Source: a virus
DNA: 47,999 nucleotides
Strand: one strand, 5' to 3'
Virus record (IMG/VR): IMGVR_UViG_3300050821_004405
Coordinates: 1 to 47,999 of that record
Of this stretch, positions 1 to 47,999 are shown one piece after another. Each line of letters begins with the position of its first letter. Position 1 is the stretch's first letter. Below the pieces are notes generated by a model, which saw nothing but the letters and a program-made list of their open reading frames with translations, was not told the DNA's origin and did not search any database. A program made the translations under genes and the position numbers.

Positions 1-7399: not shown

Positions 7400-7605
7400 T
7401 CTTCTAATCTCAAAAGTCTTTCAAATGTTCTTTCCGCATGGGGATAAATTTCATACGTCACTTCTAAAAATAGTGGTGAAGTCGTATATTCAATGGAAAC
7501 CACTTCTCCCATTTCTTTCCCATTGGGACCAGTCACCTTCTTTCCCATGAGGGTACTTATCATATTTGATGTAATGTCTTTCTTAAGAGTTATGGTTATT
7601 CTCAC
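7396..7605 (-). CDS. small late protein, 69 aa (GTG start)
   Basis: I place the start at the GTG at 7605, which overlaps the previous stop (GTGA) and has GAGGGG 6 nt upstream; the longer frame would overlap the previous gene too far. The product reads VRITITLKKDITSNMIS and has a KVTGPNGKEMGEVVSIEY beta turn typical of a small barrel. No family is recognised. It is coupled to the Mu F-like gene. Confidence 0.6.
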   Translation of the reverse strand: MRITITLKKDITSNMISTLMGKKVTGPNGKEMGEVVSIEYTTSPLFLEVTYEIYPHAERTFERLLRLEE

Positions 7606-7892
7606 GCCCACCCCTCTTTCATGGCATACAACTGCTGAGCGATCTCCCACCAGCAATCAAGATCACATTCGCCCGAGATGATCTGAGTGCCACAAAAAAC
7701 GGTGCCTTCTGTTATCCCATTGCGGCAATCATCCATTAATTGGATTCCAAAGAATGATTCACAGGCATAATATAGTTTGCCATCCTCACCCTTCATTGCC
7801 CATGACTCAACCCGGCGATATTCTTGAGTTACCTTCCCATCCTTAATATGGGTGGTGATTGCTGCTACTCCTAAATCTTTTGGTGCGTCCAT
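7602..7892 (-). CDS. hypothetical late protein, 96 aa
   Basis: It has six Cys residues and several Trp (DLDCWWEIAQQLYAMKEGWA at the end). No family is recognised. It lies between portal and Mu F-like genes with overlapping stop/start signals downstream and a GGAGG site upstream, so it belongs to the late operon. The Cys content could support metal binding or just core packing. Confidence 0.6.
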   Translation of the reverse strand: MDAPKDLGVAAITTHIKDGKVTQEYRRVESWAMKGEDGKLYYACESFFGIQLMDDCRNGITEGTVFCGTQIISGECDLDCWWEIAQQLYAMKEGWA

Positions 7893-7917
7893 ATAATCCT
7901 CCTCGATGGATTATCTT

Positions 7918-8187
7918 TTAGGCGGCTTCGCCCTTGGGCTGAAGATAATAAAAACTATTCCCTCTTTTAACCGAGAATATGCGTTGTGGGCTGTCCACCG
8001 GCACACGCGTATTGACCACCACTAAATCCCCATGCCTTAAGACGATATTGGGCATCGTCTTTGGAGCATATAGCCACCCAAAATCTTCTTTGCATAGACT
8101 ACATTCACCCACAGGGGTCTGGGCATTGGTAATCTCCCGCTCACATCCACACTCAATACATTTAATCTTTAACAGCAACTTTCCCAT
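7918..8187 (-). CDS. small zinc-ribbon protein, 89 aa
   Basis: The N-terminal half contains CIECGC...GECSLC, a CxxC...CxxC pair spaced as in zinc ribbons, followed by a beta-rich tail (LRHGDLVVVNTRVPVD). It follows the portal gene in the packaging cluster, with a GAGG-type site upstream. Zinc binding is visible from sequence; the function (DNA packaging accessory or regulator) is not. Confidence 0.6.
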   Translation of the reverse strand: MGKLLLKIKCIECGCEREITNAQTPVGECSLCKEDFGWLYAPKTMPNIVLRHGDLVVVNTRVPVDSPQRIFSVKRGNSFYYLQPKGEAA

Positions 8188-8201
8188 TTTCCTCTCCTCG
8201 A

Positions 8202-9701
8202 TTATGTGTTGCCTTTAGTTTCGTTGCCCTTCTCCGGGCCATCCAAGGCCTCTTGCATACGTGCCAGAGGCAGGGGTTCACGCAAACCCTCACCCACTTC
8301 GGTCTCCATTGTGAAAACATCATCGGCCTTAAGTGCCTTCATATACTCTTCAGGCGTCAAAAGGTCAGCACTGAGGTTTTGGAAGTGGCGGTTTTGCTTG
8401 GAGGTGCGGATCTCTTCTTCCTCTACAGGTCCCAAGACACGTAAAGGCTTAAAGCCAATATCCAAGTCCTGAGGTTCAAAACCAAACAAATGACGGCATG
8501 CGGCCTTGACCACCGGATAGCAGATATCCAATGCGGGCTCCCTGATCTCGCTTTCGATCATAGCATTGTAGTTTTCAAGGTCATCGGTATTGGCATTTAG
8601 GCCTGAAGTGGCTGTAAACCCAAAGAGCTTGGTCATGGGCATGCGCACGGCCGCGCTCATCCCGATCATGATCTGCTTAAAGACTTCTCCCATGCCTGAG
8701 AAGGTGATCTGCTTTTGGACATAATCATCCTCCATGTCCATCATTATTGCCCGGTGGTAGTTTTTTAGGTAATTCATGATCGCCACACGCTTATTGACCT
8801 TGTTGCGGGCTAGGTCAGAGATAACGGTTGAATTGAACCCTGCCAGCTTATAAACGTCAATTTTGGCCTCATCCATCAACTGGAAGAGCACGTTTTCGGC
8901 TTTGATGAATTGGTTGATAGCGCGAATCATGCGTTCGAATTCAGACATACCCCATCCCTGTAGGCGAGGTCTTAAAAAGCTTGGGGCTTCTTTACCAATG
9001 ACGCGCATGACCCGATCTTTACGCAATGACTGGCCATAATAATTGTATGGAAATTCCACCTCGTTAAGCTGGATGACATTCAATACCAGTTCCCATCGGT
9101 CGGCCGCCACAAATGATAATGGCAGGTCTGGATAATCAACATAGTTCCAATTAAGAGGACCAAGAGGGTCTTGAGCCACGTTGATGATCAGCCCTGCGCC
9201 CCCATAAAGCCTTGCCCATCTAAAGACGTCCTTGATCTCATGCAGGGTCTTGCTCTCCCTGAGCCAGTTGTTAAGGGTGCGGATATCCTCATCATCCAGT
9301 TCTTCGGACTTAATCTCTAATCCCCCCCTAAACGCATCAAGAACCGGCACATCAATTGCGGTCTGCAAGATGCCATGGGTCATATAGGCTTGTGTGACCG
9401 CCACGCGGTTCAAAGTGATAATTGGGGTATAGTTGTTTGACTGGAAAAGGGTTTGTCCACTTGAAAGCGGTTGGGGATAAAACGGTGAATTGCTTTGGCT
9501 ATCAAATACCCCGGAGAGCATTTCATCGCCTGTATCAAAGCTGTTTTCAACCTTGACTCCCTGAGTAAAGAGACTTTCTAAAGGTGAGGTTAATTCGATT
9601 TTTCCCATCCCCTGAGGGCTATTTTTGAGAGATTTTCTCATATTTGTGCCTTTTTGGACAGAATTTGGTAATTTAATTGGGCTTGTCTTTTTAGAGGGCA
9701 T
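8202..9701 (-). CDS. portal protein (DUF1073 family)
   Basis: The 499-residue protein matches the DUF1073 portal family: TLNRVAVTQAYMTHGILQTA near residue 90, WARLYGGAGLIIN, AADRWEL, a QFIKAENVLFQLM helix, then MPMTKLFGFTATSGLNAN...DLENYNAMIESEIRE, the conserved portal C-terminal region. Twelve copies form the ring through which DNA is packaged and ejected. The first residues overlap the end of the large terminase gene; a second ATG about 20 codons in is an alternative start. Confidence 0.88.
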   Translation of the reverse strand: MPSKKTSPIKLPNSVQKGTNMRKSLKNSPQGMGKIELTSPLESLFTQGVKVENSFDTGDEMLSGVFDSQSNSPFYPQPLSSGQTLFQSNNYTPIITLNRVAVTQAYMTHGILQTAIDVPVLDAFRGGLEIKSEELDDEDIRTLNNWLRESKTLHEIKDVFRWARLYGGAGLIINVAQDPLGPLNWNYVDYPDLPLSFVAADRWELVLNVIQLNEVEFPYNYYGQSLRKDRVMRVIGKEAPSFLRPRLQGWGMSEFERMIRAINQFIKAENVLFQLMDEAKIDVYKLAGFNSTVISDLARNKVNKRVAIMNYLKNYHRAIMMDMEDDYVQKQITFSGMGEVFKQIMIGMSAAVRMPMTKLFGFTATSGLNANTDDLENYNAMIESEIREPALDICYPVVKAACRHLFGFEPQDLDIGFKPLRVLGPVEEEEIRTSKQNRHFQNLSADLLTPEEYMKALKADDVFTMETEVGEGLREPLPLARMQEALDGPEKGNETKGNT

Positions 9702-10980
9702 CGAATCCGCTCGCTTTCCGTTTGATTAAATCTTCTAATGCATAACGATTGTTATCAGGTGTATGATTTGATTTATCCACAGGCTCGCTTAAAATCTCTT
9801 GGGTCTTTTTATCCCTATCCCAACGGTAATTCTGGTAGTCATCCTTGGCGCCAGGGCAACGTTTATGAATATAAATGTGCCGATAACTACGAAGGAAATC
9901 AATGCCGTCTTGCAAATACCCCTGTTGCGTTCCTGTCTTTCCGCCTGCCTTACTGCTCTTGCTGCATGGCACACAGTTAATGCTCGGCCAATTCCTGCCG
10001 TTCTTGCTAAAAGGCTTTCTTAAGTGATTGATGGTATCCGGTCGGGAACTGTCGGCCATGATCTTATGTCGCAATAGGCCAGGCAATCCCTTAATCAATC
10101 GTTCATGCATCTCATCAAGCTCTATCCCTAATCCGTAGACCTCATAATCAATATAAAGATCAGTAAAGTCGCCATCTTGCTTTTCCCACATGCGATGGGC
10201 GGCCAGGGGATCAACACTAAAACCAAAGTCCAGACCGTAATAGAACTGCTTGACATCTGCGGGGGTTACGAAATCCGCATCCACAATGAGCTTGTCTTTA
10301 AATATGACATCTTGAGCGTACTGCTTATACTGACCTTCCCACACCCACAGGTATTTCTCATAATCGACAATCTTCATGTGCGCTTTTTGTTTGCGCAAGG
10401 TCATGGGGAACCATGGATTGTCCCGCCAGTTCATCTCCACAATGATCGAACCCGGCTGCGCATGGGTGATAAATGTCTTATCGCATGGACTGTCTTTGGT
10501 CTCGGGATTAAAAGACACCCAAAATTCCGCATCATCCTTACGGATGGTCGGGAGTAGGATGTCAATGCTCGGCTGACTTATCCCTTCCCCTTCTTCGATC
10601 CAGCAGATATTAATCCCTTTTAAGGATTTAATCTCATTGTAATTGTTCCTCAGGCCTCTAAAAATAAACTCGCTGCCGGTCCAGGACTTGATGGAGGTGT
10701 CAGTTATACGAAAGAACTTGTCCCACTTCAGCTCAGAGATGATATCCCTGAGGGTTTGATGCACTGACTCTTTGATAGAGCTTTGAAGTTCACGGCAACA
10801 AAGAAATCGCAGCCTCTCTGTTGCGGCGCGTCTAACCGCTAAACGTCCAAAACTTTCAGACTTCGCACTTCCCCGCCCCCCTTTGGCGATCTTAAAAGGT
10901 GCTGGCTTGACCAAGGGATAAAACTTTTTAGGATAGGTAATGATCGTATCATTTTGGTTCAGCTGGGGTAATACTAACAT
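9691..10980 (-). CDS. terL: terminase large subunit
   Basis: This 429-residue packaging motor has both expected domains. The ATPase has Walker A GGRGSAKSES (about residues 33-43), Walker B plus catalytic Glu in INICWIEEGEGIS, and motif III around WVSFNPET. The nuclease has its first acidic motif in YYGLDFGFSVDP, a second in IMADSSRPD, and a C-terminal acidic motif near NRYALEDLI. It cuts and pumps concatemeric DNA into proheads through the portal. It overlaps the small subunit by 32 bases. Confidence 0.95.
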   Translation of the reverse strand: MLVLPQLNQNDTIITYPKKFYPLVKPAPFKIAKGGRGSAKSESFGRLAVRRAATERLRFLCCRELQSSIKESVHQTLRDIISELKWDKFFRITDTSIKSWTGSEFIFRGLRNNYNEIKSLKGINICWIEEGEGISQPSIDILLPTIRKDDAEFWVSFNPETKDSPCDKTFITHAQPGSIIVEMNWRDNPWFPMTLRKQKAHMKIVDYEKYLWVWEGQYKQYAQDVIFKDKLIVDADFVTPADVKQFYYGLDFGFSVDPLAAHRMWEKQDGDFTDLYIDYEVYGLGIELDEMHERLIKGLPGLLRHKIMADSSRPDTINHLRKPFSKNGRNWPSINCVPCSKSSKAGGKTGTQQGYLQDGIDFLRSYRHIYIHKRCPGAKDDYQNYRWDRDKKTQEILSEPVDKSNHTPDNNRYALEDLIKRKASGFDAL

Positions 10981-11617
10981 TTTCGCCTTGTGGTTGTGGT
11001 TGAGCGGCTAACTCTAACGCCTCATGTAAATCTTGCGGAGAGTCCACGAATACTTCAGTCACTCCCGGAAATTTAAAATCTCCTCCGGGCAATCCACCTA
11101 TTTCAAATCTCTCAGATAATAATCTTAAATGTTTAGCAAGATTCTCTTGCGCCCTGTCCTTGCTCCAGAATTTAACTTTCTTAAGAATACCGACTTCCAC
11201 GCGCTTAGGCTTGTTCTCTGTATAATCCATCTCATACATCGCCTCGATCTCAAGACTTGATATCGCCTTGCGCACATGGATTGGAATTTCATGCATGGGT
11301 TTTAAATCACCATTGGCCTCCAATGCCTCCTCGGGATCACAGTCTGCAATCTGGAACATCTCATATAAAATTTTGTCGGCGGTGATTAATGTGCGGGTGG
11401 CCTTGGCTTGAAGCTGACGATCAATTTCTTTTTTAATGTGAGGGAGCTTTAAAAGTTTGCAGGCCTGATCTGCCGCATATTCTTTTCCGTACCCAGCACG
11501 CTCGGCCGCTTTGGTTCCGTTGAGGTCTTTAATATACTCAATGATAAACAATGCCTGAAGAGGCGTCATTCCATCTTCATTTTTTTCTTTAGACTTTTCT
11601 ATGGTATTTTCGCCCAT
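10949..11617 (-). CDS. terS: terminase small subunit
   Basis: A 222-residue protein from the ATG at 11617 (ATG at 11626 is an alternative). The N-terminus has the terminase small subunit helix-turn-helix: TPLQALFIIEYIKDLNGTKAAERAGYG followed by AADQACKLLKLPHIKKEI. A central oligomerisation region and an acidic, Pro/Gln-rich tail (EALELAAQPQPQ) follow. It recognises viral DNA for packaging and is the first gene of the late unit, directly at the divergent control region. No clear ribosome binding site is seen. Confidence 0.88.
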   Translation of the reverse strand: MGENTIEKSKEKNEDGMTPLQALFIIEYIKDLNGTKAAERAGYGKEYAADQACKLLKLPHIKKEIDRQLQAKATRTLITADKILYEMFQIADCDPEEALEANGDLKPMHEIPIHVRKAISSLEIEAMYEMDYTENKPKRVEVGILKKVKFWSKDRAQENLAKHLRLLSERFEIGGLPGGDFKFPGVTEVFVDSPQDLHEALELAAQPQPQGENVSITPAEPK

Positions 11618-11623
11618 GATTAA

Positions 11624-11652
11624 CATATACACCCACTTAAATAATATTGCAA
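11624..11652 (-). promoter_or_regulatory. possible late promoter
   Basis: On the minus strand TTGCAA (11652-11647) and TATATG (11629-11624) are 17 bases apart, just before the terminase genes. The match is moderate, and the late unit may instead need an activator. The predicted +1 falls at or next to the small terminase ATG. Confidence 0.3.
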
Positions 11653-11707
11653 TTGTTTTCGAATATTTTTAAAATGAAGAGGTGATGAAAAATAAATTAA
11701 AAAATAT

Positions 11708-11736
11708 TTGACAGTAATAAATCATTGGTGCATAAT
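11708..11736 (+). promoter_or_regulatory. strong early promoter
   Basis: TTGACA (11708-11713) and CATAAT (11731-11736) are spaced by 17 bases in an AT-rich divergent region. The predicted +1 is about 11743-11744, exactly where the 5' arm of the 12-bp inverted repeat begins. It would drive the whole rightward early unit. Confidence 0.75.
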
Positions 11737-11743
11737 CATCATT

Positions 11744-11841
11744 GTCTTTGGGAGAGATTCAGCGAAACGTATATGAAAAATAAAAAACCTAAATCATCGA
11801 ATCATAAATTATTGGACTCCGGTGGACTGTCTCCCAAAGAC
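11744..11841 (+). repeat. 12-bp perfect inverted repeat closing a 98-nt element at the early transcript 5' end
   Basis: GTCTTTGGGAGA (11744-11755) and TCTCCCAAAGAC (11830-11841) are exact reverse complements, separated by 74 nt. The left arm begins at the predicted transcription start, so the 5' end of the early RNA would be sealed in a stem. The interior is AT-rich and overlaps the start of a small possible gene. Size and stem length match the 99-nt element at 26133-26231. Confidence 0.7.
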
Positions 11842-11943
11842 CTTCCTTTACTTTCGCATAGAAAGCCGGGGTCTCCTTATATGCTTGAGTTCTTTGTTAT
11901 GCTAAGACCGATGCCAAAGATTGAGGATTATAAAAATGGCTAA
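11773..11943 (+). CDS. possible small early protein, 56 aa
   Basis: The first frame after the early promoter encodes MKNKKPKSSNHKL... and ends in PKIEDYKNG. It overlaps the start of the replication gene by 8 bases. It has no good ribosome binding site and its first third lies inside the hairpin-closed element, so it may be part of a regulatory leader rather than a true gene. No family is recognised. Confidence 0.35.
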   Translation: MKNKKPKSSNHKLLDSGGLSPKDLPLLSHRKPGSPYMLEFFVMLRPMPKIEDYKNG

Positions 11944-12703
11944 AGACCCCGCCATCCTCTTCTATACCTCTGACTTTCTCACAGGTACCATGATTATGAG
12001 TCATGAGCAGGTGGGTATTTACATCCGCCTAATTTGCTTCCTCCACCAACACGGTGGAGAAATGACCTTAGATGCCTTCAATGCCTTTATTGGCACCCAT
12101 GAGATCATACGTAGTAAGTTTAGGGTAACTGAAGATGGGATGGTGTATCACCATCGCTTAACCCAAGAAATGGCTAAAAGGTCTAAAAAATCATCTAGCT
12201 TATCAGATAATGCTAAAAAACGATGGTCTAACATGCAATTGCATAACAAAAGCATTGAAAAAGCATCTTGTTTGCATATGCCGATTGAAAATGCAAATGA
12301 AGATGAAAATGTAATTAGAATTGATAATGATGTTAAAGAAGTTTTTGGTTATTTTTGTATGAAAACAGGCAAGAAGATTCTTTTAAGCCCTGAGCGCAAG
12401 CGCATCATCCTCTCCCGCCTCCACCAAGGCCGCACGAAGGATGAGATGTTAAAGGCCATTGAGAACTTTGTGAAGGATGATTGGGCGGACCGGCATCGGT
12501 TCTGTGACATTGTGTATTGTTTGGGGGTTCGCAATAAAGTTGATAATCTGGATAAATGGTTGGTGGGTAAAAGGGAAGGGGCTGAAAAGACATGGCCTAT
12601 CCACCATAAGACATGCCCGGATTGCTTTGGGAATGGCTATGAAATAGCCCAGGGCGGTGGCGCCAAGGTCGCCTGCCGTAGAAAAATGGAGGTAATGATA
12701 TGA
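11936..12703 (+). CDS. replisome organiser / replication initiation protein (DUF1376-like + phage C-terminal domain)
   Basis: This 255-residue protein starts at the ATG at 11936 (GAGG 9 nt upstream). The N-terminal domain (about 1-75) resembles DUF1376: KDPAILFYTSDFLTGT and SHEQVGIYIRLICFLHQHGGEM, a winged-helix domain of phage replication proteins. Residues about 135-215 match the conserved phage C-terminal domain seen in DnaD/replisome organisers (FGYFCMKTGKKILL...RIILSRLHQGRTKDEMLKAI). A Cys-containing tail (CPDCFGNGYE) could bind zinc. It likely recruits host replication proteins, as no phage polymerase or helicase is present. Confidence 0.72.
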   Translation: MAKDPAILFYTSDFLTGTMIMSHEQVGIYIRLICFLHQHGGEMTLDAFNAFIGTHEIIRSKFRVTEDGMVYHHRLTQEMAKRSKKSSSLSDNAKKRWSNMQLHNKSIEKASCLHMPIENANEDENVIRIDNDVKEVFGYFCMKTGKKILLSPERKRIILSRLHQGRTKDEMLKAIENFVKDDWADRHRFCDIVYCLGVRNKVDNLDKWLVGKREGAEKTWPIHHKTCPDCFGNGYEIAQGGGAKVACRRKMEVMI

Positions 12704-12822
12704 AGTATTTTTTGATTTCTATAATGATCATTTCTGGTCTGGTTGCTGGTGGGATTCTTTATAAGAAAGCCTTTACCGATGGATATCAGGCTAGGATTGA
12801 TTATGAGCATAGTAAGAGTTAG
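12700..12822 (+). CDS. small membrane protein, 40 aa
   Basis: It overlaps the preceding stop codon (ATGA) and has a GGAGG just upstream. One N-terminal membrane segment (MKYFLISIMIISGLVAGGIL) is followed by a short charged tail ending YEHSKS. No family is recognised. Confidence 0.6.
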   Translation: MKYFLISIMIISGLVAGGILYKKAFTDGYQARIDYEHSKS

Positions 12823-12836
12823 GTTTCACGTGAAAC
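12823..12836. promoter_or_regulatory. parS-like palindrome
   Basis: GTTTCACGTGAAAC is a perfect 14-bp palindrome identical to the core of the bacterial chromosomal centromere site parS (consensus TGTTTCACGTGAAACA); only the two outermost bases differ. It lies between two early genes, just before a GGAGG ribosome site. I found no ParA or ParB gene here, so host ParB, or a phage regulator using the same palindrome, would be the ligand. Confidence 0.65.
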
Positions 12837-12857
12837 GTACATAAAACAGGAGGGTCT

Positions 12858-13196
12858 ATGAATAAAGTCATTAATGTTCCTTATGTGAAAGATGAGTACA
12901 GAGAGCAAGAAGAGATCGATACTCAGAGCTTTATTGAGGAATTAAAGGAATTTGATTGGTTGGTGTATAGCTATGGCCATGGCTCCTATGAAGGTGGTGG
13001 AGACATGCTCTGGAAAAAAGAGGGAAAATATTTCCATCATGATATGGGTCATTGTTCCTGCTATGGTTGGGAAAATGATATTGAAATGGAAGTCGGTTAT
13101 GATTCACTGGAAGAATTATTAAAAAATTCCAGCGAATCTATTAACGAAACTGTTCAGCCCTTATTAGAGGCTTTAAAATACGCTGGATTGTCTTGA
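12858..13196 (+). CDS. hypothetical early protein, 112 aa
   Basis: This acidic protein has a Gly/His/Cys-rich middle (YGHGSYEGGGDMLW, HHDMGHCSCYGWE) and a helical end. It is preceded by a strong AGGAGG site and followed at 17 bases by rtcB, so the two are probably co-expressed. The His/Cys cluster could bind metal. No family is recognised. Confidence 0.65.
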   Translation: MNKVINVPYVKDEYREQEEIDTQSFIEELKEFDWLVYSYGHGSYEGGGDMLWKKEGKYFHHDMGHCSCYGWENDIEMEVGYDSLEELLKNSSESINETVQPLLEALKYAGLS

Positions 13197-13213
13197 TAAA
13201 GAAGGAGCATTAA

Positions 13214-14395
13214 ATGCGTATAATTAATGGAATTCCGGTTTGGGGTGATCCGGTTGATGAGGGAGCCCTAGCCCAAATTGAAACATGCAAGAAGACCGCC
13301 TATAAGGCAGCCTTAATGGCTGATCATCACCTTGGCTATGGAGTTCCTATTGGTGGAGTTGTGGCCTATAAAAACCAAATATCGCCATCTGGAGTGGGTT
13401 TTGACATCGCCTGTGGCAATATGGCGGTTATGACTGATTTGGTATGGGAAGACATTAAGCCGAATGTCTCTTTGTTGGCGGATGAAATATTTAAACAAAT
13501 AGCTTTTGGCGTTGGTCGCAAGAATGATGAGCGCGTTGATCATCCATTGTTTGAGGACGATGCTTGGAAGGTTTTTCCAGATTCTATTGACAAAAAAGCG
13601 GCCGAAAGCCAACTTGGAACAGTTGGATCTGGGAACCATTATGTGGATGTCTTTATTGATACCCTTGAGCGTGTGTGGATTGGTGTGCACTTTGGGTCCC
13701 GTGGGCTCGGACACAAGATTGCGACCCACTTCCTCAGGGCTGGCGGTGCCCAAGATGGTATTAATGTTGAACCCCTAGTGGTTGATGTTGATTCTGCCTT
13801 GGGAGCTGATTATCTGGTGGCCATGGAATTGGCAGGCAAATATGCTTATGCAGGCCGTGAATGGGTATGCCACAAGGTTATGCAGATCATGGGTGCTTCT
13901 CCGCGCACCCGTGTCCACAACCACCACAACTTCGCTTGGAAAGAAACACATCAAGGTGAAGACCTTTGGGTGGTGCGCAAAGGTGCTACCCCTTCCTTCC
14001 CCGGCCAGAAAGGATTTGTGGGGGGATCTATGGGTGACATATCCGTTATTTTAGAAGGCATTGAGAGTCCAGATAGTATTCATAGTCTATACTCTACCGT
14101 TCATGGTGCCGGGCGCGTGATGTCCCGAAATGATGCCAAAGGAAAATTCATTAAGGATGAGAATGGTTATAAGAAGCGCGGTCCCGGATTGGTAAGGCAT
14201 GATGAGATGATGAAGTGGATTGCCAATAAACATGTTTGCTTGCGCGGAGCTGGGGTTGATGAGGCACCTCAATGCTACAAAAGGATTGAGAACGTCTTGG
14301 GCGAACACGCCACATCCATTAAGATCACTGAGGTGCTCCATCCGGTCATTGTCTGTATGGCGGGGGAAGACATCACAGATCCATACAAAGATTAA
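13214..14395 (+). CDS. rtcB: RtcB-type RNA ligase
   Basis: The 393-residue protein has the full RtcB signature: HHLGYGVPIGGVVA, GVGFDIACGN (metal-binding Asp/Cys), QLGTVGSGNHYVDV (Asn/His), VHFGSRGLGH, RVHNHHNFAW, VVRKGATPSFPGQKG, GSMGD, then STVHGAGRVMSR, with the guanylylated His at about residue 297, and CLRGAGVDEAPQCYKRIENVL at the end. The family joins 2',3'-cyclic-phosphate (3'-phosphate) RNA ends to 5'-OH ends with GTP and Mn. In a phage it would repair tRNAs cut by host defence nucleases or ligate a phage RNA. All active-site residues appear intact. Confidence 0.95.
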   Translation: MRIINGIPVWGDPVDEGALAQIETCKKTAYKAALMADHHLGYGVPIGGVVAYKNQISPSGVGFDIACGNMAVMTDLVWEDIKPNVSLLADEIFKQIAFGVGRKNDERVDHPLFEDDAWKVFPDSIDKKAAESQLGTVGSGNHYVDVFIDTLERVWIGVHFGSRGLGHKIATHFLRAGGAQDGINVEPLVVDVDSALGADYLVAMELAGKYAYAGREWVCHKVMQIMGASPRTRVHNHHNFAWKETHQGEDLWVVRKGATPSFPGQKGFVGGSMGDISVILEGIESPDSIHSLYSTVHGAGRVMSRNDAKGKFIKDENGYKKRGPGLVRHDEMMKWIANKHVCLRGAGVDEAPQCYKRIENVLGEHATSIKITEVLHPVIVCMAGEDITDPYKD

Positions 14396-14406
14396 GGAGA
14401 TAACCA

Positions 14407-14892
14407 ATGAAGAAAAGTGAGCTTAAAGTCCGTGATCTACCGCATTTCCCGAAGCAGACACTTCATAAGCACGATTCCATTCCATGCTATATAGGCGCTG
14501 AATATGAAGGATGTCAAATCTGTATGAAAAATAGGATGATCTACGAAATCGGCAATCTTCCCGTGGGGGTGGGGTCAGTTAAAACCAATGGTGGATACTT
14601 CGGAACTCATTGCCATATATGCCATGATGCCGTTAAGGATTGTAAGTGTACTAAGCCCTCCCCTTCTTTGGTGCCGTTGGATGACATAACAAGAAAAATG
14701 TCAGAAATGTATTACGACCATAGAGAAATACAGCTAATTAGAGAAGTATATAGGTTATTTGGCATCCCCTCGTCTGCGAGAGTTGAGCAAATTGAGAAGG
14801 TCATTTTAAATGTACCAATACCTGATGAAGATAGTATTGAGACATCTGCTCATAAAATAGCCAAAGCAATCCACAAGCTTATAGGAGGGTGA
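14407..14892 (+). CDS. hypothetical protein with Cys/His clusters, 161 aa
   Basis: The N-terminal half has GCQICMKN and GTHCHICHDAVKDCKC, enough CxxC and His residues for one or two zinc sites. The C-terminal half is helical. It follows rtcB by 11 bases with a GGAG site and is followed two bases later by the next gene. The function is unknown; a nucleic-acid or protein-binding zinc module is an inference. Confidence 0.65.
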   Translation: MKKSELKVRDLPHFPKQTLHKHDSIPCYIGAEYEGCQICMKNRMIYEIGNLPVGVGSVKTNGGYFGTHCHICHDAVKDCKCTKPSPSLVPLDDITRKMSEMYYDHREIQLIREVYRLFGIPSSARVEQIEKVILNVPIPDEDSIETSAHKIAKAIHKLIGG

Positions 14893-14893
14893 G

Positions 14894-15238
14894 ATGAAGG
14901 AATTTTTAATAGAATACGCTAGAAAAAAATGTAGCGACCTTGAAAGTGTTTATAACATTCAATACAAAGAAGACGTAAATGACGATGCAATTAATGGGGA
15001 TAAATGGCTAGATAAAGGAACAAGTTATATTTGGAAGGTTGGAGTATTAGCTTTGATTGATTCTAATAAATGTGACTTCGTTAGAGTTATTATAGCTCAT
15101 CAACGCACTAATAACCACGATATAGAAATAATTGGAGAATTATATTGGAGTGACGGAGAAAATGACGATATTGGTAGATGCTTAGATAGATATTTAGAGT
15201 GCCTAAGATGTCTTCATCTAGTATTTACTAATGATTAA
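14894..15238 (+). CDS. hypothetical early protein, 114 aa
   Basis: This acidic mixed alpha/beta protein (KEFLIEYARKKCSDLESVYN at the start, GRCLDRYLECLRCLHLVF at the end) has a ribosome site AGGAGGG immediately upstream. No family is recognised. It is AT-rich like the following small genes, suggesting a recently gained accessory block. Confidence 0.6.
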   Translation: MKEFLIEYARKKCSDLESVYNIQYKEDVNDDAINGDKWLDKGTSYIWKVGVLALIDSNKCDFVRVIIAHQRTNNHDIEIIGELYWSDGENDDIGRCLDRYLECLRCLHLVFTND

Positions 15239-15257
15239 CCCCACCCAGGAGAGGAAT

Positions 15258-15341
15258 ATGATCGTTAAATGTAGAACGGTATTAAATCAAGGCTCAGATT
15301 GGCTACCAGAGATTGAGATTATTACTTTAATGGATGTTTAA
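15258..15341 (+). CDS. very small early protein, 27 aa
   Basis: This short frame (MIVKCRTVLNQGSDWL..., ending in ITLMDV) has one of the best ribosome sites in the region (GGAGAGG, close to the ATG) and fits the one-direction, close-packed gene pattern. No family is recognised. Confidence 0.45.
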   Translation: MIVKCRTVLNQGSDWLPEIEIITLMDV

Positions 15342-15369
15342 CGCTTCTTAACACCGAGATAGGGGGAAT

Positions 15370-15528
15370 ATGAGAATAAGCATAGATGTGAGCAATTTAA
15401 AAGTAAACGAATTGATAAAAGTTCTAGATACTATGGATTGTAACACCTCTTTTCTTATTGAAGATTACGGAAGAGAATTTACGTTTGGAGAGTTGAAGAA
15501 AAATGAGGATAAATCAGTCAAGGAATAA
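15370..15528 (+). CDS. small early protein, 52 aa
   Basis: It is preceded by AGGGGG four bases from the ATG. The product starts MRISIDVSNLKVNELIK and ends in a charged tail. The next gene uses an almost identical GGGGGAATATG start context, hinting at duplication of the translation signal or a shared cassette origin. No family is recognised. Confidence 0.55.
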   Translation: MRISIDVSNLKVNELIKVLDTMDCNTSFLIEDYGREFTFGELKKNEDKSVKE

Positions 15529-15542
15529 CAATTAGGGGGAAT

Positions 15543-15809
15543 ATGGTTAAGCTAAAATATATACCTGGGTTAATGATTGATAAAAGAGAAAGAGTTGCGG
15601 TATATGGCTCTGATGGTGAAAGGAATGGTGGTTTTAATGATGCCATTAATCTTCAAGGCGAAAAGTCCCTCACGCTTGATAGTGAAAGCTTAAATAATAT
15701 AATTAAGCATGTTACTTCACGGTATTTAGTATATGGATTAGAAAAAGAAATTGGGGATGCCATCATATTCTCCCTACCATCTCTGCTCGTGGTTGAGGGG
15801 AAGGGGTGA
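15543..15809 (+). CDS. hypothetical early protein, 88 aa
   Basis: This beta-rich protein (VAVYGSDGERNGGFNDAINL) has a strong AGGGGG ribosome site. It is followed two bases later by a tiny membrane-protein frame. No family is recognised. Confidence 0.55.
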   Translation: MVKLKYIPGLMIDKRERVAVYGSDGERNGGFNDAINLQGEKSLTLDSESLNNIIKHVTSRYLVYGLEKEIGDAIIFSLPSLLVVEGKG

Positions 15810-15811
15810 GT

Positions 15812-15901
15812 ATGAATATCTTTTCTTTATTTTTCATTGGATGGAATTTAATAGGCGTTGGGATTTTAATGATTATTAGGTTCTTACAAAAATGTTTCTA
15901 A
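15812..15901 (+). CDS. tiny membrane protein, 29 aa
   Basis: Nearly the whole product is one hydrophobic segment (MNIFSLFFIGWNLIGVGILM, then IIRFLQKCF). GGGGAAGGGG lies just upstream. It is coupled to the preceding gene. It could be a regulator of a membrane protein or an inhibitor; nothing more can be said. Confidence 0.4.
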   Translation: MNIFSLFFIGWNLIGVGILMIIRFLQKCF

Positions 15902-15928
15902 TAACTTCATCTACTTAGCGACGGGAAT

Positions 15929-16327
15929 ATGAGGGAAATAAAGTTTAGAGTGTTTTTAAGATGGAAAGATTCAGATGGCGAAGAATATGGCCCCGGAATG
16001 GTTTACTTCGGATACAGAGAAGACAGCAGAGATGCTGGTTTTTACCTTCACCATGATTCATCCTCCATGATGAGGCAGTGTCCGATTATGCAATTCACAG
16101 GCCTCCAAGACAAGAACGACAAAAAAATTTATGAGGGAGATATTTTAAAAGATGAGCGTGGGCAGATCGCTATATGTGAATTTTCTAAATCATATGATGC
16201 CTTATTTTCAGGATTCTTGTTTAGGCCTATATTTAACATTAAAACTGGATCAAGGCCTTTATTTGGAGAGATTGAAATTATTGGAAACATATACGAGAAT
16301 GAAAATTTATTATATGGGAAAAAATAA
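15929..16327 (+). CDS. YopX family protein
   Basis: This 132-residue protein matches the phage YopX family: MREIKFRVFLRWKD at the start, the MQFTGLQDKNDKKIYEGDIL core (consensus mqyTGlkDknGkeIYEGDii) and EIIGNIYEN near the end. The family is widespread in phages and of unknown function. It is a reliable marker of phage accessory regions. Confidence 0.85.
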   Translation: MREIKFRVFLRWKDSDGEEYGPGMVYFGYREDSRDAGFYLHHDSSSMMRQCPIMQFTGLQDKNDKKIYEGDILKDERGQIAICEFSKSYDALFSGFLFRPIFNIKTGSRPLFGEIEIIGNIYENENLLYGKK

Positions 16328-16439
16328 TATTTTACTATTGACATTAATAATCCTTCCCATGTGGGGATGCGAAAAGGCCAAGACAATCAACCATTATAAT
16401 CAATGCCCATCGTTTATTGGGTGCATCATTCCTTCTTAG
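16314..16439 (+). CDS. small putative lipoprotein, 41 aa
   Basis: The frame overlaps the end of the YopX gene. The N-terminus MGKNNILLLTLIILPMWGC has a short positive end, a hydrophobic core and a Cys at residue 19 in a lipobox-like setting (Gly at -1). After cleavage only about 23 residues would remain, including two more Cys. Small phage lipoproteins often act in superinfection exclusion or as Rz1-like spanins. The ribosome site is weak, so the call is moderate. Confidence 0.45.
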   Translation: MGKNNILLLTLIILPMWGCEKAKTINHYNQCPSFIGCIIPS

Positions 16440-16449
16440 AGAGATAAAT

Positions 16450-16626
16450 ATGGAACTAAAACACAATCTAGGCAATGAGGTCGTTATCATACCATTAGAC
16501 TTGGTTGGGAGAATTACTCAAATTGCCATAACCCAGACAGGCATTAAATATCAGGTGCGATATTTTTATAATTCAGAGGCAAAAGAAGTCTGGCTTTATG
16601 AAGATGAAATGCGTTTAAAACAATAA
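16450..16626 (+). CDS. small early protein, 58 aa
   Basis: I start it at the ATG at 16450 (GAGA upstream). The product has a small beta-barrel look (NEVVIIPLDLVGRITQIAIT, KYQVRYFYNSEAKEVWLYED), a pattern common in tiny phage SH3-like proteins. No family is certain. Confidence 0.55.
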   Translation: MELKHNLGNEVVIIPLDLVGRITQIAITQTGIKYQVRYFYNSEAKEVWLYEDEMRLKQ

Positions 16627-16643
16627 CAATCGAGGAGAAAATC

Positions 16644-17240
16644 ATGCAAACAGAAACGCTAAGGAATGAATTAACCGCTAACGCCAAGACCTTTAAGACC
16701 TCATGGATATTCTTGGGTCAATCCCTATATACGGTTTGGCGCGATAAGCTTTATCATCAATGGGGACATGAGAAATTCGAGGATTATCTCATTAAAGAAC
16801 TTGGCATGAAGAAAGCTCTGGGCATGAAGCTGGTCAAGACCTATTTCTTTGTCGAGGAGCAAGAACCTGAATATTTAAAGGCCGAATTTAGTTCAGGTCG
16901 AGAAGTGGCCATCATTCCTTCCTATGAGCCATTGGATGTGCTCCGCCGCGCCCGCGCTGATCGCAACCTTACTCGTGAGGATTATTCTACCCTACGCGAT
17001 AAAGTATTTAAGAAGGGAACAGATGCTTCGCAATTGAACAAAGATTTAACCTCTATGATCAAAGAGCGCAAGAAAATTGATCCTGATCAGGAAATAGAAG
17101 CCCGCTACAACAAGAGCATCAAGAAGTTCATTGCGGCTATCAAGGAATTCACGCGCGACATGCACTCATTAAACCCGAGCGATACGGGCATCATTGAGAA
17201 AGCTGAAGAGTTGCAGGGCAATGTGGAAGCGATGATTTAA
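16644..17240 (+). CDS. hypothetical helical protein next to DNA methyltransferase, 198 aa
   Basis: This largely helical, charged protein has SWIFLGQSLYTVWRDKLYHQ and GHEKFEDYLIKELGMKK near the N-terminus, a pattern of small phage/plasmid DNA-associated proteins. A GAGGAG site precedes it, and the methyltransferase follows after 11 bases, so it may be a partner or regulator of that enzyme. I do not recognise a defined family. Confidence 0.6.
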   Translation: MQTETLRNELTANAKTFKTSWIFLGQSLYTVWRDKLYHQWGHEKFEDYLIKELGMKKALGMKLVKTYFFVEEQEPEYLKAEFSSGREVAIIPSYEPLDVLRRARADRNLTREDYSTLRDKVFKKGTDASQLNKDLTSMIKERKKIDPDQEIEARYNKSIKKFIAAIKEFTRDMHSLNPSDTGIIEKAEELQGNVEAMI

Positions 17241-17251
17241 TAAGGAAAAAT

Positions 17252-18364
17252 ATGAAGGATATCATAAACAAAATACACCAAGGGGATGCGATTGAAATCG
17301 CCCGGACCTGGCCAGATGAATTCGTAGACACTATCGTTACATCCCCTCCTTATTGGGGCCTGCGAGACTATGGGACAGGGAAATGGCAAGGAGGAGACTC
17401 TTCCTGTAATCACTCACGGAAATCATCTCATAAAGAAAACACTTCAACCTTGCAGAGTTCATCCAATAATTCAAATCATGAAAGGGAGGGATGGAGGGGT
17501 GGAGTTTGTGGGAAGTGCGGTGCTATCAAGATTGATTCCCAAATAGGACTAGAAAATTCACCTGAGGAATATGTGAAAAAGATAGTTGATTTATTTAGAG
17601 AGTGTCGAAGAGTTCTTAAGAAAGAAGGGACGCTATGGATAAATCTAGGGGATTCATATTACAATTACAGGCCCGGCAAAGGTCAACGTCAGTCAAAACA
17701 ATCTATTGCTGGCCAGAAGTTCTCAGAGGTTGAGAATTGTCCAAAGAGAGGAATTAAGCAAGAAAATTTAAAAGAAAAAGACCTTTGTGGTATCCCATGG
17801 ATGGTGGCCTTTGCGCTTCGTGCTGATGGGTGGTTTTTACGTCAGGATATTATTTGGCATAAACCTAATTGCATGCCAGAATCCGTCGAGGATAGATGCA
17901 CAAAAGCCCATGAATATATATTTTTATTAAGCAAGTCTCCAAGGTATTATTATGATCAAGATGCGATTAGGATTCCATTGGCAGCATCTTCTATATTGAG
18001 GCTTGGAGAAAAAAATCTAGAAAACCAGACTGGCAGCGATAGGGTTCCAGGAAAGAATAACGGTAACATGAAAGCAGTGCATCATCCTCTTGGCGTAAAC
18101 AAGAGGTCAGTGTGGTCCGTGTCTCCAATGCCTTTTAAAGAAGCGCATTTTGCTACCTTCCCCGAAGAATTAATAAAACCTTGCATCTTGGCTGGCTCCC
18201 CCCCCCATGGGGTTGTTTTCGATCCATTCATGGGCGCGGGGACCACCGCTTTGGTGGCGTCTTTCTTAAACAGAAATTTTATAGGAACAGAGCTGAATCC
18301 ACAATACATAAAGATTGCTGAGCGTCGTATTAAGAATGAAGTTTCTCAAGAAAAATTTTATTAA
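17252..18364 (+). CDS. site-specific DNA methyltransferase (N6-adenine or N4-cytosine)
   Basis: This 370-residue beta-class enzyme has the catalytic motif TSPPYWGLRDYG at about residues 30-41 and the AdoMet-binding motif FDPFMGAGTTALVAS near the C-terminus, followed by IGTELNPQYIKIAERRI. The TSPPY form is typical of N4-cytosine methylases but also occurs in N6-adenine ones. A central recognition region contains a Cys pair (CGKCGAIK). No partner restriction nuclease is adjacent, so it probably protects phage DNA from host restriction. A run of nine C's (18198-18206) lies inside the coding sequence. Confidence 0.92.
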   Translation: MKDIINKIHQGDAIEIARTWPDEFVDTIVTSPPYWGLRDYGTGKWQGGDSSCNHSRKSSHKENTSTLQSSSNNSNHEREGWRGGVCGKCGAIKIDSQIGLENSPEEYVKKIVDLFRECRRVLKKEGTLWINLGDSYYNYRPGKGQRQSKQSIAGQKFSEVENCPKRGIKQENLKEKDLCGIPWMVAFALRADGWFLRQDIIWHKPNCMPESVEDRCTKAHEYIFLLSKSPRYYYDQDAIRIPLAASSILRLGEKNLENQTGSDRVPGKNNGNMKAVHHPLGVNKRSVWSVSPMPFKEAHFATFPEELIKPCILAGSPPHGVVFDPFMGAGTTALVASFLNRNFIGTELNPQYIKIAERRIKNEVSQEKFY

Positions 18365-18373
18365 GGAGACAAT

Positions 18374-18577
18374 ATGGGCAGAAGAACCCTTTGCATGTGT
18401 CAAGGATGTGGGAAAAGCATTATCTGGTGCACCACTGAGTCTGGAAAGATGATGCCGGTGGATTGGAAGCCAGAACTTGAGATGGTAGAGAAGTTTGATC
18501 CCAAAACAATGACCAGTCATTTTGCAACCTGTCCCAGATCGGGCGACTTTCGAAAAAAGAAGGAGAAGAAACAATGA
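18374..18577 (+). CDS. small Cys-rich early protein, 67 aa
   Basis: It has CMCQGCGKSIIWC and a later HFATCP, arranged as a possible treble-clef zinc site (two Cys pairs plus His/Cys), with a basic C-terminus. A GGAG site precedes it, and its stop overlaps the next start (ATGA). A small zinc-binding regulator is an inference. Confidence 0.6.
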   Translation: MGRRTLCMCQGCGKSIIWCTTESGKMMPVDWKPELEMVEKFDPKTMTSHFATCPRSGDFRKKKEKKQ

Positions 18578-18930
18578 AAAAAACCGAAGTATTTATCCAA
18601 AACATGGATTATGGATTTGCCATTGGAATTCTTCTTACTCAAGAAATTAACGGCAAGACTTATATTGCCAAGCCAGTTAAAATTGAGTTTGAAGAATTAA
18701 ATGAGAGGAATATGAGGATTGAATCAACCATGATATTTGATAAGAATTTAGCTCCTGATATTCTTACCGCTTTATCTACGGCCTTAGATAAACATGGAGT
18801 TAAGACCGACAATGACTTTAAAATTCAAGGGCTATTAGAGGCCAAGGATAAGCATTTAGAAGACATGAGGGTGCTCGTTTTTGGGAAGGATATGCCAACC
18901 GAAAGAGAGAACAAGAAAGATGGAAATTAA
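18574..18930 (+). CDS. hypothetical early protein, 118 aa
   Basis: It overlaps both neighbours, indicating coupled translation. The first half is beta-rich (VFIQNMDYGFAIGILLTQE), the second helical, with a charged end. No family is recognised. Confidence 0.6.
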   Translation: MKKTEVFIQNMDYGFAIGILLTQEINGKTYIAKPVKIEFEELNERNMRIESTMIFDKNLAPDILTALSTALDKHGVKTDNDFKIQGLLEAKDKHLEDMRVLVFGKDMPTERENKKDGN

Positions 18931-19135
18931 TTTCACTGTCGAAGAATTACCAAATGGGGTATTTAGCAATCTTCCTCCTAATATGGTAAGGATTATATTG
19001 AATGGGGACGACTTGTTGAGAATCTACTCCAAGCCTAACACATCTTTACAGATGATTAAGGATAATTGTGTTGTATATGTTTCTTACTCCACGCAAGCAG
19101 ATATTGAGGAACTAAAACTGAAAGGGAAGATATGA
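18920..19135 (+). CDS. hypothetical early protein, 71 aa
   Basis: The start is placed at the ATG at 18920, which overlaps the preceding gene by 11 bases and has AGAAAG upstream. The product is a small mixed alpha/beta protein ending in DIEELKLKGKI. No family is recognised. It overlaps the following start by 4 bases. Confidence 0.55.
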   Translation: MEINFTVEELPNGVFSNLPPNMVRIILNGDDLLRIYSKPNTSLQMIKDNCVVYVSYSTQADIEELKLKGKI

Positions 19136-19473
19136 AGCCATCTGAAAAAATTAATCAAAGATTTAAAGAAATTCAGAAAAAAGGTGGAGAACCAATTATG
19201 TTGACAGAATATTGGCCTCAATTTAATGCTATCTTAGAATATCTCGACGAAGCATATGAGGAGGAACAAAATAAAAAATTTGGGGTTCCCCCCGTCATGG
19301 ATTTGGTAGCCCTCTTTAGAGAGGTAGAGCGTCAAAAATTTGAGGCCATTGATTTTGGGAGAAGAAATGTACGTGAAAGGATGAAGCTTCTTTTTGAGCA
19401 GACAGTCGGTAAGGCATCTACCATTGGGGTTGATTACCTTCGCCAAGAATTATTTGAGAAAGAGGGACTATGA
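19132..19473 (+). CDS. hypothetical helical early protein, 113 aa
   Basis: This acidic, helical protein (MKPSEKINQRFKEIQKK at the start) lies in a run of overlapping small genes. No family is recognised. It overlaps the next start by 4 bases. Confidence 0.58.
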   Translation: MKPSEKINQRFKEIQKKGGEPIMLTEYWPQFNAILEYLDEAYEEEQNKKFGVPPVMDLVALFREVERQKFEAIDFGRRNVRERMKLLFEQTVGKASTIGVDYLRQELFEKEGL

Positions 19474-19718
19474 GTGGCATTAAATATACCCTTGATTTTG
19501 ATCGCATTGCCGTAATTCCAACACCAAAAGGTAAAATGAATGTGGGACGCGTAAAGAGTTTTGAGCAACGCCCAGATGGGACGATTGATGTTGAAATTGA
19601 ATTTAATCCTTTGGTCCCCAAGAGAATTGTTCAGGCATTACAGAAGAACCCCGACGAGATGGGCATTGAAATAAAGGGCAAGATCGCCAAGAATATAATT
19701 CTTGTAGAAAGTTCTTGA
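19470..19718 (+). CDS. hypothetical early protein, 82 aa
   Basis: This beta-rich small protein has a repeated DxxxDVEIEF-type strand pattern. It is the last member of the overlapping run 18374-19718. A strong promoter begins inside its last codons, so it marks an operon boundary. No family is recognised. Confidence 0.55.
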   Translation: MSGIKYTLDFDRIAVIPTPKGKMNVGRVKSFEQRPDGTIDVEIEFNPLVPKRIVQALQKNPDEMGIEIKGKIAKNIILVESS

Positions 19719-19742
19719 CAAAACCCATCGATGGATTATACT
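19715..19742 (+). promoter_or_regulatory. strong internal promoter before the lysis genes
   Basis: TTGACA (19715-19720) and TATACT (19737-19742) are spaced by 16 bases. The predicted +1 is about 19749, which is the A of the next gene's ATG. The downstream message may therefore be leaderless, in line with the absence of a ribosome site there. Confidence 0.7.
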
Positions 19743-19748
19743 CTTATT

Positions 19749-19889
19749 ATGAGTCAAGCGAGCGAAGCAGCCCGAATCTTGGGGAAAATAAAAACTATGA
19801 AGAAAGCAATGGCAGCTAGGATTAATGGTTGTATGCCATGCCGAAAAGGAAAAAAACGTGGCAGGCCAAAAGGAAAGGTTGTCAAATGA
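19749..19889 (+). CDS. small basic AT-hook-like protein, 46 aa
   Basis: The C-terminal stretch CRKGKKRGRPKGKVVK contains an AT-hook core (RGRP flanked by Lys), which binds the minor groove of AT-rich DNA. A CMPC pair precedes it. It is the first gene behind the 19715 promoter and overlaps the next gene by 4 bases (ATGA). A DNA-binding role, possibly in early regulation, is an inference from the motif. Confidence 0.55.
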   Translation: MSQASEAARILGKIKTMKKAMAARINGCMPCRKGKKRGRPKGKVVK

Positions 19890-20065
19890 TACCATCAATA
19901 GGAATAATAATCAGTCTTTACATTTTGGCACGATATGCCGAAATGTTTAAAGTAAATGTGGGTATGGGTACAAAGACTTTCATAGTCCTTTTTGCCATCA
20001 TCACATTCTTCATCATGGTATCCAGCTTTATGGGAACACATGAACCAGCAGCCATTGGTGGATAA
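19886..20065 (+). CDS. small two-segment membrane protein, putative holin
   Basis: This 59-residue protein has two hydrophobic segments (IPSIGIIISLYILARYAEMF and FIVLFAIITFFIMVSSFM) separated by a short polar loop. It lies one base before the endolysin gene. The size, topology and position fit a class II holin, but no family motif is seen. Confidence 0.5.
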   Translation: MIPSIGIIISLYILARYAEMFKVNVGMGTKTFIVLFAIITFFIMVSSFMGTHEPAAIGG

Positions 20066-20066
20066 T

Positions 20067-20750
20067 ATGGAAAACGATATCAATAAAATATTGGCAACCA
20101 AGAGGGATTGGCGTAAAGCTGAGCGGCGCATTGAGGAACGTCGAAAGAAATATGGCACTCCTCATGACCGGAAGGACTGTGCCGATATGTTAAGAGAGGG
20201 ACGAAAATATCCGCATGTAGATCAATTCTATCACAGGCTTAATCCCATCACTGCTTGGTTTAATAAATTAATGCGAAAGGTTTTCCCCGTCATTTTAATA
20301 TTTCTTATTCATATTCCAGCCCATGCTCAAGAAATTCCATTAACTGTCAGAATAGCAGAATCCCAATTAGGGAGAGGAGAGATCGGTGGCAAAAACCAAG
20401 GTCCCATCGTCGAAATGTATACCAAAGGTCAAGATGTTTCATGGTGCGCTGCATTTGTATCATGGACGCTCACCAAGGCGCATAAGACCAATCGTTACCT
20501 ATTATCGGCGAAATCATACTGGAGAGATTATAGAAGTTCCCGCGTCACAAGTCCGAGAAGCGGAGACATTATCTGTTTTTATAGAGGAGGCCGCAGAAGT
20601 GGACTTGGACACGTGGGAATTATTGAAAACGTGCGTGGGGAATACATAACCACCATTGAAGGTAACGTGGGTCGCTATCCCGCAAAGGTAAAGAGAGAGC
20701 ACTATCGTTTGGGTCACATAAATAATCTATTGGGATTTATAAGGATATGA
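20067..20750 (+). CDS. endolysin with CHAP/NlpC-P60-like domain and internal signal segment
   Basis: A 227-residue protein. Residues about 1-68 form a charged, cytoplasmic-looking domain. Residues about 69-88 (RKVFPVILIFLIHIPAHAQ) look exactly like a signal peptide with an AHA-Q cleavage site. The remainder is a Cys peptidase/amidase domain: WCAAFVSWTL (nucleophile Cys), SGDIICFYRGG, GHVGIIENV (His) and TIEGNVGRY. It should cut peptidoglycan after export. An internal ATG at the signal segment could yield a secreted short form. A putative holin lies immediately upstream. Confidence 0.78.
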   Translation: MENDINKILATKRDWRKAERRIEERRKKYGTPHDRKDCADMLREGRKYPHVDQFYHRLNPITAWFNKLMRKVFPVILIFLIHIPAHAQEIPLTVRIAESQLGRGEIGGKNQGPIVEMYTKGQDVSWCAAFVSWTLTKAHKTNRYLLSAKSYWRDYRSSRVTSPRSGDIICFYRGGRRSGLGHVGIIENVRGEYITTIEGNVGRYPAKVKREHYRLGHINNLLGFIRI

Positions 20751-20938
20751 TTAAAATTAAAAAATCAGGGTCAATGCGTAGGAAAGTAAGCAAAAACCAT
20801 CCCTTTAAACAGCATTGCCCTAACCTTTTTAAGAGTCACAATGAAGCCATTGATCGGTATTCAGGCGAGAGGGCCTCTGAAAGATTAATTAGAAAGATGA
20901 AGAAAAGCGGAAACGGTCCGATCATTAAGCCATGTTAA
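20747..20938 (+). CDS. small basic protein, 63 aa
   Basis: This very Lys/Arg/His-rich protein (GSMRRKVSKNHPFKQHCPNL...) overlaps the endolysin stop by 4 bases and the next start by 7. Nucleic-acid binding is plausible from composition only. Confidence 0.5.
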   Translation: MIKIKKSGSMRRKVSKNHPFKQHCPNLFKSHNEAIDRYSGERASERLIRKMKKSGNGPIIKPC

Positions 20939-21240
20939 AAAGAATATTCACCCCCGAAGAAATAAAAAAACAAAATTCCAATAAATATATTGGCCGCAAG
21001 AAAAAGTATAGGAAGGCGCATAAGGATCTCAGGAATAAATCACGCAAGGACAATTATTCCAAATCAAAACCGATAAAAAGAACTAATAGGCCATGGACTG
21101 ATCATGATATTTGGATGCTCGGCTGTCGGGTTCCAGATTTTATATTAGCGAAATCTTTAAATAGATCGGTTCAGGCAATCCAACAAAAAAGATATTTACT
21201 TAATAAGGAGAGCTATGAAAATATCAAAACTAAGAATTAG
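20932..21240 (+). CDS. basic DNA-binding protein with SANT/Myb-like HTH, 102 aa
   Basis: The first 60 residues are extremely basic. Residues about 63-93 (RPWTDHDIWMLG...ILAKSLNRSVQAIQQKR) have the W-rich tri-helical pattern of SANT/Myb-like or phage HTH domains that recognise DNA by their last helix. It overlaps the start of the SMC-like ATPase gene by 26 bases. It may be a regulator of the recombination module. Confidence 0.55.
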   Translation: MLKRIFTPEEIKKQNSNKYIGRKKKYRKAHKDLRNKSRKDNYSKSKPIKRTNRPWTDHDIWMLGCRVPDFILAKSLNRSVQAIQQKRYLLNKESYENIKTKN

Positions 21241-22645
21241 AAATTTATTTGGAATCAAAGAATTTTACTCAGATGGAAAAGATATCGAATTAACCGGGAA
21301 GAATGGCGTCTGCAAATCAGCGGTAATCGATGCCATTAAGTACGCCCTGACCAATAAATCAGAACGCGAATATATTATATTGGCTGGCGAGCAAGAAGGT
21401 GAAGTATTCATTCAGACCGATACTGGTCTTAGCATCCACCGTAAATCACGGACAAATAAAGCCGACTATAAATCTATCAAGCAAGAAGGGGATAAGATCG
21501 AGAAAAACGAGTCTTTCGTCCGCGAACTATTTACTGAACTGCAATTAAACCCCGTAGAATTCTCTACAATGCCTCCGCAGGAACAAAACCGCATTATCCT
21601 TGACCTAATTGATTTCAAGTGGGATTTAAATTGGATCAGGTCCCAATTTGGTGAAATCCCACCGGATGTGAATTATGAGCAGAACATTCTAGGTGTTCTG
21701 CATGAAATACAGGACAAAGAAGGCTATTACTTTAAACGTCGTGAAGAGTTTAACCGAGAGGCTAGAAATAAGCAGGCATTTATTGAGGAGATTGCAAAGA
21801 ATCTCCCAGATAAATATGATGCTGAAAAATGGGAATCCGTAAATCTCGGAGAACTATACAAAAAAATTGAGGCCATTCGATATAAGAATAATGAAATCGA
21901 AAATGCCAAGGCCATCGTTAAGAATAGGGATAATCGTGTCAGAAGCTTCCAAGCTGAATTAGAGATTGAGAAGTCAGCCATTGATAAGGAAGCCACTCAT
22001 ACGCGCACCTCTCTTGAGAAACAAATCGTCGAGCTTGAGAATAAAATCAAGGCCTACAAAAAAGAAATTGACACCATTGAGGAAAAGAAGCTGGACAAGA
22101 TAGCGATTACCCAGAAGACCTATGATGCCAATGTGGCCGAGCTGGAAGGACAGGTCAAAGAGCATGAAGAATTAGCAAAATTGGAGACTACTAATTTTAA
22201 TGATCTCCAGGAGGAAGCAGAGAACACTGAAAAAATGAAATCATTCGTTAATGAATATAAGCGTATGATCGAATTGAAAGAAGACGTGGATAAGCTCGTG
22301 GCAGATTCTCAGGCCTTAACTGAAAAAATTGAGAAGGCCAGAACATTGCCGGGAGAAATATTAGCCACCGCAAATATCCCAATTGAAGGCCTCAGCATTA
22401 AAGATGGCCTTCCATTAATCAATGGCCTGCCCATATCTAATCTATCCGAGGGCGAGAAGTTTGAGTTGTGCATTGGAGTCGCCACCCGAAATTCAAATGC
22501 CTTGCAGATGATATTAATTGACGGCATTGAACGTCTTGCCACGGCCAAAAGAGAAAAAATATACGCTAATCTAAAAGAAAAGGGCGTGCAATTTGTAGCA
22601 ACAAGAACTACGGACGAGGATACCCTTCACGTAGTGGAATTATAA
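21215..22645 (+). CDS. SMC/Rad50-like AAA ATPase of the recombination module
   Basis: This 476-residue ABC-type ATPase has a Walker A-like loop GKNGVCKS (residues 28-35) followed by AVIDAIKYAL, a Q-loop region, two long coiled-coil arms (about 160-360), the signature NLSEGEKFEL and Walker B MILIDGIERL near the C-terminus. Such short SbcC-like proteins accompany RecT and PD-(D/E)XK nucleases in phages and probably act in end processing. The usual G before the Walker A Lys is Cys (VCKS instead of GKS), an unusual change that may alter ATP use. Confidence 0.85.
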   Translation: MKISKLRIRNLFGIKEFYSDGKDIELTGKNGVCKSAVIDAIKYALTNKSEREYIILAGEQEGEVFIQTDTGLSIHRKSRTNKADYKSIKQEGDKIEKNESFVRELFTELQLNPVEFSTMPPQEQNRIILDLIDFKWDLNWIRSQFGEIPPDVNYEQNILGVLHEIQDKEGYYFKRREEFNREARNKQAFIEEIAKNLPDKYDAEKWESVNLGELYKKIEAIRYKNNEIENAKAIVKNRDNRVRSFQAELEIEKSAIDKEATHTRTSLEKQIVELENKIKAYKKEIDTIEEKKLDKIAITQKTYDANVAELEGQVKEHEELAKLETTNFNDLQEEAENTEKMKSFVNEYKRMIELKEDVDKLVADSQALTEKIEKARTLPGEILATANIPIEGLSIKDGLPLINGLPISNLSEGEKFELCIGVATRNSNALQMILIDGIERLATAKREKIYANLKEKGVQFVATRTTDEDTLHVVEL

Positions 22646-22648
22646 TAA

Positions 22649-22883
22649 CTGTGTGTAATCTCCCGTAATTGGTAGCGGGCAACGTTGATTGACAGAATAG
22701 GGTGAAATCGATTTATAATCGAAGTTGGTATCGGAGAACCCCGAACCGACGCAATACCTTAACGGCCTCACGCGAAGATCAGCACTATCATCGGATATCC
22801 CGATGAAAAGCGCGGTTGACCTACAAAATAGGTTTCTGAAAAAGATGAGGGTCTTGGAGGTTCAAATCCTCCCACACTGGCCA
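22649..22883 (+). ncRNA. structured RNA with a tRNA-type 3' end (possible interrupted tRNA or tRNA-like RNA)
   Basis: The 3' end is tRNA-like: T-arm GGAGG TTCAAAT CCTCC (22856-22872), acceptor strand CACACTG, G, then CCA (22881-22883). At the 5' end CTGTGTG (22649-22655) pairs with the acceptor strand at 6 of 7 positions, followed by a D-arm-like CCCGT AATTGGTA GCGGG (22662-22679). About 175 nt lie between the D-like and T arms, with hairpins TCGATT/AATCGA, GGTAT/ATACC, CATCGG/CCGATG inside CGCG/CGCG, ACCTA/TAGGT and a variable-arm-like AAGA/TCTT. I could not place a normal anticodon arm or group I intron core, nor a tmRNA tag. No long frame covers this gap. Confidence 0.55.
22689..22719 (+). 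promoter_or_regulatory. promoter-like hexamers within the structured RNA
   Basis: TTGACA (22689-22694) and a perfect TATAAT (22714-22719) are 19 bases apart, slightly long for sigma70. TATAAT is part of the TCGATT/AATCGA hairpin, so the match may be incidental. Confidence 0.25.
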
Positions 22884-22887
22884 TAAC

Positions 22888-23208
22888 ATGAATCCAATCA
22901 AACAACAAATTAAAAGAGAAGCAGCAAAATCTTTATTCAAGGCTGGTTTAAAATGGAAAGAGTTCTCTGATACTCATTGGCGAGTTAATGAGATTGACTT
23001 CTGGCCGACAACGGATAAATGGCTTTGCCCTTTAACCGGAGAGACAGAATTCGGAGTTGAGAACTTAATAAAATATATCAAGGTAAAATCCCCATCAAAA
23101 GGAATTAAAACCTTGTCTGTAGAACAGATGTTTGATATCGCTCGTAAGCACCACGGAAGCCTTTTTGATATGTGCAAAATAATGCATAAGGAGATTTATG
23201 GAATATAA
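22888..23208 (+). CDS. hypothetical protein, 106 aa
   Basis: It starts four bases after the CCA of the tRNA-like RNA, with no ribosome site of its own except what that RNA provides. The product is basic and carries a W-rich middle (HWRVNEIDFWPTTDKWLCPL) followed by a helical end. The proteins of similar pattern that I can recall are small phage proteins of unknown role. Confidence 0.6.
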   Translation: MNPIKQQIKREAAKSLFKAGLKWKEFSDTHWRVNEIDFWPTTDKWLCPLTGETEFGVENLIKYIKVKSPSKGIKTLSVEQMFDIARKHHGSLFDMCKIMHKEIYGI

Positions 23209-23395
23209 GAAAAAATGGCGACCCAGTGTAAAGATTAAAACAGTTGAGCAGGCAGTTAAATTAATTCTATCACAGAAGTACGTTTTCTATCGCCACAAGG
23301 TCTATCACTTTGGATGGACGCGGGGATGGAGTTTAGCTTTTATATCAACAGCCGTCAAAGGTGGATGGCTACGCAAAGCAAAGGAGAATGTATGA
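23198..23395 (+). CDS. small basic protein, 65 aa
   Basis: AGGAG precedes the ATG; it overlaps the preceding gene by 11 bases and the recT start by 4. Many aromatic and basic residues (KYVFYRHKVYHFGWTRGW) suggest nucleic-acid binding. No family is recognised. Confidence 0.55.
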   Translation: MEYKKKWRPSVKIKTVEQAVKLILSQKYVFYRHKVYHFGWTRGWSLAFISTAVKGGWLRKAKENV

Positions 23396-24291
23396 CGACA
23401 CAGGCACCCATAGAAATGACCCCAAAAACAAAGATGTTAAATGATGTAGCAGAGAAGCTTAATGGTCTACTTACCAAGCATGTGGACGCATTGCCGAAGA
23501 ACTTTAACCAAACAAGGTTTCTGCAAAACTGCTTGACAGTTCTTAATGACACCAAAGAAATTGAGAAATGCTCTCCAATGAGCGTTGCCCGGACCATGAT
23601 CAAAGGAGCATATCTTGGTCTGGACTTCTTCCGTCGGGAATGTTATGCCATTCCCTATGGGACCGAATTGAATTTCCAAACCGATTATAAGGGTGAAATT
23701 AAGCTGGTTAAGAAATATAGCCAGCAACCAATTTTGGATGTCTATGCCCAGCTCGTTAGACAAGGGGACGAGCTTGATATTAATATTGAGGCAGGCAAAC
23801 AAACCCTTAATTTCAAACCAAAATTATTTAATGACGGTGAGATTATGGGTGTTTTTGCTGTGGCCTATTTTATGGATGGATCCATGAGATATGAGGCCAT
23901 GAGCAAAAAAGAGATCGAAGATATCCGCCGAAAATTCTCTAAGGCTCCCAATAGCCCGGCATGGGATAAGTCTTATGGAGAAATGTGCAAGAAGGTAGTC
24001 TTGCGCCGTCTTTGCAAAATGCTCGCATTAGATTTTGATCACGCTGAACAGGACAAGGCCTTTGAAGAAGGCGCCGAGACAGAAGTGCGTGGTAATAAAA
24101 AAGTAGTGGATGTCAATGTCGAAGATCCTTTTAATAAAAATAAGGACAAGGCTACCCAAGAAACAGGGGGTAGCTCGTCCACAGATAAGGACCCGGATGC
24201 TGAATTAAAGGCTGAATTACGAGCCAAGAATCCCGACAAGAGTGAGTGGGAAATTGAAGAAATGATCGCTAACTCTCGGAAGACGTCATGA
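23392..24291 (+). CDS. recT: RecT-family single-strand annealing protein
   Basis: The 299-residue protein starts at 23392 with AAAGGAG upstream. The RecT core is clear: RFLQNCLTVLNDT, CSPMSVARTMIKGAYLGLDFF, CYAIPYG.ELNFQTDYKGEIKL, YAQLVRQGDELDIN, MGVFAVAYFMDGS and SYGEMCKKVVLRRLCKML. It coats and anneals single-stranded DNA during phage recombination and replication restart. The C-terminal 70 residues are acidic and disordered, as in other RecT proteins, and may contact host SSB or partners. It forms a module with the SMC-like ATPase and the following nuclease. Confidence 0.93.
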   Translation: MTTQAPIEMTPKTKMLNDVAEKLNGLLTKHVDALPKNFNQTRFLQNCLTVLNDTKEIEKCSPMSVARTMIKGAYLGLDFFRRECYAIPYGTELNFQTDYKGEIKLVKKYSQQPILDVYAQLVRQGDELDINIEAGKQTLNFKPKLFNDGEIMGVFAVAYFMDGSMRYEAMSKKEIEDIRRKFSKAPNSPAWDKSYGEMCKKVVLRRLCKMLALDFDHAEQDKAFEEGAETEVRGNKKVVDVNVEDPFNKNKDKATQETGGSSSTDKDPDAELKAELRAKNPDKSEWEIEEMIANSRKTS

Positions 24292-25085
24292 TTTTGACCC
24301 CCGAAAATTATTTCTCACCGGAGGCCATGACTAAATATTTCTCTGTATCCCAATACAAAGATTTTGTAGGAACAATGGGGCAGAGAGGGTGTGAGGCCAT
24401 GGCATTGGCTAAGATGCGGGGCGAATGGAAGATGGAAATGACCGTCCCGCTACTGGTTGGGTCTTATGTGGATGCGCATTTTGAGGGAACTTTAGATATA
24501 TTTAAAGCTCAGCATCCCGAGATATTAAAGACTAACGGTGGTCTTAAGTCTGATTATGTGCAGGCGGATGACATCATTAATCGTATTGAACGTGACGATT
24601 ATATGATGAAATACCTCTCTGGCGAGAAACAGGTGATATTTACCGGGGAGATATTTGGTGTGCCATGGAAATGCAAGGTAGATTCCTTGGACAGAGCCCG
24701 TTATATTACTGATTTAAAGGTCATGAGAGGCATCAGGGAGTCTCATTGGGTTAAAGATCAGGGGTATATGTCATTTGTCGAATATTGGGGGTATGACATA
24801 CAGGGAGCGGTGTATCAAAAGCTGGTGACAATGGGCCTTGGGAAATCCCTCCCTTTCTTTATAGCGGCTGCCACAAAGGAAAGGGTTCCTGATATCGCCA
24901 TTATTGGATTCACGCAATATGATCTTGATAGCATGCTATCAACAGTGGCTCCCAATATTCAAAGGATAAAGGATTTAAAAGAAGGAAAAGCAGATCCCGA
25001 CCGATGCGAGGCTTGCGATTATTGCAAGACCACTAAGGTATTAACAAAGCCCATTCACTATTCAGAACTAATTCTGGATATTTAA
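24288..25085 (+). CDS. PD-(D/E)XK exonuclease of the RecE/RecB type
   Basis: This 265-residue protein overlaps recT by 4 bases. The nuclease core is visible as VGSYVDAHFEG, then GVPWKCKVDSLDRARYITDLKV (the D...DxK motif), a Gln-rich YDIQGAVYQ helix (QxxxY) and a Cys cluster, DRCEACDYCKTT, near the end, possibly an iron-sulfur or zinc site. It matches the phage PDDEXK_1-like family that resects double-strand ends so that RecT can anneal the exposed strand. Confidence 0.85.
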   Translation: MILTPENYFSPEAMTKYFSVSQYKDFVGTMGQRGCEAMALAKMRGEWKMEMTVPLLVGSYVDAHFEGTLDIFKAQHPEILKTNGGLKSDYVQADDIINRIERDDYMMKYLSGEKQVIFTGEIFGVPWKCKVDSLDRARYITDLKVMRGIRESHWVKDQGYMSFVEYWGYDIQGAVYQKLVTMGLGKSLPFFIAAATKERVPDIAIIGFTQYDLDSMLSTVAPNIQRIKDLKEGKADPDRCEACDYCKTTKVLTKPIHYSELILDI

Positions 25086-25096
25086 AAAGGAGATTT

Positions 25097-25741
25097 ATGG
25101 ACGAGAGAGACGAATCATGCAGCACCCAAGTATCAGTAGGGCTTCCAAAGCGAAAGATTTTAACTATTGATACGGAGACCACCGGCCTGCCAAACAAAGA
25201 AGCAAACTATGAGTCAGACTTTATGTCCTATCCATTCATTGTCACTTTAGCATATAAGATAAATGATGAAGAAACCAAATACTTCATCATCAATCAAGAA
25301 GGCCGATTGATCCCAGAAGATTCTATCCGAATCCACGGAATTACCAATGAAATGGCCAATGCCAGCACGATCACGGCAGCCATGGCATTATTACAACTTC
25401 TGGATGATGCTGCCGGTGCAGAAGAGGTCGTAGGCCACAATTTATTTTTTGATACCTCTATTATTAAGGCCAATGTATTACGTATGGTGGCCAATAATAC
25501 GGTTCCTCCCAGCACATTTGAAAGAATGGAAGAATTGCTTCATAAGGATCGTCGGGTTGATACCATGCACAAAACCACTAAATTCTGCAATATCCCAGGT
25601 AAGTATGGTGCAAAGTGGCCGACTCTGGTGGAATTACATTTTAAGCTATTCAATGAGAACTTCGAGGCTCACAACAGTAAAGAAGATGTAGACGCCACCT
25701 ATAAGTGTTATTTGAAGCTAAAAGAATTGAAAGTTCTATGA
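25097..25741 (+). CDS. DnaQ-like DEDDh 3'-5' exonuclease
   Basis: The 214-residue protein shows all three exonuclease motifs: ILTIDTETTGLP (DxE), VVGHNLFFDTSII (HN..FD) and AHNSKEDVDATYKCY (H....D). The GITNEMA segment is also typical of the DnaQ family. It is probably a proofreading or DNA-degrading exonuclease. As no phage polymerase is present, it may act with host polymerase III or in recombination. Confidence 0.9.
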   Translation: MDERDESCSTQVSVGLPKRKILTIDTETTGLPNKEANYESDFMSYPFIVTLAYKINDEETKYFIINQEGRLIPEDSIRIHGITNEMANASTITAAMALLQLLDDAAGAEEVVGHNLFFDTSIIKANVLRMVANNTVPPSTFERMEELLHKDRRVDTMHKTTKFCNIPGKYGAKWPTLVELHFKLFNENFEAHNSKEDVDATYKCYLKLKELKVL

Positions 25742-25899
25742 GACGATTTTTGGGAATAATATGGAGGATAATTTTTATCTGGGTTCCTCCTATTAATGCA
25801 ATCACCGCATGGTTTTCCAAGCCAAACGCAGAACAAAAGACGCCCATTAGATCAATTCCTTACTTTATCTATTGCAACTATAGGGGGTGGTGGAAATGA
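25738..25899 (+). CDS. small membrane-associated protein, 53 aa
   Basis: It overlaps the exonuclease stop (ATGA). One hydrophobic segment (FLGIIWRIIFIWVPP) is followed by INAITAWFSKP, which resembles LNPITAWFNKL just before the signal segment of the endolysin at 20067. The two proteins may share a membrane-proximal module. No family is recognised. Confidence 0.5.
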   Translation: MRRFLGIIWRIIFIWVPPINAITAWFSKPNAEQKTPIRSIPYFIYCNYRGWWK

Positions 25900-26132
25900 C
25901 AAAAAAAATTATAAAACAAAAAGAATTCTTTAGTTGGTGCCAACAGAAGAAGATTTTTAATTATGTTGACATCCGCAATTATAGCCTTGAGAATTTCTAT
26001 CTTCGCGCTGAACGCACCATTCGTGACTTTGTTTCAGAAGGGAAAATACGAAGGATTAGCGACGAAGAATCTTTGTTAAGGGGCCTACGCAAAGATGGTA
26101 ATGCTCGCCTAGCATGGTTCGAAGTGGTCTAA
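25896..26132 (+). CDS. small helical protein, 78 aa (winged-helix-like)
   Basis: It overlaps the preceding gene by 4 bases (ATGA), with GGGGGTGG upstream. The pattern EFFSWCQQKKIFNYVDIRNY ... AERTIRDFVSEGKIRRISDEES resembles a small winged helix in which a helix is followed by a basic hairpin. DNA binding is an inference. The hairpin-closed RNA element starts immediately after its stop codon. Confidence 0.55.
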   Translation: MTKKIIKQKEFFSWCQQKKIFNYVDIRNYSLENFYLRAERTIRDFVSEGKIRRISDEESLLRGLRKDGNARLAWFEVV

Positions 26133-26231
26133 TCTTCTTGGGAATAATTAGCCAGTCCTAGGACGCCCGTGGGACGAACGAACAAAAGACCACGCGATTG
26201 AGTGCACTCAGAGATCCGATTCCCAAGAAGG
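26133..26231 (+). ncRNA. 99-nt multi-branched RNA element closed by a 12-bp perfect stem
   Basis: CTTCTTGGGAAT (26134-26145) and ATTCCCAAGAAG (26219-26230) pair perfectly. Inside are GTCC-TA-GGAC, a CGTGG/CCACG stem around a GACGAACGAAC-containing loop, and the palindrome GAGTGCACTC, giving a three- or four-way junction. The element fills the gap between two genes, is more GC-rich than its surroundings and has no frame. Its total length and stem length match the element at 11744-11841. It could be a processed small RNA, a ribozyme-like or protective element, or a protein-binding DNA site. Confidence 0.55.
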
Positions 26232-26233
26232 AA

Positions 26234-26253
26234 AAATAAATATATATTTATTT
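26234..26253. repeat. 20-bp perfect AT palindrome
   Basis: AAATAAATATATATTTATTT is its own reverse complement and lies 3 bases after the 99-nt element. It may be a weak terminator-like hairpin, a DNA unwinding site or a protein operator; the low-complexity composition limits certainty. Confidence 0.5.
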
Positions 26254-26315
26254 GCAATTTCTATTTATCCTCATAGAATATTTTTGTGCCATATCACACA
26301 AAATGAAAGGATAGC

Positions 26316-26612
26316 ATGAAACTAACTCCTCCCGCACCACAAAATGCAACACGACGTCTAAAATTCTTTTTAGAAAATCCTGATTGGCCTAAGGCAAAAT
26401 ATTGGACGATAAGGTTAAGAGAAGAATTATCCCACAAGAAATTCGGTTTCACCAAGAGGGTGGCCATGGATGCGGAGATATTAATAGGACGATTGGAGCC
26501 AAGAATTCCTGGTGCGAGCCGTCCAGATATTAAGCCTCACCATGAGAAGAAGAAACCATTCATTCAACACTTTATTAATAAATTTAAAAAGGCCAGTCAG
26601 CGGGGAGTTTAA
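26316..26612 (+). CDS. hypothetical basic protein, 98 aa
   Basis: It starts after the 184-bp gap with AAAGG upstream. The product is helical and very basic towards the C-terminus (HHEKKKPFIQHFINKFKKAS). No family is recognised. Nucleic-acid binding is possible from charge only. Confidence 0.58.
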   Translation: MKLTPPAPQNATRRLKFFLENPDWPKAKYWTIRLREELSHKKFGFTKRVAMDAEILIGRLEPRIPGASRPDIKPHHEKKKPFIQHFINKFKKASQRGV

Positions 26613-26616
26613 TGCG

Positions 26617-26781
26617 ATGGTCGTCTTAATCTTGCTTATTTTTGTCTTGTATATTTATGGTGTTTTTATTTCAGGAATGATGCTATGGACAGAAAGAGGC
26701 GTTAGAATTCCACAGGGAAGGCCATATTGGATGATGCTATTTTCTTGGTATTCAGTATTTTATTTAACGGCAACAGTATAA
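26617..26781 (+). CDS. small membrane protein, 54 aa
   Basis: I start it at the ATG at 26617 (GGGGAG upstream). It has one strong N-terminal membrane segment (VVLILLIFVLYIYGVFISGM) and a second weaker one at the end (LFSWYSVFYLTATV). No family is recognised. Confidence 0.5.
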   Translation: MVVLILLIFVLYIYGVFISGMMLWTERGVRIPQGRPYWMMLFSWYSVFYLTATV

Positions 26782-26795
26782 TCGAGGAGGAGTAA

Positions 26796-27098
26796 ATGAA
26801 AGATTCAATTCTAAATGACCCTATCATCAAGCCTGATCAAGACTTCATGCTTGTTAAAAAGCATGAGAAAAAATCCCTTATCCATGTGCCAAAAGATTCT
26901 GTCAATACCCCAAGAGATATGATTCCGTTTGAAATCTTGGCCATAGGACCCGGCAGATGGGAATTCGGGGGATTTATAAAAACTACCCACAAAGTCGGGG
27001 ATATGGTGCTTATTAACGGCCCCGTCATTGCTACAAAATATAATGACGTGGAGTATTTATTTGCCAAAGAAAGAGACATTGCAGGATCTTTGGTATAG
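26796..27098 (+). CDS. GroES-like co-chaperonin (Cpn10 family)
   Basis: This 100-residue protein has the Cpn10 outline: IIKPDQDFMLVKK (consensus kPl.DrVlVk), a middle loop with IPFEILAIGPGRWEFGG (consensus VvAvGpG), HKVGDMVLINGP, and the ending NDVEYLFAKERDIAGSL (consensus ...y.i..e.DILA). It is close to the usual 95-100 residue length. It would cap host GroEL, as T4 gp31 does, to fold the phage capsid or tail proteins. No phage GroEL is present. A GAGGAG site precedes it. Confidence 0.8.
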   Translation: MKDSILNDPIIKPDQDFMLVKKHEKKSLIHVPKDSVNTPRDMIPFEILAIGPGRWEFGGFIKTTHKVGDMVLINGPVIATKYNDVEYLFAKERDIAGSLV

Positions 27099-27108
27099 AA
27101 AGGATAAA

Positions 27109-27318
27109 ATGTTAAAAAAAATTAAAGAAGCTTTAGGATTAACTCCGAAGGCTTCGCCGGGCTTAGAACCTCAGGATGCGTTAAAAATATCCGTCGGCGT
27201 TCAAGGAAATAAAATAGTGATCCTTCTGGACAAGAAGGTTGATACCATCACGCTCGACAAGGTTCAGCTTACCAACTTCTTGGGGGCGTTGGCATCTCGC
27301 GCGACGCTGATTAAATAA
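27109..27318 (+). CDS. small early protein, 69 aa
   Basis: The start at 27109 has GAAAGG upstream. The end is a beta-hairpin-rich domain (ISVGVQGNKIVILLDKKVDT, followed by LTNFLGALASRA), a pattern common in small phage proteins of unknown function. It overlaps the following ATG by one base. Confidence 0.55.
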   Translation: MLKKIKEALGLTPKASPGLEPQDALKISVGVQGNKIVILLDKKVDTITLDKVQLTNFLGALASRATLIK

Positions 27319-27719
27319 TGTCTGGATTCAAAAAAAGAACTGAGAGCTCCTTGGTAACTGCTCTTGGAAATTACTTACAGGTCCTTGAAAATATGGGCAA
27401 GATCGCCTTCTGGTCTCGTCAACAGGCTGGAAAAGTCTGTATCCCAGGCAAAAATAAGTTATATAAGATGAGGCTTGGCCGGGAAGGCATATCTGACTTA
27501 TGGGTAATGCCTGTGAGATGGAACCAGTTTACCACTAGGGAACCACAATGGGAATCTACTGTTCCCATGATATGGATCGAAGCAAAATTAGATGGAGAAA
27601 AACAATCTCCAGATCAAGTGGAATTTGAGAAGTTAGCAAATAAGTGTGGTCATTATTACTGGGTAATTCACGACTGTGATGAATTAGAGAAAAAATTAAA
27701 AGAGATCGGGGTATTATGA
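27318..27719 (+). CDS. VRR-NUC nuclease
   Basis: The 133-residue protein shows the VRR-NUC layout: FWSRQQAGKV, GREGISDLWVMP (catalytic Asp), MIWIEAKLDGEKQSPDQVEF (ExK followed by the conserved Q) and HYYWVIHDCDELE. These stand-alone phage VRR-NUC proteins cut branched DNA such as Holliday junctions before packaging. Its stop overlaps the next start. Confidence 0.9.
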   Translation: MSGFKKRTESSLVTALGNYLQVLENMGKIAFWSRQQAGKVCIPGKNKLYKMRLGREGISDLWVMPVRWNQFTTREPQWESTVPMIWIEAKLDGEKQSPDQVEFEKLANKCGHYYWVIHDCDELEKKLKEIGVL

Positions 27720-27844
27720 TATCAATTTTTATTAAATTATTAATCGCCGCCGCTGCATATATGGTTGGGTATACTATTGGACTTTCCAATGGTAGACGCG
27801 AAGGATATATGGCTGGTCGAGAAAGGGAGAAAAATGTTAGGTGA
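27716..27844 (+). CDS. small single-pass membrane protein, 42 aa
   Basis: It overlaps the nuclease stop (ATGA) and the next start. One membrane segment (ISIFIKLLIAAAAYMVGYTI) with Gly/Tyr small-residue packing is followed by a basic tail (GRREGYMAGREREKNVR). No family is recognised. Confidence 0.5.
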   Translation: MISIFIKLLIAAAAYMVGYTIGLSNGRREGYMAGREREKNVR

Positions 27845-28043
27845 TCTATTGAGATCGAAAAGAGAAGAATTGAGATTTACCCAAGATGATGTTGCCAAGC
27901 TTGCCGGTTGCAGCCGAGCTTCAATCGCAAAGTTCGAGACTGGCCAATATCTTCCTAGCATTTATCTTTGCCATAAGCTTTTTAAAGTCCTTCATTTGAG
28001 AGAATTTTCAACGATGACTGCTAGAATTATGGCAGGTAAGTAA
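27834..28043 (+). CDS. XRE-family transcription regulator (Cro/CI-like HTH)
   Basis: The start at 27834 has GGGAG upstream. The 69-residue protein is a single HTH domain: LGDLLRSKREELRFTQDDVA KLAGCS, then RASIAKFETGQYLPSIYLCH, the classic xre pattern. There is no C-terminal domain, so it resembles Cro more than CI. It could switch between the early and late units; no operator can be assigned from sequence alone. Without an integrase it is not evidence of lysogeny. Confidence 0.85.
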   Translation: MLGDLLRSKREELRFTQDDVAKLAGCSRASIAKFETGQYLPSIYLCHKLFKVLHLREFSTMTARIMAGK

Positions 28044-28414
28044 TGGAAAAACCCGTCGATCAAAGAGAACAGGAGTATTGGCATGGAACCAAAAATAAAC
28101 TCATTCGCTATTACTTCTATTGTCAGCGCGGCTTGGATCTGTTTAATAATTTTAGGTACGTCATTATGGCTATATTCGGTATTTATTATACGCTTAAGCT
28201 TAAAAATCCAGACATACTTCTGGGTATGTTTTTATTCTCTATCCCTCTTCTCATGTTTATTGGGTATTGGTCTGTGCATCATGTGGGTAAAGTCATTGAT
28301 TGGCTAAATGTAAAATTCTCAACTCACTATTCTCTCTATGCCATCAAACTTCAAGAGGAGATTCGAGATGCCGTACAAAAATTGGTTAAAGACGGTTCTG
28401 AAGTTATTGATTGA
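28043..28414 (+). CDS. membrane protein next to glycosyltransferase, 123 aa
   Basis: Two membrane segments (FRYVIMAIFGIYYTL and LLGMFLFSIPLLMFIGYWSV) are followed by an amphipathic C-terminal region. It overlaps the following small gene by 47 bases. The position suggests a partner of the glycosyltransferase (for example a flippase-like helper), but it lacks a recognisable family. Confidence 0.55.
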   Translation: MEKPVDQREQEYWHGTKNKLIRYYFYCQRGLDLFNNFRYVIMAIFGIYYTLKLKNPDILLGMFLFSIPLLMFIGYWSVHHVGKVIDWLNVKFSTHYSLYAIKLQEEIRDAVQKLVKDGSEVID

Positions 28415-28526
28415 TGCCCTCATTGCATGTGTGGTATTCATTCTATTTTTTGCGTTTTCTATCTTTCTTTACATCACCATACCCGGAGGCAGCAGTGATT
28501 CCATCGATTATTCTAATCCTCATTAA
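28368..28526 (+). CDS. small membrane protein, 52 aa
   Basis: An AGAGGAG site precedes the ATG at 28368. One long membrane segment (LLIDALIACVVFILFFAFSI) is followed by a short periplasm-like tail. It overlaps both the preceding gene and the start of the glycosyltransferase, so it is translated with them. Confidence 0.5.
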   Translation: MPYKNWLKTVLKLLIDALIACVVFILFFAFSIFLYITIPGGSSDSIDYSNPH

Positions 28527-29928
28527 TATTGCTCTATACTTTCACTCGACGACATATGATGTCATTATGGATGATTACCAATGGTACCAGAAGAGGCGCC
28601 AGTTGGGTTTTTTCCCTATTTCCAAGATAAGGAATTTTAACAATTTCCAAGAGTTTATTTCAGATCACCTCTATAGCGGTACCACGTTCGGTACAAATGT
28701 CAAATTAGAACATTGGGTAAAGATAGCCATTAACTCAACCATTGCGATACTTATGTTTTTTGCACTAGGGCACGACAAGATATCTTTTGGTGCCGCGGTT
28801 CTCTATATTTGTAATCCAATTAATAACCAGACATCCCTGTGGCTCAATGGCCGTCGGTATGCGATAAATATTATATTGGTATTGACAATGATGTTGGTGC
28901 CAATTATTGCACCCGCCCTATATCTTTTTAGTGGACTACTTCAAGTCACCGCCATTTTCTCACCAATATTACTTTTAAATAAATCCCCATGGTTCCTTCT
29001 TTTGATCCCGATATTCCTGCTGGCCGGGAGTCAATATATTATAGGAAAATGTCGTGGGCGCATGGAGGTCATGGCAGATGGGGATCTGAAAACTTTCAAA
29101 CCTACCAGATTTATTGTCATCGTCAAGACCTTTGGTTTCTTTTTTTGGAAGATGATATTCCCTCAAGTATGTGCGATGCAATATCCTGATCGTTTGAAGT
29201 GGGGATTAACTAAGGAGGGGACAGAAGATGCGTATAAAATTGATGCTTATTTCTTTAAAGGCACAGCAGCTTTGGGTGCGTGTGCGATTATATTTTTTAT
29301 TCTTCCTCATAGGTATATTGGATTTTTTGGATTCTTTGTTTTAGCCACTCTGCAATGGTCAGCCGTCTTGCCCGTGACCCAAATTCTATCAGATAGATAT
29401 TGCAGCATGCCAAATGTATTTATGATGTTTTTCCTTTCATATTTTTTATCAATGGCCGGGATTCTCTATGTCCCATTATTAATAGCATTTTGTGCTTATT
29501 ATTGTATTTGCCTCTCTGAAGTGTACCCGATGTATAAAGACCTTACTTCATTTTATCAATACCACCTCCGTCACTTTCCTGCACTGTCTTGGTACCGACA
29601 CAATTTGATTCAGGACCTAATGAACGAAGGGAAGCAAGAAATGGCCTCAGCCCAGACATTCGAGGGATTAATCAATGATCCAAAAGATTTCCGTCTTCTT
29701 ATTTGGGGAGCCATCATGTCTTTGATAAAGGGAGATACTAAGCATGCAGAGGACTTCCTAAAGGAAGCAGAGAAGAATACCTACATCAATAAATATGATG
29801 ACAATATGGCGGAAATCGCCAACTTAAGGAAGCAGATAAGCATCATCGCTCCCATAGAAAAGAAAAAGGAGCGCATGACCCAAAGAGAAAAATTCGTTTA
29901 TATGAAAAGACGCGGCCTAAAGGGATAG
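28495..29928 (+). CDS. multi-pass membrane GT-C glycosyltransferase (TMTC-like)
   Basis: The 477-residue protein starts at GTG 28495, with GGAGG five bases upstream. It has about ten membrane segments. An acidic motif after the first segment (IMDDYQWY) and the segment CNPINNQTSLWLNGRRYAIN resemble the DD and hP...E.v.W.sGR motifs of TMTC/PMT-type O-glycosyltransferases. QILSDRYCSMPNVFMM matches their aeRY.y.Ps region. The C-terminal 110 residues are helical with a TPR-like look (AEDFLKEAEKNT...). It would transfer a lipid-linked sugar to a surface protein or glycan, as in seroconversion. The family call is by motif, not certain. Confidence 0.55.
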   Translation: MIPSIILILINIALYFHSTTYDVIMDDYQWYQKRRQLGFFPISKIRNFNNFQEFISDHLYSGTTFGTNVKLEHWVKIAINSTIAILMFFALGHDKISFGAAVLYICNPINNQTSLWLNGRRYAINIILVLTMMLVPIIAPALYLFSGLLQVTAIFSPILLLNKSPWFLLLIPIFLLAGSQYIIGKCRGRMEVMADGDLKTFKPTRFIVIVKTFGFFFWKMIFPQVCAMQYPDRLKWGLTKEGTEDAYKIDAYFFKGTAALGACAIIFFILPHRYIGFFGFFVLATLQWSAVLPVTQILSDRYCSMPNVFMMFFLSYFLSMAGILYVPLLIAFCAYYCICLSEVYPMYKDLTSFYQYHLRHFPALSWYRHNLIQDLMNEGKQEMASAQTFEGLINDPKDFRLLIWGAIMSLIKGDTKHAEDFLKEAEKNTYINKYDDNMAEIANLRKQISIIAPIEKKKERMTQREKFVYMKRRGLKG

Positions 29929-30735
29929 TTGCAGACTTAAAAAAACGTACAATATTAATGAGCACAGCGCAAAGCTTCCTGTAATCCAGTCACCTTTAAA
30001 TTGCTTCCAGTTCTTGTATTTCCCCCCGAATATACCGGCTATGACTATATAGGCGATATAAAGCCACCATGCTAAAAGATGGGTATGACAAAAACACGAT
30101 AAGAGCACTAGAAAAAGTCCTCCGGTCACGGCACTAAGAACCATCCATAATGCCCGGCCAAAATTTCCATCATTTGAATATGGAAGACTTAATGTCCCCC
30201 ACATGGGCATAATAAGGATTAGAGTCAACCAATTGTACCATTCGTCATAAAAGCTAAACACGACCGCACTGATACCTATCCCAAGAAGAAAAGGCATCAT
30301 GATTCTTCGGCAGAATAGCCAATGATCTCCTCCCAAGGCATCTAAAAGGCCACCAACGCCCATTACCACCAATATAATGACTAAGTCCATGCCAAATCTT
30401 TCCCATGGAGAAAGGTGTCCTAAATGGTTTGTGGGGATGCCAAAATCTATTTTAAGCTGCTGAGGAGGGGTAGATGGCTGCTCCGCTGGCGCTGGGGCTA
30501 CAATCGAAGCCCCAGGACCAGTGGCGGCCTTATTTTTGATGTCTCCAGAACTTGACCAAGTGAAATTAAAAAGGCTTATGAATGGTTTTGAGTCCGCGGT
30601 ATGGGTGACCTGAGAAGAACCGGAATGAAAGTCATTAGAGGTTGTCTTTTGGTTAGACATGAACCAAGCGATGGCAATCAAAACCACGCTCAACAACAAT
30701 GTCACTTCCCATAGCTGCTGACCTTTTCTATTCAT
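29917..30735 (-). CDS. multi-pass membrane protein at the end of the late unit, 272 aa
   Basis: The start at 30735 has GGGGGAA upstream. One N-terminal segment is followed by a Ser/Thr/Pro-rich linker (APAPAEQPSTPPQ) and then five or six membrane segments. No family is recognised. It overlaps the oppositely directed glycosyltransferase by 12 bases. It could be a holin or exclusion protein, but it is larger than usual holins. Confidence 0.55.
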   Translation of the reverse strand: MNRKGQQLWEVTLLLSVVLIAIAWFMSNQKTTSNDFHSGSSQVTHTADSKPFISLFNFTWSSSGDIKNKAATGPGASIVAPAPAEQPSTPPQQLKIDFGIPTNHLGHLSPWERFGMDLVIILVVMGVGGLLDALGGDHWLFCRRIMMPFLLGIGISAVVFSFYDEWYNWLTLILIMPMWGTLSLPYSNDGNFGRALWMVLSAVTGGLFLVLLSCFCHTHLLAWWLYIAYIVIAGIFGGKYKNWKQFKGDWITGSFALCSLILYVFLSLQLSL

Positions 30736-30745
30736 AAATTCCCCC

Positions 30746-31468
30746 TTAAGAGATCGTCCAGAAATCAGATGCGAATTGGGAGATATACAAATAGGGGATA
30801 TAGCAATATCCAGATATGCCCCATGATGCCCCCCAGCTGTTGCGGACAATAAAGCATTGCTTTTCATCATCATAACCAACAATTAACATACAGTGACCCC
30901 CAATGACCTCTTCACTGCTGGCAGGCATCGGTACCATCCCGGTGCTGGCCACTTCTGGAGACTCGAAAGATTCATAAACGGTCATACCAAAGACAACCGG
31001 ATATCCAGCATGAAGAGCCTGCTTGATATCATTGTTGTTGTCTAAGGAAGAATAATCTTTGATCAAATCCTTTAGGGCATCGGTATAGCATTGCTCAGGA
31101 GGGCATACCGCAAACTGAGAAATGTCATAAGGCCATTCGGTCTCAGCGCATGCACCTTGCTTGGAAATACTTTGGATGCCGTCATGAATTTCTGCACCGC
31201 CATCTTGATCAGGATCTCCTTCGATCCCACGCTCATTATAATAAATGAACAAACGAGATGGCATTACGTCAGGTTGGACAAACTGGATAGCACCTGCAAT
31301 GCCATTGGCTGTGCATGACCCTAAATCACCCTGATCATATACTGCCGGGCAATGGGACCTTAAATCGATAAGAGCTGGAAGTTCGGCCACAAATTCATGG
31401 CAGGAAGAATATTTTTTAACATTGTGTGGCAATGAGGGCTTCCAACCATAACGTTTGATTTTACGCAT
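30746..31468 (-). CDS. papain-like (C1 family) cysteine peptidase
   Basis: The 240-residue protein has all papain residues: the oxyanion Gln46 and nucleophile Cys52 in DQGDLGSCTANG, catalytic His192 in GGHCMLIVGYDD and Asn210 in IVRNSWGASWGISGY. It has no signal peptide or propeptide and a Pro-rich start. It sits between membrane protein genes at the end of the late unit, so it may act in lysis, host takeover or processing of surface proteins. The substrate cannot be told. Confidence 0.88.
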   Translation of the reverse strand: MRKIKRYGWKPSLPHNVKKYSSCHEFVAELPALIDLRSHCPAVYDQGDLGSCTANGIAGAIQFVQPDVMPSRLFIYYNERGIEGDPDQDGGAEIHDGIQSISKQGACAETEWPYDISQFAVCPPEQCYTDALKDLIKDYSSLDNNNDIKQALHAGYPVVFGMTVYESFESPEVASTGMVPMPASSEEVIGGHCMLIVGYDDEKQCFIVRNSWGASWGISGYCYIPYLYISQFASDFWTIS

Positions 31469-31478
31469 TTTAATCTCC

Positions 31479-31586
31479 TTAGCTTAATCCTTTTGATATT
31501 TTCTTTAACCATAAACCAACGACGACCACAATGCCTGTTGTCGTTAGCACCGAGATGACCACCCATGCTGGAATGTGGATAGTCAT
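31479..31586 (-). CDS. small single-pass membrane protein, 35 aa
   Basis: This short frame starts two bases after the stop of the barrel-like gene and ends just before the peptidase. The product is one hydrophobic segment (WVVISVLTTTGIVVVVGLWL) and a basic end. Size and position fit a small lysis-related or regulatory membrane peptide. Confidence 0.45.
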   Translation of the reverse strand: MTIHIPAWVVISVLTTTGIVVVVGLWLKKISKGLS

Positions 31587-31587
31587 A

Positions 31588-32286
31588 TTAGAATGAAAAC
31601 TTTGCTTCTATACCTCCCACAGAAGCGAATTTCATGGGCTGACTACCATCATCTTCAGTCTTTAATTGTGCACCCGCACCACCAAAGATATAGAGATATT
31701 GAGTCAAGTTCATAATGGGAACATCTTGAACAGGCAGATAATTTCCTATATTCCAATCAATATCAGCGACAACCCCGTCGGTATTAAGCATAGTAACGCC
31801 CAAGGCTACATTCCAAGGGGTATAGCTGACAATTGTTGCTCCGGTGGTTGTCACCCACTTGTGTTGATTGAATTGGTAAGCATATCCCTCGCGTACACCT
31901 AAATAATTAATAATGGCGGCCGCATCGGTCAATAATGTATCAGCATTTGTTGATAGCCCATTGACATCTGCCAAGAATTGTTTGGTCTCGGCTCTATGTG
32001 GAATTGGCTGGAAAATATCAGCGTGAGCACTCGGTGCTATAACCCATGGCATCAATAAACCGCCGACAATGATAATGGCTGCCGTTTTTTTATTCGCGGC
32101 AATTACTTGCTTTGTCGCAGTGATGACGGCACCTAAAAACGTGGCGATGGTTTCTAATACCGACACCCACTTGGTCCATCCGATTGCCTGAAATCCTTGA
32201 GAAATGATATGATCAAAAGCTATTAAATGAATAACAATTAACCCCTTATGCTGCGCTGCCCATGCTAACCACGATTGGATATTCAT
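31588..32286 (-). CDS. exported, outer-membrane-barrel-like protein, 232 aa
   Basis: Residues about 1-60 form hydrophobic helices with a basic stretch. Residues about 65-90 look like a signal sequence (IIIVGGLLMPWVIAPSAHAD, AHA-D cleavage). The rest is predicted beta, with alternating strands, and the protein ends in EAKFSF, a C-terminal aromatic typical of outer-membrane barrels. The N-terminal extension before a signal-like segment is unusual. It may modify the host outer membrane, for example to block superinfection, or be a late secreted factor. Confidence 0.5.
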   Translation of the reverse strand: MNIQSWLAWAAQHKGLIVIHLIAFDHIISQGFQAIGWTKWVSVLETIATFLGAVITATKQVIAANKKTAAIIIVGGLLMPWVIAPSAHADIFQPIPHRAETKQFLADVNGLSTNADTLLTDAAAIINYLGVREGYAYQFNQHKWVTTTGATIVSYTPWNVALGVTMLNTDGVVADIDWNIGNYLPVQDVPIMNLTQYLYIFGGAGAQLKTEDDGSQPMKFASVGGIEAKFSF

Positions 32287-32301
32287 CCTCGTCTCTCCTT
32301 T

Positions 32302-32649
32302 TTATTTTGGTTTAAAAATCATTACAATGGCTGTGACAGCACAGATCACAGCGCAACAGATTGACACAAGATTTAATCTATTATGTAATCCGTCCTTTTT
32401 GTTCTTCTTCGAGACCTTCTCTTCTTGTTGCCATTGCTCCAAGCTAGTAACCCTTCCATTTGTTAATTTTGCTTGAGTCACTATTTCGCGCAATGTCTTG
32501 GTAGTGCGTCCTTCTATTTTCTCGCCATTAAGTCCTTCATCTCCAAATTCTCCCCTCAGGAAAGCAAACATCTGGTCAACTTTGCTCTCAAGGGCAACCA
32601 TATAAATATCATTCTTCCGTCGAGGGTTCCCATCCCACTTGTCAGACAT
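32302..32649 (-). CDS. tail-anchored membrane protein, 115 aa
   Basis: The first 85 residues are soluble, charged and partly coiled coil. A single membrane segment lies at the C-terminus (LVSICCAVICAVTAIVMIF). Phage proteins of this layout include holin-like and exclusion proteins. It lies in the exported-protein cluster after the fibre. No family is recognised. Confidence 0.55.
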   Translation of the reverse strand: MSDKWDGNPRRKNDIYMVALESKVDQMFAFLRGEFGDEGLNGEKIEGRTTKTLREIVTQAKLTNGRVTSLEQWQQEEKVSKKNKKDGLHNRLNLVSICCAVICAVTAIVMIFKPK

Positions 32650-32664
32650 GACAATATCCTTATA

Positions 32665-33000
32665 TTAGGAGGCGTTAGCCTGGTTAGATTGTTGATTGGC
32701 AAGACATTCAGCAATGCCATATTGCAAAGGCAAATATAGATCAATGGTTACGTCGTCTTGAGCGATTTGCTGACGTAGTTTATTCTCGGCTGTTTGGGCC
32801 ATCGCAATCGCTGCATTGATCTGCGCACTAGAGTAAGTGCTGGTGTCTACCTGATTTGTACTCGGGTTGATAGAGTTGACATAGGCCGTTGAGCAATCCG
32901 AAGATATATAGCTCGTTGGAATCTGTGCCCATGATTTAATAACATTACTTAATAAAAGAACTCCAATTAATCCGAGAATAAGAATTAATGCTCTATTCAT
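32665..33000 (-). CDS. secreted protein with signal peptide, 111 aa
   Basis: The start at 33000 has AAGGAGAA upstream. A clear signal peptide (ILILGLIGVLLLSNVIKSWA-Q) precedes a mostly helical mature region with one Cys pair. The gene follows the fibre gene by 13 bases. It may be a fibre partner or a periplasmic factor; no family is recognised. Confidence 0.6.
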   Translation of the reverse strand: MNRALILILGLIGVLLLSNVIKSWAQIPTSYISSDCSTAYVNSINPSTNQVDTSTYSSAQINAAIAMAQTAENKLRQQIAQDDVTIDLYLPLQYGIAECLANQQSNQANAS

Positions 33001-33013
33001 AACTTCTCCTTTT

Positions 33014-36000
33014 TTAACATGCAGTACATGTGGTACAGACATTCGCTGCCCCACTACAATAACCCATTTGTCCTGTTGAGGTCCAACAGGCACCCACGGG
33101 ACCGATTGAAGCACAAGTGCCTTTTACTTGAATCTTAGAAGTTGGGACTGAAGTTCCAAGACCTATATTCCCTTGTAATTCAGTGGTTGTTACACTTGAA
33201 TTCCCCAATACAACCGAATTGCTTCCTGCTCCTATGGCATTGTATCCAACTACAGTCTCATTAGTGTCCCCATCGGCTAATGCCTCGGTAGACGCTCCTA
33301 CAAACACGGAGTTTGCGGCAGTAGTGATGTGGGTACTTCCGCCAGTTATGAAAGTCCCGGCATTATAACCTAAAGCAGCGTTAAGATTTGTAGTAGTAAG
33401 ATAGCGCAAAGAGAGTGTACCTGCTGCCGTATTCTGACTTCCAGAAGTGTCTCCATTCAAAGCAGAGTTTCCAATAGCTGCATCGTTGGCTCCAGATGAT
33501 GTCAAAGAAGCTAAGGTGTTTGTCCCTAATGACGAGTTGTCTCCTCCATCCGTACTGGTTGGACCCGACAATATTCCTGCATATATGTCTGAAGAAGCAT
33601 TATTGATCTGTATCGTTCTACTATTATTAAATTCTATAAATCCAGCAGCTGGAATTAATAAATTTGGCTGAGATCCGACCATCTGAATATTTCCGTTAAC
33701 AGTAAGATTATTCGAGGCAGTAAAGGTATCAATGCCAACATTACCTGATTGAATCATCAACGCACCATTGGGTTTCCAAGTGCCTATTCCGACATTCCCA
33801 TTCATTACCGTCAATGCTGCGTTGCTTGTCAGATTAGTACCAATCCCTACATTTCCATAAGTCGATCCATTCTGCTCATACACATCGTTGGTGTTTACTG
33901 TGGTCCACAAACCACTGCTTCCCCCCACCGCTGAACCATTGAAATAGAGAGTTCCGCTGTTGTTGTAAAGGGTATTGGTCGTCGTTGATGGTACATTGCT
34001 GGTAAGAACTTCTCCTAGATCACGGACAGTGCCTTGTACATCAAGGGCTTGGCCCGGCGTCGTTGACCCTATACCTACATTACCTTGGATGATTGCACCG
34101 TTGGAAGGAGCTGCAGTTGTATAATAAGAAGAGCCAATAGATAAATTTCCTTCAGATGAGACTGTTGAGCCAGGCGAACCACTTCCACCAAAAGTCCAAT
34201 TCTTTGTGCTGGCTTGCAAACGTGAACCATCACCATTGTTTGCCCTAATAATTAGATCATCATTGGAACCTGTACCGAAATATGCACCACCTGATTCAAT
34301 AGCAGAAAATATATTGTGACCAGTGCTGTTGGAAACGGCCAATTCTACATTAGCAGCATTGGGAATAACATAGAGACCATCTGAATTTTGAGGACTTGAT
34401 ACTCCCGTCTTAGACCCCACAATTAAAGTGTGAACGCCATCGGGTGCCTGACCAATACCTACGTTTCCAGTTAATGTTGATGTTCCAGCAACAGATAAAG
34501 TTCCGCTTCCTAAAACTCTCACAGTACCTTGTACGTCTAGGGCCTGTCCAGGGGCAGTGGAACCTATTCCAACATTGCCATTCAATATGCGCACAGTGCC
34601 CTGAACATCTAATTTACTTCCGGGCGTCGATGAACCAATGCCAACATTATTGGTTGAGGTTAGCAGGTAAACATTCGATCCAGAATTTCCCCAAGGACTC
34701 GAAAGTGCGGTCGCTGATAATGTTCCCGATGTGAATGATAAACCGCTTCCTATAGTGGCGGACGATAATTGCTTACTCCCGTTCGCGTAAACAATTGTAC
34801 TAGCCGAAAGTCCACTATCAATGATATTGCTTGCCGTCAATGTTCCGTTAAAGGTAGATGCTCCTGTTCCATCGTCTACGGTATTATTGAGTGTTTTAAA
34901 ATCTCCCGTATCAGAATCTAATGTAATTACCGATTGACCACTTACCTGATCAAAAAATGTATATCTATTATCACCAAATCCATTAGGATTAATCCCCATG
35001 CTCCACAGAGCATTTGGAGCAGTGCTAGGAGGAGGATTCTGGCCGTCACTTCTAGAAAACACGATTTCGGCCGAATCTCCAGAGACAGTATTAAATAAAG
35101 CTTCCGCATTTCCGCCAGTCATATTCAAAACAAAATACGTGTCGCTTCCTGCAGGTCCTGTAATATTATTAAGCGTCAACCCATTATTAACGGTCATGTA
35201 ACCAGTTCCGTCGTCAAGAATATTCATGAAAGTTGCAACACGATCCCCATATCCATAGAAGTCTTGATTGTCAACAACAAAAGCTTGATTACCAAAACTA
35301 TCTAAAACTTGAAAAGCAGGAAGAAGGTTTCCGTGTGCAGAGTTAACTGTTAGTTCATTATAAATTGATGCATTACCGCTTCCGTCATCCAATGTGCTAA
35401 GATCTGTTTCCAAAGTTCCTATATTAAACAATGTCTGGGCATTGAAATTAACTGGCTCAGGGCATCCTATAAAAGGAACGTACAACGAAGTTGCTGAAGC
35501 TGTGGTTAAATATGTACTGGTATCAATAGAAAGAGTACCGATGCCGCCGCTAGTTTTCACAAAACCATTTGTAGTAAGATTGCTCAAAGCAGGTGTGTTG
35601 ACGCTGCCACTCACCCTAACAGTACCTTTGACATCTAAAGCTTGTCCCGGCGTCATAGTTCCGATGCCTACGTTATAACTATTGCTTGTGGTATAAACAT
35701 TATTTCCGGCTTGACTCCAACCATTCGAACCACCACCGCTGCCGCTAGAATTAATTGTGTACGGGCTTCCGGACGTTCCGGACCCTGTGATCGTGACGTT
35801 GGTACCTCCTGCCACAAGGCCGCTGATCGTAGACACTGTTCCAGCAGTGAGACTAGATGCGGTACCAGTTAATCCTGTGCCCGGTCCCGAGAAGTTTAAT
35901 GCTCTAACGGTGCCTTGAATATCCAAGGCTTGGCCGGGATTTGCTGAATTTATACCAACATTGGAATTAAATATTTGAGAAGCGGACCAGGTATTACTAT

Positions 36001-36868
36001 GCCCAGTATTTAAAGACGCAACGACAGTTCCCGTGGTAGGACTAATGCTTAAAGAACTATCGCTATTAGATACCGAGGAAACCCCCCCCACAATGCTATT
36101 ACATCCAAATAAACCTGTGCCCATATTATAAGTCAAGGCGTTGGTCGCACCGGAACAGCTTCCCAATGTTGTCAATGTCCATCCTGAACCATTCCCGACA
36201 AGAAGATCATTGCTTGGAGCGGTGATTTGTCCTGATCCGCCATATTGATAACCTATGGCCGTTCCATGCCAAATACCTGTGCCAATAGTGCCTACGGAGG
36301 TCAAAGAAGATGAAACCACATTAGAGGCCAGCGCAGTCCCTGTCAGGGTGCCCGCGGGAGCCACTACAGCATTGCTGCCTGCAGCCGTCAGAAGGCCTTT
36401 ACCATTCACTGTAAAATTTGGAATAGCGGTAGATGAACCAAAAGAACCAACATTGGTATTAACGGTTGCTAATGTTGCGGTCGCGCTTCCGGGACCAGTG
36501 GCGCTGACATCTCCTGTCAAAGCTGTAATCCCCGACACCGGGATAGTATAAAAGCCTTTAGTGCCGCTTCCATTTGTTCCGTAATACAGAGAGTTGCCGG
36601 GAGAGACAGAATCATTGACTAGACTGACATTGTTGCCACTCTTTACCAGAGAATCAATAAAGGTAAGATTTAAAGGAACATTTCCAAAGCAATTATCGAT
36701 CTGCTGTAAAGACACCTGTACATTGGTATCTAAGCTATTTAGGCAATTAATAAAAGAAGAAGGTCCCACTGAAATATTAGCGGCAGGCGTTTGAGTATTG
36801 GCATGGACAATCGACACATTAAAGAACAATGTCGAAATAATTAAAATATATAAAGGTATTTTTCTCAT
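33014..36868 (-). CDS. giant repetitive tail fibre / adhesin with signal peptide
   Basis: The 1284-residue protein starts with MRKIPLYILIISTLFFNVSI...HA, a Sec-type signal sequence that phage fibres normally lack. About ten NVGIG..TPGQALDVQGTVR-type repeats alternate with Gly/Ser/Thr/Asn-rich beta regions. Near the C-terminus lie YadA-head-like left-handed repeats (AAIGNSALNGDT, AALGYNAG, VGYNAIGAGSNSVVLGN) and a Cys-rich tail (TGQMGYCSG...CTTCTAC). It is probably the long receptor-binding fibre, assembled as a trimer. The signal peptide and Cys tail resemble bacterial surface adhesins, suggesting the gene was taken from a host. Confidence 0.8.
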   Translation of the reverse strand: MRKIPLYILIISTLFFNVSIVHANTQTPAANISVGPSSFINCLNSLDTNVQVSLQQIDNCFGNVPLNLTFIDSLVKSGNNVSLVNDSVSPGNSLYYGTNGSGTKGFYTIPVSGITALTGDVSATGPGSATATLATVNTNVGSFGSSTAIPNFTVNGKGLLTAAGSNAVVAPAGTLTGTALASNVVSSSLTSVGTIGTGIWHGTAIGYQYGGSGQITAPSNDLLVGNGSGWTLTTLGSCSGATNALTYNMGTGLFGCNSIVGGVSSVSNSDSSLSISPTTGTVVASLNTGHSNTWSASQIFNSNVGINSANPGQALDIQGTVRALNFSGPGTGLTGTASSLTAGTVSTISGLVAGGTNVTITGSGTSGSPYTINSSGSGGGSNGWSQAGNNVYTTSNSYNVGIGTMTPGQALDVKGTVRVSGSVNTPALSNLTTNGFVKTSGGIGTLSIDTSTYLTTASATSLYVPFIGCPEPVNFNAQTLFNIGTLETDLSTLDDGSGNASIYNELTVNSAHGNLLPAFQVLDSFGNQAFVVDNQDFYGYGDRVATFMNILDDGTGYMTVNNGLTLNNITGPAGSDTYFVLNMTGGNAEALFNTVSGDSAEIVFSRSDGQNPPPSTAPNALWSMGINPNGFGDNRYTFFDQVSGQSVITLDSDTGDFKTLNNTVDDGTGASTFNGTLTASNIIDSGLSASTIVYANGSKQLSSATIGSGLSFTSGTLSATALSSPWGNSGSNVYLLTSTNNVGIGSSTPGSKLDVQGTVRILNGNVGIGSTAPGQALDVQGTVRVLGSGTLSVAGTSTLTGNVGIGQAPDGVHTLIVGSKTGVSSPQNSDGLYVIPNAANVELAVSNSTGHNIFSAIESGGAYFGTGSNDDLIIRANNGDGSRLQASTKNWTFGGSGSPGSTVSSEGNLSIGSSYYTTAAPSNGAIIQGNVGIGSTTPGQALDVQGTVRDLGEVLTSNVPSTTTNTLYNNSGTLYFNGSAVGGSSGLWTTVNTNDVYEQNGSTYGNVGIGTNLTSNAALTVMNGNVGIGTWKPNGALMIQSGNVGIDTFTASNNLTVNGNIQMVGSQPNLLIPAAGFIEFNNSRTIQINNASSDIYAGILSGPTSTDGGDNSSLGTNTLASLTSSGANDAAIGNSALNGDTSGSQNTAAGTLSLRYLTTTNLNAALGYNAGTFITGGSTHITTAANSVFVGASTEALADGDTNETVVGYNAIGAGSNSVVLGNSSVTTTELQGNIGLGTSVPTSKIQVKGTCASIGPVGACWTSTGQMGYCSGAANVCTTCTAC

Positions 36869-37218
36869 TAGGCCACCTGATAGATTCCGTAGACAGTATT
36901 GCCAGCGGCAATTCCTTGACTCAATATAATATTTAAGCCAGTGTCATCCAATGTATAATCTGGGACAGTCCCGGCTGGATCTTGCAATGTGCCAGTGATG
37001 GCCAAAGTAATAATATTCAATGGAGGTTGTGGAAGAGGCCCAAAAGTTGTCTGATTATCAACGGTAGCCGTAAAAGAGAATGGTTGGAATTGAGAAACAG
37101 GATTTTGAGAGCATACCTTTATCACATTCACCCCCTGTAATATTTGGATATTCGTCGGGTAAGTTTTTACCTCGATACTGTCGGGATTCTGAAGAATTTG
37201 TATAGGCTCGCAACTCAT
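36868..37218 (-). CDS. tail fibre-associated protein, 116 aa
   Basis: This beta-rich small protein has the pattern PFSFTATVDNQTTFGPLPQP ... DYTLDDTGLNIILSQGI, similar to small appendage proteins found beside phage fibres. It overlaps its upstream neighbour by 4 bases and touches the fibre start. It is probably an adaptor or capping part of the fibre. Confidence 0.6.
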   Translation of the reverse strand: MSCEPIQILQNPDSIEVKTYPTNIQILQGVNVIKVCSQNPVSQFQPFSFTATVDNQTTFGPLPQPPLNIITLAITGTLQDPAGTVPDYTLDDTGLNIILSQGIAAGNTVYGIYQVA

Positions 37219-37586
37219 TTAATCGTGCTCCCAAATACGGTGGATGGACCAGCCGCAAAAGGATATACTACCCCCGCTGGAGAAGTTAGAAATAAATTCC
37301 AAACCAATTGCTCTCCATCCGACAATGTAGCTGTTATAGTAGCACTGATGGTAACAGTAATAGTCCCCGTTATGCCTCCCAGAACTATTCCACCAACGCC
37401 AGTGGATACTTCAATAATAGGAGTTCCTGTGTCTTGTACGGTAGATCGAAATTGCATATCAGCCGTAAAGTCAGTCAAATCATTGGGCAATCCAGTTGGT
37501 CCGAACCAAGTAAATTGTTGCACAAAAGTGGCACCTTGCACAATAGATAATGGAATATTTTGTGAAGGGTCTGGATTCTGTGGCAT
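37215..37586 (-). CDS. baseplate / fibre-adaptor-like protein, 123 aa
   Basis: The segment LTDFTADMQFRSTVQDTGTP...GIVLGGITGTITVTIS followed by LVWNLFLTSPAGVVYPFAAG matches a common phage beta-sandwich found in BppU-like or fibre-adaptor proteins (diagnostic 'lt...a.mqvR', 'v.DL.l..p.G.v'). It lies between the collar-type fibre and the long fibre. An attachment role is inferred. Confidence 0.6.
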   Translation of the reverse strand: MPQNPDPSQNIPLSIVQGATFVQQFTWFGPTGLPNDLTDFTADMQFRSTVQDTGTPIIEVSTGVGGIVLGGITGTITVTISATITATLSDGEQLVWNLFLTSPAGVVYPFAAGPSTVFGSTIK

Positions 37587-37595
37587 AGTGCATCC

Positions 37596-38438
37596 TTAAT
37601 ATTTGATGATATGATTAACGGTTAAATATGGCTGCAAGTTATTATGAGCTTCCCCACCACCTGTGGGATTTGTAGATGGCCCTGTCGTTGATCCATTTGT
37701 CCAAGCTGGTCCCGCACCAGCCCCTGCACTTCCTCCCATATCACGAATGACGGTGTGACTATGAGAGGGCATTTCATTTGTGGTTAAAGTGTGAGTCTCC
37801 TCACCACCACTCTCGCCAAGAGTTCCGAAATAAGAATCTCCCGATAGATAACCAACGGCAACTCGCCCTCTTAAGTCAGGAATATTAAACGTGGTAGAAC
37901 CATCACCAATTCCATAAAGGGTTCCAACAATACTAAAAAGAGCCGCATAGGTTGTCCTGTTGACTGCTGCACCATTGCACAAAAGGTATCCCGCGGGAGC
38001 TGTAACGCCTGCATATTGTTTTATGACACCAGTGATTTCAGCGCCAGGTAGGCCTGATTGCCATTGAGAAGGACTAATATCTGGTTCATTACCCGCATTG
38101 TTATCCACCAAAGAAACATAGAATTGACCATTGTATTGAGCAACACTATTAGTGTAATAGGTTGTTCCAGCGTCGTATTCAGCCACGCCCATCTGCAGGA
38201 GATAGCAGATTTGGTAAAACGCTAAATAATGCACAGCGTTCATGTCCTGATAAGCAGGCACAAAAACTCCGATAGTGGCAGCAGCCCATCCTAATCCCCA
38301 TGCAGCCAGAGATTGGATTACTGAAGGCGTTTTAGTCGTTGTGGGCGTTCCAGCGGCTAGAGAACCAAATTCTCCAAAATCGCTTGTGACCCCTGTTCCA
38401 CCGAATAATGTTTGAGTTGCGCGTATAATTTTTGCCAT
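37596..38438 (-). CDS. short tail fibre with phage tail-collar domain
   Basis: This 280-residue protein has a helical N-terminal part, then residues about 85-130 with YDAGTTYYTNSVAQYNGQFYVSL (a carbohydrate-binding-module-like segment). The phage tail-collar domain follows: GYLLCNGAAVNRTTYAALFS, FNIPDLRGRVAVG, EETHTLTTNEMPSHSHTV and the ending AHNNLQPYLTVNHIIKY. It probably binds the cell surface and shares its collar type with the C-terminus of the spike at 41165. GGAG precedes the start. Confidence 0.8.
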   Translation of the reverse strand: MAKIIRATQTLFGGTGVTSDFGEFGSLAAGTPTTTKTPSVIQSLAAWGLGWAAATIGVFVPAYQDMNAVHYLAFYQICYLLQMGVAEYDAGTTYYTNSVAQYNGQFYVSLVDNNAGNEPDISPSQWQSGLPGAEITGVIKQYAGVTAPAGYLLCNGAAVNRTTYAALFSIVGTLYGIGDGSTTFNIPDLRGRVAVGYLSGDSYFGTLGESGGEETHTLTTNEMPSHSHTVIRDMGGSAGAGAGPAWTNGSTTGPSTNPTGGGEAHNNLQPYLTVNHIIKY

Positions 38439-38447
38439 GATATCTCC

Positions 38448-38909
38448 TTAACTGCATGTTCCACAAATGCCGCTGGTGATTGTCCCACTGCATTTTCCCG
38501 GTTGACCTGTGCTCTTATAACAGAATACTTGTCCACTCGAGGCGTTGTTTGCAACTGCCGTCCAGTTCATACCTCCTGAGACAATATCAAGGTAAGTCCA
38601 ATTGACCCCAGAGGTTGTTTTCTGAACTCTTTGAATATCCGTCCAATTCATTGATTGATTTGGAATCTGAGAGGTAATATCTGTCCAATTGATATTTTTG
38701 CTCATTAACTCTTTAAAGTTATACCAATTGATAGTTTCATTCTGATTTGTTAAAACAATAATAACGGGCACGATATCGGCACTCGCCAATGTCGCCGTCG
38801 CTGGATAATTGCCTAATTGGCCAGCATTGGATTTAATAGGGAAAATCAAAGAGCCCGCAACCACTAGCAAGACCAAGATTACTGAAAGCCATTCTTCTAT
38901 TCTACGCAT
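38448..38909 (-). CDS. exported NWTDI-repeat protein with Cys-rich tail, 153 aa
   Basis: The start at 38909 has TGAGGAG upstream. An N-terminal membrane or signal segment (WLSVILVLLVVAGSLIFPI) precedes about five repeats of N-W-T/Y-x-I/F (INWTDI, MNWTDI, VNWTYL, MNWTAV, INWYNF). The end (STGQPGKCSG...GICGTCS) matches the Cys-rich tail of the long fibre. The shared tail suggests both are exposed on the same structure or use the same attachment or crosslinking mechanism. No family is recognised. Confidence 0.6.
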   Translation of the reverse strand: MRRIEEWLSVILVLLVVAGSLIFPIKSNAGQLGNYPATATLASADIVPVIIVLTNQNETINWYNFKELMSKNINWTDITSQIPNQSMNWTDIQRVQKTTSGVNWTYLDIVSGGMNWTAVANNASSGQVFCYKSTGQPGKCSGTITSGICGTCS

Positions 38910-38919
38910 ATTAATCTCC

Positions 38920-39597
38920 TCATTGTTGAGAGTATAAAGGATACCCTTGTTGGTCGTACAAAATATTCCCCTGTTGATCATATAAGAAATCGGTGAACAA
39001 ATTCAGCGTCAATCCAACCCCCATAGGACGCGGAATGATATTCAAATATTGAGCAATGATAAAAATGGTCTGGTAAGGATTGACCACATTTATCGTCACT
39101 GTCATGTTCTTATTATCAATATAAGAAACATAATTCCCAAACAATTCCCACAATCCAGCAACGATATCTTTAGTGCTGGAATAACAATTGTTAAAAAGAA
39201 TTTTTAACTGAATCACCTGTTGCATCTGTGCATCGGTCATTGTATAAGTCGCTGAATCAAAATAGCTCCTAAATAAAGATGTTGGATATGGAGATTCGGT
39301 ATAGCTACCAAACCCGATGGCTGCAGGTTCACCAACGTAATCGGTGTAATTGAAAAATGTATTCTGCAGATCAAGCCCGAATATATTACGAGGCACCCCG
39401 ACGATCTCGCCGATAATAGTCAGCTGATCTCCTACAGCCGAATTTAAATCAAAGCAGGTCTGGAGTTCCTGAGGAAGCCCATCACAAAGACTCTGGTTCA
39501 CCAACAATTGAGCGGTGGCGATCATGTTCGGCTGATCTTGATATTGAACAATTAGGAGATCACTGTAATATTCTAAGAGGTTTGGGTCTACAGCCAT
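38920..39597 (-). CDS. baseplate protein (DUF2612)
   Basis: The 225-residue protein matches DUF2612: LLEYYSDLLIVQYQDQPNM near the start, ELQTCFDLNSAVGDQLTIIGEIVGVPR (consensus 'G.qLD.iG...g..R'), LKILFNNCYSSTKDI and LNIIPRPMGVGL at the end. It usually follows baseplate J and carries the fibres. The C-terminus repeats YDQQG three times (LYDQQGNILYDQQGYPLY), a low-complexity ending. Confidence 0.85.
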   Translation of the reverse strand: MAVDPNLLEYYSDLLIVQYQDQPNMIATAQLLVNQSLCDGLPQELQTCFDLNSAVGDQLTIIGEIVGVPRNIFGLDLQNTFFNYTDYVGEPAAIGFGSYTESPYPTSLFRSYFDSATYTMTDAQMQQVIQLKILFNNCYSSTKDIVAGLWELFGNYVSYIDNKNMTVTINVVNPYQTIFIIAQYLNIIPRPMGVGLTLNLFTDFLYDQQGNILYDQQGYPLYSQQ

Positions 39598-39598
39598 T

Positions 39599-40798
39599 TT
39601 ATACCACGCTCACAGTTGTTGTTCCCGTCGATAATGTCAGTATATTAAACCGATTCGTTGGAAGAACTGAATCGATATAACTGCCTGCCGTTAGGCTTAC
39701 ACCTGCAAATTGCACTAGAATATCCGTACTGTATTGATGAATCAGGGACGTGATAGAGGTGATATCAGCAACCTCATAGATTCCCAAAATATAATTCTCT
39801 ACCAAATAAGCGATCAATGCACTAGCGTCTACAGATCCACCCGACAGAGATGAAACGGTAAGGCTAAGATAGAGATTGACATCCACAGATGGTGAGAAGC
39901 TGACATTAAAGTTTGTGCCATCGGCCTGGGGAACCGCCACTGTGGTGGAACCATACATACCACATCCAGCATTGCGGTAGGTATATATCATGTCCGCGAT
40001 AGCGGTGCTCGTGCCACCTTCTACGATGACCCATATAGAATGTCCGGGAGTTCCTGTGCCATCGGTAGTGCTTGTGTCATTCTCATAGATAACGGCCTGA
40101 GTGACACCTGTAATGCTTAAAAGACCAGCATAGAGGGATTGATTAAACCCTTGAGATGGCATCGCGGTAGAAGCGGCTCGGCGGATTCTTAATTGAGCAT
40201 CGGTCTCTTGATTTTGGCCGACTTGATAGGGCACGGAAGCATTATTGACACTATTCACGCCCGCAATGATGGTGACTGGGATTGTCAGAGTGTTTGGTAA
40301 AACCTGAACAAAACCTATGGTGGCGGCTTGGAAATTTAATATATTATTACCGGGAGTCAATGAAGCCGAAGCAATTAAAAAGTATAAATTTCCATTGCTA
40401 TCAGAGATCGTATATGGAGTAGAAGTGTCTAATCCTGATAAATTGACAGATCCAGTGACATTAATCGTCACGGCCACTAAAGTATAAGTGCCGCCTTGGC
40501 GGAGTAAGCTGCTACTATTCAATTGACAAAGAGCATCTAATGCCACACCAATGGCTTGTGTTGGATCAAAAGAATCATAAATTTGAACACAGAGTTGCTC
40601 GATATCCTCATTGGAGAGAGCGAAGATATTAATCCACTGACCATCAGGGGTATTGCTATCGACGTTGATATCAGGACCATAAATAGATACGAGACCAGGA
40701 ACACTGGATGTACCATTAATAATATTGGTAATGATCTGCTGAAGGGTCAGAATATTTATGCCCGTGCCGTCGATATAAGGAATTTGGGATGTTGCCAT
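39599..40798 (-). CDS. baseplate J-like protein
   Basis: This 399-residue wedge protein belongs to the Mu gp47/P2 gpJ (T4 gp6) family. It has an N-terminal LQQIITNIINGTSSV and SIYGPDINVDSNTPDGQWINIFA (typical of the family), a central beta insertion, and IRRAASTAMPSQGFNQSLYAGLLSITGVTQAVIYEN (the conserved R.......tAm...s.....l..i.gV....v.eN segment). It builds the baseplate wedge ring with the gp25-like protein. Confidence 0.92.
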   Translation of the reverse strand: MATSQIPYIDGTGINILTLQQIITNIINGTSSVPGLVSIYGPDINVDSNTPDGQWINIFALSNEDIEQLCVQIYDSFDPTQAIGVALDALCQLNSSSLLRQGGTYTLVAVTINVTGSVNLSGLDTSTPYTISDSNGNLYFLIASASLTPGNNILNFQAATIGFVQVLPNTLTIPVTIIAGVNSVNNASVPYQVGQNQETDAQLRIRRAASTAMPSQGFNQSLYAGLLSITGVTQAVIYENDTSTTDGTGTPGHSIWVIVEGGTSTAIADMIYTYRNAGCGMYGSTTVAVPQADGTNFNVSFSPSVDVNLYLSLTVSSLSGGSVDASALIAYLVENYILGIYEVADITSITSLIHQYSTDILVQFAGVSLTAGSYIDSVLPTNRFNILTLSTGTTTVSVV

Positions 40799-40808
40799 TT
40801 AATACCCC

Positions 40809-41183
40809 CTAAGATACTGGTACATATTCAAGATTGAGTTTGAAATTGCTTGTATAGATTGTATTGACACTGGCATTAATAATTATCTTTCTTCCTGAAA
40901 CACTGACATCAATACTATTAATGCTGACCACGCCAAATGACAATAGAATGTTCGCACGAACACTCAATAATACCTCTTGAGAATTGGTGGGAACGCTAAA
41001 GAATCTAAGCCAATCAATTCCTTTTTGAATATCAAAGTAGCAATCTCTTAAAAAGCAATATAGATTGGTCTTAATATTTAATGCCACCGCATTTTGGTTG
41101 TTCAGAAAGTTCTGGACTCCCTGCCCAAAAGTAGCGTCTCCTGAAGATGATAGTGCGCGTATGATCATATTTTTATAATCCAA
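40809..41183 (-). CDS. gp25-like baseplate wedge protein
   Basis: The 124-residue protein has a gp25/GpW-like outline: a start followed by GVQNFLNNQNAVALNIKTNL, CYFDIQKGIDWLRFFS (family W....G.pw), then SVRANILLSFGVVSINSIDV and a final beta hairpin. Position directly before baseplate J in the transcription order supports this. It overlaps the spike gene by 19 bases. Confidence 0.75.
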   Translation of the reverse strand: MDYKNMIIRALSSSGDATFGQGVQNFLNNQNAVALNIKTNLYCFLRDCYFDIQKGIDWLRFFSVPTNSQEVLLSVRANILLSFGVVSINSIDVSVSGRKIIINASVNTIYTSNFKLNLEYVPVS

Positions 41184-42115
41184 TTGACACCCAAAGAGGG
41201 CTGAACGTTGTTGTGGGGTTCGTCCCCTCCAGTGTTTTGCGTGACCTGATCATCTCCGCCATTTCTGAAAAAAACATCCTCACTTGATGCCCCAGGATTA
41301 CTTAAAGTAGCAAACGCGTGATTGTGAGATGGCATTTCTGGTATCGTTAATGTATGGTTCACCTCTCCAAATTCTTGCCCAAGTGTAAGCCCAAGTGTTC
41401 CCCCAATACCTACAGGTACTTGTCCAGCCATATTAGGAACATTAAAACTTCCTCCACTCCCTCCAAAGGTATATCCAATAGCTGCAAAAAGATTGGGATA
41501 AGTAGTTGTACTATATGACGTACCATCACACCACAGGTATCCAGAAGGAAGGGTGCTCCCAAAATAAACCTTACCTGTACCAGATATTTCTAATCTTTCT
41601 CCAGTTGAATCCGTCAAAGAGCATACCGATGTATTATAATTTTGAATCGCGTTCAATATATTACGGATGCCACCAAAATAAATGCCATCTGATAAGTCAT
41701 GCGTCCTGGGGTTTTGAGGATACGTGATTTGTCCAGTCTGCATCCATGTCGATATCTCTCTATCATTAAATAACACCACTCCGGTATCGCCAGCCTTTAT
41801 TGGGAAGGTTAGATATGACCCGCCTCCCTGCAAAATAAACACTGGACATTGAATCAGGACCGGGTAAGGCAAATACACGTTAGAAGTCTGGCCATCCGCG
41901 GCCGCCTCTGGCAGATTAGGATTGGCATTTTTAAATACACGGATATAATTAATCGTCAAATTGACGGTTTGATTAATCGCATTAAAACTATTCACCGTCG
42001 CCAACGAAACACAATTGAAGTTCGCTGAGAAGGTCTGGAACATCAACCGTATCCACGCATTTAAATCTGGCGTGACCGGGACAAAATTTTGGCTATCTTG
42101 AACTGGCGTTGTCAT
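41165..42115 (-). CDS. baseplate spike (Gp138-like) fused to a tail-collar domain
   Basis: This is a 316-residue protein. Residues 1-150 match the Gp138 N-terminal spike: FNCVSLATVNSFNAINQTVN, KAGDTGVVLFNDREISTW and the RTHDLSDGIYFGGI end. Residues about 185-316 are a phage tail-collar domain: SGYLWCDGTSYSTTTYPNLF, FNVPNMAGQVPVG, TIPEMPSHNHAF and EPHNNVQPSLGVNWIIKI. The first part forms the membrane-puncturing spike; the second is normally found in fibres. The fusion puts a fibre-type module at the tail tip. It overlaps the hub gene by 4 bases. Confidence 0.85.
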   Translation of the reverse strand: MTTPVQDSQNFVPVTPDLNAWIRLMFQTFSANFNCVSLATVNSFNAINQTVNLTINYIRVFKNANPNLPEAAADGQTSNVYLPYPVLIQCPVFILQGGGSYLTFPIKAGDTGVVLFNDREISTWMQTGQITYPQNPRTHDLSDGIYFGGIRNILNAIQNYNTSVCSLTDSTGERLEISGTGKVYFGSTLPSGYLWCDGTSYSTTTYPNLFAAIGYTFGGSGGSFNVPNMAGQVPVGIGGTLGLTLGQEFGEVNHTLTIPEMPSHNHAFATLSNPGASSEDVFFRNGGDDQVTQNTGGDEPHNNVQPSLGVNWIIKI

Positions 42116-43053
42116 GATGCGTTCGAATTCACAGTGTTTATTTTTTCAAAAGGTAAAAGACAACTTACTATGGTCTTACATTCTCCACCCACCGCCCCAG
42201 ATATGATGCCACGGTGTTCGATGCCAACCACCTTGAAGATGCCGTTGTTGGTATTGGCATATTGAGCCAAAGAGGTGCTTTGAATCTGCACCTGCTGTCC
42301 TACCTGCAATCGGGGTTCGAAAAGAATTTCCACTATGATCAGCCGATCCTGCTTCCTTGGTGTTCCGAGTAAACCCGTGGAAGAATTTATTACCGTAAGA
42401 TCACCGGGAAACACATCATTCTCAAAAAGGCAGTAGACATTCCCGTTGTCGATATAACATTGATTATTAGTGATCTTTTGCAGCGCATCCCAAGTATTCC
42501 CTACGATTGCGACATTTTGATTGTAGGTCACATTAAATTGGGGACTCACGGCTCCGATGCCTAAATTTGCTCCTTTATTGTTCGGATCAGTCGGTACCGT
42601 GACTTGAAGATCACCGATTAAATCGTTGATGATCTTTGTCTGGGTGACGGTGCCCGCTGGATAATTTCTATTGGATTTGGCATTGGTCATAACCCATGCA
42701 TAGTCATATCCATCGATCTCTGTGATGAAATTAACACTCTTTTCCAGACGATAGGATTGCGCCATCATTACATTGCCTTGGAATATAATAGGCAGCGTCG
42801 TGGTCAATCCCGCACCATATCCAGCTTTTAATGTCAAAGAACGAAACGACAGATTCGGTGAAAACTGATCTTTATAAATTACATTCCGGGTGGTTTGTCC
42901 CAGATTGTAAACCTTGAAATTCCCGGTATTGGCTGATGCCAACACATTGCGCTTGACCATAAACTCGAGCGTTAAAGGATAAGAAAACGTGTGTAATTGA
43001 CCATCGTTTCCAATAACATCGAGCTCATAATTCCTTTGAAATTTAGTAAGCAT
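42112..43053 (-). CDS. baseplate hub protein (gp27-like)
   Basis: The 313-residue protein has the phage hub layout: LTLEFMVKRNVLASANTGNF (first barrel), FQGNVMMAQSYRLEKSVN, TQTKIINDLI (family 'v...i..l...'), NQCYIDNGNVYCLFEN, TGLLGTPRKQDRLIIVEILF and a final barrel ending in GIISGAVGGECKTIVSC. It connects the tail tube to the spike. It lies between the plug protein and the spike. Confidence 0.82.
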   Translation of the reverse strand: MLTKFQRNYELDVIGNDGQLHTFSYPLTLEFMVKRNVLASANTGNFKVYNLGQTTRNVIYKDQFSPNLSFRSLTLKAGYGAGLTTTLPIIFQGNVMMAQSYRLEKSVNFITEIDGYDYAWVMTNAKSNRNYPAGTVTQTKIINDLIGDLQVTVPTDPNNKGANLGIGAVSPQFNVTYNQNVAIVGNTWDALQKITNNQCYIDNGNVYCLFENDVFPGDLTVINSSTGLLGTPRKQDRLIIVEILFEPRLQVGQQVQIQSTSLAQYANTNNGIFKVVGIEHRGIISGAVGGECKTIVSCLLPFEKINTVNSNAS

Positions 43054-43597
43054 TGATAATTGCTTCCGCCGTTATCTCCACATCATTGGCTTCTAAAATA
43101 TAGAAGCTGGTTCGCCCCGTGATAAAATCATCGATAAATATCGGCTCATAGGCATCTGTCGTAGTGACAGCAAATCCAAATTCAATGATATTGGAAAATT
43201 GGGATAGCATGTTAGGACCCGTAACCAATCGACGGTTATTGACCACAAATTGACCGTTGTTGTAATTGAAGCTGTAAAACCATCCCTGTTGCCCAGCATA
43301 ATAATTAAGCGTCATGTTGATACTGGTACCATCGCTTAAGACGATGATGATATTTTGTGAAGGATCGGCAGTGAAATTAATGATCTGATTCGGATTAGAT
43401 TCTTCTGTCGAAGTCAGACCAAATGCCGTCAATACCGGATTCCCTGTCGTCGGTTCACCCGTGGTCTGCCCCAACAAAACCACCGGACTCAACATTTGTG
43501 ACACACGTCCCTTGGCATTGCTTTGGAGACTTGTAATGGCGGTATCCAAAAGGCCTGGCTGTGGACTGGTATAATTATTGGGTATGACGTTTCCCAT
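43043..43597 (-). CDS. baseplate plug protein (cyanophage Pam3 gp18-like)
   Basis: The 184-residue protein contains NIIIVLSDGTSINMTLNYYAGQQGWFYSFNYNNGQFVVNNRRLVTG..ML, the conserved pattern of the Pam3 baseplate plug family (LdG..y.l.l.yn...g.WylDi.d..g..i..g..l..g..Ll). It seals the baseplate-tube interface. It overlaps the hub gene by 11 bases. Confidence 0.78.
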   Translation of the reverse strand: MGNVIPNNYTSPQPGLLDTAITSLQSNAKGRVSQMLSPVVLLGQTTGEPTTGNPVLTAFGLTSTEESNPNQIINFTADPSQNIIIVLSDGTSINMTLNYYAGQQGWFYSFNYNNGQFVVNNRRLVTGPNMLSQFSNIIEFGFAVTTTDAYEPIFIDDFITGRTSFYILEANDVEITAEAIINAY

Positions 43598-43603
43598 ATT
43601 CCC

Positions 43604-44374
43604 TTAGGTCAGCGTGATATTGGAGGGAAGGTTATAAGGTGCCGTATTTGATGGCGACTTTACTCCGCTCCCCGCTGCATTGGTAATCGTTAATGGTGTT
43701 GATGTCAAGGTCGTTGCCAACCGGATTTGTTTAAAACTTACCGTGAATTCGGTAATGATCTGAGTATTTTCATTTTGGACCGGCGTCACACGTTCGATGG
43801 CCATCATGTAAAGAACTTGATAGGGAGTCTCAACCGTACATAACACACGATTTTGCCAAAGATTTAAAAAAGTGGTATAGGCATTTTGTTGACGATTGGC
43901 GGTGGTGCTGATCCCAGATATCAACGCATTAAGGCTTTGTGCCTGACCAATGACATTGACGGCCTGATCTCCGACGGCTGCCAATTGATCATAAACTTGG
44001 CTGGCCTGCGAACTAAATACGGGCTGAAGCGATGGAATAGCATCAAGTGTCTGCACGGAGGTTAAGATGGACAGGATGGCATTAGGAAACACATTAAAGA
44101 GTTCGCCGATATATCCCTTACAGACGTAGCGAATAGGCTTCTGTGCGATATGATCTTGGATTGAGGAATTATCTTCGGTGTAGTGATCCGTGATTTCACT
44201 CTCTAATGTGATCTCCTCCTCACCTAAAAAGTCGAATACGAAGCCATTGATGCCGCTTGTTGGTACGGTTCCGGTCGGCCGCACAATAGCACCGTTTGCC
44301 ACATTGGCAATGATATTGCCTGTCTGTGCGACGATGGAGAGTTGATTACTGTTAAGGTCTACGCTTTGTGGCAT
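43604..44374 (-). CDS. Dit-like / tube-baseplate initiator protein, 256 aa
   Basis: The N-terminal region contains EITLESEITDHYTEDNSSIQDHIAQKPIR, the Dit-like 'e.t...TdHpvE.G..i.DHi...P' motif, followed by ICKGYIGEL-like beta strands (YVCKGYIGEL). The C-terminal half has a second beta unit (TVSFKQIRLA). It lies between tape measure and plug, where tube-initiating baseplate proteins sit. Confidence 0.78.
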   Translation of the reverse strand: MPQSVDLNSNQLSIVAQTGNIIANVANGAIVRPTGTVPTSGINGFVFDFLGEEEITLESEITDHYTEDNSSIQDHIAQKPIRYVCKGYIGELFNVFPNAILSILTSVQTLDAIPSLQPVFSSQASQVYDQLAAVGDQAVNVIGQAQSLNALISGISTTANRQQNAYTTFLNLWQNRVLCTVETPYQVLYMMAIERVTPVQNENTQIITEFTVSFKQIRLATTLTSTPLTITNAAGSGVKSPSNTAPYNLPSNITLT

Positions 44375-44375
44375 C

Positions 44376-45533
44376 TTAGTAATTTGCTGAGTTTTGATAG
44401 AATGATTTAGCTATGGTCTTTTCCATGAAAGCAACAAACTTATGCTCCAAATCTTCGATATTGTGCGCAATGATGGTAATAGAATTCTGTTGGGTGACGT
44501 GTTTCCCCCCACCCGAAGCGGCCGCAAATATGCCGTTCGGTATTCCCAAGGCACTATTAACCGTGTTGGCGACATTGCCCGGTGCGATGGCATTAGCCGC
44601 CTTATTTGCTAAATTAAATCCTCCTTGAATAGCTTGGACAATTCCAATGCTCTTGAGCTTCTTTTCCAAATCAGGAATTAAATCGCTCAATTGCTTGAGA
44701 TGGGTAAATACCATATAGAACACATACCCTACCGCAAGCCAAGGGTTTATCAAGGCGGTGGCCAAGGCGACCAGTCCAAATAAATATTCGAACAGCGGCC
44801 TAATAATCGCCGCATTTCTATGCAAGGCTTCACCCCAGCTGTTGAGCATATTTCCTAGATTTTGTAAATCAGGAGCATATTGAGAGGCGATATCGACGAA
44901 AATTTGCTTGAGGTTAATCCCCACCATGGTCCATGCTGAATTATAATCACGGATGGCTTTAACCTGCTCTTCGCTAGGGAAAGGCATTTGATCAGCGCCT
45001 TGGAAACCATTCTTAAGCAGAAGGACTTGCTCGTTAAGGCCTAAGAGTCCAGCGACGTATGTCCTTAATTCAGGCTTTATTTTTTGCAGACCAACAGTGG
45101 CCTTCTGTAAGAAGCTGAATGGATCATTAAGATCAGATTGATTAATATCCGCACCAGCCTGTTGGAGCAAATATATGCCGCTTAGAAGGCTGGAATCACC
45201 GAACTTCATCGCTGCCATTTTCTTCTGCAGACCTGCCAAGGAAGATGAAACCACATCCCCGGCCACTCCAAACTTTTGAGCGTACTCGGACCATTGCTGC
45301 ATACGTTGAGCTGATAATCCGGTTTCGGCATTAAATTTGTACATCGGTTCGGTGATCTGGCTTGCGACATCCATAATGTCTTTGAGACCATCCACCAAAG
45401 CACCCACACCTACCGCGGCTAAGACGCTATTGAGATTAAGTTTGCCAATGGAGTTGACGACATCATTCAGCTTGACCTGATCGACATCGAACCCCAATCC
45501 AAACCATAATTGTCCTACTTTTACATCACTCAT
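44376..45533 (-). CDS. tape measure protein (short)
   Basis: The 385-residue protein starts with MSDVKVGQLWFGLGFDVDQVKL, a typical tape-measure opening. It has long helical segments, a hydrophobic region (FEYLFGLVALATALINPWLAVGYVFYMVF) and a C-terminal amphipathic end. It overlaps the chaperone frameshift product by 4 bases (ATGA). At roughly 1.5 angstrom per residue it predicts a tail of only about 55-60 nm. Confidence 0.85.
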   Translation of the reverse strand: MSDVKVGQLWFGLGFDVDQVKLNDVVNSIGKLNLNSVLAAVGVGALVDGLKDIMDVASQITEPMYKFNAETGLSAQRMQQWSEYAQKFGVAGDVVSSSLAGLQKKMAAMKFGDSSLLSGIYLLQQAGADINQSDLNDPFSFLQKATVGLQKIKPELRTYVAGLLGLNEQVLLLKNGFQGADQMPFPSEEQVKAIRDYNSAWTMVGINLKQIFVDIASQYAPDLQNLGNMLNSWGEALHRNAAIIRPLFEYLFGLVALATALINPWLAVGYVFYMVFTHLKQLSDLIPDLEKKLKSIGIVQAIQGGFNLANKAANAIAPGNVANTVNSALGIPNGIFAAASGGGKHVTQQNSITIIAHNIEDLEHKFVAFMEKTIAKSFYQNSANY

Positions 45534-46140
45534 TTGCGCTCTTCTCGGTTGAGCAGATAACTTGTTTCTTCATGTTCTTGTAAAAAAACCTCGTAATGAA
45601 GGGCATCAATTACGAGGTCAATTCGCGTCTTTAAAACCATATCCGGATGACAACTCCAAACCTTTGCAAGCCGCAAACTGATCACCGTCGAATTTTCAGC
45701 TTCAATTCTTATCTGGGGCTTTCGATAGCTCCCTTTAAGGCGGTTGACAACCTTGAACTTAGATTTGGAAAAAAAGGGAGAAGGTTTGCAACCAGCACCT
45801 CCTTGGCGACAATCGGCCAATCGCCCCTTTCTTTTTCACCTTCAAATGTTTTTGGAGTGACTTTTTGACCGTTGTATACTACGCGTCCCATGCACTCCCA
45901 GAGCACCGGCCTAATCAGGGTAGAAGCTGCCAGACGCATAATGGCATTTTTAAGAGTATTTAATGCCGCGTCTTTGTCGATATCCATGTTCAGGAAATCA
46001 GATAAGCCGCCTGATTTAAGACCTAAATTAATTCCCACCCCTTCTAATTCTTTGGTGACGGCGATTAAGAGCCTGTCACAAACTTCAAAATCTGACAAGG
46101 TGATGATTAACCTTGCGCCACTATCTAATGTTTTTTCCAT
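45530..46140 (-). CDS. tail assembly chaperone, frameshifted long form
   Basis: A -1 frameshift at the seven-T tract (45775-45769) joins the first 124 codons of the short form to the overlapping -1 frame, which ends at 45530 in LLNREERK. That gives about 203 residues. The downstream part starts in the phase ...FFSKSKFKVVNRLKG. Such G/GT-type pairs just before the tape measure gene are a hallmark of tail assembly chaperones. The downstream frame could in principle start by itself at 45820, but no ribosome site supports that. Confidence 0.75.
45709..46140 (-). CDS. tail assembly chaperone, short form
   Basis: The 143-residue product starts MEKTLDSGARLIITLSDFEVC and has a helical core (DAALNTLKNAIMRLAASTLI), matching tail-chaperone-like helical proteins between tube and tape measure genes. 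It ends in STALKGAIESPR. A minority of ribosomes should shift to the -1 frame near its end to make the long form. These proteins hold the tape measure during tail assembly and are not in the virion. Confidence 0.78.
   Translation of the reverse strand: MEKTLDSGARLIITLSDFEVCDRLLIAVTKELEGVGINLGLKSGGLSDFLNMDIDKDAALNTLKNAIMRLAASTLIRPVLWECMGRVVYNGQKVTPKTFEGEKERGDWPIVAKEVLVANLLPFFPNLSSRLSTALKGAIESPR
45769..45775 (-). promoter_or_regulatory. -1 ribosomal frameshift site (T TTT TTT)
   Basis: In the frame of the short chaperone the sequence reads CCT TTT TTT CCA, so the seven T's form a perfect X XXY YYZ slippery heptamer. The overlapping chaperone frame is in the -1 phase (start offset 320 bases). 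A GC-containing stretch downstream could add a stimulatory structure. Confidence 0.75.
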
Positions 46141-46162
46141 TCCTCGATTTTCCTTTCATGGA

Positions 46163-46618
46163 TTACATATTAACGGCACGTGGAGCATTGGTGAATTGAA
46201 GCATAAATACCGCGATGGCCTGATCAGTATTGCCGTCCGCATTTTCCAAAGCAGGTACCTGTTTCTTAAAGGTCCCGCCAGACAACACATAAGACGTGGG
46301 ATTAATATTCCCTGAGCCATCACCGATATTCTTAATAAATTCTCCGTTCATTAAGGTAAAGCCCGGAGGGTTATTGATAAAGGTACTCAACAACTGATTT
46401 AAAAATGAGTCATCGGAGCTTCCCAAAAGAACGCGCAATTCCACGGTGCATTGCAAACCGCTGTACTGGAAGGCATAAATGCTATTGCCATTCTTACCAG
46501 TCTTGATTACGGAGAGATCATTTGGGTAATCAAGCTTGCAAGTATCCCCGTCGGCAAAGTCATTTAACGTCCGACCATTGATGATGATTACGTCCTTACC
46601 AGTTAAAGAAACTTCCAT
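46163..46618 (-). CDS. tail tube protein (DUF3277-like)
   Basis: The 151-residue protein has the DUF3277 layout: VSLTGKDVIIINGRTLNDFADGD, KTGKNGNSIYAFQYSGLQCTVELRVLLGSSDD (family 'v..G.dG..a.......g.v.l.l...S.dn'), and ending DGNTDQAIAVFMLQFTN. It forms the inner tube of the contractile tail. It directly follows the sheath gene in transcription order, with GGAGATG-type spacing. Confidence 0.9.
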   Translation of the reverse strand: MEVSLTGKDVIIINGRTLNDFADGDTCKLDYPNDLSVIKTGKNGNSIYAFQYSGLQCTVELRVLLGSSDDSFLNQLLSTFINNPPGFTLMNGEFIKNIGDGSGNINPTSYVLSGGTFKKQVPALENADGNTDQAIAVFMLQFTNAPRAVNM

Positions 46619-46630
46619 GGGATCATCTCC

Positions 46631-47999
46631 TTATTGATTGATATACACATTAACAATGCTTGAATTAATCGCCCCGGCCTCTTTGATGCAAATGCTGATT
46701 AAGGGTGCCTGACGTGCTGCGCGGGCGGCCGTAGATTGCTGATTAACCGGCTGGCTGTAAATATAATATCCGTACTGAAGGATATTAGAGATTAAGTCTG
46801 CCTGATTACCAATGATTTCGGCAGATGTCCAGGCGCCCGGTGCGATATATCCGTTATTAACAAATTGCTGACAGGCCTGCTTATAGGCGTTCTTAAGGAC
46901 AGAAACGCCCGGTTCTGTCTGAGGCACCTTCGTACCAGCGGTGGCCAGCGCATTAAAACCATTGACTTCCAACTGAGCGACAAAGGCAATAAGATTCCAT
47001 ACCTCATCAGCATACTTATTTGCGCCATTGGAGTAGACGCCCGGATAGCCAGCGGTTGAAGGATAGATATCCACACCCGCGGTTTGGCACAGTCCCACAA
47101 TGGTCTGTGTGATCCCGCCATCGGCTACGATAGTCTCCAGTTGTTGGAGATTCATATTCAATGCCGTATTGGAACCAGCGGCGTCCACGGACAACAATCT
47201 TGAAGCATATGCGGCTGCAAACAAACGGGCTTGCAGGGCATTGGAATTGGAATAGAACAAACAGCGTGTATTAAAATCGGTAGCCTGTTGAATGTTAAGA
47301 AACGCATTAGACAGGTCAATCGTGTTGTTGGAAGGCAAGAACAAGATCAGATTCTGATAGCCCTGGACCGTATTAGCCAGTGATAACCACGTTGTGTTGG
47401 CTCCATAACTCGTGCTGATGATACCCACATAATAGACGTATTGCTGGGTCCGAGCGATTGCCGCAGCCAATGTTTCTGTGGTCAGAGCAGAAATCGACAC
47501 CGATAAACCACTACCCGAACCACCTATAGTTGCTGCAGAAGTAGTGGTGGAATAGCCCGTACCACCTGCGGTTAAGGTAATGGCAGATACGGTACCAGAA
47601 CTATTGACGCCTGAGACCGTACCAGTTGCGCCATTGGCTCCAGTCTGCGTGATAGTAAATACGTCACCTTGCTTATATCCTGTACCCCCCGCTTGAACGG
47701 CAATAGTGGCCACAGAGGAATTGGTGAAGGCCGGGAAAATGACCAAGTTACCACCCGCACCTACTAAGTTAGGCTGTTGAGCAAATACGGCTGCGGCCTG
47801 TGCGTAGGTTTCTGTATTGGTACCAAAGTCGATACCAACCTGTGCCAACGACACATAGGAACGATGAAAATCACCGTTCGGGTTTGAGAGGAATTGATCA
47901 CTGGTGATCAAGGCCAAATTGTTTACGTTAAAATTCCCGATCCCCGCGGGCAAGAATGTGACATTGATATCAATGATGTTTGTGATCGGTAAATTTGGC
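46631..47999 (-). CDS. tail sheath protein (DUF3383-like), main part
   Basis: The frame is open to the right edge; the N-terminal 16 residues and the start codon are found at 1-100. It has a DUF3383-type sheath layout: NNLALITSDQFL near the start, FAQQPN (family 'FF.Q.P.p'), ARTQQYVYYVGII, FNTRCLFYS, AAYASRLLSVDAAGSNTALN, and a C-terminal LQYGYYIYSQPVNQQSTAARAARQAP, LISICIKEAGAIN. A Gly/Thr/Ser-rich insertion with two GGTGY motifs (about residues 85-155) is added within the domain. It contracts to drive the tube into the cell. Confidence 0.9.
   Translation of the reverse strand, partial: PNLPITNIIDINVTFLPAGIGNFNVNNLALITSDQFLSNPNGDFHRSYVSLAQVGIDFGTNTETYAQAAAVFAQQPNLVGAGGNLVIFPAFTNSSVATIAVQAGGTGYKQGDVFTITQTGANGATGTVSGVNSSGTVSAITLTAGGTGYSTTTSAATIGGSGSGLSVSISALTTETLAAAIARTQQYVYYVGIISTSYGANTTWLSLANTVQGYQNLILFLPSNNTIDLSNAFLNIQQATDFNTRCLFYSNSNALQARLFAAAYASRLLSVDAAGSNTALNMNLQQLETIVADGGITQTIVGLCQTAGVDIYPSTAGYPGVYSNGANKYADEVWNLIAFVAQLEVNGFNALATAGTKVPQTEPGVSVLKNAYKQACQQFVNNGYIAPGAWTSAEIIGNQADLISNILQYGYYIYSQPVNQQSTAARAARQAPLISICIKEAGAINSSIVNVYINQ
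47902..47999. repeat. 98-bp terminal direct repeat, right copy
   Basis: Identical to bases 1-98; see the left copy. Joining the two restores an uninterrupted sheath gene with a good start signal. Confidence 0.95.

Follow-up and report, generated by a model that had tools for sequence, protein, structure and literature searches.

The element lies on the plus strand of an uncultured tailed phage, recognizable by its terminase, portal, head, baseplate and tail genes, within a 47,999-nt stretch of DNA that was analyzed as a whole (the window). It occupies a 242-nt gap between an AAA-type ORF that ends at 22645 and a 106-aa ORF that starts at 22888, filling it with 235 nt that begin 3 nt past the stop codon of the upstream gene and end, with CCA, 4 nt before the downstream ATG. 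The G+C content of this gap is 0.46, versus 0.35–0.43 in the seven other large gaps listed. There is no long frame, as a first-pass annotation had observed, the only plus-strand ORFs of at least 20 aa in the element being of 34 and 53 aa. The downstream 106-aa ORF (22888–23208) has no Shine-Dalgarno-like sequence near its ATG by direct reading, and the GGAGG nearest to this codon is that of the T-stem, 27 nt away.

Both ends of the element look like those of a tRNA (Table 1). The T-arm, acceptor, CCA and D-loop-like arm reported in the first-pass annotation were all confirmed by direct reading, and our count of acceptor pairs is the same, the mismatch being U2 opposite U71. The residues that build the elbow are present as well (T8, A14, A15 with T48, G18, G19, A21, T54, T55, C56, A58 and the G53-C61 pair), each of which has an established role in tRNA. 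The element thus has a tRNA-like elbow and processing end, with acceptor/T-arm stack, D-loop GG and N73-CCA. It departs from a normal tRNA in the linkers on either side of the D-arm, which are longer than usual (the one between acceptor and D-arm is usually 2 nt), and in the distance from D-arm to T-arm, which we measured at 176 nt, close to the earlier estimate of about 175 nt.

Table 1. Features of the tRNA-like element, in window coordinates
Feature	Position	Strand	Description	Basis
tRNA-like element	22649–22883	+	Intergenic, uncultured tailed phage	Direct reading
Acceptor stem, 5′ strand	22649–22655	+	CTGTGTG, 6/7 pairs with 22873–22879	Stem list
Linker, acceptor to D-arm	22656–22661	+	TAATCT, 6 nt	Direct reading
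D-arm-like hairpin	22662–22679	+	CCCGT (22662–22666), G18G19-type loop AATTGGTA (22667–22674), GCGGG (22675–22679)	Direct reading
Structured insert	22680–22855	+	176 nt, where anticodon arm and variable region would be	Direct reading; predicted folds
Long-range helix, 5′ strand	22684–22690	+	GTTGATT, 7 pairs including G-T with 22777–22783; closes first half of insert	In MFE
Hairpin	22708–22722	+	TCGATT-TAT-AATCGA	MFE, stem list
Hairpin	22724–22750	+	GTTGGT(A)TCGG ... CCGAACCGAC	MFE, stem list
Possible pseudoknot strand	22769–22774	+	CACGCG, with CGCGG 22811–22815 (post hoc)	Direct reading, descriptors
Long-range helix, 3′ strand	22777–22783	+	GATCAGC	Stem list
Perfect 7-bp hairpin	22788–22806	+	TCATCGG-ATATC-CCGATGA, best stem of the region	Stem list
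Hairpin	22818–22834	+	GACCTA-CAAAA-TAGGTT	MFE, stem list
Hairpin beside T-arm	22842–22855	+	AAGAT-GAGG-GTCTT, possible long variable arm	MFE
T-arm	22856–22872	+	GGAGG (22856–22860), TTCAAAT (22861–22867), CCTCC (22868–22872); perfect stem	RF00005 partial match
Acceptor 3′ strand and end	22873–22883	+	CACACTG (22873–22879), G73 (22880), CCA (22881–22883)	Direct reading; tRNA-Pro alignment

The frequency of such ends was measured with a script that scans both strands for a 5-bp T-stem with a TTCRANY loop and NCCA, a 6-of-7 acceptor partner up to 260 nt upstream and an adjacent D-arm. T-arm and NCCA by themselves occur once in the window and four times in 200 dinucleotide-shuffled windows, three times there when the acceptor partner is added. 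Since the full set, found once in the window, is absent from all 200 shuffled windows, the tRNA-like ends exceed what chance would produce. Run on 125 other loci, several of which hold ARAGORN tRNAs, the same script returned six cases of T-arm with NCCA, six with an acceptor partner and five full sets.

The insert and known RNA families

Several hairpins between the two arms had been noticed earlier, and they are indeed present in the MFE or the stem list, but they make weak evidence, as z is equal or lower in 10 of the 199 non-overlapping windows taken from this genome. The folding z of the element is −2.43 (−2.60 in the genome-window run) and that of 22680–22822 is −2.21; the stability of the fold is ordinary for this genome. 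When the insert was compared with the rest of the window, the best match was 20 nt (E 1.3).

The ARAGORN and Rfam comparisons that the first-pass annotation had suggested (tRNA, tmRNA and Intron_gpI) left only a partial match of the T-arm. ARAGORN finds neither a tRNA nor a tmRNA at the element. Rfam has no match anywhere in the window at gathering thresholds, and at E up to 10 the region 22600–22950 matches only RF00005, over the T-arm (22855–22872; 13.6 bits for a gathering threshold of 29, E 5.9), with no match to tmRNA or Intron_gpI. There is thus no ordinary tRNA, that is, no 70–95 nt cloverleaf by ARAGORN or RF00005. At a 60% threshold, ARAGORN called pseudo-tmRNAs throughout the window, which made its output uninformative.

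We then considered an intron-containing tRNA by running through ARAGORN every single deletion that leaves 60–125 nt. None gives a tRNA at the default threshold. At relaxed thresholds there are 17 matches (95%) and 72 (90%), and the six that are listed start before the D-arm, which means that the native D-arm is discarded. The search for an anticodon arm yielded nothing above chance, arms of at least 4 bp being present in 762 of 2,000 shuffles, in keeping with the earlier failure to see a convincing one. Several options were drawn and set aside (GTTGA/TCAGC with two inserts, CAAC/GTTG, and GGTTT-CTGAAAA-AGATG), the contiguous arms being at chance level and the others having no independent support. 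The ends are tRNA-like, as first proposed; an interrupted tRNA may be correct but is borne out neither by the deletions nor by an anticodon arm. It is possible that the insert spans anticodon arm and variable region, or that there are two inserts.

In tmRNA, as in the element, a large domain takes the place of the anticodon arm between the tRNA ends. The element differs from tmRNA in having a stemmed D-arm, no match in ARAGORN (0 genes) or to the Rfam tmRNA models at E 10, and no tag frame that could be found, the last as previously noted; the suggestion of a reduced tmRNA-like molecule is not supported. A Y RNA was considered because an RtcB gene is present in the same phage. The bacterial Y RNA YrlA, a family included in Rfam, has a tRNA-like module and is accompanied by a Ro60 (TROVE) gene and usually by RtcB nearby. 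RtcB is present here, the TROVE domain is absent from the 18 distinct window proteins scanned with Pfam, and the element has no match in Rfam. Phages often carry an attP at a tRNA 3′ end. We considered this possibility but did not favor it, as no integrase stands out among the scanned proteins (a 112-aa ORF has a match to an integrase-labelled PHROG but none in Pfam) and as it would leave the D-arm unexplained.

Canonical group I introns have a P3–P9 core that includes P6 and a G-C pair at the guanosine site. A group I-like layout can be drawn by hand on the element, with P3 at 22684–22690/22777–22783, P7 at 22769–22774/22811–22815, P8 at 22788–22806 and the D-arm as a P1 with U-G; the drawing also shows GAAA as J4/5 and a bulged A in P7. 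It has no P6, and C-G would stand at the guanosine site. A strict descriptor built from the drawing (P1-P3-P4-P7-P8) fits the element, none of 400 shuffles and none of 9,320 other 241-nt windows, but it also recognizes none of nine real group I introns, and a looser descriptor gives the element a score of 0 and its top score to 31 of 796 ordinary windows. With RF00028, real group I introns found in 45 genomes score 29–91 bits, against no match for the element at E 10, in agreement with the earlier statement that no group I core is present. Because the descriptor tests show a fit to this one sequence, and with no RF00028 match and P6 missing, a group I intron was dropped. A small group I-like ribozyme, in which the supposed D-arm would be P1 (CCCGU/GCGGG, its splice site at a U-G pair), is accordingly very improbable, for all that it can be drawn and that no shuffle or other window fits its strict descriptor.

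Group I introns in tRNA genes resemble the element in placing a structured insert within a tRNA sequence. One example from these genomes (locus L117, 1501–1705, minus strand) is a 205-nt intron of 65.5 bits with RF00028, preceded by an apparent tRNA-Leu 5′ half; it has a GACTA/TAGTC motif, whereas the element has neither this motif, nor a match, nor P6. The tRNA around the L117 intron was missed by an ARAGORN run without introns. Four genomes of one phylum have paired, close RF00028 matches (L114/L126, L115/L123, L116/L124 and L118/L125), and the matches in L119, L121 and L123 lie in or beside 23S rRNA matches.

Relatives and resemblances

The comparison with related phages, also suggested in the first-pass annotation, did not find the element elsewhere. 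In blastn against phages there was no homologue, the six records returned all sharing a single match of 32 nt that falls in tail genes or in a record lacking annotation and was rejected; plasmids gave no match. The whole records of 19 distinct related phages have only matches of 15–20 nt, these records being a set of 7 (two matches of 19–20 nt, rejected) and a set of 13 (one of 15 nt, rejected) with one in common. Of six pattern scans, two were without a match, one gave a single tRNA-Tyr, two gave 3 and 71 matches, with a T-arm downstream in none of the 74, and one gave 24, again with no T-arm. A covariance model of 22680–22822, built from this sequence alone, recovered nothing but its own source sequence when run on 39 sources; its empty answers from 19 virus records and 45 genomes show little.

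The neighboring genes were used in the same way. Seven IMG/VR loci have relatives of the AAA gene, at 48–78% identity, and in all of them the stop codon is followed by other sequence, never by the element. As these are the closest relatives of the AAA gene, the element is dispensable in this group. Among 23 loci with relatives of RecT, which is encoded further downstream, the element is absent, and eight T-arm-like hairpins are present, none of them with the remaining tRNA end. For the 106-aa ORF, searches of phages and IMG/VR gave no relative. The element is thus an orphan in the collections searched, with a predicted structure that has no covariation support.

The ends do have counterparts. 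When the last 57 nt were compared with phages by blastn, the closest matches, weak at E 0.4, were an unannotated stretch of an Enterococcus phage and Vibrio phage genes for tRNA-Pro, whose 3′ half can be aligned to 22842–22883 (42 nt). The tRNA-Pro of Vibrio phage VPp1 (KJ936628.1; locus L151, 364–440) has a 5′ acceptor strand, CTGTGTG, identical to that of the element, and has in common with it GGGTC ahead of the T-arm, GGTTCAAATCCT, CACAC and CCA. It differs in having A71 and A73, where the element has T71 (U71) and G73, and the element differs from it in its D-arm, in lacking an anticodon arm and in the 176 nt between the D- and T-arms. The likeness to Pro is not exclusive, because the short matches in 4 of 45 genomes of one phylum are to two tRNA-Pro, one tRNA-Leu and one tRNA-less stretch of 25 nt. 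As for the D-arm, IMG/VR has a single copy of its exact 18-mer, CCCGTAATTGGTAGCGGG, within a tRNA-Tyr (contig 3300045836_000041; locus L011, 2473–2555, D-arm at 2480–2497) that, unlike the element, is complete and bears the anticodon GTA. The best-supported statement that can be made about the element is that it stems from a tRNA, perhaps a Pro-like one.

Enterococcus phage EFP01 has an unannotated tRNA-like 3′ end (KY549443.1, 108512–108554; locus L152, 601–643) with a second T-arm just upstream. This end, missed by ARAGORN, adjoins three called tRNAs.

Origin and possible role of the element

We tentatively favor the view that the element is a tRNA-derived, non-decoding RNA, the ends of which are still cut by the tRNA-processing enzymes of the host and the anticodon half of which has been lost or interrupted by a structured insert. 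It lies in a plus-strand gene cluster and would be transcribed together with its neighbors. The half that is kept (acceptor stem, D-loop/T-loop elbow and CCA) is the one that processing enzymes read, and the decoding half would have been lost or replaced by the insert. RNase P and 3′ processing enzymes recognize the tRNA parts that are retained. Host RNase P would then cut near 22649 and 3′ processing would end at or just after the CCA at 22883, so that excision would release a stable non-decoding RNA and the message of the upstream AAA-type gene would be separated from that of the downstream ORF, which would start a few bases before its ATG. Cleavage by RNase P is reported to depend on a 3′ RCCA motif (PMC12710915). 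The 3′ terminus of the element is GCCA. The U2-U71 mismatch and the long D-arm linkers might impair processing. The favored reading draws on the full tRNA-like set (one in the window, none in the shuffled windows), the elbow residues, the tRNA-Pro-like 3′ part, the snug fit between ORFs, the raised G+C content of the gap and the failure of single deletions to restore a default-threshold tRNA. Against it count the lack of a homologue, the different sequence at this site in the seven relatives and the ordinary fold.

The same observations bear on several other explanations. A decaying pseudogene, that is, a phage tRNA-Pro-like gene broken by an insertion and now without function, would account for the mismatch and G73 (positions 71 and 73 are both A in the Vibrio phage tRNA-Pro that shares the 5′ strand), for the missing anticodon arm, for the absence from relatives and for the ordinary fold. 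Yet the remaining arms, elbow residues and CCA are intact, which would need a recent break or selection, and the insert has no counterpart elsewhere in the window, so that this explanation strikes us as somewhat unlikely. About as doubtful, if not slightly more so, is the precursor of a working phage tRNA, from which the sequence between D- and T-arm would be spliced out by RNA catalysis or else cut out, with RtcB joining the ends. The tRNA ends that flank the insert are both well formed, the insert is folded (22680–22822) and the phage has RtcB, but ARAGORN at its default threshold recovers no tRNA from any single deletion, candidate anticodon arms are no commoner than chance would give, there is no group I match at E 10, and no tRNA-splicing endonuclease that would feed RtcB is known from bacteria. 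The RtcB gene itself (13214–14395; PF01139, E 3.8e-69 with Pfam) is real, as first annotated, and on the same strand, but its placing in one operon with the element was conjecture, since it is 8.3 kb upstream with many ORFs between. Its link to the element is its presence in the same phage alone. The three nearest named relatives of this RtcB are proteins of other phages (50–59% identity), with 58–59% identity to those of Tunturiibacter and Sinorhizobium phages.

Explanations that call for something new seem less probable. It is quite unlikely that the element is a tRNA mimic of new design, in which a processed, CCA-ended elbow would carry a pseudoknotted domain of ~176 nt and act as a regulator or decoy of tRNA-handling enzymes, or else a pre-tRNA whose splicing is catalyzed by a ribozyme that belongs to no known class. 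A new type of functional tRNA-like RNA, with a structured domain replacing the anticodon arm as in a tmRNA without a reading frame, would fit the elbow, the long-range helix and the hairpins of Table 1, but it is an improbable interpretation of a single copy with no relatives, no covariation and no tmRNA match. Least credible of all is a chance assembly in an untranscribed spacer: shuffled windows do produce T-arm, NCCA and acceptor partner together, but not with the D-arm, and the 42-nt likeness to phage tRNA-Pro would be left aside.

Should the favored tRNA-derived RNA be made and be stable, the phage would be exploiting tRNA processing, either to punctuate an operon or to produce a tRNA mimic; were it spliced, the splicing chemistry would be new. 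Phage T4 RNAs C and D are stable, have no known function and occur in a tRNA context; the element, if its RNA is stable, may be likened to them. At present the element is a single sequence without relatives. It escapes the usual searches for tRNAs and RNA families entirely, so that other tRNA-derived RNAs of this sort may lie unannotated in phage spacers.

Two further observations concern the phage itself. A 505-aa protein encoded at 28411–29928 from a TTG start reads as membrane-spanning and has no Pfam or PHROG match. For the terminase and portal (8202–10980), the closest named phage is Bdellovibrio phage phi1422 (39.5% and 37.2%), a likeness that may hint at the host.
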